DNA of 64,000 nucleotides from Candidatus Poribacteria bacterium. Its GTDB lineage: Bacteria > Poribacteria > WGA-4E > GCA-2687025. Below the pieces are notes generated by a model that searched no databases, was not told the origin of the DNA, and worked only from the letters and a program-made list of their open reading frames with translations. A program made the position numbers and the translations under genes. Positions within the stretch are counted from its first letter, which is position 1, and every line of letters starts with the position of its first letter. Positions 1-64,000 of this stretch are shown in pieces. The DNA lies in the NCBI GenBank assembly GCA_018644665.1, contig JABGQA010000088.1, positions 62,001 to 126,000 of the forward strand, given 5' to 3'.

Positions 1-1
1 G

Positions 2-1075
2 AAGGATTCCGAGAGTTGGACGACGTTCCAGAGCCGCGCGCACCTTGACGGAGAGGAAGTGCGCGCCCTCGCAGTCGACGAGCGGTACGTCTGGGTCGGC
101 ACAGACCGGGACACCTCACGCTACGACAAACGCTACGGCGTTTGGAATCGCACTCGGCTCGGCCGCCGCAACAGCCTCGGGGGCGCCACCGCGTTAGCCG
201 TGGACCCGCGCTACCTGTGGATGGGCACTGCAGGCAAAGGACTGGGCCGGTACGACAAGATCACCGACCGTTGGTTCGTCTGGGGCGCCGAGGACGGCCT
301 GGTGGGCGACAAGGTCAGGGCCATCGCGGTGGATGAGACCAACGTGTGGATCGGCGCCGCCGGAGGCGTGGGCAAACTGACCCGCTTATCGGACACGTTC
401 ACGGGGTGGGTGAACTACACGTCGGCGATGAGCCTGACAGCCGACGAGCTCACACGCGAGTACTCCGAGAGTCTGGTCTCCAACGACGTGTGGTCGCTTG
501 CCGTCCAGGGCGATAAGGTCTGGGTAGGCACGCGGCACGGGGCCAGCCAATACCACGACCGCCGCGACGTGTGGCGTGCGTTCACGACGTCAGACGGCCT
601 CCCAGACAACGAAATCACCGCCGTTTGCGTCGATGGCGCGGATACCTACTTCGCGCACAACGCGGGCGTGTCCGTGTATCACACAGGCTTGGACGCATGG
701 GATCACTACGCCAACTTAGGCGAAGGCCCACTCGTAGGCGAGCATATCAGCACGGCGGTGGCTGGGCCCGACGCTATATGGTTCGGCACGCTAGACGCAG
801 GAGTCATGCGCCTCGATAAAGCAGCCCGCAAGTGGACGCAATTGGGCGTCGCTGAGGGACTCCCTCACCGCAGTGTGCTTTCGCTAGCCATGGATGGATT
901 GCAGCTCTGGGTCGGTACGCATCGCGGGCTGGCGCGGTACGACACCCGCACAGACGGGATCGTGGTGTTCATGCCCTACGGAGATTCCGAGGATCTACAG
1001 CGCATGGTGAGAACGACCACGATGGAAGAGGTGCGACGGGACGGCTCGGCGCCGGAAAGCCCCGGCGGCCGCTGA
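2..1075 (+). CDS. Beta-propeller (two-component-regulator-propeller-like) repeat protein, 5'-truncated by window edge
   Basis: Repeated 'VRALAVDxxxVWVGTxxGxxRYD' units. The frame stays open upstream of the listed GTG to base 2 (KDSESWTTFQSRAHLDGEEVRALAVD), so the gene starts outside the window. Confidence 0.75.
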   Translation, partial: KDSESWTTFQSRAHLDGEEVRALAVDERYVWVGTDRDTSRYDKRYGVWNRTRLGRRNSLGGATALAVDPRYLWMGTAGKGLGRYDKITDRWFVWGAEDGLVGDKVRAIAVDETNVWIGAAGGVGKLTRLSDTFTGWVNYTSAMSLTADELTREYSESLVSNDVWSLAVQGDKVWVGTRHGASQYHDRRDVWRAFTTSDGLPDNEITAVCVDGADTYFAHNAGVSVYHTGLDAWDHYANLGEGPLVGEHISTAVAGPDAIWFGTLDAGVMRLDKAARKWTQLGVAEGLPHRSVLSLAMDGLQLWVGTHRGLARYDTRTDGIVVFMPYGDSEDLQRMVRTTTMEEVRRDGSAPESPGGR

Positions 1076-1328
1076 TGTGGAGTATCTCCCGTTCTGTTGC
1101 GTCAGTGCGAAGATGACAAGATCGGCGTCGTTCTCTCACGTGTGCGAGGGGCATACGCCGTAACGCTTGACGATCCCCTTCGTTCGTCACAGCAGAGAAT
1201 GGCTCTCCGAGGGAGCCGGCAAGACCGCGAAAGGGCTGAGCCCACCTTCGCACCGCTCGGTCGATCTCGTATCGACACTCCTTTCTGCCTGTCCGCGTGG
1301 TCAGCAGGCGCATCGAAAGGGGTGTAGT

Positions 1329-3164
1329 ATGTCCGCACGTCGCAACCTGCCCACGCGTCCGAATATCGAACAGCTCAAGAACCAGGCGAAGGATCTTCGC
1401 GCATCGCACAGATCCGGCAGTCCCGCATCCATCCCACGTCTGAGGGATCACCTGCCTAGCCTATCAGGGGCATCCGACGCCGCGGTTCTGGCGGCGAAGT
1501 TCTCGCTGTTGGATGCGCAGTTGGTCGTCGCTCGCGAGTACGGCTTCGACAACTGGCACATGCTCGTCGAACACGTCGAATCATCGGCACATCCGCCGGC
1601 TCCGACTGATCCGGCGGCGGACCCAAAGACTCTCCGTATCGCGCAATTGGTGCGCGACGGTCTGATGAGTCCGCGGGAGGCGGAGTATGTCCGCGACGGC
1701 AGCACGGACATGCTCAGAGTGGACATGACAAAGGCCGGCGAATACACGGAGCGCGAACTCGAGTTCATGGACGCGACGATGGTACGCGGCCCGCTGAGGA
1801 GCGGGATATGCGATGTCGACCGAATGCGAGCGCTCCTCGTGGAGGAACCGTCGCTCATCGAAACCGCCGGACCCGCAGCCCTAGCGAAGGCGCTGCAGAC
1901 GAACGGATCACTGCCGGCGGTCGAGCTTCTGATGCGGCGCGGCGTCTCGCGGCTGACGCTGAACCCGTTCGAATACAACGAACTGTCGGAGGCCGTGAGC
2001 CCCGACAACCTTGACGGCCTGCGAGCGGTGTTCGACGCTGGGTTCGCGGATGCATCCTATATCCAAGAGCAATGGGCTCACTCGGGATGGCCTGCCCACG
2101 TCGGGTTGCTGTTCTGGGCACGGGAGAGCGTCGAGGCGACCCGATTTCTGCTTGATTACGGCGCCAAAGCGATTCTCGATGAGCCGGACCGAGGCGGCGT
2201 TACCCCGCTGCAGCACATTGTGTACGACTGGCATGGGAGCCGTGGACGGAAGGAAGGCGCGTTCTCGACAGGGCGTCTTTACCTGGAACGCGGCGCGTAC
2301 TACGACCTATTTTCCGCGTGCGGATTCGATGATGTAGAGCGTGTCCGGGAACTCATTGAGGAGAACGTCTCCTGCGTCAACGCCTGCCACGCAAACGGTT
2401 CCGCGCCATTGCACTGGGCCGTGCGGCAGTCGTCCTACGCGTGCGCACAGGTACTGCTCGATAGCGGCGCGGAGGCCAATGCGGTCTATCCGTCGCTGGG
2501 TTGGACGCCCCTCCACTGGGCGACGGACCTCGAAGTCATCCGCTTACTCGTTGATCACGGCGCGGACATCAATGCGCAGGACAGGAAAGGACGGACGGCC
2601 CTCCACATCGCGACGTACCAGAGCGACAGAGCACTTGCGGAAGGCTTGCTCGCTCTGGGACCAGACACGACGCTCCGGAACAGGAGTGGGAAGACCGCAT
2701 TCGAAGTCGCGCGGATACACTGCGCGTACTTACGCCCGACGAAATCCGGCGAGAGAGGCTGGCCGGGGCCTGACGTACCGCTCACAATCTTTGAGGTCTT
2801 CGATCTGCCGGGGGTGGGCAAGAAGACGGTGCGAACGCTTCATGAGCAACACGGTGTGCAGTCGCTCGATGATGTCAAACGAATGGCCCAGGACGGTTCG
2901 CTCGTCGAGGTGCGCGGCATCTCCAAGAAGACGTTCGAGAATCTTCGCGGGATGTTCGATCTTGCCCTCACGTTGGAAGCTGTTGGAGTATCGGATTTCA
3001 GCGTGGAGACGATGTGGGCGCTTTACGGAGTGCGAGGAGTGAGATCGCTAGACGATCTAGAGCGCATGCTACACGACGGCTCGCTGGCTGCGCCGCGCGT
3101 CGGTGGGATCGACAACCGCACCATCGACGCCATCCGAGAAGCGTTGGGACGTCAGCTCAAGTGA
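1329..3164 (+). CDS. Ankyrin-repeat protein with C-terminal tandem helix-hairpin-helix-like segment
   Basis: Better start ATG 1329 (MSARRNLPTRPNIEQLKNQAKDL). Ankyrin repeats such as 'GSAPLHWAVRQSSYACAQVLLDSGAEAN' and 'GRTALHIATYQSDRALAEGLL'. C-term 'FDLPGVGKKTVRTLHEQHGVQSLDDVKRM...VRGISKKTFENL' is HhH-like. Confidence 0.8.
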   Translation: MSARRNLPTRPNIEQLKNQAKDLRASHRSGSPASIPRLRDHLPSLSGASDAAVLAAKFSLLDAQLVVAREYGFDNWHMLVEHVESSAHPPAPTDPAADPKTLRIAQLVRDGLMSPREAEYVRDGSTDMLRVDMTKAGEYTERELEFMDATMVRGPLRSGICDVDRMRALLVEEPSLIETAGPAALAKALQTNGSLPAVELLMRRGVSRLTLNPFEYNELSEAVSPDNLDGLRAVFDAGFADASYIQEQWAHSGWPAHVGLLFWARESVEATRFLLDYGAKAILDEPDRGGVTPLQHIVYDWHGSRGRKEGAFSTGRLYLERGAYYDLFSACGFDDVERVRELIEENVSCVNACHANGSAPLHWAVRQSSYACAQVLLDSGAEANAVYPSLGWTPLHWATDLEVIRLLVDHGADINAQDRKGRTALHIATYQSDRALAEGLLALGPDTTLRNRSGKTAFEVARIHCAYLRPTKSGERGWPGPDVPLTIFEVFDLPGVGKKTVRTLHEQHGVQSLDDVKRMAQDGSLVEVRGISKKTFENLRGMFDLALTLEAVGVSDFSVETMWALYGVRGVRSLDDLERMLHDGSLAAPRVGGIDNRTIDAIREALGRQLK

Positions 3165-3518
3165 CACGTTGTCCCGTTCCTGCGATGGGGATTTCCCCGC
3201 GCGCAGGGCTCGGAGGCGCGCGTGCCTGACGGCGGCTCGCTATCCATGAGATCTGTCGATCGACGGAATGCGGCTTGCCGTCTGCCCAGCCAACTTCGGC
3301 GTGCCAGAGTATCAGCAAGCCAGCGCGAGGGCGTCGGCCTGTGATGGGCCGACCACCGTGGACGTTCCGTCCCATGGGAACATGCGCGTCGGATGACCAG
3401 ACGGTGGCAGGCGGGCCCTCATAGGGCGTAGGACGATCAACGCCGTAGTGCATCCCACCACCGGTATGGTCGTGAGCCGCGCGATGTATGAGGAGGAGAC
3501 TCGGAGAGGACTGCGTCC

Positions 3519-5267
3519 CTGCATTCGGTCGAGACGACACGCTACCGCACACTACTCGCCGAATACCTGCGTCCGCAGTGGCGCAAGGTGGCCCTGCTGT
3601 CGGCGTTGCTCCTGGCGGGTGTCGGGCTGAACCTGCTGCGCCCGCAGATCGTGCGCCACTTCATCGACGAGGCACGTGCCGGCGCCGCCGTTCGCAGCCT
3701 GATCATGGCGGGGTGCGTTCTGCTGGGGGCAGGCGTCGCAGGTCAGATCGTGCAGGTCATGGGGTCGTACGTCGCCGAGAACGTCGGCTGGATCGCGACG
3801 AACCTTCTACGCGCGGATCTGGCCCTCCACTGCCTACGGCTCGATCTCCGCTTTCACAACGACCGCACGCCGGGAGAGATGATCGAGCGGGTCGACGGCG
3901 ACGTCACCGCTCTGTCCAACTTCCTCTCGCAGTTCATCTTGCAGATCGTCGGGAACGCCCTGTTCCTCGCCGGCGCCTTGGTGATGATATGGATCGAGGA
4001 CTGGCAGCTCGGTCTCACGCTCACTCTGTTCGCCGCGGCCACCATCGCGATCCTCATCAAGCTTCGCCACATCGCCGTCCCGGCGTTCGAGGCGGAACGC
4101 GAGGCGTTCGCGACCCAGTTTGGCGTTATCGAAGAGCGACTCGCCGGGGTCGAGGACATCCGAACCAACGGCGGGGACGGCTACACGATGAACCGCCTGT
4201 ACGCCGTCATGGGCGACGCGTACGCGAAGGTGAAGAAATCGGCGATCCTGGGACACGTCGTGTACGGGACGGCGGACGCGCTGTTCGCGCTGAGCTACCT
4301 GATCGTGTTGGGCTTCGGGATCGTGCGGTACCGCGAGGGCGCGTTCACCATCGGGTCCGTGTACCTGGTCTTCCACTACACGGGCATGCTGCAGATGCCC
4401 CTCCAGCAACTGACGCGGCAATTGCAGGACCTCCAGAGCGCCACCGCGGGCATCGTGCGCATCGACGAGCTGTACAAGACAAAGAGCGCCCTGGTCGAGA
4501 ACGGCACGGCGCGGATTCCGACCGGCGCGCTGTCCGTGCAGTTCGATGACGTCTCGTTCCGGTACGTCGAGGATGAGCCGGTGCTGCGGGATGTCGCGTT
4601 CGAACTCGGGTCGGGACAGACTCTCGGACTGCTGGGACGGACGGGCAGCGGGAAGACGACCATCACGCGGCTGCTGTTCCGGCTGTACGACCCGGACGAA
4701 GGCAGCGTGCGTCTTGGGGGCGTCGATCTGCGGGACGCGTCGGTCGAAGCGGCGCGACATCGCGTGGGGATGGTGACGCAGGATGTACAGCTCTTCAACG
4801 CCAGCGTGCGCGACAACCTGACGCTCTTCGACTCCTCCGTCCCCACGGCGCATATCCAAGCCGTGCTGAGCGACCTCGGCATGATGGACTGGGTGACTGG
4901 GCTGTCGGACGGCCTCGACACGCGCCTGGACGCGACCGGCGCGGGGCTGTCGGCGGGGCAGGCGCAGCTTCTGGCGTTCGCGCGCGTGTTCGTGAAGGAC
5001 CCCGGGGTGGTGATCCTCGACGAGCCGTCCTCGCGACTCGATCCGGCGACCGAACGACAGTTGGACCACGCCGTGTCGCGACTGCTCGAAGGACGCACCG
5101 GGATCATCATCGCCCACCGGCTCTCTACCGTCCGTCGGGTGGACAACATACTGATCCTCGACTCGGGTCGTGTCGCGGAGCACGGAGAACGCGAGCGCCT
5201 GGCGGCCGATCCCGATTCGAGATTCGCTCAGCTTCTGCGGACGGGGCTCGAGGACGAGCTGGCATGA
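3519..5267 (+). CDS. ABC exporter, TM + ATPase half-transporter 1
   Basis: Walker A '[13 protein letters not shown]', '[32 protein letters not shown]', N-terminal TM domain. Exact start uncertain: frame is open upstream of the listed GTG 3588 ([19 protein letters not shown]...), with no ATG. Confidence 0.9.
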
Positions 5268-7042
5268 CGATGTGGCACGTTCTCTGGCGACTCATCCGCT
5301 ACCGTCCCTGGCTGTATGTCCTCAGCATCCTGCTGTGGGGCCTCGACGATGTGGTCCCCATCGTCACCGGTCTGCTGGGTCGCGAGTTCTTCGACGCGCT
5401 TACCGGCGAGGCGGTCGTCGGCTGGAACCCGTGGACGTTGCTCGTGCTGTTCGTCATGATCCGCCTGGCGAATACCGGATGGCTTTTCGGCGCCGTCGCG
5501 GCGTGGTCTCGGTGTTGGTGGCCGATCGAATGTCTGCTGCGCAAGAACCTGATGACCGCGATCCTCAAGACGCGCCACGCGCGGCATGTCGCCGACCATT
5601 CCGGGGAGATCACCAACCGATTCCGAGGCGATGTCGGCAGCGTCGCGATACCTTACGAGAACTGGGTCGACCTCTGGGGCAACCTGTTCCACTCGGGGTT
5701 CGCCCTTGTCGTGCTCCTGCGTACGGATTGGCTGATCGCCGTGATCGCCGTCGCGCCGGCGTTGGGGATCGTCGCCGCGCTTCAGTTCATCCACCCCCTG
5801 TTCCGCAAGTACCGGACGCGCAATCGGCAGACGACCGAAACGGCGACCGCGTTCGTCGGGGAGATGTTCCGGAACGTGCTCGCCGTGAAGTCGGGGACGG
5901 GCGAGCCGCGCATCGTAGAGCGATATCGCGAGCTGAACGACGAGCGTCGAAAGGCGACCCTGAAGGACAAGGTGATCGGGGATTCGTTCAGCGCGCTGCA
6001 GTGGAACCTCGTGCATCTGACCACAGGACTCGTCCTGATCGTATCGGCGACGAAGATGCGTTCGGGCGTCTTCACGGTCGGCGATTTCGCGCTGTTCATG
6101 GCGTTCGTGCCGACCGTGGGGCGAGGGTTGGGTATGATCGGCGTGGTGGCAACGGGGCACATCCGCGCGACGGTGTCGTGGAAGCGACTGGTCGAGACGG
6201 TACCGGACGCAGAGCCGGGATCGCTCGTCGGCGATGGGCCGCTCTACCTGGACGGCGATCTCCCCGCGCTACCGACTCCCGCGCGCACGCACGCAGCCCG
6301 ACTGGAGGAACTCGCCATATCGGGGTTGACCTACCTGTATCCCGACTCCACGAACGGCATCCACGACGTGACGCTCCGCATGCAGCGGGGATCGTTCACC
6401 GTCGTCACGGGACGCATCGGCTCCGGGAAGACGACGCTCGTGCAGGCGCTCTTGGGTGTGTTGCCCAAGGACTCGGGGGAGATTCATTGGAACGGGGAGA
6501 TCGTCAAGGAGCCGGCGTCGCACTTCACGCCGCCGCGCGCCGCGTACACACCGCAGGCGCCCCGGCTATTCGGCGAGCCACTGCGCGACAACATCCTCAT
6601 GGGAATGCCGGGCAGCTCGGACGACCTGGAGCGCGCCATACGCCTTGGGGTCATGGAGAACGATGTCGACGAACTGGACGAGGGACTCGACACACTCGTC
6701 GGCTCGCGCGGCGTCAAGCTCTCGGGCGGGCAGATCCAACGGGCCGCTGCCGCGCGGATGTTCGTTAGGCGGCCGGAACTCCTCGTCTTCGACGACCTGT
6801 CCAGCGCCCTAGATGTGAACACCGAACAGACGATGTGGGAGCGGGTGTTCGAGTCACGCGAGGCCACGTGTCTGGTCGTCTCGCATCGCCGGCCCGTCTT
6901 GCGTCGCGCAGACCACATCCTCGTGCTCAAGGACGGCCGGGTCGAGGCGGAAGGGAAGCTGGACGAACTGCTGGCATCCTGCGAGGAGATGCAGCGCCTG
7001 TGGCGTGGGGAACTCACCCGCGAAGATGAGGCAGAAACCTAG
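5264..7042 (+). CDS. ABC exporter, TM + ATPase half-transporter 2
   Basis: Overlaps the previous gene by 4 nt (ATGA). '[19 protein letters not shown]', '[32 protein letters not shown]'. Probable heterodimeric partner. Confidence 0.9.
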
Positions 7043-7073
7043 CAGCCACTACCCGTCTTCGGACGGCGCTATC

Positions 7074-7961
7074 TCAGTCGAAGCGCTTCTGTAGGGAGTA
7101 CGTCCAGTCGGCTGTGTGGTACCCGAAGTTCGAGTAGAACAGCCGCGCGCGGTAGTTCTCCTGGTTCGTGCTGATGACGGCGTGGCGATACCCGGCGTCA
7201 CGCGCCTCGACCAGAGACCGGCGCATCAGATGCTTGCCTAGCCCGGCGCCCTGGAATTCACTGTCGACTCCCAGCCCTACCGTATAGATGCGGTCCTGAG
7301 CCTCATCCACTCGTGAATACTCGCCACAGGAATCACTGTGGCATTCGCCGATGACGTCGCCGTCATGTACCGCCTTGACGCACAGGTTCTGTCTGCGCCC
7401 GCCTCCCGCCTCCCACTCGACGACGATGCCGAACGCGATGTCGACCGGCGCCGGCGCGATCGGGTCGTATTCGGGCCAGTCGAGGTATATCTCGCCGTGC
7501 CGTCGACGATAGTCGTTGTAGTGCAACAGGGCGTGCACGTGTTCGAGGCGATCCGATCCCCAGACGTGGCGCATGTGGTAGATCGGGTATCTGTGGTTCT
7601 GGTGGAACACCTCCATCTGGTCGGCGCCGTACGCTCGGACATGTTCCTCCGCGGCGCCCAGTAGAGCCTGCCCTGCGACGCGCTGACCACGGTCGTACCA
7701 GAAGAAGCGCGTCAGGCCCTGCGGATCGTCGTCGCTGGACGTGACGGCGACGTGGAGGAAACCCACCGGCGCAGAGCCGTCGACCGCGACGAGGACGGCG
7801 TCGTGTGCCAGTCCAGACCGGCTCGCCTCGTCGCCTACGTGCGCCGCTGAGGCGAACTCTTGCGCGGTGATCGGATAGCAGTACGGCAGACTGTGCACCA
7901 ACCGGTTGTACGATGAGGCGAGGTCGGCGGACATGTCGGCGGAATACCGAAGCACTTCCAT
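7074..7961 (-). CDS. GNAT-family N-acetyltransferase
   Basis: C-terminal 'LGVDSEFQGAGLGKHLMRRSLVEARDAGYRHAVISTNQENYRARLFYSNFGY'. Confidence 0.75.
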   Translation of the reverse strand: MEVLRYSADMSADLASSYNRLVHSLPYCYPITAQEFASAAHVGDEASRSGLAHDAVLVAVDGSAPVGFLHVAVTSSDDDPQGLTRFFWYDRGQRVAGQALLGAAEEHVRAYGADQMEVFHQNHRYPIYHMRHVWGSDRLEHVHALLHYNDYRRRHGEIYLDWPEYDPIAPAPVDIAFGIVVEWEAGGGRRQNLCVKAVHDGDVIGECHSDSCGEYSRVDEAQDRIYTVGLGVDSEFQGAGLGKHLMRRSLVEARDAGYRHAVISTNQENYRARLFYSNFGYHTADWTYSLQKRFD

Positions 7962-8279
7962 ACAGGAATCCTGTCAGGGTGATGAGCGGGCTCAACGGTA
8001 GACTCGGACACCTCCTACTTCAGGCCTCTGCACGGATGCAGGTTCGGTCGGACTCCGCGCATAGCTAGGTTAGCGCCTGCCTGCGGCCTTAACATCATGG
8101 CTATTCCGCCCAATGCGCGGTGTAGCGGCGCGATTCGGGGTTGATCCGTTCCCTTCGGTCCTGCCTGGTAGAGCGTCTGTGACTTTTCCCCGCCAAAACG
8201 CGCGCCGCGATGTGTCCTATAGGGCTAGTGTCCTGCTATCGGTTAAGACGCCGTGGAAAGATGTCGGAAGGGGCTCTCG

Positions 8280-10220
8280 ATGGAGTCTAGGAACGGCGAG
8301 GCGAGTTTCGAACGGCAGCTCTCGACGCAAATCGAGATGGTCCGGCGGATCGGGAGGCGGATGCTCCGCGGCGCCGACCATGACGTCGACGACTTCACGC
8401 AGGAGGTGCTCCTACGCGCCTGGGCGCATCGAGACAGGCTCAGGGAGACGGACAGCTTGTCGCGCTGGGTGGCCGCGATCGCGCGGAATGCGGCTCGCAA
8501 CACTAGACGGACGCGGTCCCAGCCGCCGAGTGGAGATGTCGACGGCCTGCTGGACGAGCGCCCAACGGTCTCAGACGAGCTTGAGACGACAGAACGTTGG
8601 GAGCGTCTGCTCAACGCCCTCGGGGCGCTCGACGCAACCAATCGAGAGTTGCTCATCGCCCGATACGTCGACGACGCGACGTACGACGAGTTGCAGGCGC
8701 TGCACGGGCTGTCCTACGCCGCGGTGACGTCTCGGGTTCGCCGAGCAAAGCAGCACGCGCGGCGGCTTATCCAGGCAACTCTCGGGAGCATCTTAGCGGC
8801 CTTCTCTGCCAAATCGGAGCGCGCCTTCGCGCAGACTCCGCGGAGCGCGATGAGCGGATCCGCGGCCATGAGCACGATTCTCGCGACAAGTGGCCTGATC
8901 GTTGGGGCCGTCGCCGTCGGCGTCCACGCATACGGGCCCACGGACGCTGGGCCCGCGTCGCGAGAGATCGCGGTGACGGGCGTGTCCGAACAGACGATGG
9001 GTGGAGAAGAGACCATGGGCGATCTGCAAGTACGACGCGAGGACGGTCGCGTATGGATCGAGGCCGTGCCCGGCGGCCAATTCGGGGAGGGTTGGGACAG
9101 GTTCCTGCTGGCCATGCAGGCGCTTCTCAAGGCGCGTGGGGTCGACGCGGACATGGCCACGTTGATGGCCCTCTCCGGGGACGCCTTCGCCCTATGCCAC
9201 GCGTCCCATTGGCAGGGAGTCGCCAACCTGGCTGTCCCGACGGACCCGGTTCGGAATCTTGCCGAGGCCTACGGGTTCGAATACGGCGCGACGCACGAAG
9301 GCTACACAGGCCCGGTACTTGGCCGTCCGATGGAGGAACGTGAACGGCTGACAGGAGATGCGCTCGCACGCCTGCGTCAGGAGATCGACGCTGGCAGGCC
9401 GGTCCTGATCGCAGGGGCGGAGGATCATTGCGGCAGTTGCTCGGTCGTCGTCGGCTACTCGGAAGAGGACGGCACACTATGCCACGTGGGCGATGGCGAG
9501 CCGTATCGCTGGACGCCGATACGTGGTGTGACGCCGGGCGCGGTCGACTACGGCTTCGGTGTGATAGACGGACGCATCCGGGGCATCGGCGCGCCCGGAG
9601 CCAACGGAGGCTGGTACGCGAATCCGATCTACCTGCTCGGGGTAAGGGAGACGCCGCCCTCGGCCAGGGAACGCGCGCTGTCCGCGTTGCGCGTCGCGGT
9701 AGCCCTGCACGACTCGCCGACGTACGAGCGGTCCAACTGGGGTGGGGTGGAGTATTTCTTTGGCGCGCGGGCGTATGCGGAGTGGGAGAAGGCGCTGCGG
9801 GAACTTCGGTACCCCGAGGATCTCTCACGCGACGTGACGGCCGAGGTCACCGGCTTTGACGACGCGTACGATTGGTACGCGATGGACAACATGGTGACGC
9901 AGGTGGACCAGATCGTGCGCGGCCGTAGCGCGGCGGCAGCGCTTCTCGATCGCTCGGTCGATCTCTTCCCGGAGGCGTCCGAGTTCGTGCGGCAAGCTGC
10001 GCGGCACTATCGCGAGGAGGTGGACATCGCCAAGCGGAAGCTCCACGTCTTCATCCCACGGGACGAAGACACGTCAAAGGAGCGCGCCGCCTGGCTTTCC
10101 GACGAGACGAACCGCGAGGACGGCGCGGGGGCAATCGCGGAGATGGCCGTGGCAGAACGCGCCGCCATCGCCCAGATCGAGAAGGTCTTGGGGGTCGTCG
10201 ATCCCGGAGAGATGCAGTAG
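8280..10220 (+). CDS. ECF-type sigma factor fused, via a predicted TM helix, to a C39/BtrH-like domain
   Basis: Sigma2 'DVDDFTQEVLLRAWAHRDRLRETDSLSRWVAAIARNAARN'; sigma4 'LLIARYVDDATYDELQALHGLSYAAVTSRVRRAKQHARR'; hydrophobic 'STILATSGLIVGAVAVGVHAYG'; 'GRPVLIAGAEDHCGSCSVVVGYSEEDGTLCHVGDGEPYRW' resembles C39-like/BtrH folds. ATG 8280 with GGAAGGGG upstream. Confidence 0.75.
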   Translation: MESRNGEASFERQLSTQIEMVRRIGRRMLRGADHDVDDFTQEVLLRAWAHRDRLRETDSLSRWVAAIARNAARNTRRTRSQPPSGDVDGLLDERPTVSDELETTERWERLLNALGALDATNRELLIARYVDDATYDELQALHGLSYAAVTSRVRRAKQHARRLIQATLGSILAAFSAKSERAFAQTPRSAMSGSAAMSTILATSGLIVGAVAVGVHAYGPTDAGPASREIAVTGVSEQTMGGEETMGDLQVRREDGRVWIEAVPGGQFGEGWDRFLLAMQALLKARGVDADMATLMALSGDAFALCHASHWQGVANLAVPTDPVRNLAEAYGFEYGATHEGYTGPVLGRPMEERERLTGDALARLRQEIDAGRPVLIAGAEDHCGSCSVVVGYSEEDGTLCHVGDGEPYRWTPIRGVTPGAVDYGFGVIDGRIRGIGAPGANGGWYANPIYLLGVRETPPSARERALSALRVAVALHDSPTYERSNWGGVEYFFGARAYAEWEKALRELRYPEDLSRDVTAEVTGFDDAYDWYAMDNMVTQVDQIVRGRSAAAALLDRSVDLFPEASEFVRQAARHYREEVDIAKRKLHVFIPRDEDTSKERAAWLSDETNREDGAGAIAEMAVAERAAIAQIEKVLGVVDPGEMQ

Positions 10221-10277
10221 CGCCGCGTCCAGACTTCCATCCGGCATGATGGCGGGGCGGAAGCCCGGACGCGGATG

Positions 10278-11084
10278 CTAGGAAGCGGCCCTCCTCGCGA
10301 TGATCTCAAAGCCACCACCGGTCCAGGCGCCCATGCGATGGTAGCTGCCCGGCGGGGCGTCTGGGAGTTGCCGCCATCGGGCGCCATCGATCACCTGGAC
10401 CAGTGAGAGCCCGGCGTCAAGCAGCCCGTTGAATATGTCGTCCATGTAGTGTCTGGTCTCGACGCCGCCATCGTCGTCGTACGGACCCCGGGACTCACAG
10501 TACGGCTTCGTGATGCGGTATCCAGAGCCGTCCCACTCGACGAAGTGGAGGCCGGGCTTCCCGACATCCGTTCTGTACACCCCGCCCACACGCAACACCC
10601 TGGCGACCTGAGCGTACACCGCCCGAATGTCTGGAGCCCAACAGGGAGTCATGCCGTATACGAGATCCATGGATTCAGGTCGTAGCGATGACAGGTCTCG
10701 CATGTCCGCGTGGACGGTCGTGACGTCGTAGCCGTGGTGGGCAGCGGCCTCCCGGTCGGCCTCCAGCTGTCCCTGAGCGATGTCGACGACTGTGACCCGC
10801 GCCCCAAGCAGGCCGAACACCGCCGACTGTTGTCCGCCACCGGCCGATAGACACAGCACGTCCTTCCCCTCAAGATCGGTGAAGAGGCTCAGCGGGCCGA
10901 TGGACACGTATCGTCTTGGCTCCAGGCGCCCCACGAGCCTGTCCTCTCTGGCATCCCCTCGGACGAACCGGCGGAGTTCCTCGACGTCCAGGTCCAGGAA
11001 CGGGATCGTGTGGCCGCCCCCTTTCTGAACTTCTCTCTCCCACTTCCTCTCGTTGGCAGCTGCTACTTCGTCAATATGCTCCAT
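10278..11084 (-). CDS. Class I SAM-dependent methyltransferase
   Basis: 'GKDVLCLSAGGGQQSAVFGLLGARVTVVDIAQGQLEADREAA' and 'VLRVGGVYRTDVGKPG'. Confidence 0.85.
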   Translation of the reverse strand: MEHIDEVAAANERKWEREVQKGGGHTIPFLDLDVEELRRFVRGDAREDRLVGRLEPRRYVSIGPLSLFTDLEGKDVLCLSAGGGQQSAVFGLLGARVTVVDIAQGQLEADREAAAHHGYDVTTVHADMRDLSSLRPESMDLVYGMTPCWAPDIRAVYAQVARVLRVGGVYRTDVGKPGLHFVEWDGSGYRITKPYCESRGPYDDDGGVETRHYMDDIFNGLLDAGLSLVQVIDGARWRQLPDAPPGSYHRMGAWTGGGFEIIARRAAS

Positions 11085-11453
11085 TGCCTTCTCCTACCAA
11101 TGCCTCAGGACGGGGCATGCATCACTACGTGATCAGCCGAGGGGCGAGTCCCGTATTACGGACGTTGGGATGCACCCGGTGGCGTCCACATCGAGGGCTG
11201 TGCACGGGACACGATCAGCAGAACGGCTGTTCTGTTCGATTGGCGGAAGGACGTAGTCAGTGGGTGTGCGATGGGACTCGAGTATAGGGACTGTGATGGC
11301 GCTGCGCGCCTGCCACCACCTCGGCGTTCGCCCCAGTCACCGCCGCCGGAGTCCAGACGCGGGCGATCTCGATCGCGCGTTCGAGGCGAAGAGAGGCGCC
11401 CGCGTCCTGCCGAGGCAGGGCCGTTACAGCCCTGATCCGACCAAGCTGGGAAC

Positions 11454-12806
11454 CTAAGACGGCTCCTCAATCGAGGACGACGCCTCCTCCAGCCTGATCG
11501 CGTACCAATCGATCCCTCTCGTCAGGTACATGACCGCCGCCAAGGCGGCCAAGAGCCCCACGCTGCCCATGAGAAGGGCGTAGTCCGCCATTTGCAGGAC
11601 CAGGTAGAGATACCCGTACAGGAGGCCGAGCACGCCGCTCACCAGGAAGGTGGCCCGCCTATTCCCTGTGACGCTGTTTGTATAGGCGCCGATCAACGCC
11701 AGGATGACCGCGCTCGATATGAGATAGGCCGCCCCAAAACCGAAGAACTCCGCGATGGAGAGCAAGAGGGCGTAGAAGATCGAGACCGCGAACCCGATGA
11801 GCAGATACTGCAGGGGGTGAATGGGCCGCCCGTTCATGATCTCGGAGAAGAAGAGGACCATGAAGGTGAAGCCAAGGAACATGACGGCGTATTTCAGGGT
11901 GCGCATCGTCTTCTGGTAGACATCCACGGGTATGAAGAGTTCCACCCCGAAACCGGAGCCAGCGAGCGAGTGCGCGTCCCCGACCCATGACTGGGGGTAG
12001 TTGCGATTCAGGTGCAGGACCTTCCAATCGGCCTCGAAGCCGGTCTCGGTGATCGTCCTCGCCACGGGCAGGTACTCGCCGTTGAAGCTCGGGTGCGGCC
12101 ACGCGGATCGGAGACGCACGGAGGTCACCTTGCCTACGGGCACGAATTGGACCTGCCGGCTCCCGTTGAGTTCCAGCGTAAACTCGAACGGGACCCCCTC
12201 CGCTTCCCGACGGAGCGGCACGCGAGCGCTCACCCCGGATGAGATGACTTCCCGCACCGGGATGCCGGGGTCCATCTCGACCGGGCCGTCGCCCACCACG
12301 GCCACGATCTCCTCGCGGATTCCCTTCATGTCGGAAATTCCGAGCGAGACGAACGCCCTATCCCATTCGACATCCTCCACGGACGCATCGATCTCTTCGA
12401 GCATGGGGTTGGGGAACGTGCCCCTGATCGACAGCGTGGCGCCGTAGAGGATCGTCCGATATATCCCCCGGTAGCGTTCCTGCGTGGACAGATCCCCCTC
12501 GATGCCGATTTCGTCCGGCAGGAAGTGGAGGCGCTTTTCGACGAGGTGGATCTTGCCCTTGTCGTCCTCCATCTTGACGGAGAAGGGGACGCTCAGGACG
12601 GGACCGGTGACCGTCTGCGACGCGCCCCATTTCGCGCTTACGTCGCTGATGACGGCGTCCCTGCGGCTCTTTCTTTCGCGTACGAGGCCGGTCATCATGC
12701 TGGCCGGGATGAGAAGCGCCAAGATGATGGCAGCGATCAGAATCAGCTTGAACGTAACCGAAGTCCTTATCCAGCCGCGAATGGACCGGTGTGCGTGCTC
12801 GCTCAT
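11454..12806 (-). CDS. creD: CreD-family inner membrane protein
   Basis: 'TVTGPVLSVPF' N-terminal motif, 'PLQYLLIGFAVSIFYALLLSIAEFFGFGAAYLISSAVILALIGAY' multi-TM C-terminus characteristic of CreD. Confidence 0.85.
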   Translation of the reverse strand: MSEHAHRSIRGWIRTSVTFKLILIAAIILALLIPASMMTGLVRERKSRRDAVISDVSAKWGASQTVTGPVLSVPFSVKMEDDKGKIHLVEKRLHFLPDEIGIEGDLSTQERYRGIYRTILYGATLSIRGTFPNPMLEEIDASVEDVEWDRAFVSLGISDMKGIREEIVAVVGDGPVEMDPGIPVREVISSGVSARVPLRREAEGVPFEFTLELNGSRQVQFVPVGKVTSVRLRSAWPHPSFNGEYLPVARTITETGFEADWKVLHLNRNYPQSWVGDAHSLAGSGFGVELFIPVDVYQKTMRTLKYAVMFLGFTFMVLFFSEIMNGRPIHPLQYLLIGFAVSIFYALLLSIAEFFGFGAAYLISSAVILALIGAYTNSVTGNRRATFLVSGVLGLLYGYLYLVLQMADYALLMGSVGLLAALAAVMYLTRGIDWYAIRLEEASSSIEEPS

Positions 12807-13530
12807 GTTCGTCTCCAGTACGGCCCGGAACTCGTGATCGGCGGTAAGGCGCTTCCTACCGTCCTTGACGCCAGTCGAACAGCCAACTCGCTCCCCTTAG
12901 CATGGACAAGTCGATAGAGGTTCCCCAGGCTGCGTGCGTCGCCTCTCGCCGCTCCAATTCCGTGCCTCATCGGGGAGATCCCTTCCCATCATGCCACCAC
13001 CACGCCAAGAGCGGAGGGCTTGTCGCTCGCCCATATGTGCGTATATGCACACTATGTGCAGTACGGCAATCCTAGCTGCGTGCCCTGAAGCTGTCAAGGG
13101 TACAGCCACCTTTGTCGCTGCGCGCCGACGCAGCGACCGGATATGTAGCATATATGCACACCTGCCCGCACTGGATTGCGCGTGGGCGGTCGTGGGCGCT
13201 GCACGCCGATTGCTCGAAGGGCAGTTGAAGGCGGGCAGCACTCGCGCTTGGGGAGACGCTGGCGTCGAGTCCGCCGAGGCTCGTGCTGGAGCCGGTTTGG
13301 CAATCAAGGGCGGGCAATGTCCGGGGTGTCCGGCCCGGCAGGATGTCTCTTGGCCGAGCTGAGCTGTTGTCCTCTGACCTACGCCGGTGAAACCGGCAAG
13401 AGTAGCTCGACATCGGCGCGGTCGTATAGACGCTCCCAGTCTCGCCGGAGGATCACGTAGCGGCAATCGTCCTCCAGGTCTCCTGCCTCATTCCGGCCGT
13501 ACTCGCGAAGACGCCTTCGAGCGCAACGAG

Positions 13531-14352
13531 TCAGGAGACGCCCAGCGTCGACTCCCACTCGAAGAAGCCGACCTCGCCGATGGCGTGTTGGAAGATCGCT
13601 CGGGCGGCGGACGCCTTCTCAGGCATGGACGCGGCGGTGTAGAAGGCGTGGACGTGGCCGGCGAGCGTCGAGTCGACCTCGTGCAGACGCGCGACGACCT
13701 CCTTGTCGCGCGGCAGCCAATGACCTGCCGCCAGGTACTGCGCACACACGAGCATCTCCACCGCGCCGGACATGAGCATCGTGGCGCCGGCGGGGTCGTC
13801 GATTGCGATGTCGAAGCCGTCTTCGAGGAGCGTCGCGGCTCGGTAGCGCTGCGCGATCAGCGCCTCGTCGCTCACCTCAGGGCCGTGCGCTAACTCCTTC
13901 GCGGCCTGCTCGCGTATCTCGCCGAGGACCGGGTCGCCGTCGTAGAGGACATAGCCGGTGCTGACCATGTGCGCCGTGATTGGCTTGCCCTCGCCGCGCT
14001 GCTCGTCGAAGTAGCGTTGCACACGCGAGGGCGGGTTCACGAAAATCTCCGCGGGAACGCCGTTGAAGCGCTTCTGCGCGCGCTGCCGCCTGGGATCGTC
14101 CCACAACACCCACATGTCGAGATCGCTCGTAGGACTGGGATTGCCGCGGAGTATCGTCCCCGTCACGATGATGGCTATGGGGTCGTACCGTTCAATGATG
14201 TGTACAACCGCCTGCCGCAAAGCCTCATCGTAGGGTTCTCCGAGTTCGGGAAACCGGCACCGTTCCAGCTTGCCATCCACATGAATCCTCCACGCGCCGC
14301 GCGGCGTTGAGACAACGATAACCGGGCGGGGCGGCGAGGGAAATAGACGCAA
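13531..14352 (-). CDS. Nucleotidyltransferase-domain protein with C-terminal helical (HEPN-like) region
   Basis: 'IIVTGTILRGNPSPTSDLDMWVLWDD' (GS/T...DxD motif of MNT/pol-beta-type NTases); alpha-helical C-terminal half. Start (TTG) uncertain. Confidence 0.6.
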   Translation of the reverse strand: MRLFPSPPRPVIVVSTPRGAWRIHVDGKLERCRFPELGEPYDEALRQAVVHIIERYDPIAIIVTGTILRGNPSPTSDLDMWVLWDDPRRQRAQKRFNGVPAEIFVNPPSRVQRYFDEQRGEGKPITAHMVSTGYVLYDGDPVLGEIREQAAKELAHGPEVSDEALIAQRYRAATLLEDGFDIAIDDPAGATMLMSGAVEMLVCAQYLAAGHWLPRDKEVVARLHEVDSTLAGHVHAFYTAASMPEKASAARAIFQHAIGEVGFFEWESTLGVS

Positions 14353-14393
14353 CCCGGTTCGGGAGGATCGCGTAAGTTGCAGTGTCGAGAGTA

Positions 14394-14413
14394 TGTGGAC
14401 AGTATGTGGATAA
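14394..14413 (-). promoter_or_regulatory. Two tandem DnaA-box-like sites upstream of dnaA (TGTGGACAG and TGTGGATAA, 11-bp spacing)
   Basis: 14405-14413 TGTGGATAA is the exact reverse complement of TTATCCACA; 14394-14402 TGTGGACAG is a variant. They lie inside 'AGTATGTGGACAGTATGTGGATAACTT'. Confidence 0.7.
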
Positions 14414-14567
14414 CTTGCGCGCCGAGCCCAATGGTATCTCTGCTCCGGCCCGGCGCTCCCGCTGACACGTGACCTCTCTCGTCATGTCCCGAGACAGTTT
14501 GATCGGGCCTCGGAGGCGGCGCGGGCATGTCCCGGGCCTGAGCGTGGGGGCGAACCGGACAACGACG

Positions 14568-15980
14568 ATGGCAGAACAGACCGAATTCGTCTGGAGCGAT
14601 CTCGTCGGCGAGTTGCAGGACGGCCCGCGCGATCCGTACTTGGATCAGGCGGCGGGGGAACTGTTTCCCGACAAGACAACGCTGCAAATCCGCGTTGCCT
14701 CCACCTGGGCGCTCAAGACGATCGAGGACCGGCACCTCGACCGCATCCGCGCCAGCCTGCGAGCGAGATACGAAGAGCCTTACGACGTGGAATTCCTCAT
14801 CGACGCCAGCCTGGACCCGCCGGAGAAGGTCGTCGAGGAAGTCGAGGACGGCCACGACTCGCCGACGGAAGTAGTCGCTGCCCGCGAACCGCGAAGAGAA
14901 GCCCGGCCGCGGGGCGTGCCCGGCGTCGGTGAGCAGGCGAGCGGGCTAAACCGTCGGTACACGTTCGAACGGTTCATTGTGGGATCGAGTAACCGGCTCG
15001 CGTTTGCCGCGTCCCTGCAAATCGCGGAAAGCCCGGACGGCAGCCGGGTGAACCCGATGTTCATCTACGGCGGCGTCGGGCTCGGCAAGACGCACCTGCT
15101 GCACGCCATCGGGAACCTCGCGCAGGCAAAGAATCCCGGCCTGCGCGTGCTGTACGTCTCGGCGGAGACGTTCACGAACGACATGGTGGAAGCAATCCGT
15201 CGGCAGGAAACGAGCCTCATCCGCAACAAGTACCGCACGATGGATGTGCTGCTGATGGACGACATCCAGTTCCTTCAGCGCAAGGAAGCTACGCAGATCG
15301 AGTTCTTCAACACCTTCAACGACCTGCATAACGCGAACAAGCAGATCGTGCTGGCCAGCGACAGCAGTCCGCAGGACATGTCGCAATTAGAAGAACGCGT
15401 CAAGTCCCGGTTCATGTGGGGCATGCTCACGAGCATCGACTCGCCGGAAGTCGAGACGCGAACGGCGATCCTGCACCGGAAGGCGGAAGATCTGGGAATC
15501 CCCGACTTCCCGAACGACGTCGCCACGTACATGGCGGAGCACGTGACGTCGAACATCCGCGAGTTGGAAGGCGCGCTACAGACCGTCTACCAGCACACGT
15601 CGTTGCAGTCGCAGCCGCTGACGTTGGATGTCGTACAGGGCATACTCGACCCGCACGCCGGCGACGGGGAGGCGTTCCGAGGACAACCCGTTTCGACGGA
15701 CGCCATCCAGCGTGTGGTCGCCGAGTACTATCACATGAAGCCAACGGAGCTAAAATCGAAACGCCGGACGAAGCGCGTGGCGATGGTGCGGCATATCGCG
15801 ATGTACCTCTGCCGCCAGTTGACCGACCTGTCGTTGGTCGATATCGGTCGGGACTTCGGTGGACGCGATCACAGCACCGTCATCAACGGCTGCGTGAAGA
15901 TCGAACGCGAGGTGAACCGAGATCCCCAACTCGCGGAGATCGTGCAGCAGTTGACACGGCGCATCGCCGGCAAGCGGTAG
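14568..15980 (+). CDS. dnaA: Chromosomal replication initiator protein DnaA
   Basis: 'NPMFIYGGVGLGKTHLLHAIGN', 'VLLMDDIQFLQ', C-terminal 'DFGGRDHSTVINGCVKIE'. Start chosen at ATG 14568 (MAEQTEFVWSDL). Confidence 0.97.
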   Translation: MAEQTEFVWSDLVGELQDGPRDPYLDQAAGELFPDKTTLQIRVASTWALKTIEDRHLDRIRASLRARYEEPYDVEFLIDASLDPPEKVVEEVEDGHDSPTEVVAAREPRREARPRGVPGVGEQASGLNRRYTFERFIVGSSNRLAFAASLQIAESPDGSRVNPMFIYGGVGLGKTHLLHAIGNLAQAKNPGLRVLYVSAETFTNDMVEAIRRQETSLIRNKYRTMDVLLMDDIQFLQRKEATQIEFFNTFNDLHNANKQIVLASDSSPQDMSQLEERVKSRFMWGMLTSIDSPEVETRTAILHRKAEDLGIPDFPNDVATYMAEHVTSNIRELEGALQTVYQHTSLQSQPLTLDVVQGILDPHAGDGEAFRGQPVSTDAIQRVVAEYYHMKPTELKSKRRTKRVAMVRHIAMYLCRQLTDLSLVDIGRDFGGRDHSTVINGCVKIEREVNRDPQLAEIVQQLTRRIAGKR

Positions 15981-16565
15981 GGCCAATTGGCCGGCCCGAA
16001 CTTGGAAAGTATACTTGACGAAAGTACCCCACACCCACATACACGCGTGCGCGGACGGAGGCCCTGATGGGCCTCTCGGACCCCTGTTCTTGGGAAGGTC
16101 GGAGCACGACGCGCGGTCCGCGTGGCCAAGCGGTAACCGCACAAGTTATCCACAAGGTGCCCACAGGAACCACACACGCACGCGCACCGCGGCCAGCTCG
16201 ACAAATCGACAGGAGATACAAGAAGAGTCGATTGTGGGTAAGTTCGTGGAAAAGGCGTGGGCACACGGTGAACAGGCCGTCGAGAAGCGTGGACAACCGG
16301 AGGCGCGGCGATTCGGCCCACAGGCGTGGGAAGTAGGCCACATCGGTTTTCCACACAGCGCGCACATGCCTATTCCCCAGCGGCCACGCGGTTTTCGGGG
16401 GTTGTCCACGCTGTCCACCGTCCCTACTACGTCTACTGCATGTACTAAAGAAACCAGAAGTAACGGCAAGCGGAGCGGATCCATACACGGGAAGGTCGGC
16501 GGACGAACCTCGACGATGTGGGTCATGCATATCGCAACGGAACTCGATAACGGAGGGAGCCTCCC
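15981..16565. other. Putative origin of replication (oriC-like) between dnaA and dnaN
   Basis: 585-bp noncoding gap with several DnaA-box-like 9-mers: TTATCCACA 16146-16154 (exact), TGTGGGTAA 16234-16242, CGTGGACAA 16288-16296, TTTTCCACA 16347-16355, TTGTCCACG 16402-16410. Confidence 0.75.
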
Positions 16566-17663
16566 ATGAGAGTGATTTTCGCCAGGAACGACCTACATCG
16601 AGCTATGCAGTCGCTTCATAGCATCGCATCCACGAAGAACGTGCTGCCGATTCTCAGCAATGTGCTGCTCGACGCCAGCGACGCGGGCATCCGAATGACG
16701 ACGACGGATACGGAAGTCGGCCTGCAGCTACAGGTGGAGGGATCGGTCGAGGAGACGGGCAGGCTGACGATTCCCGCGCGCAAGCTTGCGGAACTCGTGC
16801 GCGAGTTGCCGGACGAGGACGTTCGACTGGAAGCCTCCGAAGGCGGACAGATACAGATCGAATGCGGCACGGTGCACTACAAGATGATCGGCACGCCTGC
16901 GGACGATTTTCCGAGCATTCCCGACCTCGGCGAGAGCTTCTTTACGGTGGACGCCGGCGTGCTGCGTCAGATGATTCAGAGGACGCGTTTTGCCGCGTCG
17001 CGGGAGGAGAACCGCTACTTCCTCAAGGGCGTGTACATGCACCTCTCGCCCGAGTGGCTGCGCATGGTTGCGACCGACAGTCGTCGGCTGGCGTTGATGA
17101 CATTCGCCGCGGAGGGCCTGTCCGAGCGAGACCGGGGCGTCATCATCCCGATCAAAGCGGTGGATGAAGTGGTCAAGACGTTCACCCAGGACGAGGAAGT
17201 CAAAGTCGCCATCCAGGACAACCAGGTCATCGTCGCGAACGACAGCGCGGTGCTGAACGCGCGACTCGTGGACGGCGAGTATCCGTCGTACTCGCAGATC
17301 CTGCCGAAGGACAATCCGATCCGGTTCGAAGCGGATCGCGACGCGTTCCTGACGGCGATACGTCGCGTCAGTCTGTTCTCGGACCCCAAGACGACCTCCG
17401 TCCGGCTGGACATCAAGGAGACGTCCGTCGTGCTCTCGGCGAGCACTCCCGACTTCGGCGAGGCGCGTGAGGAAATCCAGGCCACCAGCACGGAGCCCAT
17501 CACCATCGGGTTCAACGCGGAGTTCCTGAAAGACGCTCTTACGGCCGCGGATTCCGAGAACGTCGCGTTCGAGCTCAAAGAGCCGCTCAGCGCCGCGGTG
17601 ATGCGGCCGTCCGGCACGGACGACTACCTGTGTCTCATCATGCCGATGCGTATCGAGGCGTAA
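16566..17663 (+). CDS. dnaN: DNA polymerase III beta sliding clamp
   Basis: 'MRVIFARNDLHRAMQSLHSIASTKNVLPILSNVLLDA', C-term 'PLSAAVMRPSGTDDYLCLIMPMRI'; position after dnaA. Confidence 0.97.
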   Translation: MRVIFARNDLHRAMQSLHSIASTKNVLPILSNVLLDASDAGIRMTTTDTEVGLQLQVEGSVEETGRLTIPARKLAELVRELPDEDVRLEASEGGQIQIECGTVHYKMIGTPADDFPSIPDLGESFFTVDAGVLRQMIQRTRFAASREENRYFLKGVYMHLSPEWLRMVATDSRRLALMTFAAEGLSERDRGVIIPIKAVDEVVKTFTQDEEVKVAIQDNQVIVANDSAVLNARLVDGEYPSYSQILPKDNPIRFEADRDAFLTAIRRVSLFSDPKTTSVRLDIKETSVVLSASTPDFGEAREEIQATSTEPITIGFNAEFLKDALTAADSENVAFELKEPLSAAVMRPSGTDDYLCLIMPMRIEA

Positions 17664-17691
17664 AGCCGACAGCGCCGGTCCATGACGGGAG

Positions 17692-18815
17692 TTGCGATTG
17701 CAGCTTACCGAACTCGTTCTGGTGAACTATCGGAACTACGCGGAGCAATCGCTCGAGTTCGGCGCGTTCAACCTGTTCGTCGGGGCGAACGCGCAGGGCA
17801 AGACGAACCTGCTGGAAGCGATCCTCTTCCTCGCGACGACGCGCTCCCATCGCACGTCGACGGACGATGAACTCATCCGCCAGGGGGAACAGACCGGGTA
17901 CCTGAGCGGTAACATCGAGGATTCCATCGCGCGTCGACGCATTGAGGTCGGGAACACGCGCGGCAAACGGAAGCAGGTCAAACTCGACGGCAAGATTCAG
18001 AACCGGCTGTCGAACCTGATCGGGTTGCTGAAGGTGGTGTTCTTCGCGCCCGAGTCCACGGCCATCGTGAAGGGTGGGCCGGAGGATCGCCGGCGGTTCC
18101 TCGACTCGCTCATATCCCAGGTCCACGGCGAGTACCTGCGCAGCCTCCAACGATACAGGCGGGCGCTTCAGCAGCGGAACGAGTCGCTGAAGCAGATCCG
18201 CGATCGGCGGGCATCCCGCGACACGCTACAGGCGTGGGAGGACCCACTCATCACGTCGGGTATCGATGTCGCGCGACGGCGAAGGGCGGTGTGCGAGGAA
18301 CTGCGTCCGGTGCTTTTGCAGCAGCAGCAGTACCTCACGGAAGGCTGTGAGGAAGCGGGATTGCGGTACGCGCCGAACGTACTCATCAATGAGGACGACG
18401 AGGACTCGAGGGAGGAGTTCGAACGACGCTTGATCGCCTCCGTCGAATCGGACATTGCGCGCGGCACGACATCCGTGGGGCCGCATCGCGACGATGTCGA
18501 GCTTGTGGTGGATGGGTTGGACGCGCGGCGGTTCGCGTCACAAGGTCAGCAACGCACTCTGACGCTGGCGCTCAAACTCGCGGAGATCGACTGGATGCAC
18601 CGCGCCTCGGGCGAGCTGCCGATCGTCCTGTTGGACGACGTGACCTCGGAGCTTGACGAGCTGCGCACACGGCTGCTGTTTGAGGCGCTACACGCGCTGC
18701 CGCCACAGGTGTTCCTCACTACCACTCGCATTGACCCGACTCTGTTCGGCGAGACACCGGCCCATGCGTGGGAGGTCCGGGCGGGGACGGCGAACCCCGT
18801 GGAGGCCGACGCGGC

Positions 18816-18819
<4 letters not shown>
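17692..18819 (+). CDS. recF: DNA replication/repair protein RecF
   Basis: 'LQLTELVLVNYRNYAEQSLEFGAFNLFVGANAQGKTNLLEAILFL', 'ASQGQQRTLTLALKLAEIDWM', 'PIVLLDDVTSELD'. TTG start. Confidence 0.95.
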
Positions 18820-21936
<3,117 letters not shown>

Positions 21937-21946
21937 GGCAAGCTGC

Positions 21947-22231
21947 ATGGACATAACGCTCGCGCCGGAGCAGGAGAAGCTCGTCAAGCAGCTCATGGAG
22001 TCGGGTGCCTACAAGAACGAAGACGCGGCCGTCGCCGAGGCGCTCCGGGTGTTCGAGGAAGAGTTCGATGTCGAGCTCATGATGCCAAAGTCAGCGGCGC
22101 GGGCGGAGATTCAGAAATCCCTCGACTAGTCCGACCGAGGCGAAGGCAAACCTTGGGATTTGCAGGACTTCCTGGCGGAGGCGCGTGCGTGGTTCGCCGA
22201 GAAGCACGGTCGCAAGAAGGAACATGCCTAA
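21947..22231 (+). pseudogene. parD: ParD-type antitoxin with in-frame TAG
   Basis: 'MDITLAPEQEKLVKQLMESGAYKNEDAAVAEALRVFEEE...EIQKSLD' then TAG (22127-22129). The same frame continues as a ParD-like tail, 'SDRGEGKPWDLQDFLAEARAWFAEKHGRKKEHA', to TAA 22229-22231. Confidence 0.75.
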
Positions 22232-22504
22232 GCCGATTGTCCTGCCGGCATATACGTCTACCTTGCGCACGGCGACATTGCGGTTGCCGAGCGGTTCGCA
22301 CGGGAATTCGACCGTCGGCGCCATCTGCTCGCGGCGCGTCCCCATCTAGGCCGTCCTTCCGAGCATAGGCCCGGCCTCCGACGCTTCCCTGTGCAGTCTC
22401 ACGTGATCTTCTATCGACCCATCGAAGACGGCGCTGAAATCCTGCGGATCCTGCACGGAAGTCGCGACCTCGGGGCGATCTTCCGGCCGGACGAAGAGTC
22501 GTAG
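22224..22504 (+). pseudogene. parE: ParE-type toxin, frameshifted
   Basis: ATG 22224 'MPKPIVL' in one frame; the rest in another: 'AGIYVYLAHGDIAVAERFAREFDRRRHLLAARPHLGRPSEHRPGLRRFPVQSHVIFYRPIEDGAEILRILHGSRDLGAIFRPDEES*' (typical RelE/ParE). Confidence 0.8.
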
Positions 22505-22578
22505 GTCGCTGCGTTGTCACGAAGGATCGTCGCCTTGCGGAAGCCTTGGGTTGTACAGGCGACCGAATGAGGAGAGCT

Positions 22579-23679
22579 ATGCTGGACAGAGCCCAGTTGG
22601 TAGACGAGGTACGGGAGTATGTGCGGCAGTTCGTCGCCAATCCGCAGCAAGCGGACCGATCACTGCTCGGGTCTGCGTGGGAGGGACTGGACAATCTTCT
22701 GGAGTACGACGATTGGTCACCCGAAGAGGCGCGAACCGCACTCGACGTGTGCGTCCACATAGGACGGCAGGATCGCGGGAACGACATACTGAGGCGCTAC
22801 CTGACGCAACGACTGTCGGTGGAAGCAGAGGCGTGGGCGCGGTGGAACTTGACGGACGGCTACGCCCTGTGCCGTGAGTGTGAGAGCGCCGTGAAAGAGC
22901 ATAGGCGATTTCTCGCCTGGGCTCGCGCGTCGTTGCCGCCGCATCGATGGGCGTGGGTGTTCATGGACGGCACGCAGGCGAACTGCTGGATTCAGCAGGA
23001 TGTCGCGCAGGACTGGATCGCGATCTTCCGCGAACTTACAACTGTCGTGCCTGCGGTCGAGGCGAATCGGGAGGATCGGTTCCAGTTGCTTCGCACCGCC
23101 GGACGTGTGTTCGGAGAACTACATCAGACGCAAGGAGTTGAGGCCGCTGTCGCTAAGATGCGGGCCCTTGCAGGCGAGTGCGAGACCGGTGAGGCCGCGC
23201 TGAGGATACAGATGGAAGCAGCCATCGTGGAGCTGAACCTCTACGAGAAGGTCGGCCCCGGCGCTAGACTGCGCGCCTCCGCGCGCGCGACGCTTTCGGA
23301 ACTGGATGCACGGACCTGCGATCCGGAGACGGCAGACGCCCCCGCGCTTCGCCTCTTCGCGAGTCTCTATCACAACGCCGGCGCGCCTCTGTACCGTGCC
23401 AAGGAATACGGCCTCGCTGTGACGTTCTTGCGCCGGTCGATGCAGTACGGCGGCGGAAACGCCCACACGTACGGATGGCTCTCCGCGTGCCTACACGCGA
23501 CGGGCGGCGATCACGGAGAGGTTCTCTCCCTACTCCGTGAAGCGGCTTGGCGGGACTACAAGGGAGGGAACCTGTGGTCGCGGTACAGGCGTAAGCTGCC
23601 TGAGTTCGCGGACGTGGCGGAGGATCCAGAGTTCGCCGCGGCGGCGTCTCTGCCGCAGCAGGCCGATCCCACGCGGTGA
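22579..23679 (+). CDS. Hypothetical TPR-like protein
   Basis: Alpha-helical repeats ('ALRLFASLYHNAGAPLYRAKEYGLAVTFLRRSMQYGGGNAHTYGWLSACLHATG'). Start ATG 22579 chosen over upstream starts. Confidence 0.6.
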   Translation: MLDRAQLVDEVREYVRQFVANPQQADRSLLGSAWEGLDNLLEYDDWSPEEARTALDVCVHIGRQDRGNDILRRYLTQRLSVEAEAWARWNLTDGYALCRECESAVKEHRRFLAWARASLPPHRWAWVFMDGTQANCWIQQDVAQDWIAIFRELTTVVPAVEANREDRFQLLRTAGRVFGELHQTQGVEAAVAKMRALAGECETGEAALRIQMEAAIVELNLYEKVGPGARLRASARATLSELDARTCDPETADAPALRLFASLYHNAGAPLYRAKEYGLAVTFLRRSMQYGGGNAHTYGWLSACLHATGGDHGEVLSLLREAAWRDYKGGNLWSRYRRKLPEFADVAEDPEFAAAASLPQQADPTR

Positions 23680-23890
23680 CGTGTGTATGTCCCTCGTAAC
23701 GGTCCGCCTCGAACGCGTCTGGACGATGGTCCGGCGCGATCTCTCTTACCTGAAACAGCAGATCGAAGCGATCCTTGCCGATCCGGGAGAGCGGTAGGAG
23801 ACGTGGTCGTAGATGCGTCCGCAACCCCGTGGGGCCGTTGTGCTCGGACAGTTTCCGCTTACATTCATGGCGTAAACCGGGTCTTCTACG

Positions 23891-25575
23891 ATGGCGACGC
23901 TCGCTATGGGAGGAGGCCCGGCATCGCCATCGACGCGCTCATCGCTCATCGCTCAGGCGACGGATCGGCAAGCGACGGTTCCGGCGCCACCGGGCGTTCG
24001 AGGGGATTGCCCGCCTGTACCAGGACATGGCGTACGGATACGCCTATGCCCTGCTCGGCGACGGGCGCCTTGCCGAGGATACTGCGCAGGAGGCGTTCAT
24101 CGTGGCGTGGCGAAGGCTCGAGGACGTTCGGAACGCAGAGGCGTTCCCTGGATGGTCTCGGCGCGTCGTCCGCACGCAGTGCGACCGATTGACGCGCGGC
24201 AAGCGTCTCCCAACCGTGACGCTAGAAGCGGCGGCGCAGGTTCGCTCGACAGACGCGCGTCCCGACGTTCACGTCGAGGCGCAGGAAACGCGCGCTCGCG
24301 TCGCGACAGCCGTTCGCTCCCTGCCGGAGGCCGAGAGGGTCGCGACGACCCTGTACTACCTGGATGGGCACACGCAGAACGAGATAGCCCGTTTCCTCGG
24401 CATCAAGTCGGCAGCGGTTAGCACGCGGCTCTACTCGGCGAGGCAGCGACTCAAGGGGAGGCCCATGCACATGGTTCGCGAGGATGTTCGGGGAACGCGA
24501 CCGTCACGCGATGAAGCCTTCGTGCGCGATGTCCTGTTCCGTTCGATCCAGGAAGGCGACGCCGAGAAAGTGAGCGAACTCGTCGGCTCGGACGCGTCCC
24601 TGCTGAACGCGTCGGATGAGCAGGGGCGAACGCCGATCGAGGCGCTCTCGAAGTCCGAGCATCCCAACACCGTGCGGCGCGACTTCGACAAGCGGCGCGG
24701 GATCTACGAGTTCCTCACAGAGCGCGGGGCCGCGCCCGACCTGCCGGTGGCCATCGCGATGAACGACATCTCGCTGGCGGAGGGCCTCATCAGACGGCGG
24801 CCCGAGCAGATCGACGCGCCATTGACCGCTCCGAGCCCCGCGTATGGGATGCGCCGACTTCGCATGCGTCCGCTCGCGATAGCGATCGCGTTCCATCGCG
24901 AAGAGATCGCGCGGGTGCTCCTCGCGGCGGGAGCGGATGTCCACGCGGATAACGACCAGGCGGCTGTCATAGCAGCGACGGTCCCCGCACACCTGCTCAG
25001 CATTCTGCGCCTCCTGATGGATCACGGCGCGCAGCCGAATCCCCATCCCAACGCGCCATACGGCCCCCTCGCCTCCGCGTGCGAGTGGCTGGAGGGCGAG
25101 AGCGCCCGAGCGCTCATCGAGGCGGGAGCCGATCCGAATGCCCCTGTCTACGCGACCTACACCGGGACATGGTCGAGCGCTTCACGGGCCTCGTGCCATA
25201 TGACGGCCCGACGTACCCGACGAATCCCCAATGGAGTGGCTGCGGCCGGCAGCAGAACCCATGTCGCCGCTGTTCGTGGCACTCGGGAGTCCGGCGGGCC
25301 ACTGCGTGGATTGGGACGGGTTGCCGCGTGTCGTCGAGGTTCTGCTGGGCCACGGCGCCGACGCGCGACAGGAAGGATCGATAGCGGTACATGGCGAACG
25401 TGTGACGATGACGCCGCTCGCGTACCTGCGAAGTATGACGGAGAACGTCGGGGAGGCGGAACGGCGCCATCGTAATCGAGACGACCAGGCGCCGCACAAT
25501 CTGTCCCACCCGGAGAACTGGCGGTTCGTGGAAGAGACAGTCGCGCTGCTGCTTCGCCATGGGGCGGCCCGTTGA
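23891..25575 (+). pseudogene. ECF-type sigma factor-ankyrin fusion interrupted by about three frameshifts
   Basis: Sigma core 'GIARLYQDMAYGYAYALLGDGRLAEDTAQEAFIVAWRRLEDV...AERVATTLYYLDGHTQNEIARFLGIKSAAVSTRLYSARQRLKG' and ankyrin 'EEIARVLLAAGADVHADNDQ' in frame 0. The likely N-terminus (SLIAQATDRQA) is in frame 2; ankyrin continuation is in frame 2 (DMVERFTGLVPYDGPTYPTNPQW) then frame 1 (EWLRPAAEPMSPLFVALGS...VVEVLLGHGADARQ...TVALLLRHGAAR). Confidence 0.65.
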
Positions 25576-25855
25576 CACCGGACGATCGCGTACGTCAAGC
25601 TGCGGGTCATGGGTTTGGTCGAGATCGCAACCGGCCAAAGGTCACGGCCACAAGCTCCCTGGGCTCGCGATGGACAGGCCGGTGTACGTCGGATACACGG
25701 CGCCACTTCCGGACGAGACACGCGTCTCCGTCTGGCGCGGTACTCCGGTTCCCAACATCTGAACGGTAACCAACACGCGACGCGTTCCCCGTCTTCGCTG
25801 CTGTCTATATGGAGACCGGCGCGCGGGTAACCTGGGCACAAGTGGACGCCACACA

Positions 25856-28015
25856 ATGCGCAATATCAACGTCGTATACGTCTATCTCGATCCCAACGAG
25901 AGCCACGCGTTACGACGGGGCGACGTCCGAATCGTCTGGTCCGCCTCGCCCGTACCGGATTGCGATCTCTACGCGTACGTCAGCGCGTACAGCTTCTCCG
26001 GGAGGCGTCCCGGCCCGCAGGTGCTGGTCCAGGCGGAGCCCGTCGTCACGCAGCCTAGAGAATTCACTTGCGAAGTCTTCGGACAGTTCGACCATGTTCT
26101 GACACTACTTGACGCGCTAGACGGTATTACACCGCAGGTCGGCAAGTGGCAGTTCCCTGTATGCAAGATGGACGTGAAATCGGAGCCCCTACCTGAGGAG
26201 TCGGAGTTCGCCGTCCGCTATCCGACGGAAGGTCGCCGGAACGCCATCTGTATGATCAACGGATACAAGGCCTCGGCGATCCCGGGCGAGCTCTACTCGC
26301 GTCGCGTCGAGATGGCTCTATGGTTCCACGAACACTCCGATATCCCATTCGATGTGTTTGGAAAGCCTGCCTTCGTGGGGCTGCCCAACTACATCCGATC
26401 TCTGGAAGCCGAAGAGAAGCGTTCTGTCCTCGCCGGATACCGGTACTCACTGTGTCTGGAGAACTGCTACGACCCGTTCTGGTCACGAGGGTACCTGACG
26501 GAGAAGCTCACGGAATGCCTCGCCTGTCGCACAGTTCCCATCTACCTCGGCTGCGCGAATATCGAGGAGTACATCCCGACCAGTTGCTTCATCGACTACC
26601 GCGATTTTGAGGGCTGCGAGCAGCTAAACGACTACATACGGGGAATGAGCGATCGTGACTACCAGTCCTATGTCGACAACATCGATGAGTGGCTGAGCGG
26701 CGGCGGCCTACGCGCGTACGCCGTGTCCCACCTCTACGACAAGCTCACCGAATTGCTCGCGGACGCTGTGGGCGACGGCGCCACGTCTATGTGGCGTGGG
26801 GAGTCGCAATGGCAGTCGGCCGACATGCCCGACGAGCCACCAACGCGAGACGTCGACGCGGATGGCTCCTTGATCACGTGGATCGAGATGAATCGGGCGA
26901 CATATTGGTCGTGGGACTATCTGACGCGGGCGTCGCTCGATGACTGTGTAGAGAGTGTCGACGCAATGAGGAAGACGCAGGCGCTTGGGCCCACTCTCCA
27001 CGACGAGGCCGTCCCGGACAAGCAGAAATCAACCCGGGTGAGCCGCCTTCTCTATCTCGGCGTGCAGACGGTCCCTGGCGATTCCGGAGGCGAGTTTGAC
27101 TACAACGTACGCAACTTCCTGATGGACTGGCGGGCGTGGCCCGACATCGATGTCCACTATTTCGACCCAGCCGCTCGCGCGCAGGCGTCTGGTGTCGCCG
27201 GGATGTCGGAAGAGGCAATCGAGTGCGCGCTTGGCGGGAACTTCGATCTCGTGTTCTGCGTCCCATACGCGCGGGGCATCGATGTTCTGCACGACACCAT
27301 GCGTCGTATCACGCTTCACGCCAACACCATGATGTGGCTGCCGTATCGTCCCGATCTGTTCGAAACGCACTCGCTGCCGTGGGCATCGTGCGTGGATCGT
27401 CTGGTCACCACGTCTGAGACTGACTACCGCGCGTTCCAGGAAGCTGGCTACGGGGACCGCGTAGTGCAGAGCCAATGGGCGTTCAGTCCCAGCACGTACG
27501 GGCGCGTGCGCGCGAAACGCGAGCCTATGGTGATGCTTGTTGGACAGCGGACCGACGTGCGCGCGCAGGCATGCGAGTATGTGGCTTCGAGCGGAATCAG
27601 CATCGCAGCCTATGGCCACGGATGGGGCGAAGGTCGCTTCCTTCCGTTGACTCGGTTCCAGCGCCGATTCAGTGAATCGGCCATAAACCTGAGCCTGGGC
27701 AGCCGACGCCGAGTCTACGAGGTAACGGGTAGCGGAGGCTTCCTCATGACGACACCCGTCGAGGGGCTTGACGATGCGTTCGTCACCGATGCGGTCGACC
27801 CGGACAGAGCCGAGGTCGTGGTCGTGCACGCAATGGACGAACTCGTCGAAAAAGCGCGCTACTACATCGAGCGGGGGAAGGAACGCGAAGCGATAGCCCG
27901 TCGAGGCTACAAGCGGGCCCACGCGCATCACACGTGGACGCATCGGTTCGCGGACGTGTTTTCCAAAGTTGGGTGGGAACTCCCGGAACTGCCCCCCGAG
28001 CGTAGTGTACGCTGA
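25856..28015 (+). CDS. Fusion protein: GT10 (fucosyltransferase-like) domain + CgeB/GT1-like glycosyltransferase domain
   Basis: N-half 'YRYSLCLENCYDPFWSRGYLTEKLTECLACRTVPIYLGCANIEEYIPTSCFIDYRDFE' (GT10 motif). C-half 'RRRVYEVTGSGGFLMTTPVEGLDDAF...ELVEKARYYIERGKEREAIARRGYKRAHAHHTWTHRF' (CgeB-like). Confidence 0.75.
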   Translation: MRNINVVYVYLDPNESHALRRGDVRIVWSASPVPDCDLYAYVSAYSFSGRRPGPQVLVQAEPVVTQPREFTCEVFGQFDHVLTLLDALDGITPQVGKWQFPVCKMDVKSEPLPEESEFAVRYPTEGRRNAICMINGYKASAIPGELYSRRVEMALWFHEHSDIPFDVFGKPAFVGLPNYIRSLEAEEKRSVLAGYRYSLCLENCYDPFWSRGYLTEKLTECLACRTVPIYLGCANIEEYIPTSCFIDYRDFEGCEQLNDYIRGMSDRDYQSYVDNIDEWLSGGGLRAYAVSHLYDKLTELLADAVGDGATSMWRGESQWQSADMPDEPPTRDVDADGSLITWIEMNRATYWSWDYLTRASLDDCVESVDAMRKTQALGPTLHDEAVPDKQKSTRVSRLLYLGVQTVPGDSGGEFDYNVRNFLMDWRAWPDIDVHYFDPAARAQASGVAGMSEEAIECALGGNFDLVFCVPYARGIDVLHDTMRRITLHANTMMWLPYRPDLFETHSLPWASCVDRLVTTSETDYRAFQEAGYGDRVVQSQWAFSPSTYGRVRAKREPMVMLVGQRTDVRAQACEYVASSGISIAAYGHGWGEGRFLPLTRFQRRFSESAINLSLGSRRRVYEVTGSGGFLMTTPVEGLDDAFVTDAVDPDRAEVVVVHAMDELVEKARYYIERGKEREAIARRGYKRAHAHHTWTHRFADVFSKVGWELPELPPERSVR

Positions 28016-28190
28016 GCAATACGGCCACCAGACCAACCTCGTGTGGGGCGCTAGCACGCAGGCGGCGCCGGTGAGGCCATTTTGGGCGCGAGGCGCTCCG
28101 GGCCGTAGCGTAGTCGCACACGCGGTCCGCCAGGAGGGCAGGGGCTGCTGGTGGTAGCACGGTCGCGAAACTCCCGCGAGGACATGAACG

Positions 28191-29679
28191 GTGAAACGAG
28201 TCGCACCGGCGCCCAACATCGTCCTGATTTACGCCGACGACCTCGGGTGGGGTGATGTCGGCTGCCTGAACCCCGACTCGAAGATCCCGACGCCGCACAT
28301 CGACGCGTTGGCCGCGGGGAATGTCGTTCACCGACGCCCACGCGCCGGGAACCGTCTGCTCCGCGAGTCGATACGGCATCATGACGGGTCGGTATTCGTG
28401 GCGCACGTCGGTGAAGCAGGGGATCATCTACGGCGACCACCCTCCGTGGATCGAGCCCGGGCGGATGACGTTGGCGTCGCTGCTCCGTGACGCCGGGTAC
28501 GACACCGCAGCGGTCGGGAAGTGGCATCTTGGCTCCGACTGGGACGCCGCCGCGCGTCCCGGCCGCGAGGGGAACGACTGCATGCCCTCCGGAATCGACT
28601 TCTCCCGCCCGGTTCACAGCGGGCATGCCGTCGGCTTCACGTACGACTTCCTCCACCTCGACTGGAACGCGGCCGGGCCGGAGCTGGCGCGATCATACCC
28701 CGGCGGGAATGGCTCGACGCTGCTCCCCGAAATGCAGGACTGCGCCCGGTGGTACTTCGAGAACGGCATGTCCGAGGGAGGCGACCCGGACTTCCTCGCC
28801 TTCGACATGCGGGAGGCGCAGTTGCGGTTCGGCGAGCGGTGCGTCGAGTACATCGACGCAAAGGGCGACGCGACAGGACGAGGAGCCGCGGGCAGCCGAC
28901 TCAACCAACGCGACGACGCGCCGTTCTTCCTATACTACGCTCCGCCAATGCCGCACACGCCCGTGGTGCCTGCCGATCGGTTCCTTGGCATGAGCGGCGC
29001 GGGTCTCTACGGTGACTTCGTATGTGAGTTCGATTGGATCATCGGGCGAATCGTGAACGCCCTGGAGCGCAACGACCTGCTCGACGACACGATGATCATC
29101 GTGAGTTCCGACAACGGGCCGGAGAACACCTGCTACCCGCGCATACGCGAGTTCGGCCACGCGAGCATGGGGCCGTTCCGCGGCGTGAAACGCGACATGT
29201 GGGAGACGGGGCATCGCATGCCGTTCATCGTCAGTTGGCCTGGCGTGGTCGAGCCGGGGGCGACGTGCAACGCCGTCGTGGGGCAGACGGACCTGCTGGC
29301 GACCTTCTCGGACATGCTGGGCGCGTCGCTGCCGGAAGGCGCGGGAGAAGATAGCGTCAGCATCCTGCCACTGCTGCGGGGCGAACGTGACCGCGTCCGG
29401 GACTCCATCGTGTACCACGCGAACGAAGGGCCGCTCGCAATCCGACGCGGCGATTGGGTCTTGATGGAAGAGCCGAGTGTCGTGAGCTGGCAGTTGGAGC
29501 CGGACTGGTTTCGTGAGGAGCGTGGCATCGTGTCGCCGGAGCCGGGGCCGCAGCTGTTCGACCTGGCGGAAGACCCGTATCAGCGACACAACCTGTTCGA
29601 TCGGCGCCCGGCGACCGTTGAGGAACTCAGGGCGCTGTTGGCGGAACATGTCGCGGCGGGCCGGAGCGTTGACGGGTAG
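28191..29679 (+). pseudogene. Sulfatase (alkaline phosphatase superfamily) with one apparent frameshift
   Basis: '[36 protein letters not shown]' in frame 0 continues as '[29 protein letters not shown]...' in frame 1 from about 28321. C-S-A-S-R is the FGly-type active-site motif. Confidence 0.8.
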
Positions 29680-29753
29680 CCGTTGGCCAGCAGCGTCTAA
29701 CGCGCCGGATGACCAGGCGTATTCGGCGATTGAGGATGCGTGGGATCGCGACC

Positions 29754-30779
29754 CTACTGGGCCGCTCGTACGCGCGGGTCGGCGCCCGGGGGCGGAGCGA
29801 GGCTTGGCGTGAACAGACGCCGCTCGACATCCGCGACATCGGAGCCGAGAGTGGAGCGCATCGCCGTCGAGATCGTCTCCCCTTGCCGTAGCTCTCGTAG
29901 CACCTGCTGCACGAGTTCGCCGCCGAAGGTGTTCAGCAGGTAGCTGCCCAGAACGGCGCATTGGTGGTACGCGAGCGAGACGTGTTCGCCCGGGAGTTCG
30001 GAGAACGGCATGTCGAGGTCGGACAGCGCGAGAGCGCAGTCCCCGTCGACCGCTTGGCGAACGCGGTCCTTCTCCCACTGCATGAGCGGCTTCGACAGCG
30101 CGCCGGCGAGCGCCTCGTCGAGCCAATGCGGGCAGCGGCCGCGCGTGATTTCATGCACCAGGATATGCGTGTATTCGTGTCTCAGGAGCGCGCACAGCAG
30201 GCCGGGGTTCGGCGTCGGGCTGTGCAGGAAGATGGCGATGCCCGAACTGTCCTGCGCCAGACCGGCGGCCCACAACGGCCAGCCCTTCCGCGCGGGGTTC
30301 GTCGCGGGCAGCAGATGGACGGTAACTCTCGAGGACGGCGTCACGCCCAACGTCTGCTCGAACTCGGCGTACGCGTGGGACAGGGCGCGGCAGGCGATGT
30401 CACCGGCCGCGGGCGGGATTCCCTCCGCCAGCGTTACCGTGAACCTGTGCTGATACGCTTGCGCCTCGGGCGTACTGAGGGCGTCCGCCAGTTGCTCGAA
30501 CGCGACGCGTTCTTCCAAGATGCGCTGCTGGCGTCTCTTCGCGGCCTCATGATCGGGCGCGGCAAAGAGCGCCTTGTCCAGGGCGGCCAGGGCGCTATCC
30601 CAGTCACCGAGGTACTCGCACACCTTCGCGTAGTCCACGTATGCGGACGTGTGCTCGGGCTGTAGCGCGAGTCCTTCGCGGTAGAACCCCGCGGAAGCGA
30701 CGTAGTCGCCACGCTGGTACGCGCCGACGGCAGCGTTGAAGTAGGCGCTCGCGCTGTATGCGCTTTCGGTCATAACCAC
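29754..30779 (-). CDS. TPR + peptidase MA-like (gluzincin, HExxH) protein
   Basis: TPR N-term, then 'LCALLRHEYTHILVHEITRGRCPHWLDEALAGALS' (HExxH...E zinc motif). Confidence 0.75.
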   Translation of the reverse strand: MVMTESAYSASAYFNAAVGAYQRGDYVASAGFYREGLALQPEHTSAYVDYAKVCEYLGDWDSALAALDKALFAAPDHEAAKRRQQRILEERVAFEQLADALSTPEAQAYQHRFTVTLAEGIPPAAGDIACRALSHAYAEFEQTLGVTPSSRVTVHLLPATNPARKGWPLWAAGLAQDSSGIAIFLHSPTPNPGLLCALLRHEYTHILVHEITRGRCPHWLDEALAGALSKPLMQWEKDRVRQAVDGDCALALSDLDMPFSELPGEHVSLAYHQCAVLGSYLLNTFGGELVQQVLRELRQGETISTAMRSTLGSDVADVERRLFTPSLAPPPGADPRVRAAQ

Positions 30780-30807
30780 ACGCGGTCCACGATGATAGAA
30801 AACGCGT

Positions 30808-31860
30808 TTAGCAGCGTATCATCCCCACGACGCGTATCTCGGCGCCTCCGAACTGCACCAGTGACTCGGACTCTATCTGAGCCGAACCGTCGATACGGGA
30901 GGCGTTCACGATGACGCCGTTCATGCTCTCGAGATCGGTCACGAAGACCTTGCCGTCGCACAGATCCAGACGCGCGTGGCGGCGGGACAGGCGTCGGCTG
31001 GAGTCGTGTAGACTCACGGTCGCTTTGCGGCCGCGGCCGAGGACGACTTCACTCAGGTCGACGACGTACCGGTCGCCGGTCGCCGAGCCGAAGATGGCAC
31101 GGGCGTATCCACGCGTCTCGGACTCGATCTGCTCCAGTGTCAGCTTTGTGCCACCCATCTCGACGACGCAGCCTATCTCTATGGGCGTCGGCTCGTCGAT
31201 GCGCTCGCCGTTCACGAGCGTGCCGTTCTGACTACCGAGGTCCGTAACGACGACTTCACCGTCGAGCAGGAGAACCCGCGTGTGACGCCGGGAGATCTGT
31301 CCATCCCCTTCGACGCGGAACGCCACGTGCCCTCGCCCGAAGACCGCCTCACAGAGCTTGATCTCGATTTCCCGCGGCTCGATCGCGTCGTCTTCCAACG
31401 CCTCGGCATAGAGGAGGACGCTGTCGGAACGCGCCGTGCGAGACGGCATGTCCACCGCTTCGACCGCCCTCGGCACGGACGGGAACGTGTCCATGGCCGC
31501 CTGACGATCGGAATACGACGCCTGCACGAGTTCGCTGTCCGTTCCGGCAGGGAGCGGACTTGCGGCTATGCGGCTTCGTCGCTGCACATCGCGGAAGCTA
31601 CGGAGCGTCTTCACCTTAAGGCGCGCGACTCTCGCCTGTATTTGCGGGTCACGTTCGTCGCCGCCGCGCATAGTCTCCTTACGAACCGCGCGGATCGTGG
31701 TCTTGAGGCCTTCGAACTCGCCGTCCCCGGTCCATTTGTGGAGCGCCTTCTGCTCGTCGCGCGTCAGGCGATTCCCCTCCCGATACCGGGTATGCGCTTC
31801 GAGTGCCTCAGAGAGTTCACCCTCTCGGCATTCGTCGCGATCTGCGTCATACCTGTTCAT
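30808..31860 (-). CDS. Protein with two FHA domains
   Basis: 'QISRRHTRVLLLDGEVVVTDLGSQNGTLVNGERI' and 'RRLSRRHARLDLCDGKVFVTDLESMNGVIVNASRI'. Confidence 0.9.
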   Translation of the reverse strand: MNRYDADRDECREGELSEALEAHTRYREGNRLTRDEQKALHKWTGDGEFEGLKTTIRAVRKETMRGGDERDPQIQARVARLKVKTLRSFRDVQRRSRIAASPLPAGTDSELVQASYSDRQAAMDTFPSVPRAVEAVDMPSRTARSDSVLLYAEALEDDAIEPREIEIKLCEAVFGRGHVAFRVEGDGQISRRHTRVLLLDGEVVVTDLGSQNGTLVNGERIDEPTPIEIGCVVEMGGTKLTLEQIESETRGYARAIFGSATGDRYVVDLSEVVLGRGRKATVSLHDSSRRLSRRHARLDLCDGKVFVTDLESMNGVIVNASRIDGSAQIESESLVQFGGAEIRVVGMIRC

Positions 31861-32623
31861 CGCCGTCCTCCGAGTACTGGTCGAAGTCGAAACCCCGTCT
31901 TACCAGTATCTGTCTCAGTTCCCGGGTGCCACGGAATATCCACACCTTGACAGTGTTTTCCTTCTGATTGAGGGCGTTTCCGATCTCCGCGATGCTCATC
32001 CCCTCGAGGTGACGGAACGTCCAAGCTACCCGATGGTTGCTCTTGGTCATCAACTCGAGTCCTTGTTCGATGAGTTCGCGGGTCTCCTTGTTCTCAAGGA
32101 GCTCGTCGGGCAGCGGTCCATCGTCTTTGTACCGATGGAGCATCTCCTCGACGCCCTCGTCCTCCCCGTGCTGCAGTACTTCCCGGACCCGGCTGCGCTT
32201 ACGGAAGATATCGATGATCGCGTTCTTTGCGATCTGATTCAGCCAGGACTGGAAATTCCCACGCTCGGGATCCCACAGGTCTATCTTCTGCCAGACACGC
32301 ATGAAGATGTCTTGCCATGCTTCCTCGGCATCCTCATGGCTCTGCAACATCCGATACGCTTTGCTGTATATCCAGGTTCCATATTGATCGAGCAGCCATT
32401 GAAGGCCGGTGTCGTTGCCCTGCTGCAGAGCCTGCAACCACCAGTAGTCCTGGTCTGTAGTGCCGTCAGACACGCTCACCGATTGATTCCTATAACCTAC
32501 CGCGACGGCGCCTTTTGTCGGCGTTTTCGTCGCGACCGCAGTTCTCGCCATACTTGACTCCCGTGACCCTCGGCCCGCGTCCGGCGGGGACTTTTCGGAC
32601 CCCGGCGGATTCCTGTCTGACAT
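31847..32623 (-). CDS. ECF/sigma-70 family RNA polymerase sigma factor
   Basis: 'SHEDAEEAWQDIFMRVWQKIDLWDPERGNFQSWLNQIAKNAIIDIFRKR' and 'RVAWTFRHLEGMSIAEIGNALNQKENTVKVWIFRGTRELRQIL'; 14-nt overlap with the downstream FHA gene. Confidence 0.88.
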   Translation of the reverse strand: MSDRNPPGSEKSPPDAGRGSRESSMARTAVATKTPTKGAVAVGYRNQSVSVSDGTTDQDYWWLQALQQGNDTGLQWLLDQYGTWIYSKAYRMLQSHEDAEEAWQDIFMRVWQKIDLWDPERGNFQSWLNQIAKNAIIDIFRKRSRVREVLQHGEDEGVEEMLHRYKDDGPLPDELLENKETRELIEQGLELMTKSNHRVAWTFRHLEGMSIAEIGNALNQKENTVKVWIFRGTRELRQILVRRGFDFDQYSEDGDEQV

Positions 32624-32865
32624 AGAGCAAACCCCTTGCTACTTGATACGGCGTGCCGTTGGAAACGGTTGCAGGCATAGCCGCGCCAGCAGGCTGGGGG
32701 TTGCCTCACGGGAGATAGCTTCGTCAGAATACCAGCAGAAGGTCATCGCTACACGCATGGGCACGTTGGTTTCTCGGCCGGGTACGGAGTGGGTCGAAGT
32801 CGTTGGGTAACCTGTACGCTCGAAAAGCTGCGCGCGCAAATCGGGGCATTGTCGCGTCTGCGTCG

Positions 32866-33603
32866 ATGCGGCGATTCCCCGTGTCATTGCTCTCAGTCTT
32901 TGCGCTCGGGGCGCTTGTGCTGTGTGGCTGTCGCGTGCAGGTGGCGTCGGTCAAGGAGGCGAATCTCGACTTCGCGAAGGGGGCCTTCGCCTCCGCGGGC
33001 GAAGCGTATGACAACGCCATCGCCAACGCGAAGCGTCCCTCGCCCGAGGAGATCCGGCTCCGCTACAACCTCGGCTCGGCCTACTACAAGCAGGATGAGG
33101 CCACCAAGGCGACCGGTCAACTGCAGCAGGCGGCGGAGCGCGTCGCCGGTCACGGCGCGCGTGAGGACTCGGCCACGCGACCCACGGACCATTCCCACGA
33201 AGAGACGCGCGGAGAGGTTGATACATCGTTCCAATTTGCCGCGTATTACAACCTGGGCGCCGCGTACTATCGGGAGCGCGAATACTCCCGTTCCGCAGAG
33301 GCGTTGCAGGCGGCCCTTGTCGTAAATCCGGACGACGTGGACGCGAAGCACAATCTCGAACTCGCGCTCGAGGAGCTGCGTAGCCAGATGTCCGTCGGAG
33401 GGGCTCCGGATGAAGATACGCCACAGCCGACCCCGCGACAGGGAGATGGCGATCCCGAACCCATGCCGCAGAATCCCACCAATCTCTCTCCAGAAGAAGC
33501 TGAGCGTCTGGTGGACATGTTCGGCGGCGACGACGCCGGCCATCAGCAACAGCGAATCCGCAGCATGCTCCCGCCGCGCTACGACGTCGAGAAGGACTGG
33601 TAG
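32866..33603 (+). CDS. TPR lipoprotein
   Basis: Signal 'MRRFPVSLLSVFALGALVLCGC' (lipobox) from ATG 32866; TPR units 'AYYNLGAAYYREREYSRSAEALQAALVVNPDDVDAKHNL'. Confidence 0.75.
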   Translation: MRRFPVSLLSVFALGALVLCGCRVQVASVKEANLDFAKGAFASAGEAYDNAIANAKRPSPEEIRLRYNLGSAYYKQDEATKATGQLQQAAERVAGHGAREDSATRPTDHSHEETRGEVDTSFQFAAYYNLGAAYYREREYSRSAEALQAALVVNPDDVDAKHNLELALEELRSQMSVGGAPDEDTPQPTPRQGDGDPEPMPQNPTNLSPEEAERLVDMFGGDDAGHQQQRIRSMLPPRYDVEKDW

Positions 33604-34648
33604 AAGCGTCCTACCGGGGCTTCGACTCGCGCTGCTCTTGGTCTTGGCCACGGGCTCCCTGGCTGGTCTATGTGCATGCAACCGCCACGCGGACGACTCC
33701 GCGCCACGCGTCGGCGTGCTCTTCCCGACGGCCACCACCCCGACAACCAGCGCCATGAAGACCGCCATCATGCGCTACGCCGCGAGCGCGGACGTCCACG
33801 TTTCATGGCGCGACGGCGACGACCGCGACCCGGCTCTGACCCCGGCCGAGCAGGAACTCCAAAACGCCGTGGACCTCATACGGGAGGATGGCGTACAGGC
33901 GCTTGTCTACACTCCATCCGACGGTCGTACGGCATCCGACGTGCTGCGTGAGGCAGCTTCCGCGGGCGTGCCGGTTATCTGCGTGGACTCCGTGCCCGAG
34001 AACTTCTCCGTCGACGGCATCGTGATGGTCCCGCCGGCATACGCAGGGGAAATGGCCGCCACCGCGGCGCTGGAGCGCGCTCGGCAGCAACGTCGCGTGA
34101 ATGTCGAAGGCTTCATCAACGCGCTCGTCATCGAGGGCTCCTGGCAGAGCGACATCGACCGCGAAGTGGCGCGTGGCTTCTACAACGTCCTCGACAAGGA
34201 CCCGGCTGTCCGCGTGCTCTCGCACACGTCGACGCTTACCCCTACCGACGCATTCCAGTTCGTGAGCCGCGAACTGAACAGCTACGCGGGAAACGTGCAA
34301 CTCCTGCTGGTTGCGTCCACTGAGTACGTCCCCGGCGCCCTCCTCGCGGCGCGGACGCACGGCCTGTCTGATTGGCTGATATCCGCGGGTGTAGGCGCCG
34401 GGGTCGAGGCATGTCGGCTAACGCTCGACAACGTGCACGACTTCGAGGTGGACGGCATGGCGGCCGAAAGGGCGACGTTCGCCGTCCGGGTCGCGCGCAG
34501 CCTGGCGGTCGGAGAACCTGTGGCGCCCGATGGCGTGTATCGGAACGGCACAGTGGACGTGCCTCTGTACCGGCAGGAGCCGCGCGTGCTTTCGCGCGAC
34601 AACGTGCGGGAGATGCAGGATCTGTGGCCGAGCCTGTTCCCGCAGTAG
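33600..34648 (+). CDS. Periplasmic sugar-binding-like (Peripla_BP_4) protein, probable lipoprotein
   Basis: 'LRLALLLVLATGSLAGLCACNRHADD' signal; 'AVDLIREDGVQALVYTPSDGRTASDVLREAASAGVPVICVDSVPE' substrate-binding-protein pattern. Listed ORF start 33410 overlaps the previous CDS; true start uncertain, about 33600. Confidence 0.65.
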
Positions 34649-34910
34649 CGCGCGACGACGATGGGCGGCCGGTGAGAGCGTAGCGCTGCTATCACGGTTT
34701 GCGTGGCGCCGTGGCATCACCCATCGGGCGGCCGTGCAGGCCTACCTGACCGGCCCCATCGCGCCGTTTCTACTCGGTATGGCCATGCGCTCTGGCGTCG
34801 CGAATCGCCTGCTGGGACGGGGCCAACGCTGTGAGGTCCAATCCGCTTTGCGGGCAGCGCCGTCACGCCTTGGCCCTCGCACGAGTCACCGTCCATAGAC
34901 CAGACGTCCG

Positions 34911-36968
34911 TCAAACACGCCCTACATCGCGCGCGCGGTCTGCCAACGAGTCGAACGCGCGCCGCATGTCCTCGGTCTGCGCCGCCGAAATGGCCCCCTC
35001 TGGCCGGTCGACTTGGTACAGGCCGGCGTCTATCTTCCCGGTATCGAGCTCCGCCCTACCCCGCCCTATCACATCGCTAGCCTTGTCGTGTCGGCGATTC
35101 AGGAGGTGGGCTTCGGCAAGCCCGAGATACATCTGGATGCGCGACGCTGTCGGCGATAGGTAGGACAGTAACGCGTCCTCAAGCAGTGCAACCGCCTCGC
35201 CCGGCCGGTCCAGCGTCCGCAGGAGAGCCGCGAACTCGCAATAGGCTTGGGCGAAGTGGGGCTCGGAGCTGATCGCGTGAGTGTAGTGGGCGATGGCTTC
35301 GGTGGAGCGGCCGAGGCGCCATGCCGTGCGGGCGCGATAGGCCGCCACGTAGCCGTCGTCGGCGAGCGTGTGGGCCGCCCGTGACAGAGCCTTGTAGGCG
35401 TCGGCGTGTTTCTGCTGTTCGTACAGCGTGATGCCCCGGTTCTTGTAGAGCTGCGCCAAGAGCAGGCCGTGCAGACGTTCTCGGAGTTGCGCGCCGGGCG
35501 TCGACTCCAGATACGCGCGGATGATGTCGAGCCGGAGCCGGATGTCGCTCAGCGCTGTCAGGCCTTCTATGTCGCTCTCATCTAGCTCGCGCGGATTGAC
35601 CCTCGTGAAGCGCCCGATGGCCGTCTGCGTCGCCGCCAGGACGCCGCGGGCCCCGATCCCCTCGCGCGACGTGAACATGCGTTCCGCGTAGTTGTAGATT
35701 GTCAGCAGATGCAGCGGCGCCATATCCAGCACGGCCTGGACGTCGTTGGAGTAGTCGGCAGAACCGGCGGCCGCATACATCCCGCGGACGTACGGATCCG
35801 CTTCCCACCCCGGTATACGCGTGAGTTCCTCGCGTGCCTGATCGTGTTGATGGCTACACATGGCGAAATACATGGCGCGGTCTATCTGCTGCTTCCGACC
35901 GTCCACGCCGAAGCGCGCCAGACGCTCTCGTCGACGCCCCCGGAAGTCCGCATCGATGGTATACACATGCTGATCCAGGAAAGCCTGCACCTGGCTCACC
36001 CACGGCGCTTCTACGCGCACGTAGCGGTGACCGGCCTCGGCGACCCTACGCCGCTCGTCGTCGTGGTCGAGGTAGTAGCGGATCGACTCGGCGGCCTCGT
36101 CGAAGTCGTCGTAATAGACGATGTGCTCGCCTTCGACCAACGGCCTCACGAGGCCGCCTACTCGATTCGGGCGCTTCGCAAGCACCATAGCCCCGGCCGC
36201 CATGGCCTCACCCACACGGTAGGTCAGGTTCGGCGGCCCTTGGCCAGAGTGCTGGAAGACGATCTTTGAGCGGGCGTATATCCGCATCATGCCTTGGAGG
36301 ACGGGACCCTCGAGCACGCACACGCCAACGCCTTCGCGCGTCAGGCGCCTGAGCTTCTCGAGTTCGAGACACCGCAGCCGCGTCATCTTTGGAACGGAAT
36401 GCCCAACGAACGAGATATCGATCGCACGATCGGAGAACTGAATCGGCACATCCGGTGTGAGCCAGCCTGCCGTGAAGTAGTTGAAGCAGACCCAGTTGTC
36501 GTGACCGGCCTGTCGGAAATTCTCCTCGATCTCGGGGTAGGCCGTGCCTACAAGGTCGAAGTAATAGGCCAGGCGCCTGTACGCGTCGATGTTCTTGAAT
36601 TCATCTTCCAGCCAGGCGACCGTCGGCACGGGACACTCCGCCAACCCCCGTGGTAGGAATCCGATGTGCGGTCGTAGGTAGAAGACCCAGTCCGGCTCCC
36701 CGCCGATCAGGCGGAAGATGTCCGTCAGTTCCGCGTCGGCGGCGACAGTTTGGTATGAGGACGTGGGGTCCATCGCGCGCCAGGCGTCGGTCGACACGTA
36801 CTCGCCCTCGGGGCCGACGCACACGACATCGTGCCCCAGTTCCCTCAGTCCCCGCTCGAACGTGTACAGACATGGCACGGGTGGGTATGAATGCAGCACG
36901 AGGACCCGATCGCCGGGCCTTGGGCGCCGGTTGCTGCCGCCGGGCCGCACGTCTGTGGAGGACATCAT
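34911..36968 (-). CDS. CgeB-like glycosyltransferase with C-terminal TPR region
   Basis: 'VFQHSGQGPPNLTYRVGEAMAAGAMVLAKRPNRVGGLVRPLVEGEHIVYYDDFDEAAESIRYYLDHDDERRRVAEAGHRYV'; TPR 'AIAHYTHAISSEPHFAQAYCEFAALLRTL'. Start ATG about 36968. Confidence 0.75.
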   Translation of the reverse strand: MMSSTDVRPGGSNRRPRPGDRVLVLHSYPPVPCLYTFERGLRELGHDVVCVGPEGEYVSTDAWRAMDPTSSYQTVAADAELTDIFRLIGGEPDWVFYLRPHIGFLPRGLAECPVPTVAWLEDEFKNIDAYRRLAYYFDLVGTAYPEIEENFRQAGHDNWVCFNYFTAGWLTPDVPIQFSDRAIDISFVGHSVPKMTRLRCLELEKLRRLTREGVGVCVLEGPVLQGMMRIYARSKIVFQHSGQGPPNLTYRVGEAMAAGAMVLAKRPNRVGGLVRPLVEGEHIVYYDDFDEAAESIRYYLDHDDERRRVAEAGHRYVRVEAPWVSQVQAFLDQHVYTIDADFRGRRRERLARFGVDGRKQQIDRAMYFAMCSHQHDQAREELTRIPGWEADPYVRGMYAAAGSADYSNDVQAVLDMAPLHLLTIYNYAERMFTSREGIGARGVLAATQTAIGRFTRVNPRELDESDIEGLTALSDIRLRLDIIRAYLESTPGAQLRERLHGLLLAQLYKNRGITLYEQQKHADAYKALSRAAHTLADDGYVAAYRARTAWRLGRSTEAIAHYTHAISSEPHFAQAYCEFAALLRTLDRPGEAVALLEDALLSYLSPTASRIQMYLGLAEAHLLNRRHDKASDVIGRGRAELDTGKIDAGLYQVDRPEGAISAAQTEDMRRAFDSLADRARDVGRV

Positions 36969-37244
36969 TCCGGCCGGTTGCCGCTCTTCTGACACCGCGA
37001 TCGCTCCGCGTTTGCCGCTGCGATGGCTACAGGCGTCGCCCTCGCTTCGCCTGCGCGCCACTATCGCCGTGCTGCGCGCGCATGGCAAGCGTGTCAGACA
37101 CGAGCGGCTCAGGATCGTGGTCGAGGATCATCGCATGGGGTCAGATCCAGATCTGCCGCCTGGATTCCCGTTACAGACGCGCGGACAAGGCCGCATGGGC
37201 CGACGCGTACCGTGCGTACGAACCCGCCCAGGGAAAAACGACGG

Positions 37245-37982
37245 CTACGGTCGGAGCATGGGGTGTCGGTCTCCGCCAGAGTCGCGCGGGAAGCGGTCCA
37301 ACGCGACATCACCGGGCAGGTAGTGCCACGCCGTGCTGAATCGGGATCGATCGCTGGTATTGTCGTGCGTGCCGTGCAGGAGGTTCGCGGAGAAAAACAC
37401 AACCGTGCCCGCGGGTACGCACACGTCGACTGCGTCCTCGTCGGCGACATCCGTCTCCATGCCGAAGCCGCCGTCGATGCGTCGATGCTCCGCGATGTCC
37501 TGCGACCGGTGACTACCCGGAGCCACCCGCAAGCAGCCGTTGCCCGCGTCCGTATCCTCGTAGTAGATAGCGCAACTCAGGATTCGGTCGGTGTTCGTCC
37601 CGAAGTAGTAGTTGTCCTGATGCCAGCGCACGGACGTGCCGCCGTCGGGCAGTTTCGGGAAGAACTTCGTGCCGAATACGTCCAGATCTCGCCCGAGCAG
37701 AACCGCGACGCGCTCGACGATCTCCGGCTCGCGCGCGATGTCGAGGATCTTCGGCTCGACGGCCGCGACGCCCTGTATCTTGTGCAGGAAGCCCGGTGTC
37801 TGCTCTCCGCCTTCTCCGAATTCGAACGACCAGTGGGGTGTGCCCAACTCGACGATACGGCCCCTCGCCACGAGGTCGAGGAAGAGCGACGTGTAGCGTT
37901 CGAGCTTCTCCCCGTGGATGAGACCCGGGAAGATCAGGAATCCCTCGTCCTCGAACTGCCCGACTTCCGCCTTGGTGAGCAT
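37245..37982 (-). CDS. Phytanoyl-CoA dioxygenase (PhyH) family protein
   Basis: Start ATG 37980-37982 (MLTKAEVGQFEDEGFLIFPGLI). 'VRWHQDNYYFGTNTDRILSCAIYYEDTDAGNGCLRVAPGSHR' Fe(II)/2OG HxD motif. N-terminal extension in the ORF track is not supported. Confidence 0.88.
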   Translation of the reverse strand: MLTKAEVGQFEDEGFLIFPGLIHGEKLERYTSLFLDLVARGRIVELGTPHWSFEFGEGGEQTPGFLHKIQGVAAVEPKILDIAREPEIVERVAVLLGRDLDVFGTKFFPKLPDGGTSVRWHQDNYYFGTNTDRILSCAIYYEDTDAGNGCLRVAPGSHRSQDIAEHRRIDGGFGMETDVADEDAVDVCVPAGTVVFFSANLLHGTHDNTSDRSRFSTAWHYLPGDVALDRFPRDSGGDRHPMLRP

Positions 37983-38119
37983 GTGGTACCTCTGCTGCGG
38001 GTTCCGCGCCGCGGCGCCAGGTCGCGCGGCCTTTTCGACACGCGGATTATCGGACCGCGAGCAGACGACCACAACCCGCCTTACGTTGGCTACCTCGCCG
38101 GATCGCGCCGCGTGTAGCA

Positions 38120-39865
38120 CTACCGAGAGGCGCCATGATCCCGTAGAAGCGCGGCGACCTCCTCGGAGTTCGCAGGCAGGTCGGGCGCGTGGCGGGGATA
38201 GTCCGCGTTCGGCGCCTCTGTCCAATGCAGTGGCGTCGCCCAGGCGCCTTGCGCCGCGTTGACGTCGGCTCCCTTTTCCAGAAGGAACGCGACCATCTCG
38301 GTCTTCCCCTTCCGCGCCGCCCATGCGAGCGCCGTCCCACCCTCCTCGTACTCGATGGCGTCGATGTCTGCGCCACATCCCAACAGCGCGTCCGCCACGT
38401 CGAGATTGCCGCCGGTCGCCGCCGTGTGGAGATGGGCCTTGCCGAGCCAATCGGTTCCATTCGGATCGAAGCCGTGATGCACGAGGAGACGGATCGCCTC
38501 GCGGGTCTCCGAGTGAGAGCTGCGCAGGACGCCGCTCCCCAACTGATCGACGCGCTCGGGGTACGCCTCGACCATCTCCTTGAACAGGTCGAAATCCCCG
38601 CAATCCCACAAGCTTGGCGCGAGACCGCTGGTCCCAATGGCCTTCGGGGCGTCTGCTCGGAACGCCTCTAGCACCTCCTCCGGGCTCATCTGGTAGTCCT
38701 GCTTCACCGCGCCGAACTCGCGCAGCAACTTCTGCATGTCGTCGTGCTGGCCCTTGGCGCCGTGCCGATGTTCGCTGATGGAGAGGCAGCATCCGCTGGA
38801 GTCCGAATCAGCGTTCGGGTCGGCTCCTGCCTCGAGCAGCGTGCGCGCCACCTCCAGGTGATTGCCTGCACTCGCCCCGAACAGGGATCGTCCGCGCGTG
38901 GCGAGGTCCTCCGGTTGGTTCGGGTCGGCCCCGTTCGAGAGCAGTAGATTCACGATGCGTAGATGTCCCTGCTCCGCCGCGTATCCCAAGACACTTGCCC
39001 GTGTCGAATCCAGACGATTCGCAGCGTCAGGGTCGTTCTGGAGGATCTCCGCGACGCGTTCTTCATCGCCTATCGCACAGGCGACGGAGAGCGTGCATTT
39101 CGCGCCCTTGGCGAGGAGGTATCCCGTGACGATAGAGCCGTCTCGAATCGAGGAAGGCGGAAGGTCGCGACCGGAACGGTACCAGTAGTCGCCGTGCAGC
39201 GCGAGGAGAATCGGCGTCCTTCCGTCGGCGCGCGGCGCATCGATATCCGCGCCCAGTTCCACCATCATGTCGATCAGCCAGAGCTGACGTGTCATCACCG
39301 CCCAGTGAATGGCGTTGTTCCCGCGAACGTCGCTGGCCTTCGCTAGAGTCGCACGCGCTTCCACGACGGCCTCAACCGCCGAGCGGTCGCGGTTTCGGAT
39401 GGCGTCGGCGAGGGGTTCAAAGTCGGGCGAATAGCCGTAGCGACTCGTCAACGCCGACTCAAGTAGCGACACGACTTCCGTATAGCCCCGCTCCTGCGCT
39501 ATCGGGAGGAGGCGTTGCCATGCCCTGTACATGAAACGCGACCGGCCCGGTTCCGCGCCAGCATCGAGCAAGATCCGAACGACGTTCGGGTTGTTCCCAC
39601 GGACCGCGTTGTGCAGCGGGTACTGGTACCAATACTGCGCGTGCACGAGGTTCGGATCTTTCGCGAGGAGGCGCCGTACCGCGTCCTCGTCGCCGTCGAA
39701 CGCGGAGCAGAAGAGCTCCCATGCGTCGTTCCCGTCGACAGGAATCACGTCGTTCACGTAATGCTCCGTCTTCATCGATGACGGCTGCGTCAGTCGGGCG
39801 CTGATTCGTGTTACGAACGCGTCGTCTCGGGACGGGGCGTTGCTCCGCATGTTCTCTCTTACCAT
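38120..39865 (-). CDS. Ankyrin-repeat protein (paralogue of 40759..43053 with decayed sigma domain upstream)
   Basis: 'MVRENMRSNAPSRDDAFVTRISARLTQPSSMKTEHYV...' followed by about ten ankyrin units ending 'NSEEVAALLRDHGASR'. Confidence 0.8.
   Translation of the reverse strand: MVRENMRSNAPSRDDAFVTRISARLTQPSSMKTEHYVNDVIPVDGNDAWELFCSAFDGDEDAVRRLLAKDPNLVHAQYWYQYPLHNAVRGNNPNVVRILLDAGAEPGRSRFMYRAWQRLLPIAQERGYTEVVSLLESALTSRYGYSPDFEPLADAIRNRDRSAVEAVVEARATLAKASDVRGNNAIHWAVMTRQLWLIDMMVELGADIDAPRADGRTPILLALHGDYWYRSGRDLPPSSIRDGSIVTGYLLAKGAKCTLSVACAIGDEERVAEILQNDPDAANRLDSTRASVLGYAAEQGHLRIVNLLLSNGADPNQPEDLATRGRSLFGASAGNHLEVARTLLEAGADPNADSDSSGCCLSISEHRHGAKGQHDDMQKLLREFGAVKQDYQMSPEEVLEAFRADAPKAIGTSGLAPSLWDCGDFDLFKEMVEAYPERVDQLGSGVLRSSHSETREAIRLLVHHGFDPNGTDWLGKAHLHTAATGGNLDVADALLGCGADIDAIEYEEGGTALAWAARKGKTEMVAFLLEKGADVNAAQGAWATPLHWTEAPNADYPRHAPDLPANSEEVAALLRDHGASR
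38279..38610. repeat. 332-bp block identical to 40921..41252 (direct repeat within ankyrin paralogues)
   Basis: Line-by-line comparison by eye found no mismatch over 332 nt; flanks diverge on both sides. Confidence 0.9.
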
Positions 39866-40281
39866 GTTCGTCAGGCCCTTACTGGAGTTGCGCGCGCTTT
39901 CGGAAGGCGGGGTCTCACTGTTCCCGTCGGCAGGTCGAGGGAGTCTACGATTCCGGGCCGGGCGCACCCGTTGATGTAGTAGCAGAGCGCGGTGACGAGT
40001 TGCTCATGCGCGGGGCGTGTCCTGACCGCTTGCATGACCGGCAGTTCACCGGCCTCGGTGCGTTCGCGCGGGTTCGGGTCGCCCGACGCAACCTCCAACG
40101 CGTTCTCCATGGTTGCGGTTGCTATTCGGTTGCCCCGCGTGAGCCGCGCAACCGCGTGACACGATGTGTCTGAGCCACCCGACAAACGCGTCGGGCCGTC
40201 GCAGGCGGTCAAGCGTTCCTCGGCCTCCAGGAATGTCTACTGCGCGGCGTCGTCGGTGAGGCGGAAGGCTCCGAGACGCAC
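39866..40281 (-). pseudogene. Decayed ECF-type sigma factor remnant (originally 5' part of the 38120 ankyrin gene)
   Basis: Frameshifted fragments 'RRPDAFVGWLRHIVSRGCAAH', 'ALEVASGDPNPRERTEAGELPVMQAVRTRPAHEQLVTALCYYINGCARPGIVDSLDLPTGTVRPRLPKAR' match 40759..43053 'QQPDAFVAWFRQIVSRSCARI', 'AWEVASGDPNPHESAEAGELHRRVMEAIKSLPEHEQLVTALYYIDGYTQPEIADFLEVPTGTVKSRLHKAR'. Confidence 0.85.
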
Positions 40282-40596
40282 GTCCTGATACCATCGCGCG
40301 GACGTGCCACCGGCGGCAGTTTTGGGAAGAGCCTCGTGCCGAACACGTCCAGATCTCGCCCGAGCAGAACCGCGACACGGTCGACGATCTCCGTCTCGAC
40401 GACCGCGACGCCCTGCACCTGCTGACCGTCCTGCCCGAACTCGAACGACCAGTGCGGCGCGCCGATCACCGCCGCACGGCCCTCGCCACGAGGTCGCTCA
40501 GTAGCGGTATCGCTCGAGCTTCTCGCCCTGGAACAGGCCAGGCAGGATCAAGAACCCGTTGTCCTCGATCCGCTCGACTTAGGCTTCGATGAGCAT
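40282..40596 (-). pseudogene. PhyH dioxygenase remnant (paralogue of 37245..37982), 3'-truncated with in-frame stops
   Basis: 'MLIEA*VERIEDNGFLILPGLFQGEKLERYRY*' (TAA 40579-40581, TGA 40498-40500), then another frame 'IGAPHWSFEFGQDGQQVQGVAVVETEIVDRVAVLLGRDLDVFGTRLFPKLP'. Confidence 0.88.
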
Positions 40597-40758
40597 CGGG
40601 GCCTTTCTGCCACTGGGTCGGTGGCGTAGCGGTCGGTCGCATGCTCTCTTCCGCATGAGAACGCCACCATCGCCGACATAGGGTGCACGCGGGCTATGGG
40701 ACCGCAACCAGACGGCCACAACCCATTGCATGCGGGCCGTCCGGGGCCGGGATGTGGG

Positions 40759-43053
40759 TCATTCGCGGGAGGCGCCGTGCTGCCGCAGAAGGGCCGACAC
40801 CTCTTCCGAATTGTCAGGCAGGTCGGGCGCGTAGCGTGGATAGTCCGCGTTCGGCGCCTCTGTCCAACGCAGTGGCGTCGCCCAGGCGCCTTGCGCCGCG
40901 TTTACGTCCGCCCCCTTTTCCAGAAGGAACGCGACCATCTCGGTCTTCCCCTTCCGCGCCGCCCATGCGAGCGCCGTCCCACCCTCCTCGTACTCGATGG
41001 CGTCGATGTCTGCGCCACATCCCAACAGCGCGTCCGCCACGTCGAGATTGCCGCCGGTCGCCGCCGTGTGGAGATGGGCCTTGCCGAGCCAATCGGTTCC
41101 ATTCGGATCGAAGCCGTGATGCACGAGGAGACGGATCGCCTCGCGGGTCTCCGAGTGAGAGCTGCGCAGGACGCCGCTCCCCAACTGATCGACGCGCTCG
41201 GGGTACGCCTCGACCATCTCCTTGAACAGGTCGAAATCCCCGCAATCCCACAGCTTCGAGGCAAGATCGGTGTTTCGCGCGGCCTGCGCCGCGTCCGTCC
41301 TGAATTGCTCGAGCACCTGCTCGGAACTCATCTCGTAGGTGTGGGTCACCGCGCCGAACTTACGCAGCAACTTCTGCATGTCGTGGTGTTCGTCCTTGGC
41401 TCCATGTCGGGCTTCGCTGATCGAGAGACATGACCCGCTGGAGTCCATGCCCACGTTGGGGTCCGCCCCTGCGTCGAGAAGCGCGCGCGCAACGTCCAGA
41501 TGATTCCCGGCGCTTGCCTCGAACAGGGATCGTCCGTGCGTGGCGAGATCCTCCGGTTGGTTTGGGTCGGCTCCGTGCGAGAGCAGCAAATTCACGATGT
41601 TCAGATGGCCACTGCCCGCCGCGTAGCCCAACTCACTCGCCCGTGTCGAATTCAGACGATTCGCTGCGTCCGGGTCGTCTCGGAGGATTTGCGCGACGCG
41701 TTCCTCATCGCCGACAGCACAGGCGACGGAGAGCTTGTATTCCGCGCCCTTGGCGAGGAGATATCCCGTGACGATAGAGCCGTCCCGAATCGAGGAAGGT
41801 GTCAGCTCGCGATGGGTGCGGTACCAGTAGTCGCCGTGCAGAGCCAGTAGAATCGGCGTCTTGCCATCGGCGCGTTCCGCATCTATATCCGCGCCCAGCT
41901 CCGCCATCATGTCGATGAGCCAGAGCTGACGCGTCATCACCGCCCAGTGAATGGCGTTGTTCCCGCGAACGTCGCTGGCTTTCGCCAGCGTCGGGCGCTC
42001 TGCCACGACGGCCTCGACGGCGGAGCGGTCGCGGCTTCGGATCGCATCGGCGAGGGTCTCGAAGTCGGGTGAGTAGCCATATCGACGCGTCAACGTCGCC
42101 TCGAGGAGCGCCGCGACCTCAGCATAGCCCCGCTCCCGCGCCATCGGGACAAGGACCCGCCATTCTTTGTACATGAAGCGTGACCTGCCCGGCTCGGCTC
42201 CCCCTTCAAGCAGAATGCGAACGACGTTCGGGTTGTTCCCACGGACCGCGTTGTGCAGCGGGTACTGGTACCAATACTGCGCGTGCACGAGGTTCGGGTC
42301 TTTCGCCAACAGACGCCGGACTTCCTCCTCGTCCCCGTCGAACGCAGCGCAGAAGAGCTCCCATGCGTCGTTCCCGTCGACGGGAATCACGTCGTTCACG
42401 TAGTGCTCCGTCTGCATCTCTTCCGGCTGTGCCAGTCGGGCGCTGATTCGCGTCACGAACGCGTCGTCGCGAGATGGCGCGTTGCTTCGCATGTTCTCCC
42501 TCACCATATCCATCAACCCCCTCTGCAGGCGAGTGCGTGCTTTGTGAAGCCGGGATTTGACCGTCCCCGTCGGTACTTCGAGAAAGTCCGCGATTTCAGG
42601 CTGCGTGTACCCGTCGATGTAGTAGAGCGCGGTGACGAGTTGCTCGTGCTCAGGTAACGACTTGATCGCTTCCATAACCCGACGGTGGAGCTCGCCAGCC
42701 TCGGCGCTTTCGTGCGGATTCGGGTCGCCTGACGCGACCTCCCAGGCGTCCTCCGCCGGGACGGTGAGTACCTGCCTTTTTCGGGTTATCCGGGCGCAGC
42801 TCCGCGACACGATCTGTCTGAACCACGCGACAAACGCATCCGGCTGCTGCAGGCCATCAAGGCTCTTCCAGGCCTCCAGGAACGCCTCCTGCGCTGCGTC
42901 TTCGGCGAGCTGGAAGGCGCCGAGACGCACGAACGCATACCCGACCGCCATGTCCTGATACCGACGCACGATCTCCCCAAACGCCTCCAACCGTTTGGCC
43001 TGAGACGCCCCCATGTCCGTGGCTTGCCTGACTACCGACGCGATCACTACCAT
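40759..43053 (-). CDS. ECF-type sigma factor fused to ankyrin repeats
   Basis: Sigma2 'YQDMAVGYAFVRLGAFQLAEDAAQEAFLEAWKSLDGL'; sigma4 'LVTALYYIDGYTQPEIADFLEVPTGTVKSRLHKARTRLQRGLMDMVREN'; then about ten ankyrin units to 'NSEEVSALLRQHGASRE'. Confidence 0.9.
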   Translation of the reverse strand: MVVIASVVRQATDMGASQAKRLEAFGEIVRRYQDMAVGYAFVRLGAFQLAEDAAQEAFLEAWKSLDGLQQPDAFVAWFRQIVSRSCARITRKRQVLTVPAEDAWEVASGDPNPHESAEAGELHRRVMEAIKSLPEHEQLVTALYYIDGYTQPEIADFLEVPTGTVKSRLHKARTRLQRGLMDMVRENMRSNAPSRDDAFVTRISARLAQPEEMQTEHYVNDVIPVDGNDAWELFCAAFDGDEEEVRRLLAKDPNLVHAQYWYQYPLHNAVRGNNPNVVRILLEGGAEPGRSRFMYKEWRVLVPMARERGYAEVAALLEATLTRRYGYSPDFETLADAIRSRDRSAVEAVVAERPTLAKASDVRGNNAIHWAVMTRQLWLIDMMAELGADIDAERADGKTPILLALHGDYWYRTHRELTPSSIRDGSIVTGYLLAKGAEYKLSVACAVGDEERVAQILRDDPDAANRLNSTRASELGYAAGSGHLNIVNLLLSHGADPNQPEDLATHGRSLFEASAGNHLDVARALLDAGADPNVGMDSSGSCLSISEARHGAKDEHHDMQKLLRKFGAVTHTYEMSSEQVLEQFRTDAAQAARNTDLASKLWDCGDFDLFKEMVEAYPERVDQLGSGVLRSSHSETREAIRLLVHHGFDPNGTDWLGKAHLHTAATGGNLDVADALLGCGADIDAIEYEEGGTALAWAARKGKTEMVAFLLEKGADVNAAQGAWATPLRWTEAPNADYPRYAPDLPDNSEEVSALLRQHGASRE
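40921..41252. repeat. 332-bp block identical to 38279..38610
   Basis: See partner repeat. Confidence 0.9.
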
Positions 43054-43523
43054 GCAACTCCTCTTCGCTCCGTCCTGCTACAGAGTGCCGACTTTATAGC
43101 GAGGGGTTCGCAGAACTTGACGAGAGGCGGGAAGGCCCGCGGTCGAGTTTCAGGACGGAAGCTTAGGCAAGCCGCTGCGATACGCGAACCGCTCGCATTG
43201 CCGCTGTTATGGCTGGCCCAGCATGTACGTGATAGCCATCAGTTCGGCATCGAGGCGGGGCCCGTCGGCAGGCGACGTCGCTGCGTGCGCAGGCGCAGAA
43301 CGGCCGGGGAGGTCGGCGCCAGGCGATGGCTTCGCGTGGGCGCCGACGGTGGGTTTCGGCGCGTGCGTGAGTGGCGCGATCACGCCCCTAGATCGCGCTG
43401 GCTCGTTCACTGCCTACGTGAGTCGACGTTCGTGCCGCAAGCGCGTCGCGCGCATGACCGGGGCGACCTCGGGCCACAGCGGCCCTCCGAGGATCACCCG
43501 TTTCTCGGCCCGCTTTCCACGCT

Positions 43524-43805
43524 CTACGCCGGCGCGTCGACGCTCTCGCTGAGCGTGTGTCGCAGGTGGTCCAAACTGTCGGTCAGGACGCGTTCCGTCG
43601 TGATCCACTCGAACGCGATCTGCAAGGCGGCGCGCATCACCGCGCGCTCCGGCGTGTCGGCCTGGTCGCGGAGCTTGCCGATGTAGTCCCGCACGAACTG
43701 CGCGGCGTGGTGCACGTCCTGCACCTGCTCGGGCGGCACGCGCACCCGGAGGTGCGTGCCCATGATCTCTACCTGTACCGCTTCGGTATCCGGCGATGCT
43801 TCCAT
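43524..43805 (-). CDS. ZapA-like cell division protein
   Basis: Start ATG 43803-43805. 'VQVEIMGTHLRVRVPPEQVQDVHHAAQFVRDYIGKLRDQADTPERAVMRAALQIAFEWI' resembles ZapA in size and helix pattern. Confidence 0.6.
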   Translation of the reverse strand: MEASPDTEAVQVEIMGTHLRVRVPPEQVQDVHHAAQFVRDYIGKLRDQADTPERAVMRAALQIAFEWITTERVLTDSLDHLRHTLSESVDAPA

Positions 43806-43825
43806 TGAGGTTCCCCCACGACGGT

Positions 43826-44692
43826 TCACAGCGAGGCGATGAGTGCGTCGCGCATGACGTCGACGGGAGCCGAAGCGCCCGTCCAGCACTCGAAGGCGAT
43901 GGCGGCCTGATGTACCAGCATCGACAGGCCGTTCAGAACGTCGCACCCGTTGGCCGCGGCCGCTTTCAGCAGGTCGGTCTCGGGCGGCGAGTAGACAATA
44001 TCGTACACTACGAGCGGCGGGGCCAAGAGGCGCCCGTCGACGTTCAGCGGCGTCGACCCATGCATTCCGCCCGACGTGGTGTTCACCAGCATCGCGGCGC
44101 CCGGCAGAGCCTCTTCCAGCGAGTCCGACGTGAGTGCGCAGCCTCGCGCTGCAACGCCCATCCGATCGCGGGCCCTGGCGGCAAGGTCGACGGCGCGTGA
44201 CTCCGTCCTGTTCACAATGACGATCTCGGAGACGCCGACGCTGCCCAACGCGGCGACGACGGCCCGCGCCGCGCCTCCCGCGCCGAGGACGACCACCCGC
44301 TCGCCGTCGGGGACGGCTACGTCGTGATCCCGCATCGCGGCGAGGAATCCCCGAGCGTCGGTATTGTCGCCACGGATGCGCCCGTCCGGCTCGCCGTCGG
44401 GGTCGAATGTGAGTGTGTTGATGGCGCCGATGAACGACGCTTCGTCGCTCACACAGTCCACCAGGTCCAGGAGGGCGGGCTTGTGCGGGACCGTCGCGTT
44501 GATTCCTCGCACGCCAGCCGCGCGGAATCCCGCGACGGCACTCTTGAGATCCTCCGCGACGACGTGGAACGGCACGTACACCCAGTCGAGACCCAGCGCC
44601 GCGAACGCCGCGTTGTGCATTGCCGGCGACCGCGTGTGTGAGATCGGATCGCCGATCACCCCCGCGATCTGGGTCCTACCGGTGATGTTCAC
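43826..44692 (-). CDS. aroE: Shikimate dehydrogenase
   Basis: 'GVIGDPISHTRSPAMHNAAFAALGLDWVYVPFHV', 'GINATVPHKPALLDLVD', 'GDNTDARGF', 'VVLGAGGAARAVVAAL'. GTG start overlapping the upstream gene stop (GTGA). Confidence 0.95.
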   Translation of the reverse strand: MNITGRTQIAGVIGDPISHTRSPAMHNAAFAALGLDWVYVPFHVVAEDLKSAVAGFRAAGVRGINATVPHKPALLDLVDCVSDEASFIGAINTLTFDPDGEPDGRIRGDNTDARGFLAAMRDHDVAVPDGERVVVLGAGGAARAVVAALGSVGVSEIVIVNRTESRAVDLAARARDRMGVAARGCALTSDSLEEALPGAAMLVNTTSGGMHGSTPLNVDGRLLAPPLVVYDIVYSPPETDLLKAAAANGCDVLNGLSMLVHQAAIAFECWTGASAPVDVMRDALIASL

Positions 44693-47600
44693 GGAGCGCT
44701 TTCGTGGTCGAGTTCGTCGGATTGGCCGACGCCGCGGGCGTCCAGCAGCTTCTGCACGCGACGGCGCGCCACGTCCATCGTGGGATACCGAATGTCTCGA
44801 TACCCGCGCACCTCCTCGGGACACTCCAGCGCCTCGACCATCCGCATGTAGCTCGCCTCGTCCGCATAGGAGAATCGCTGCACGATGCCGATGTACCAAT
44901 CGCGGAATTCGCGTTCTCGCCGGTGCCACGCCGGCAACATCTTACGCAGGAACTTCATGCGGCGCATCGCGCGCAGGTGCCAATCCCGAGTTCGCATGCG
45001 GAACTCAACGTCCCGTCCGAATATGGTGAACACCGGCCGATTAAGGTGCGTGTACTTGATGGAGTCGCCGTTCGCGGGCTCCACGCCATACCGCGCGTAG
45101 TCGCGTCTGCGCTTCTCTTCGCTCGTCAGCAGATGCGCGACGTAAACCTCGTCCTTGATGCACATCGCCTTGTGCAGGTAGTGAATCACGGCGCATGTCG
45201 CGGCATAGCCACGCGCCGCGTCGTCGTCGGCGTACACCTGCAACACCAGATCCACGTAGCGCCGCGCGAACGCCGCGTCCTGGTACTGGATCATGTCGTA
45301 GATGCGGATCGCGGCGTGCCGTTGCTCGTCGGGTGGCAGTTCCGCAAGCGCGTTCACCGCGCCACGCGCCATTTCCTCGTACACGCGCGCGATCTTGTCG
45401 CCGCGCTTGCCGTGGCGCCCGCGCAGTATACCCGATTTGTCCGCGATCGCCTCTTCCGTCGTCTGGTCGACATCCGCCTCGAAGCGCTCGGGCTGCTCGG
45501 CCATCACGCGGCCGATGCGGAAGGCGTCCAGGTTTGCGGAGATGTCGCGCGCAGGCACGCTATGCTCGATGGCCCAGAGCATCGTATCCAACGAGAAGGG
45601 TAAGAGCCCTCGCTGGTACGCGGTCCCGAGGAGCATCAGGTTGCCGTATATCTTGTTCCCGAGGAACTTCTCGGAGACCGTGGCGAAGTCCGCGGCGAAG
45701 TAGCCTCCGTCGACGGTCTGGGCGCGTACGCGCGCGTCGATGTCCTCGGCGTCGTAGTCGGCGCGGCCGATGAGCATCGGGATCGTGTCCGTCTTGGCGG
45801 TGTTCAGGACCACGCGCGTGCGGTCCCGCGCCGCGAGCCGCATTTTGCCGTCCGCGTCCATCGCGCGAGCCGCCTCCAAGGCGTCCATCCCCAGAACCAC
45901 GTCGGCCTTGCCGGCCGGTATCAGCGTGGACAGCACCGTCTCCGGGTCCTTCGACAGGATGAGATGCCCGTAGACGCCGCCGTTGCGGATGGCCAGACCC
46001 TTCTTGTCACAAAAGCGGACATCGTAGCCGTCCCTATGCCCCGCCTGGGTCAGCACCGCGGAGAGGACGCCGATGCCCATGCCACCGACGCCCGCGGAGT
46101 AGATGTTGTAGACATCGTCGAAGTCGGCGCTGCGGGGTTCCGACTCGGGATGCACCGGGAAGTCCTGCGCTTGCGGGCGCGCCGTCCGCTCGACCGTCAC
46201 CTCCTCGAAGGAGGGGCAGACCAACGCCTTCGCGCACGCCAGGTCGGCCACGCAGGTAGATCGGTCGGTTTCGATCTTGGGACCGTAATCCGTGTCCACG
46301 ATCTTCAGGGCCGGGCAGCCCGTGAATCTTGTGCATTCCAGGCAGAACTCACATGCCTCGGGCGTGATGTTCACATGCGTTTCGCTGCGCACGAAGCCCT
46401 GCTCGGCGATCACCTTCGCCTTTTCGCGTCGCTTCTTGCGATGGTGGGTGATCCCGCATTCCTTGTCCGCGATGACGATCTTCACGCCGTCGTGGAGAAT
46501 TGTGGACTCCAGCAGCTTCCTGAACGAGTCGTGGTCCGACGGGTCGGCGCGGACGATCAGACTGTCGTGCGTGCCAGCGAGGCCCCTCAGCGTCTGCTCG
46601 ATGTCTTGGACGCGCGTCGGATTGCCCATCAGGTCGTGTTCGAGGCCGGGCGTCGTCTGGTGCCCCGTCATCCCGGTGGTCTTGTTGTCCAGGATGATGT
46701 ACGTGATGTCCTGCCCATGCTTGATCGAATCGGAAATCCCGATCACGCCGCTGTGGAAGAACGTCGAGTCGCCCATGAAGACGACCTGCTTGTTCGTGAT
46801 GAACTTGTCGATACCCGCGCCCGTGCCGCCCCCGCCAAGGCCCATCCCCGAGAGGTTCACCATGAGATGGTCGAACGGCTCGAAGGTGAACATGCTGTAG
46901 CAGCCAATGTCGCCGTGGAACACGACCTTCGTCGGGCCGGTCCCGTAGTTCTTCTCCATGTACTCCGGGTCCGCGAGGTCCAGGTACATGCGCTCCAGGA
47001 TGGCGCCCGAGTCTCGATGTGGGCATCCCGGACAGAAGCCCGGCGTGCGTGCGGGCAGCATTGAGAGTTGTGTCGAGTCGAACGCGGAAGCCGGCGGCTC
47101 TGGGGCGGTCACGAACGCCTTCTCCCGGGCGAGGCGCTCTGGCGTGACGCGGACGTCGTCCACATGCTCTAGCAACGGGATGATGCAGGAGAGGACGATC
47201 GTCGGGTTCAGGCCCTGCGTTACCGGGAACCCGTCGAGACCGAAGGGGAACCGCTTGCCCCAGACCGGCGGTGCGTCTTCCACGACGCCATCGCGCGCGG
47301 CGTCGCTCAGAAGCTCCTTGATCCCACCCTCCATCAACGGCCGACGTTCCTCCGCCACGATGAGGTGGTCGACCGTGGCGGCGAACTCGAAGATGTATTC
47401 CGAGTCGATGGGATACGACATCCCCATCTTCAGGATGGGTATCTGTCCCTGCAAGCCAAGCTCATGCAGCGCGTGTTCGAGGTACAGATAGGCCCCGCCG
47501 CTCGCGACGAATCCCACCTGCGAGTGCGGTTTCGGGTGCACGATGCGGTTCACACCCATGTCGCGCGCGCGGCGGAGGATCAGCGGGAACCTCTCGTTGA

Positions 47601-48279
47601 CGACGTCCCGCTCCATCCGCGCCGTTTCGGGCGGCAGGATGATCCTGTCCTGACGGTTGATCTTGTCGGGATCGATCGATGTCGGGTTGTTCGGCGTGAT
47701 GTCGAGCGCGGGATGGGGCGACACGGACACGGCGCCTCCGCCATCCGCCTGATACGTCGTGATGATGTAGGCGATGTAGAGTCCCGTTTCCGCCGACAAA
47801 TCGAGCCCCAGCTCCACCCAGTCCTTGATCTCCTGGAAGGTGCTGGGTTCGAGCGTCGGGAGGAAGAGATGCTGTGCGATGTAGCGTGAATCCGACGGGA
47901 CCTGCGTCGAGTCGCTGTGCGGGTCTTCGCCCATGACCACCACGGCCCCGCCGACGGCGCCGGCCATGTTGCTGATGGCCAAGGCGTCGCTGGCGACGTG
48001 CACGCCGACGCTCTTCATGAACGAGATCGCGCGCAGGTTCGCCATCTGCGCGCCGTTCAGCCGTGCCGCGCTGAGCGCCTCGTTGTTGGCAAGTTGGGCG
48101 AGTACGCCATGCTCCTGAAGCGGCTTCCCGTGGCGCTCGATGATGTCGAACACTTCGGCAATCGGCGACCCTGGATAGCCTGTAAGCAGATTCACCCGGC
48201 CTTCGAGTCCGCCCTTCACGAGCAGCTCGCAGCCCGTGTAGACGTTCCGGCCGTCCTCTTGAAAGAAGCGGTCCGCCAT
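44689..48279 (-). CDS. Indolepyruvate:ferredoxin oxidoreductase family, fused alpha/beta-type large protein
   Basis: 'LLTGYPGSPIAEVFDIIERHG', TPP-binding 'VFMGDSTFFHSGVIGISDSIKHGQDITYIILDNKTTGMTGHQ', Cys motif 'CEFCLECTRFTGCPAL', gamma-type 'AGVGGMGIGVLSAVLTQAG'. Confidence 0.88.
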   Translation of the reverse strand: MADRFFQEDGRNVYTGCELLVKGGLEGRVNLLTGYPGSPIAEVFDIIERHGKPLQEHGVLAQLANNEALSAARLNGAQMANLRAISFMKSVGVHVASDALAISNMAGAVGGAVVVMGEDPHSDSTQVPSDSRYIAQHLFLPTLEPSTFQEIKDWVELGLDLSAETGLYIAYIITTYQADGGGAVSVSPHPALDITPNNPTSIDPDKINRQDRIILPPETARMERDVVNERFPLILRRARDMGVNRIVHPKPHSQVGFVASGGAYLYLEHALHELGLQGQIPILKMGMSYPIDSEYIFEFAATVDHLIVAEERRPLMEGGIKELLSDAARDGVVEDAPPVWGKRFPFGLDGFPVTQGLNPTIVLSCIIPLLEHVDDVRVTPERLAREKAFVTAPEPPASAFDSTQLSMLPARTPGFCPGCPHRDSGAILERMYLDLADPEYMEKNYGTGPTKVVFHGDIGCYSMFTFEPFDHLMVNLSGMGLGGGGTGAGIDKFITNKQVVFMGDSTFFHSGVIGISDSIKHGQDITYIILDNKTTGMTGHQTTPGLEHDLMGNPTRVQDIEQTLRGLAGTHDSLIVRADPSDHDSFRKLLESTILHDGVKIVIADKECGITHHRKKRREKAKVIAEQGFVRSETHVNITPEACEFCLECTRFTGCPALKIVDTDYGPKIETDRSTCVADLACAKALVCPSFEEVTVERTARPQAQDFPVHPESEPRSADFDDVYNIYSAGVGGMGIGVLSAVLTQAGHRDGYDVRFCDKKGLAIRNGGVYGHLILSKDPETVLSTLIPAGKADVVLGMDALEAARAMDADGKMRLAARDRTRVVLNTAKTDTIPMLIGRADYDAEDIDARVRAQTVDGGYFAADFATVSEKFLGNKIYGNLMLLGTAYQRGLLPFSLDTMLWAIEHSVPARDISANLDAFRIGRVMAEQPERFEADVDQTTEEAIADKSGILRGRHGKRGDKIARVYEEMARGAVNALAELPPDEQRHAAIRIYDMIQYQDAAFARRYVDLVLQVYADDDAARGYAATCAVIHYLHKAMCIKDEVYVAHLLTSEEKRRRDYARYGVEPANGDSIKYTHLNRPVFTIFGRDVEFRMRTRDWHLRAMRRMKFLRKMLPAWHRREREFRDWYIGIVQRFSYADEASYMRMVEALECPEEVRGYRDIRYPTMDVARRRVQKLLDARGVGQSDELDHESAP

Positions 48280-48310
48280 GATGATTCTCTTTCGACCCAG
48301 CGCGCCGGGC

Positions 48311-50044
48311 TCAGGATCGGCGTTTGGGTCTCTTGGCTGACGAAGGCGTCGCGCGCATCAGTTCGCGAGCGTGCGCCTTGCTCGTCTCCGTGGCGCCGCC
48401 GAGCATATTGGCCAGTTCCGCGACGCGGCTTTCCTCGTCCAACTGAGTCGCGGTCGTTCGCGTGCGTTCCCGGTCAACGGTCTTTTCGACTCGGAAGTGC
48501 CTGTCCGCCATCGCGGCGATCTGGGGCAGGTGGGTGATGCACACGACCTGCCGTGACTCCGCCAATTGGCGCAACTTCCGCCCGACCACCGTCGCGGTGG
48601 CGCCCCCGATGCCGGAGTCCACTTCATCGAATACGAGGGTAGATACGCGATCCATTTCACTCAGGACGGTCTTGAGCGCGAGCATCACGCGGGAGATCTC
48701 GCCGCCGGACGCGATCCGGTTCAGCGGCCGCGGAGCTTCGCCCACGTTCGGAGCGATGAGGAACTCCACGTCGTCGACTCCTCCGGCGCCTAATTTGTAG
48801 CTCTTTCCACCCCGCTTTATCAAGCCGTTGGGCGCTTCGACGGGTTCTACGCGCACGTGGAAATCCGCCTTGTCCATGCCGAGCTCACGCAGTTCGGCGG
48901 CGACCGCCTTCTCCAGCCCCTCGGCCGCCGACCGACGCGCGTCGGACAGGGCGAGAGCCTGCTCGGTCGCTTGGCGCAACTCCGCGCGGAGCTCTCCGAC
49001 GAGACGCCGGATGGCATCCGCTCCGCCGGTGATCCGCCGTAGCTTCTCCTTCGCGTCCTCGTGGTAGCGCAACACGTCGGCGATCGTGTCGCCGTACTTC
49101 CGCTTCAATTGATAGATCAGGTCGAGTCGTTCGCCAACCGTCGAGAGTCGCCCTGGGCTCGCGTCGAGTTCGTCGCGGTAGTCGCGCAGTTGCAGCGCGA
49201 TGTCTTCGAGTTCGTAGTACGCCGCGTTGAGGCGGCTCTCCAGGGGCTTTACCGAGTCGTCGAGTTCGCGTAGTCCCTGCAATTCGGTCAGCGCGGCGCG
49301 CAGTTGCTCGAGGACAGCCGCGTCGTCGGACCCGTGCAGTCGCTCCTGCAGCGAATCCGCCGCGTCGTGGATCTTCTCGGCGTTTAGGAGGCGTCGTCGC
49401 TCGGCGTCGAGCTTCTCTTCCTCGCCGTCCCGCAACGCCGCGCGGTCTAGCTCATCCACCTCGTGGGTGAGTAGCTCGCGCTCGCGCTCGGCGGCCCTCT
49501 GATTCTGCTGGTGGTCTCGCAGTTCGCGCCGGAGCGTCAGTATGCGTTCGTGGCATGCCGCGACCGCCGTCCGCAGGCCCTCGACGCCCGCGAAGGCGTC
49601 CACCAGATCCATATGCGTCTGCACGCGGAAGAGAGACTGGTGCTCGTGCTGGCCGTGTATGTCGATGCACGCCTCGCCGACCACGCGAAGCATGGAGTTG
49701 GTGGTTAGGCTGCCGTTGAGCTGCGCCCGGGTGCGCCCGGCGGCGTTCACGCGCCGGGTCACGATCAGGGGCTCGTCGTCGCGCATCTCGATCCCGGCGT
49801 CGTGGAGGAGCCCTCGCACGTCGGCGGGTATCTCGAACTCCAGCGCCGCCTCGACGCGCGCCGCATCTTCACCCGTGCGGACGAGTTCCGGGCCGCTGCG
49901 CTCACCGATCACGAGCCCGAGGGCGCCGAGGATGATGGACTTGCCCGCGCCGGTCTCGCCGGTGAGCACGTTGAACCCCCGCGCGAACTCGAGGGTGAGT
50001 TCGTCGATCACCGCAAGGTTCTTGATGTGGAGTTCATGAAGCAT
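48311..50044 (-). CDS. recN: DNA repair protein RecN
   Basis: 'MLHELHIKNLAVIDELTLEFARGFNVLTGETGAGKSIILGALGLVIG', 'STLVFDEVDSGIGGATATVVGRKL', 'QVVCITHLPQIAAMADRHF'. Confidence 0.96.
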   Translation of the reverse strand: MLHELHIKNLAVIDELTLEFARGFNVLTGETGAGKSIILGALGLVIGERSGPELVRTGEDAARVEAALEFEIPADVRGLLHDAGIEMRDDEPLIVTRRVNAAGRTRAQLNGSLTTNSMLRVVGEACIDIHGQHEHQSLFRVQTHMDLVDAFAGVEGLRTAVAACHERILTLRRELRDHQQNQRAAERERELLTHEVDELDRAALRDGEEEKLDAERRRLLNAEKIHDAADSLQERLHGSDDAAVLEQLRAALTELQGLRELDDSVKPLESRLNAAYYELEDIALQLRDYRDELDASPGRLSTVGERLDLIYQLKRKYGDTIADVLRYHEDAKEKLRRITGGADAIRRLVGELRAELRQATEQALALSDARRSAAEGLEKAVAAELRELGMDKADFHVRVEPVEAPNGLIKRGGKSYKLGAGGVDDVEFLIAPNVGEAPRPLNRIASGGEISRVMLALKTVLSEMDRVSTLVFDEVDSGIGGATATVVGRKLRQLAESRQVVCITHLPQIAAMADRHFRVEKTVDRERTRTTATQLDEESRVAELANMLGGATETSKAHARELMRATPSSAKRPKRRS

Positions 50045-50047
50045 AGT

Positions 50048-50926
50048 CTAGCTTCGCGGCAGATCGCCCAGGTGCAGCTTCGCGCGTACGACGCCGAAGA
50101 AATCGCGCTCCCGCGACCGAATGAGGGTCAGCGCTTTGTCGGCGCGCCGGGCCCGAATCTCACTGCCCTCCACCAGAGAGTGCTGCTCCTGTCCGTCCGC
50201 GCGGAGCACGCCACTCGGAGTGGTGGAAGTGACCGTGAGCGTAATGTGACACGACGCGGGCATGACAATGGGCCGCATAGCGAGGACGAACGCCGAAATG
50301 GGCGTGAGCAGTAGCACATCGCAACCGGGGTGTATGAGCGGCCCGCCTGCCGCGACAGAGTGCGCCGTCGACCCGGTCGGCGTAGCGACGATCATGCCGT
50401 CTCCGCGGAACGAGAACAGCCGTCCGCCGTCCGCGGACACTTCCAGCGACAGAAGGTGCGCGTTCTCCCGCACGACGATGTCGTTCAGCGCGTAGCCATG
50501 CGCCTGTCGCGTCTCGTCGACAACGACTTCGTACTCGATCATCGCACGTTGCTCGGTTTCGTAGTCACCGCGCAGCACGCGATCCAACGCGCTTTCCGTT
50601 TCGTCGCGCGTGAAGGCGGTAAGGAACCCGAGGTGTCCCATGTTCACCGCAAGGATAGGCACGTTCTCGGAGCCGGTCGTGCGCGCGACTCCCAAGAGCG
50701 TGCCGTCGCCCCCGAGGACCACGAGCGTGTCAGCTCCCGCGACGACCTCCGCGCATGGGTGGAGAGGCATCGCCGGCGCCGGAGGGGGGTCTACTACTAC
50801 GTCGGCGACGGCCACGGAGACCTCGGCCCCGCGGTCTTCCAGCCACGCGGAGGCCCGTTCCGCTACGCCGAAGGCGTCCTTCAGCTTCGGATTCACGATG
50901 AAGCCGATGCGGCGTGGAGTCGTCAT
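50048..50926 (-). CDS. nadK: NAD kinase
   Basis: 'TLVVLGGDGTLLGVAR', 'NMGHLGFLTAF', 'RGDGMIVATPTGSTAHSVAAGGPLIHP'. Start ATG 50924-50926. Confidence 0.95.
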   Translation of the reverse strand: MTTPRRIGFIVNPKLKDAFGVAERASAWLEDRGAEVSVAVADVVVDPPPAPAMPLHPCAEVVAGADTLVVLGGDGTLLGVARTTGSENVPILAVNMGHLGFLTAFTRDETESALDRVLRGDYETEQRAMIEYEVVVDETRQAHGYALNDIVVRENAHLLSLEVSADGGRLFSFRGDGMIVATPTGSTAHSVAAGGPLIHPGCDVLLLTPISAFVLAMRPIVMPASCHITLTVTSTTPSGVLRADGQEQHSLVEGSEIRARRADKALTLIRSRERDFFGVVRAKLHLGDLPRS

Positions 50927-51582
50927 CACAAGACCATCTTTACCACGACGAAGCCGCCGATGAGCAGCACGGTGAAGACCACCACGAGCATGTCGAAATA
51001 CCGGTCCACCCACGGCATGATCGCTGGCCCGGCCACGCGCAGCAGACCGCCCTCTAGGAAGAACCGCGCCCCGCGTCCGACACACGACGCCCCGATCAAG
51101 ACCGGCAGCGCCACCGTTCCATTCCATCCCGCGAGTATCGTGAACACCTTGTAGGGTATCGGGGTGAAGCCCGCGACCACGATGGCCGCGAAGCCGTTCT
51201 CGCCGTACCTGGCGAGCACTTCCTCCACCTCGTGCGTGATCCCATAGAATTCGAAGATCGCGCGGCCCACGGTGCCATAGAGGAAATAGCCAATCGCCCA
51301 GCCACCCACACCCCCGATGACCGAGCCCAGGGTGCAGATGAACGCGAACCGCAACGCCCGCTTCGGCGCCGACGCGCCCAGAGGCAGCAGCAGCACATCC
51401 GGCGGTATCGGGAAGAACGACGACTCCATCGCCGCGATCAGGAAGAGCCACGCCGACGCGTGCCGCGATTCCGCCCGGGCCTCCACCCACGCCTTCACGC
51501 GCCGAACGTGCCGGAAGACGCCCCAACCTTCCACGTGAACGGCCGGTTCCGGCGCCGCGTCGTTCGGTGTCTCGTCTTCCAT
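50926..51582 (-). CDS. DedA/VTT-family membrane protein
   Basis: 'ESSFFPIPPDVLLLPLGA', 'VGGWAIGYFLYGTVGRAIFEFYG', 'GFTPIPYKVFTILAGWNG'. Confidence 0.82.
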   Translation of the reverse strand: MEDETPNDAAPEPAVHVEGWGVFRHVRRVKAWVEARAESRHASAWLFLIAAMESSFFPIPPDVLLLPLGASAPKRALRFAFICTLGSVIGGVGGWAIGYFLYGTVGRAIFEFYGITHEVEEVLARYGENGFAAIVVAGFTPIPYKVFTILAGWNGTVALPVLIGASCVGRGARFFLEGGLLRVAGPAIMPWVDRYFDMLVVVFTVLLIGGFVVVKMVL

Positions 51583-51876
51583 CCAGGCCTCTCCAATGCC
51601 GGGCGTCCCGGCGGGCAATTCGCCCTATAGTGCCGTGGCGCGTCCGTGCGTGGCAAGCGTCGGAACGGCGGGAACCCTTTCATTGACTGCGTTCGGGCGG
51701 GTCCGTATAATGCCGCATCGTCCTGCCCTTCGATCACCGACGCCATCGCCGCGCGAGGATTCCCCATGCAAGCCGTCCGTCGGGAACGCTGCTGGGGGAG
51801 GAATGGGGTAGGTGCGGATTGCCCGCCACCGTCGCAGGTCGCCAGACACAGCGTTGAGCCGTGTGACCACCGGATT

Positions 51877-52040
51877 CCTTCCCCTCGCAGGGGAAGGCTA
51901 GGATGGGGTCCAGGTTGCGCCGGCGCCACGCGCACGCCTGTACGACCCATCTGCGTCGGTGGTGGCCAACATGCTGATCTTCGACGTCGCGCGTCGACAA
52001 GGCGTGGACCCCATCTCAATCTTCCCCTGCTAGGGGAAGA
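51877..52040. repeat. Inverted-repeat element with hairpin-forming arms (REP-doublet/MITE-like)
   Basis: Arm 1 CCTTCCCCTCGCAGGGGAAGGCTAGGATGGGGTCCA (51877-51912), arm 2 TGGACCCCATCTCAATCTTCCCCTGCTAGGGGAAGA (52005-52040), near reverse complements; each arm has an internal hairpin (TTCCCCT...AGGGGAA). Confidence 0.75.
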
Positions 52041-52041
52041 C

Positions 52042-53484
52042 GTTCGCTGCTCTGCGCCTGGCGTAGGGGCGCTGCTTGTTGCTGCGTTGCTGTTGCTCGC
52101 TTCATGCTTGTCCAGCGCGACGGCGCACGAGGCGGGGCAGCCGCTCTCGCCTGGAGCGGTCGTGCAGGCGTTCGAATCCGCCCTCGTGGACGTCGTGCGC
52201 GAGAGCCGAGAGTCCGTAGTCGCCATACGGGCACAGGACGTCACGACGCCCGTGGCGGCGAGCCCGAGACTGCGTGGACGCCGCATTCCCCACACGAGCG
52301 GGGCTGGGTTCTTCATCCATCCCGACGGCTACATCCTCACGAACGATCACGTCGTGCACGACGCGGTCGACATCTACGTCACCCTGTCCGGCGGCGAGCG
52401 GCTCGAAGCCACGTTGACAGGGACCGACGCGAACACGGACCTCGCGGTCATCAAGGTGGAACTGGACGAGCCCGCCCGTGTGATGCCTCCCGGCGACTCG
52501 GACGCCGCGCAGGTCGGGCAATTCGTCATCAGCCTCGGCAACCCGCTCAGTCTCGACTTCTCCGCGAACATCGGAATCATCAGCGCCAAGGGCCGCGGCA
52601 ATCTCATCGGTGGCGGCGACGGCGACCTCATCCGCTATCAGGACTTCATCCAGACCGACGCTTACATGAACCGTGGCAACAGCGGCGGGCCTCTCATCAA
52701 CTTGCGGGGCGAGGCCATCGGCGTGAACTCTATGATCCGCACGCAGGGCCGCGACTCCGACGAGTACATTGGCCTCGGCTTCGCGATACCGATGAAGATC
52801 GCGGCCTCAGTGAGCGCGGACATCATCGAACACGGACACGTGATCCGTGGGTGGCTGGGCATCGAATTCAGGTCGACGCCCGAGGGAATCCGCGTGCTGC
52901 GCGTTGTCCCCGGGTCGCCCGCGCAGGTTGGCGACCTTCGCGCTGGAGATGTCATCACGGCTGTCGACGGCGTGGACCTCCGCGGCGGGGCTCCGCACGT
53001 CGAGCCAGCGTTCAAGTGGACGATCGCCACGGCTCCACTGGACACGGGAATCCCCTTCGCAATATCGAGGGACGGGACGTCCGAGACGCTGACCGTCGCC
53101 CTCCAGCAGATGCCGGACGAGTATTCGGGCGTAACGCGCCTGAGATTCCCGCTCGTGTCGGCGCTCGGTGTGCGCGTACGGCCTCTGCCGGCTGAGGCGG
53201 CCGTGGTGCACGGCTTCGACAAGGGTGACGAGGGTCTCATCATCGAGGACGTCAGCCGAGACGGCGTGGCTGCCGCGGCCGGCGTTGGGCGCGGCGCGCT
53301 GATCGTCTCGGTCGGAGGCCTGACGGTATACACGACCGAGTCACTGGAGGCGACGCTGCGGCATGCTGCCGGGAGTTCGAGCCGGCCGATCTCCATTGAG
53401 ATCAAGCTGCGCAACACGGCAGGGACGAAGAAGCTCGCGATACCGTCCGAACCTTTCCGCAAGCTGCTCGAAGACAAAGACTAG
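52042..53484 (+). CDS. HtrA/DegP-like S1C serine protease with PDZ domains
   Basis: 'PHTSGAGFFIHPDGYILTNDHVVHDAVDIYVTLSGGERLEATLTGTDANTDLAVIKVE', catalytic 'TDAYMNRGNSGGPLINLRGEAIGVNSM', two PDZ-like segments. Start unresolved: no ATG/GTG immediately 5' of the signal-like 'GVGALLVAALLLLASCLSSATA'; ORF track opens at 51646. Confidence 0.88.
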   Translation, partial: VRCSAPGVGALLVAALLLLASCLSSATAHEAGQPLSPGAVVQAFESALVDVVRESRESVVAIRAQDVTTPVAASPRLRGRRIPHTSGAGFFIHPDGYILTNDHVVHDAVDIYVTLSGGERLEATLTGTDANTDLAVIKVELDEPARVMPPGDSDAAQVGQFVISLGNPLSLDFSANIGIISAKGRGNLIGGGDGDLIRYQDFIQTDAYMNRGNSGGPLINLRGEAIGVNSMIRTQGRDSDEYIGLGFAIPMKIAASVSADIIEHGHVIRGWLGIEFRSTPEGIRVLRVVPGSPAQVGDLRAGDVITAVDGVDLRGGAPHVEPAFKWTIATAPLDTGIPFAISRDGTSETLTVALQQMPDEYSGVTRLRFPLVSALGVRVRPLPAEAAVVHGFDKGDEGLIIEDVSRDGVAAAAGVGRGALIVSVGGLTVYTTESLEATLRHAAGSSSRPISIEIKLRNTAGTKKLAIPSEPFRKLLEDKD

Positions 53485-53501
53485 ACGCGGGAACATGGAA
53501 A

Positions 53502-54494
53502 ATGTCAGCGGCGACGAACGAACGACAGGTCGGCATCGGCATCATCGGGTTGGGCCGCCATGGAGAGCGCTACGCCAACCACACTCTCGCCGGAGACGCT
53601 CCCGGCGCGCGGCTCGTGGCCGTGCAACGGCGTGACGCCGCCCAGGGGCAGGCGTTCGCTGAGGAGCACGGTCTCCGCTTCCACGCGGACGCGGACGCCC
53701 TGCTCGCGGACCCGGCAGTGGACGCGGTCATCATCACGACGCCGACGAAGCAGCATCTGCCGATGGCGGAGTTGGCCGTCGCCGCGGGCAAGCACATCCT
53801 CTGTGAAAAGCCGATGGCGCGCTCCGTGGCGGAATGCCGCGCGATGCGCGACGCCGCGCGAAACGCGGGGCTACAAGCCACAATAGGTCAGACGATGCGC
53901 TTCGCGCCGATACTCGGTGTCCTGCGCGACAAGCTGCCCGACGTCGGCGACCTCTACGCCCTGCACGCCTGCATGCGCCAGGAGCGCTCGCCGACGGCGT
54001 GGCATATGGACGCGGACCTGGCGGGTGGCGGGGTGGTGGTCGAGGTGGGCGTACACCTGTTCGACGCCGTGCGTTATCTGACCGGGCGCAACTTCACGCG
54101 CGTCTCCGGCGAGATGCGCGACACCTACGACGCGGGCGTGGAGACGTACGCCACCGGCATTGGATGGCTCGACGGCGGCGCGACATCCAGCTTCGAGATC
54201 GCGAAGACCGTGAACGGCCGCCTGTCGCGGTTCGAGGCGGTCGGCTCCGAGGGCGCGCTGATCGCCAATCTCACGACGAACACGCTCGAACGCATCCACG
54301 AGCGGAACGTCATTCCGATCGACGTTCCCGACAACATCCCGACGATACCGATACTCGTGCAGGGGTTCTGTGAGGCGATACTGCACGGGTCTCCCGTGCC
54401 GGTGACGGCGGACGACGGGGTGCACACCCTCGCAGTGTGCGAAGCCTTCTACGCCTCCGTCCAGAGCGGCGTCGCCACCGACGTACGGACCTGA
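53502..54494 (+). CDS. Gfo/Idh/MocA family oxidoreductase
   Basis: 'VGIGIIGLGRHGERYANHTLAG', 'AVIITTPTKQHLPMAELAVAAGKHILCEKPMA'. Confidence 0.93.
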   Translation: MSAATNERQVGIGIIGLGRHGERYANHTLAGDAPGARLVAVQRRDAAQGQAFAEEHGLRFHADADALLADPAVDAVIITTPTKQHLPMAELAVAAGKHILCEKPMARSVAECRAMRDAARNAGLQATIGQTMRFAPILGVLRDKLPDVGDLYALHACMRQERSPTAWHMDADLAGGGVVVEVGVHLFDAVRYLTGRNFTRVSGEMRDTYDAGVETYATGIGWLDGGATSSFEIAKTVNGRLSRFEAVGSEGALIANLTTNTLERIHERNVIPIDVPDNIPTIPILVQGFCEAILHGSPVPVTADDGVHTLAVCEAFYASVQSGVATDVRT

Positions 54495-54525
54495 CGCGAA
54501 GCGCACGAGCGAGGAAGACATCTCC

Positions 54526-55878
54526 ATGGCCAAGGACACGGACATTCGATTCCTCGACATCGAGTACGACTTCGAGGAGCACCCCTATCGTACGCCCCTG
54601 AAGTTCGGCGGTGTACCCACGGACAACTGCACGCTATTCAACGTGCGGCTGCGGGCGCAAACGCGCGACGGCAAGGAGGCTGTCGGCTTCGGGTCGATGC
54701 CTCTGGGAAACGTATGGGCATTCCCGCCGAGGTTCGTGTCCGTCGATGCCAGCCTCGCGGCGATGAAGCTGCTCGCCATCCGCGCGGCGGAGGACGTGCT
54801 GAGTTGGACTTTGTGCGCGCACCCCATCGACCTGTCCGCGATGCTCGAGCCGCAGTTCAAGCGCCTGGCCGCCATCGTGTCGGACGACCTCGAACTCACC
54901 ACGCCGATCCCGGATCTCTGCACGCTCGTCACGACCAGCCCCATTGACGCGGCCATCCACGACGCCTTCGGTAAGGCGAACGGGATCAACAGCTACAACG
55001 CGCTCGGCCCGGACTTCGTACACGACGACCTCGCCAGCTACCTCGGCTCCGAATTCGCTGGCAAATACCTCGACGCCTACGTCTCCGAACGCCCTCAGCC
55101 GTCGATCCCCCTGTACCACCTCGTCGGCGCCCTCGACCCGCTCACGGACGCGGACATCAGCAAACGACTCGACGACGGTCTGCCGGAGACGCTGCCGGAG
55201 TGGATTCTCGCCGACGGGCTCACGCATCTGAAGGTGAAGCTCAACGGCGACGACCTCGACTGGGACGTCGACCGGTTCCTGAGCGTGGACCGCATCACCG
55301 CGGAAACGCAGGCGGGTAGGGGCGTCACGGAGTGGCGCTACTCCGCCGACTTCAACGAGCAATGCCAGGACGTGCAGTACCTCCTGGATTTCCTCGCGAA
55401 GACGCAGGAGGGCGATGGGCAGGCGTTTTCACGGCTGGCGTACATCGAACAGCCGACGGATCGTGACCTGCGCGCGCATCCCGAGAACCGCATGCATAAG
55501 GCCGCGGAGATCAAGCCGGTCGTCATCGACGAGGCGCTCACGGACCACGAGACGCTGCTTCTCGCGCGGGAGCAGGGGTATTCGGGCGTCGCGCTCAAGG
55601 CGTGCAAGGGGCAGACGGAATCGCTGCTCATGGGCGCCGCCGCGATCGAATACGGCATGTTCCTCGCCGTTCAGGATCTCACGTGCCCCGGGGCGTCGTT
55701 CCTGCACTCGGCGGGGTTGGCGGCGCGCGTTCCCGGCGTGACGGCCATCGAGGGCAACGGGCGGCAGTACTGCCCGGCGGCGAACGAAGAGTGGGAGGAC
55801 GACTTCCCCTCCATCTTCGACATCACCGATGGCACGGTGGGCACGCACGTCTTGACCGGTCCGGGCCTGGGACATTAG
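54526..55878 (+). CDS. Enolase-superfamily (mandelate racemase/muconate lactonizing-like) enzyme
   Basis: 'LTHLKVKLNGDDLDWDVDR', 'AYIEQPTDRDL', 'PVVIDEALTDHETLLLAREQGYSGVALKACKGQTESLLMGA'. Confidence 0.82.
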   Translation: MAKDTDIRFLDIEYDFEEHPYRTPLKFGGVPTDNCTLFNVRLRAQTRDGKEAVGFGSMPLGNVWAFPPRFVSVDASLAAMKLLAIRAAEDVLSWTLCAHPIDLSAMLEPQFKRLAAIVSDDLELTTPIPDLCTLVTTSPIDAAIHDAFGKANGINSYNALGPDFVHDDLASYLGSEFAGKYLDAYVSERPQPSIPLYHLVGALDPLTDADISKRLDDGLPETLPEWILADGLTHLKVKLNGDDLDWDVDRFLSVDRITAETQAGRGVTEWRYSADFNEQCQDVQYLLDFLAKTQEGDGQAFSRLAYIEQPTDRDLRAHPENRMHKAAEIKPVVIDEALTDHETLLLAREQGYSGVALKACKGQTESLLMGAAAIEYGMFLAVQDLTCPGASFLHSAGLAARVPGVTAIEGNGRQYCPAANEEWEDDFPSIFDITDGTVGTHVLTGPGLGH

Positions 55879-55968
55879 TGGCGTTGGCGTATCGCGGGAA
55901 TCCCTCGGAGCGCCAGAGCCCACGCGCGGTGAGGTTGTTCGCCCGCGCCGCGCATGGACAGACCGTGC

Positions 55969-56772
55969 TCAGCCCGCGGCGACCACCGGATACACGAGCG
56001 GGTTCTGCGCCGGGTCGCAGAGTGCGTCTCCGATCTCGAGGCGCGCGATCTGCTCGTCCTTGAGGACGTTCCGCTGACCGTTGAACGTGGACCCGTCGGG
56101 CATGTAGGCACAGGTCATCGCGCGACGGTAGCCGTTGGTCATGTTCGCGCCCGCTCCGTGCGCGAGCAGGCCGTTGTGGAACGAACATGACCCGGCGCGC
56201 ATCGGCCCCGACACCGACTCGATCTTCGCCCACTCCGGGTACACGGAGAAGATGTCGGCCATGTTTTGGCCTATGCCGACGTTCTCCCAGGTCGCCGTCT
56301 TGTGCGTGCCGGGGAGGAAATGGAGGCAGCCGTTCTCCACGGTCACGTCGTCCAGCGCCACCCATATGCTGATCGCGTGGCGTGAACTGAACGACCAGTA
56401 CGGGTTGTCGAGATGGAAGCTCGTCTGGTTCCCCCACGGCTCCTTGATGAGAGCCTGGTCGTGCCATACTCGAATGCCGTCGATGCCCTCCAGGTCGCAG
56501 CACATCTTCCCGATGCGTGGGTCCAGGACGAGATTCTTGATGCGCTCGCTTTCCTGCCACATGTTCAGCGACTGGATGAACACGCGGGTGTAGTAGCCCG
56601 CGTTCTCCCCCGCGCGTTCCGTCGGCGGGCGGTAGAGGCCGCGTTCGGTGACGGTCTCGTCGACCGCCGCTCGCCACTCCTCCAGCTCGTCGGGAGTGAG
56701 GAAGTCCTCGACGATCGTGAAGCCGTTCTCCTGGTAGGCCGCGATCTGTTCGCTCGGTAGTTCAGTTCGCAT
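55969..56772 (-). CDS. Phytanoyl-CoA dioxygenase (PhyH) family protein
   Basis: 'MRTELPSEQIAAYQENGFTIVEDFLTPDELEEWRAAVDE', 'SFHLDNPYWSFSSRHAISIWVALDDVTVENGCLHFLPGTHK', 'LLAHGAGANMTNGYRRAMTCAYMPD'. Confidence 0.9.
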   Translation of the reverse strand: MRTELPSEQIAAYQENGFTIVEDFLTPDELEEWRAAVDETVTERGLYRPPTERAGENAGYYTRVFIQSLNMWQESERIKNLVLDPRIGKMCCDLEGIDGIRVWHDQALIKEPWGNQTSFHLDNPYWSFSSRHAISIWVALDDVTVENGCLHFLPGTHKTATWENVGIGQNMADIFSVYPEWAKIESVSGPMRAGSCSFHNGLLAHGAGANMTNGYRRAMTCAYMPDGSTFNGQRNVLKDEQIARLEIGDALCDPAQNPLVYPVVAAG

Positions 56773-56798
56773 ACGCCGACAGTCCCCCGTCTCGGTCC

Positions 56799-58136
56799 TT
56801 ATCCCGCGTGGCGCGCGAGCCGCCCACGCATGTAGCCGTCCTCGACATCGACGAGTTCCACTCGCCGGAGTAGACCCACGTCCTCATCCTGCGCATCGGT
56901 CAGGACGCGCAGATAGTTCCCCGCGTATCCCGCGTACTCCGCGCGCGGGCCTTCGCGCGTGTCCTCGACCATCACCTCGACCACGTTGCCCGCCGACGCC
57001 TCCTGGTACTGTCGCTCCAGGCGCTTGCCCAGTCCACGAACGGCCTTGCTGCGCTCTACTGCCACATGCGCCGGGACCTGATCGGGGTAGGCCGCCGCGG
57101 GGGTGCCCTCGCGCGGGGAGTACCGGAACACGTGGAGCCGATGGAACGCGGACTTCTCGACGACGCGATGGGTGTCCTCGAACTCCGCGTCCGTCTCGCC
57201 GGGGAAGCCGACCATCACGTCCGTGGTCAGGCCGACATCCGGCATCGCCTCGTAGAGCGCCGCTACGAGGCCGAGGAACTCCTCGCGCGTGTACTTGCGG
57301 CGCATGCGCTCCAGCACTTCCGTCGAGCCGCTCTGCAGCGGGATGTGGAAGTGGCGCGCGACCTTCGGCAGGTCGGCCGCGGCGCGGATCAGGTTGCTCG
57401 GGACGTCCATCGGCTCGATGGAGCTCAGGCGGATGCGCGCGATGTCGTCGATGTCGTGCAGCGCGGCCAGGACATCGGCCAGGCCATAGCGCCGACGCAG
57501 GTCCTTGCCGTACGAACCCAGTTGCACGCCCGTGATGACGACCTCCCGGAACCCGCGCTGCGCGAGCCGTTCGACCTCGGCGACGATGTCGGGCAGGTCG
57601 CGGCTACGCATGCGCCCACGGACGTAAGGGATGATGCAGAATGTGCAGAAGGCGCTGCAGCCGTCCTGGACCTTCACCATCGCCCGCGTCTGCTCGTCGA
57701 AGGTGGCGATGCTGAGGCCGAACTCGCCGAGATCAACCTGCGCGTCAGGATCGCCGACGAACTCGCGGGACAAGGTCTGCGTTATCTCGGCCTCGCGGAT
57801 CATCTCCTTGAGCTGGAACTTCTCGCGATTGCCGAACACCTTTGTGACGCCTTCGATGCCGAGCAGGTCGGACTTCGCGGCCTGCGCGTAGCACCCGGTG
57901 ACGAAGATGTGGGACTCGGGGCTGAATCGGTGGAGCGCGCGGATGGCCTTGCGCGCCTTCGCGTCGGACGCGCTCGTCACGGTGCAGGTGTTCACGATGT
58001 ACAGGTCGGCGCCGGAGGAGACTGGCCGTACTTGGTAGCCGATGCCGCGTAGGGCCTCCGCCATCGCTTGCGTGTCGTACTGGTTCACCTTGCAGCCGAA
58101 CGTCACGAAGGCCGCGGTGGGCGTGGCGTCGCTCAA
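56799..58136 (-). CDS. mtaB: tRNA (N6-threonylcarbamoyladenosine(37)-C2)-methylthiotransferase MtaB
   Basis: 'FVTFGCKVNQYDTQAM', radical SAM 'VQDGCSAFCTFCIIPYVRGRMRSRDL', 'RLSSIEPMDV', 'DVMVGFPGETDAEFEDT'. Confidence 0.93.
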   Translation of the reverse strand: MSDATPTAAFVTFGCKVNQYDTQAMAEALRGIGYQVRPVSSGADLYIVNTCTVTSASDAKARKAIRALHRFSPESHIFVTGCYAQAAKSDLLGIEGVTKVFGNREKFQLKEMIREAEITQTLSREFVGDPDAQVDLGEFGLSIATFDEQTRAMVKVQDGCSAFCTFCIIPYVRGRMRSRDLPDIVAEVERLAQRGFREVVITGVQLGSYGKDLRRRYGLADVLAALHDIDDIARIRLSSIEPMDVPSNLIRAAADLPKVARHFHIPLQSGSTEVLERMRRKYTREEFLGLVAALYEAMPDVGLTTDVMVGFPGETDAEFEDTHRVVEKSAFHRLHVFRYSPREGTPAAAYPDQVPAHVAVERSKAVRGLGKRLERQYQEASAGNVVEVMVEDTREGPRAEYAGYAGNYLRVLTDAQDEDVGLLRRVELVDVEDGYMRGRLARHAG

Positions 58137-58819
58137 CCGAGTTCCCTTCGCGCGTCCGTCGCCGTCTCCCGTAGCTCCGCGATGGCCTCGCCCAGATCCG
58201 GGGCGCCGTATGCAGCCGAACCCGCGACGAACACGTTCACGCCGGCCTTCACGAGCGCGGGGATGGTGTCGCGGGACACGCCTCCGTCCGCCTGGATGTC
58301 CACGGGCAGATCGCGTTCCTCCACGGCCTCGGCGATTTCGGTGATCGTCCCGAGTACCTCTGGCATGAACTTCTGACCCGAGAAGCCGGGGCGCACGGTC
58401 ATGGGCAGGACGAGATCGACCTGCTCCAGGTGAGCCGTCGCCATCTCAGCGGGAGTTCCCGGCATGAGTGAGACGCCGACGCGGCAGCCAAGCTCGCGAA
58501 CTGCGGCGAGGGTGGCGGTGACATCGCCCTCCGCCTCGACGTGGACCGTGATCAAGTCGGCTCCCGCCTTCGCGAACCGCTCGATGTGGTCCATCGGGCG
58601 GGCGAGCATCAGATGGACGTCGAAGAAGATGTCGGACCAACTCCGCAGGTCCGCCACCGTCTGCGGACCGAAGGACAGGTTGGGCGCGAAGTGTCCGTCG
58701 AAGACATCTATATGCAGCCAGTCGGCGCCGCTCTCCTTGGCGCGTCGCGCCTCGGCTCCCAGTTCCGCCATGTTCGCAGACAGCAGGGACGGCGCGATGC
58801 GGATACCGCCTCGGGTCAC
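58133..58819 (-). CDS. rpe: Ribulose-phosphate 3-epimerase
   Basis: 'RIAPSLLSANMAELGAEARRAKESGADWLHIDVFDGHFAPNLSFGPQTV', 'LVLPMTVRPGFSGQKFMPEVL', 'IQADGGVSRDTIPALVKAGVNVFVAGSAAYG'. Confidence 0.95.
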   Translation of the reverse strand: MTRGGIRIAPSLLSANMAELGAEARRAKESGADWLHIDVFDGHFAPNLSFGPQTVADLRSWSDIFFDVHLMLARPMDHIERFAKAGADLITVHVEAEGDVTATLAAVRELGCRVGVSLMPGTPAEMATAHLEQVDLVLPMTVRPGFSGQKFMPEVLGTITEIAEAVEERDLPVDIQADGGVSRDTIPALVKAGVNVFVAGSAAYGAPDLGEAIAELRETATDARRELG

Positions 58820-60027
58820 AGCGTTTCCCTCCGTATCGGCTCGCGCATGTCGTCTTCGTACACGGTCAGTTCAGCCTCGCCTACCACGTTGCGCGGGAAC
58901 GAGATGCTCTCGCCGGGCCGCGCCATCTCGTCGTACAGCTCGCGATAGCCGGTGTCGTCTCTCAGCATGATGCGCACGCGGATGAGGGGTGTCCCGAGAT
59001 CCAACGCGGGGTCGTCTGCGCCATCGGCTAAGACCGGTTCGCCGTTCTCCGTTGCGACGGGTGCCGTGGGAGGCTCCCCGTCGCCAGGAGCGCCACTGGC
59101 GACGGCCGGTTCTGCGTTGTCCGAGCTGCCATCGTCTGCGGTCGGGCCGACATCTACTGCAGGTCCGATGGAGCCGTCGGCACCCTCATCCGGGACCGGC
59201 ACGGTGGCGTCGTCGGGGACGCCGCCGGACACGGTGTGCTGGATGATGACGAGTCGGGAACCCCCGCTTGCGCGAGCCGGTGGCTCGTTGACGGTGAGCG
59301 TCACGCCGGAGCCAGAGAGCACGCGCGAACCTGCGGGCGGGATTTGGGCGAGCACCAGGTCGGCCTTCGCGCGCGGCGCCCGTCGTCGCTCGACCTTCTC
59401 GACGTAGAGCAGTTCGTCCGTCGCCAGCTTGCGCGCCTCGGCGAGGGTCAACCCCGTCAGGGTGGGCATCGTCATCTCGACGGGTCTCGGCCCGAGGCTG
59501 ACCAGGAGGTCCACGCGATCGCCGCGCGCCAACTCGGTTCCGGCGCCGGGGGTGGTCGCGATGATGCTCTGCGGGGTCGGGAGCCTCTCGGAATGCGTGT
59601 GGGCGACCATGCCTGTTCGGAGACCGAGTATGGACAGTTCGAACTCGGCCTGTCCGACGGTCTTGTGCCGCAGGTCGGGGACGGTGGACCGCTCGGGGCC
59701 GCTGCTCAGTATGAATCGGATCGGTCGCGTGCGTTTCACGGTCTGCATCGGCGCCGGGACGTGGGAGAGGACGTATCCACGCGGCTGCGACGCGTCGTTC
59801 CGCGTCTCGGTGGCCGCGTAGTTGACCTTCAGTCCCAGGTCGAGAGCGCGTTGCTTGGCCCGCTCGGCGGGGAGTCCTTCGAGGTCGGGGATGGTCACGA
59901 CCTCGCCCTCGACATAGTTGGGTATCCACGAGTAGAGGAACCCCAACACCGAGCCCGCCCACAGGATCATGACGAGCACGCTGATGGTGAATACGCCGTT
60001 GAGCGTCAGGAACCACCGCCATCGCAT
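58816..60027 (-). CDS. Membrane-anchored PASTA-repeat protein
   Basis: Start ATG 60025-60027 (MRWRWFLTLNGVFTISVLVMILWAGSVLGF TM anchor). PASTA units 'TIPDLEGLPAERAKQRALDLGLKVN', 'TVPDLRHKTVGQAEFELSILGLRTG', 'TMPTLTGLTLAEARKLATDELLYV'. Confidence 0.85.
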   Translation of the reverse strand: MRWRWFLTLNGVFTISVLVMILWAGSVLGFLYSWIPNYVEGEVVTIPDLEGLPAERAKQRALDLGLKVNYAATETRNDASQPRGYVLSHVPAPMQTVKRTRPIRFILSSGPERSTVPDLRHKTVGQAEFELSILGLRTGMVAHTHSERLPTPQSIIATTPGAGTELARGDRVDLLVSLGPRPVEMTMPTLTGLTLAEARKLATDELLYVEKVERRRAPRAKADLVLAQIPPAGSRVLSGSGVTLTVNEPPARASGGSRLVIIQHTVSGGVPDDATVPVPDEGADGSIGPAVDVGPTADDGSSDNAEPAVASGAPGDGEPPTAPVATENGEPVLADGADDPALDLGTPLIRVRIMLRDDTGYRELYDEMARPGESISFPRNVVGEAELTVYEDDMREPIRRETL

Positions 60028-60086
60028 GTGGAACGCTCCAGGGTGAGTCGGAGGCCATCGCGTGATGCGAAGTCGTCGGTCGCGGA

Positions 60087-61040
60087 CTAGCCGAGCTCGA
60101 ACGCTGCCGGGACGTCGCCTCGGAGGCCGTTCAGGTAGCCGGGGACATCCATCTCGGCACGGTTCTCGGGCTGCACGCGCAGCAACTCCAGCGACCCCTG
60201 CCCGGTCTGCGCGAACATCCTGCCACCCTCGACGACGATGGCTCCGGGGTTCGGCGCGACATCCCGATCCGTCGGCGCGCAGCTTTTCACCCGGAGGGCC
60301 ACCCCGCCGGGTAGGAACGCCTGAGCGCCCGGCCAGGGCACACACGCACGGTAACGATTGTGGATCGCGCCAGAGGGGAGTGTCCAGTCCACGACGCCCA
60401 TCTCGCGGGTGAACTTCGGGGCGTGTGTGGCCGTCGAGTCGTCCTGGGGCGTGGTCGCGATGCCCTCCCTCGGGAGGTGGAGGATCACGTCGCTGAGCAT
60501 CTCCGCGCCGGTCTCCGCGAGGCGCGCCATCAGTTCCGGCGCCGTCTCCGTCGGTTCGATGGCGGTCGCTTCCTGCCGCACGATGGGGCCGGTGTCCTCA
60601 CCCTCGTCGATCTGCATGACCGTCACGCCGGTCTGCTCGTCGCCGTTCCAGAGGGCCCATTGGACGGGGGCGGCTCCGCGATAGGTCGGGAGCAACGACG
60701 GGTGGATGTTCAGGCATCCGTGGGGCGGGATGTCGAGTATGGAGCGCGGGAGTATCTGCCCGTAGGCGACGATCGCGATGACGTCCGGCGCGAGTTCGGA
60801 GAGCACTCGCACGAACTCCCGGGCGCGGGCGCGCTCAGGTTGGTGAATCGGCAGCCCCAACGCCTCGGCTTCGACCTTGACGGGCGAGGGCGTCAGCTTG
60901 CGCCCCCGCCCGCTCGGCCGATCCGGCTGGGTGACCACGGCCGCGAGTTCCACGGACGTCGCGAGTAGCCGCAACGCCGGCACGGCGAACTCGGGAGTTC
61001 CCATGAAGACGACGCGCGGCCGTGAGTCTGCGTCGGGCAT
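60087..61040 (-). CDS. fmt: Methionyl-tRNA formyltransferase
   Basis: 'RVVFMGTPEFAVPALRLLA', 'VVTQPDRPSGRGRKLTPSPVK', 'GCLNIHPSLLPTYRGAAPVQWALWNGDEQTGVTVMQIDEGEDTGPI'. Confidence 0.96.
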   Translation of the reverse strand: MPDADSRPRVVFMGTPEFAVPALRLLATSVELAAVVTQPDRPSGRGRKLTPSPVKVEAEALGLPIHQPERARAREFVRVLSELAPDVIAIVAYGQILPRSILDIPPHGCLNIHPSLLPTYRGAAPVQWALWNGDEQTGVTVMQIDEGEDTGPIVRQEATAIEPTETAPELMARLAETGAEMLSDVILHLPREGIATTPQDDSTATHAPKFTREMGVVDWTLPSGAIHNRYRACVPWPGAQAFLPGGVALRVKSCAPTDRDVAPNPGAIVVEGGRMFAQTGQGSLELLRVQPENRAEMDVPGYLNGLRGDVPAAFELG

Positions 61041-61048
61041 ACGCGTCC

Positions 61049-62056
61049 TTAGAGCGGCAGCGACACCGCCTGGCCCGTGGAGGACGCGCGGTACACTGCC
61101 TCCATCACCTCGGTCAGGTTGCGGCCGTCCTGGATGGTGATCGTCATGGGCGCGTCGTTGAGGATGGCGTTCACCCACTGGTCCATGGCGCTCGGGAGGT
61201 TGTCGGGGGCGTTCGCGAGGAACGCGTCCCGCGCGTCGTCATCGAGCACACGCGTCTGCAACTGCGTGTCGCCCATTCCCTGCACGAGCGAGCCCTCGGT
61301 CCCGTAGAGTTCCAGGAGCGCGGGGCCGGAGCGGTGGACCCAGGAGCAGTCGACGACGCCGATGGCGTTGTTCGGGAACTCCATGAGCGTGACGCTGTTG
61401 TCGTCGATGGGGTAGGCGTTGGAGTGGTTGTTGATGAAGCCAGTGATCTTCTTTGGCGAGCCGCCCATGAGCCACGGGAGGATATCCATGACGTGGCAGC
61501 CGAGGTCGAAGAGGGCTCCGCCGCCCGCGCGTTCCGCGTCGGCGAACCAGGCGCTGGGGCCGGAGAACCACTTGTCGAGACCGGCGTTGTGGGCAATGCG
61601 GGCGCGACCGAACGTGAGGTCGCCCAGCAGGCCGTCTTCGACCGCCTTCTTTGCAAGCAGGATCCCGGAACGCGAGCGGGAAGGGAGCGAGATGATGAAC
61701 TTCACCCCGGCCGCATCGACGGCGTCGATGATGGGGTCGCACTCGGCGACGGTGATCGCGAGGGCCTTCTCGGTGAAGATGTGCTTGCCGGCCTTCGCGG
61801 CCGCGATCATCACCTTGGGGTGGTCCGACGTGATCGCGTTCACGATGACGGCGTCGATGTCATCGCGGGCGAGAAGCTCGTCGAGGTCTTCGTGGAAGTC
61901 GAGGCCGTGGCGCTCGGCTCCCTCTCTGCCCCCGTATTCGTCCTCGTCCCAGACGGCGAGCAGGTCTATATTCTCATTGGCCATGGCCTGCTTCGCGTAG
62001 CCCTCTGCGTGGACGTGGGCGAAGCTGAGCATTGCCGCGCGGACTTTGTCGCTCAT
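61049..62056 (-). CDS. Gfo/Idh/MocA family oxidoreductase
   Basis: 'AVIVNAITSDHPKVMIAAAKAGKHIFTEKALAITVAE', 'GGGALFDLGCHVMDILPWLMG'. Confidence 0.92.
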   Translation of the reverse strand: MSDKVRAAMLSFAHVHAEGYAKQAMANENIDLLAVWDEDEYGGREGAERHGLDFHEDLDELLARDDIDAVIVNAITSDHPKVMIAAAKAGKHIFTEKALAITVAECDPIIDAVDAAGVKFIISLPSRSRSGILLAKKAVEDGLLGDLTFGRARIAHNAGLDKWFSGPSAWFADAERAGGGALFDLGCHVMDILPWLMGGSPKKITGFINNHSNAYPIDDNSVTLMEFPNNAIGVVDCSWVHRSGPALLELYGTEGSLVQGMGDTQLQTRVLDDDARDAFLANAPDNLPSAMDQWVNAILNDAPMTITIQDGRNLTEVMEAVYRASSTGQAVSLPL

Positions 62057-62128
62057 GTCGGGGTCCTATCGTGTCGCTTGTGGCTTCGGGATCTTCGCGA
62101 GTGTCGCGCTTCTCGCTAGCCGTTCTTC

Positions 62129-62890
62129 TTAGCGGCTCGGGCCTTCGTCGGGCGCGTCATTATCCGCGTCCCCGCGAATGCGACGCAAGACGGCCGCCCG
62201 CCATGACGGCTCGGCGTCGTCCATGTCCACACATAGCTCGGCCGCCGTGCCGACGCCCACCACGCGACCCTCGTGGAGCAGTATCGCGCGGTCTATCGTC
62301 GCCTCGACGAACTCGGGCAGGTTCGTCGCGATGAGCATCGTCTTCCCCATCGCGCGTAGCTCCGTGAGGATCTCCGCCATCTCCGCCTGGCCCGCCGGAT
62401 CAAGACCGGCGAGGGGCTCGTCCAGGAGCAGTATCGGAGGGTCGTGGAGCAGCGCGCGCGCGAGTTCCACCCGCTGCGCCTCGCCGCGTGACAGGTCGGT
62501 CAGCAGGGCGTCCGTCAGGTGCCCAACATCTGTCAGATCCAGGGACTGCGCGATGGCGTCCGCGCGATCCTCCCTCGGCAGTCGGTGGGACGCCGCCATC
62601 GCCTTCATGTACTCGCTGACGTCCGTCTGTTCGGGGAGCGCCGGCGTCTCCATGACGTAACCCACGCGGCGACGCGCTTCGCGGGGCTTTCGGCGCACGT
62701 CTACTCCCGCTACTAGGGCGGTTCCCGAGGTCGCGCGCGTCGCCGTCCCGAACACCCGGATGACGAGCGACTTGCCGCAGCCGTTTGCGCCCAGCAGCGC
62801 GACGCACTCGCCCTCGTCGACGACGAAGGAGACGTCCGAGAGGAGGTCTCGGCGTCGGGCGCGGACGGTGATGCTGTCGGCTTGAATCAC
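62129..62890 (-). CDS. ABC transporter ATP-binding protein (stand-alone ATPase)
   Basis: GTG start 62888-62890 (VIQADSITVRAR). 'GECVALLGANGCGKSLVIRV', 'LSRGEAQRVELARALLHDPPILLLDEPLAGLDP'. Confidence 0.88.
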   Translation of the reverse strand: MIQADSITVRARRRDLLSDVSFVVDEGECVALLGANGCGKSLVIRVFGTATRATSGTALVAGVDVRRKPREARRRVGYVMETPALPEQTDVSEYMKAMAASHRLPREDRADAIAQSLDLTDVGHLTDALLTDLSRGEAQRVELARALLHDPPILLLDEPLAGLDPAGQAEMAEILTELRAMGKTMLIATNLPEFVEATIDRAILLHEGRVVGVGTAAELCVDMDDAEPSWRAAVLRRIRGDADNDAPDEGPSR

Positions 62891-63371
62891 GGCGTTGCAC
62901 CTGTGTGCCTTGCGGAATGACGATGTCGGAGTTCTACGACCCGCCTGTAAGCATGTCAAGCGCCATGGACTCGATTGCCGGCGAACTGCGACTGCCGCGC
63001 GGCCAGCAGCCAACAGAGGCGGCTATTGCTGTGATGTGTCCTGTCGTCTATCTTGTGATCGACGGGGAGTGATGGGACCTCAACGAAGGTGAAACTATGT
63101 CCCGTCGCATTCTGTACGGTGCCCAGTTCCGTTCGTCCCTATCGCGCGTCGCCAGCGCGGTGCCCGGTCCCACCAGATTCGCTCGGCCAGCGGCCATGGC
63201 CAGGGTGACCTGCCGCACGCGATTCGTGCTGACGCTGCCGCACCGTGGCATCTGCCATCGTGCGCGCCGCGCCGCAGCCTTGTGCTGGCTGCGAGCCCAG
63301 AGGCCCTTCCTGTCTGATAGAGTGCTCGCGTACGGCGATCCGGGCGCTGCGTTCGTCCGTGAGGCGAACCT

Positions 63372-64000
63372 ATGAGCCAAGTCAATCGGCCCTGTGCGAT
63401 GCATAATTCCAGCCTGTGTCGCGACCCGTTGCCTAACCTGGCGGTAGTCCCGGCGAACCGTCTGACGCGGCGGGGAAGCTTCCCGGCCCCCAAACTTCGG
63501 CACTTAGCGATAGTCCTGATGGGGACAGTCGCTATGTCGGTCACCCCGCGAAGCGACGCCGCGCCGCAAGTGCTAACGCCGTGGCTAGGCTTGCCAGAAG
63601 ACGACGCTACGATAGACACCACGACGCCCACCTTCGAGTGGCGGTCGGCGATAGGCGCAGATTCATACGGACTACAGGTGTTGCGATTTGGCGGGGTCGT
63701 GTACGACAGCGAAGTGTTGTACGGACCCATCCCGTCACGCCTGGGAACGTCGACGTTTACGCTCCCTCCTGGGTACCTCCAGCATGGCAACACCTACCAA
63801 TGGCGCGTGCGCGCGCACGACGTCGGGACCACCAGTCTCTGGACCATCCTGCCGTGGACGTTCAGTGTCGCATCTCAGCCGCCTGCCACGCCCGTACTAA
63901 TCCTGCCAGCAAATGGAGCCGTGACGTCGGTCATGCCGGCCCTTCTGTGGTGGGGGACCAACGCCAGCTTCTACGACGTCAGAGTGTACAGGCCACCTTA
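63372..64000 (+). CDS. Secreted repeat protein with Fn3-like units, 3'-truncated by window edge (absent from ORF track)
   Basis: ATG 63372 opens a frame with no stop to the window end: 'MSQVNRPCAMHNSS...LRHLAIVLMGTVAMSVTPRSDAAPQVLTPWLGLPEDDATIDTTTPTFEWRSAIGADSYGLQVLRFGGVVYDSEVL...HGNTYQWRVRAHDVGTTSLWTILPWTFSVASQPPATPVLILPANGAVTSVMPALLWW'. Confidence 0.7.
   Translation, partial: MSQVNRPCAMHNSSLCRDPLPNLAVVPANRLTRRGSFPAPKLRHLAIVLMGTVAMSVTPRSDAAPQVLTPWLGLPEDDATIDTTTPTFEWRSAIGADSYGLQVLRFGGVVYDSEVLYGPIPSRLGTSTFTLPPGYLQHGNTYQWRVRAHDVGTTSLWTILPWTFSVASQPPATPVLILPANGAVTSVMPALLWWGTNASFYDVRVYRPP

Follow-up and report, generated by a model that had tools for sequence, protein, structure and literature searches.

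A putative membrane-tethered ECF σ factor with a papain-like C-terminal domain and its relatives in Poribacteria

σ factors usually sense the outside of the cell through a separate anti-σ factor. In a stretch of 64,000 nucleotides from a Candidatus Poribacteria contig (JABGQA010000088.1; the whole stretch is called the window here), one gene joins an ECF σ factor to a hydrophobic segment and a large C-terminal domain, which raises the question of whether a single chain could be both σ factor and receiver, and how such a σ factor would be set free. The answer that we lean towards, at somewhat better than even confidence, is that this protein is a membrane-tethered ECF σ factor that serves as its own signal receiver and would be released by proteolysis upon binding at its outer domain.

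A fusion kept in a second genome

The gene spans positions 8280 to 10220 of the + strand, stop codon included, as a single unbroken open reading frame (ORF) of 646 amino acids starting at the ATG at 8280. This start is backed by GGAAGGGG upstream and by the alignment with an ortholog (L013:3323-5263) from ARS61, a Candidatus Poribacteria metagenome-assembled genome. The preliminary description had read an ECF core with regions 2 and 4 from the sequence, and residues 1 to 165 (8280 to 8774, + strand) bear this out: Sigma70_r2 (residues 20 to 80, 4e-10) and Sigma70_r4_2 (residues 108 to 159, 9e-9) both score above the Pfam cut-offs, the NCBIfam model sigma70-ECF (TIGR02937) matches the ORF, and Foldseek retrieves solved ECF σ factors with a probability of 1.0. 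The presence of regions 2 and 4 and the absence of region 3 place the protein among the ECF (group 4) σ70 factors. Past region 4, no Pfam family scores above its cut-off in the ORF. The core is followed by a linker of residues 166 to 194 (8775 to 8861, + strand), predicted to be cytoplasmic, with a RAFG-type motif (RAFAQTP, residues 181 to 187) that is recognized in the family alignment and list of linkers; it holds no His/Cys zinc ligands, no zinc-finger motif and no Pfam match.

The ARS61 ortholog keeps the whole fusion, with 87% identity across the full 646 residues. Between the two genes, ω is lowest in the papain-like part (0.076), followed by the hydrophobic segment (0.17), the tail (0.175) and the σ core (0.24); every part of the ORF is under purifying selection. 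Identity is 91% within the segment and 66 to 68% in the linkers on either side. A gene for CreD lies downstream in both genomes, while the upstream gene order is not alike. The preliminary description had raised the possibility that homologues carry the two halves as separate genes, the ORF then being a chance or assembly joining. Two loci could be read this way: the paralog on C134 is frameshifted between the transmembrane (TM) segment and the domain, and an ARS61 gene, L012, lacks the σ part. Since the entire fusion is kept in the ortholog and in several in-frame paralogs, with purifying selection acting along the full ORF, we regard an assembly artefact as ruled out and any such joining as extremely improbable. 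In the C134 paralog (L008, G000:C134, 779-2657), the σ-TM and papain-like parts lie in different frames, as in a pseudogene or after a sequencing error.

Window gene and ortholog also share an upstream block (8185 to 8279, + strand) containing GTGTCCTATAGGG at 8212 to 8224, which is suggestive of a promoter of the gene's own. The core of this element, TGTCCTAT, recurs upstream of some paralogs; together with the conserved block this hints at possible autoregulation. Further promoter-like copies of GTGTCCTATAGGG in the window were not above chance.

A papain-like domain that has probably lost its nucleophile

Residues 246 to 470 (9015 to 9689, + strand) form a papain-like domain of the C39/BtrH/CcbD type that is probably exported, and residues 471 to 646 (9690 to 10217, + strand) a helical part. 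Searched alone against Pfam, the window domain gave nothing except Peptidase_C10 at an E value of 0.21, and a sequence search of the PDB with domain profiles returned only nonsignificant or spurious matches. Across 27 members of the domain family, Peptidase_C39_2 was found in 10 (best 1.6e-4) and BtrH_N in 5 (best 4e-4), all below the cut-offs. AlphaFold models, built from shallow alignments, were of medium confidence (mean pLDDT of 66 and 65). With the domain alone, the best Foldseek matches were all CcbD (E value of 0.011, probability of 0.91); with the full-length model, CcbD was found at an E value of 9e-4 (probability of 1.0, TM-score by target of 0.47) beside the solved ECF σ factors. 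The domain is thus predicted to adopt the papain fold of the biosynthetic enzymes BtrH and CcbD, as the preliminary description had supposed from its C39/BtrH-like signature. The helical tail noted there is seen in the models and the alignment, occurs in the stand-alone relatives as well, and falls within the CcbD-length fold match.

The catalytic residue appears to be lost. We took Cys19, the residue changed for crystallography in entry 9dks (C19S), as the CcbD nucleophile and mapped it by alignment reasoning, without superposition, to the column where helix 1 begins. This column holds Asp in the window protein (GWDRF), in its ortholog and in the stand-alone relative C114, Ser in most exported-type relatives, and Cys in C169-type sequences. 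An Asp at the predicted nucleophile position suggests a domain that is probably enzymatically dead and serves as a sensing module, i.e., a putative noncatalytic binding domain that, in contrast to CcbD, is probably exported. An active C39/BtrH enzyme is unlikely, given that the predicted nucleophile is not conserved.

Predicted membrane segment and family of the σ factor

Our census of σ factors in the genome (G000), based on profile matches and extracted stretches, gave 74 region 4 matches in two classes: about 32 proteins stop shortly past region 4, and some 42, more than half, continue with long C-terminal extensions of roughly 90 to 1,000 amino acids. Two extended ECF σ factors with ankyrin-like repeats and no TM segment soon after region 4 lie in the window itself (40759-43053 on the − strand and 23775-25475 on the + strand, the latter with a frame end that looks degraded). 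In another, L059:1001-2311 (G000:C106), the extension resembles by eye the alpha chain of phenylalanyl-tRNA synthetase.

Fourteen of the G000 σ factors form a sharply bounded family with the window σ factor (their best phmmer scores exceed 85 bits, with the next score down at 44), and a further member lies at C1:133139. The single-protein architecture of the preliminary description was upheld, and the protein is one of many: the family profile (A2) led to about 75 ORFs in 11 genomes, and the papain-like domain was independently fused to a different ECF σ factor (G082, L207) with a strong TM segment (KD of 2.18). In a maximum-likelihood tree, the family of the window σ factor forms one clade of 74 rows (SH-aLRT of 92), on which the papain-like label changes five times, with at least two changes forced by strongly supported branches; the sister pair of the window σ factor, L097 and L154, carries a different module. 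The modules after the TM segment include the papain-like domain (10 members), Kelch (1e-58), sortilin/BNR (6e-29), a PD40/TolB-like propeller (2e-7), a weak LamG-like match (5e-5) and several others. Members without the segment carry SAICAR synthase (PurC; L102, L153 and L174) or WD40 (L180 and L181); two further ORFs are cut by contig ends. That exported-type modules go with the segment and PurC or WD40 without it fits a C terminus outside whenever the segment is present, and the family seems to be a modular one-protein signaling system in which most members share the anchor and differ in their outer domains.

The TM helix that the preliminary description had placed at about 8868 to 8935 corresponds to residues 195 to 217 (8862 to 8930, + strand). 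By its own score this segment is moderately hydrophobic and borderline (KD of 1.92; biological-scale dG of +1.75, with parameters checked on the following control proteins only): CreD gave a KD of 2.6 and a dG of −1.7, an ABC transporter 2.4 and −0.04, and three soluble proteins 1.2 to 1.7 and +2.8 to +4.5. The call is therefore plausible but not secure from the window copy, and rests on the conservation of the segment in the family and in the ortholog. A hydrophobic segment lies 25 to 37 residues past region 4 in 67 of the 74 family ORFs scored, and many of these segments are far stronger than that of the window protein (KD up to 3.0, dG below 0). Stand-alone relatives of the papain-like domain (L190 to L197) have a signal peptide or signal anchor at the N terminus, which more distant ones lack. 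However, C114 (L007), the closest of the stand-alone relatives within the genome, has neither signal peptide nor TM segment, and an apparently cytoplasmic form of this branch of the domain therefore exists as well. Taken together, the domain of the window protein most likely lies outside the membrane.

G000 also holds a second, separate clade of seven TM σ factors (L087, L069, L073, L076, L081, L061 and L082), with the TM segment about 50 to 60 residues after region 4, large C-terminal domains and no internal start signature of the kind described below. In the family of the window σ factor, tandem clusters with several copies side by side occur at L161 (G004:C19), L163 (G004:C21), L172 and L173 (G022) and L181 (G014), which suggests local duplication.

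Proposed control of the σ factor and a possible start ahead of the membrane segment

The preliminary description had predicted a σ factor with no separate anti-σ factor. None is recognizable: no anti-σ gene adjoins the window gene, and Pfam scans of the ORF found no anti-σ or receiver domain. Only 4 zinc-finger anti-σ matches stand against the 74 σ region 4 matches in G000, suggesting that most of these σ factors need other control. The genome has one gene for an M50 site-2 protease. We propose that the N-terminal σ domain lies in the cytoplasm, with one helix through the inner membrane and the enzyme-dead CcbD/BtrH-like domain outside, where it would bind a ligand or partner. As long as no signal arrives, the σ factor would be kept at the membrane; binding would expose the outer part to cutting by a periplasmic protease, after which the M50 protease would cut within the membrane and free the σ factor to reach RNA polymerase.

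Two other readings differ from this proposal in where the domain lies or in how the σ factor acts. The protein might be a soluble ECF σ factor like those of ECF41 and ECF42. In that case the hydrophobic stretch would be a linker helix or one buried in the fold, and the σ domain would be masked by the papain-like domain, whose ligand would be cytoplasmic. The marginal score of the window segment, the lack of a signal peptide in C114 and the many other σ factors of this genome with soluble extensions, e.g., ankyrin repeats, would agree with this. However, the segment keeps its position in 67 of 74 relatives, is strongly hydrophobic in many and is conserved amid fast-changing linkers, and the exported-type modules, the signal peptides of domain relatives and the independent fusion with a strong TM segment all argue for a membrane protein, making a soluble form rather unlikely. 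Alternatively, the anchored σ factor might recruit RNA polymerase without being cleaved, as proposed for regulators of the ToxR/CadC type, which would suit a chain with a single TM helix, no recognized cleavage site and no anti-σ domain. Yet σ factors normally dissociate from the elongating polymerase, which speaks against permanent tethering. The precedents among fused ECFs likewise favor proteolysis, shown for IutY and proposed for SCO4117 (PMC8999054, PMC5826349), and we consider transcription from the membrane improbable. The preliminary description had left the choice between the two routes open; release by intramembrane proteolysis is the likely one, with IutY as precedent, and tethered transcription is disfavored.

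That description had also not recognized the combination of domains. The σ-TM-C39/BtrH-like arrangement in one protein stands, but ECFs that combine a TM helix with an exported domain have been described before, in ECF52, ECF53 and ECF48 (PMC8999054, PMC5826349). A literature search for σ factors named membrane-bound, -tethered, -anchored or transmembrane gave no relevant match. ECF52 and ECF53 likewise have their extracytoplasmic sensor on the same chain as the ECF core and the TM helix, and proteolytic release has been proposed for them (PMC5826349, PMC8999054); in SCO4117 of Streptomyces coelicolor, release from the membrane by an uncharacterized protease was suggested (PMC5826349). The window protein shares with them a C-terminal TM helix after the σ core, in its case as a prediction only. 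It differs in having a roughly 30-residue linker that lacks zinc ligands where theirs is a zinc-finger anti-σ domain before the TM helix, and a papain-like domain where theirs is a carbohydrate-binding (or glycosidase) exported domain; ECF52 is moreover confined to Actinobacteria. IutY of Pseudomonas putida (ECF243) also unites σ factor, membrane anchor and receiver, and its cleavage by Prc and RseP has been shown experimentally (PMC8999054), but it is a σ factor fused to a membrane-bound anti-σ factor for cell-surface signaling in iron starvation, whereas no anti-σ domain is recognizable in the window protein. ECF41, ECF42 and ECF238 also carry a C-terminal extension in place of an anti-σ factor (PMC8103513); the extensions, whether SnoaL-like, TPR or metal-binding, are soluble, in contrast to the intervening TM helix predicted here. 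Notable differences from the known TM-fused ECFs are therefore the absent anti-σ domain, the probable papain-fold pseudoenzyme as sensor, the shuffling of modules and a conserved putative internal start.

This internal start is a feature of the family linkers, which hold Gly-Gly-x-x-x-Met directly ahead of the TM segment, encoded mostly with GGAGG 7 to 10 nucleotides before the ATG. An ATG just before the segment is present in 61 of 67 TM members. Its mean anti-SD pairing energy is −9.0 kcal/mol, compared with −7.8 at the σ starts and −3.4 to −3.7 at the remaining internal ATGs, and in 45 of the 67 members its SD is better than that of any other in-frame ATG (8.6 expected). GGA serves as the first Gly codon in 30 of 35 cases versus 27 of 175 elsewhere (P of 1e-15, for members that are not independent), and a synonymous-codon null gave P ≤ 0.001 in two nonredundant sets. 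A consensus SD with an in-frame ATG falls in the pre-TM zone in 41 of 72 ORFs, compared with a rate of 0.034 for an equal length elsewhere; none of 8 other TM σ factors has one.

Compatible with tethering and release, the internal ribosome-binding site and ATG may also yield a sensor-only membrane protein that could dimerize with, titrate or tune the tethered σ factor, and for the family we give this even chances. Besides the counts above, ARS61 has a gene for a TM segment and papain-like domain with no σ part ahead, starting at a good SD and ATG (L012, G001:C188, 499-1770), and a σ-PurC fusion, an example of how such genes can arise, retains within the σ ORF the SD and the start that stand-alone PurC has. 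On the other hand, the members are related and the counts thus not independent, GGAGG might pause ribosomes instead, and the anti-SD pattern of the organism was not found in the genome assembly. In the window gene, the counterpart is Met191 (ATG at 8850 to 8852, + strand, in frame just before the TM segment), with a weak site of −5.8 kcal/mol (p of 0.27), next to −3.3 for Met197 and −9.7 for a chance site at Met28, so that the internal start is proposed for the family and is no more than possible in the window member. The wider picture, that Poribacteria expanded plug-in tethered σ factors with a conserved σ-linker-TM unit, many outer domains and genes translated twice, from the σ start and the pre-TM start, into a tethered σ factor and a sensor-only partner, is one that we put forward tentatively, at a little below even confidence. 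A lineage in which σ factor, anchor and exchangeable sensors have been joined dozens of times shows how one-protein control of promoter choice across a membrane evolves, and the family supplies ready-made chimeras. The internal start, if true, would make for a rare regulator gene producing both a tethered effector and a sensor-only form.

In-frame fusions of PurC to an ECF σ factor (L102:1168-2670 in G000:C144, L153:1321-2823 in G001 and L174:1124-2650 in G022) occur in three genomes of two families and have at least two origins on the tree. The fused PurC is not the sole copy in G000, which has a second, stand-alone one. A second purine-pathway fusion, L084:1934-3970 (G000:C133), joins an ECF σ factor in frame to an apparent adenylosuccinate lyase (PurB, judged by eye), with an SD-like site ahead of the probable PurB start.
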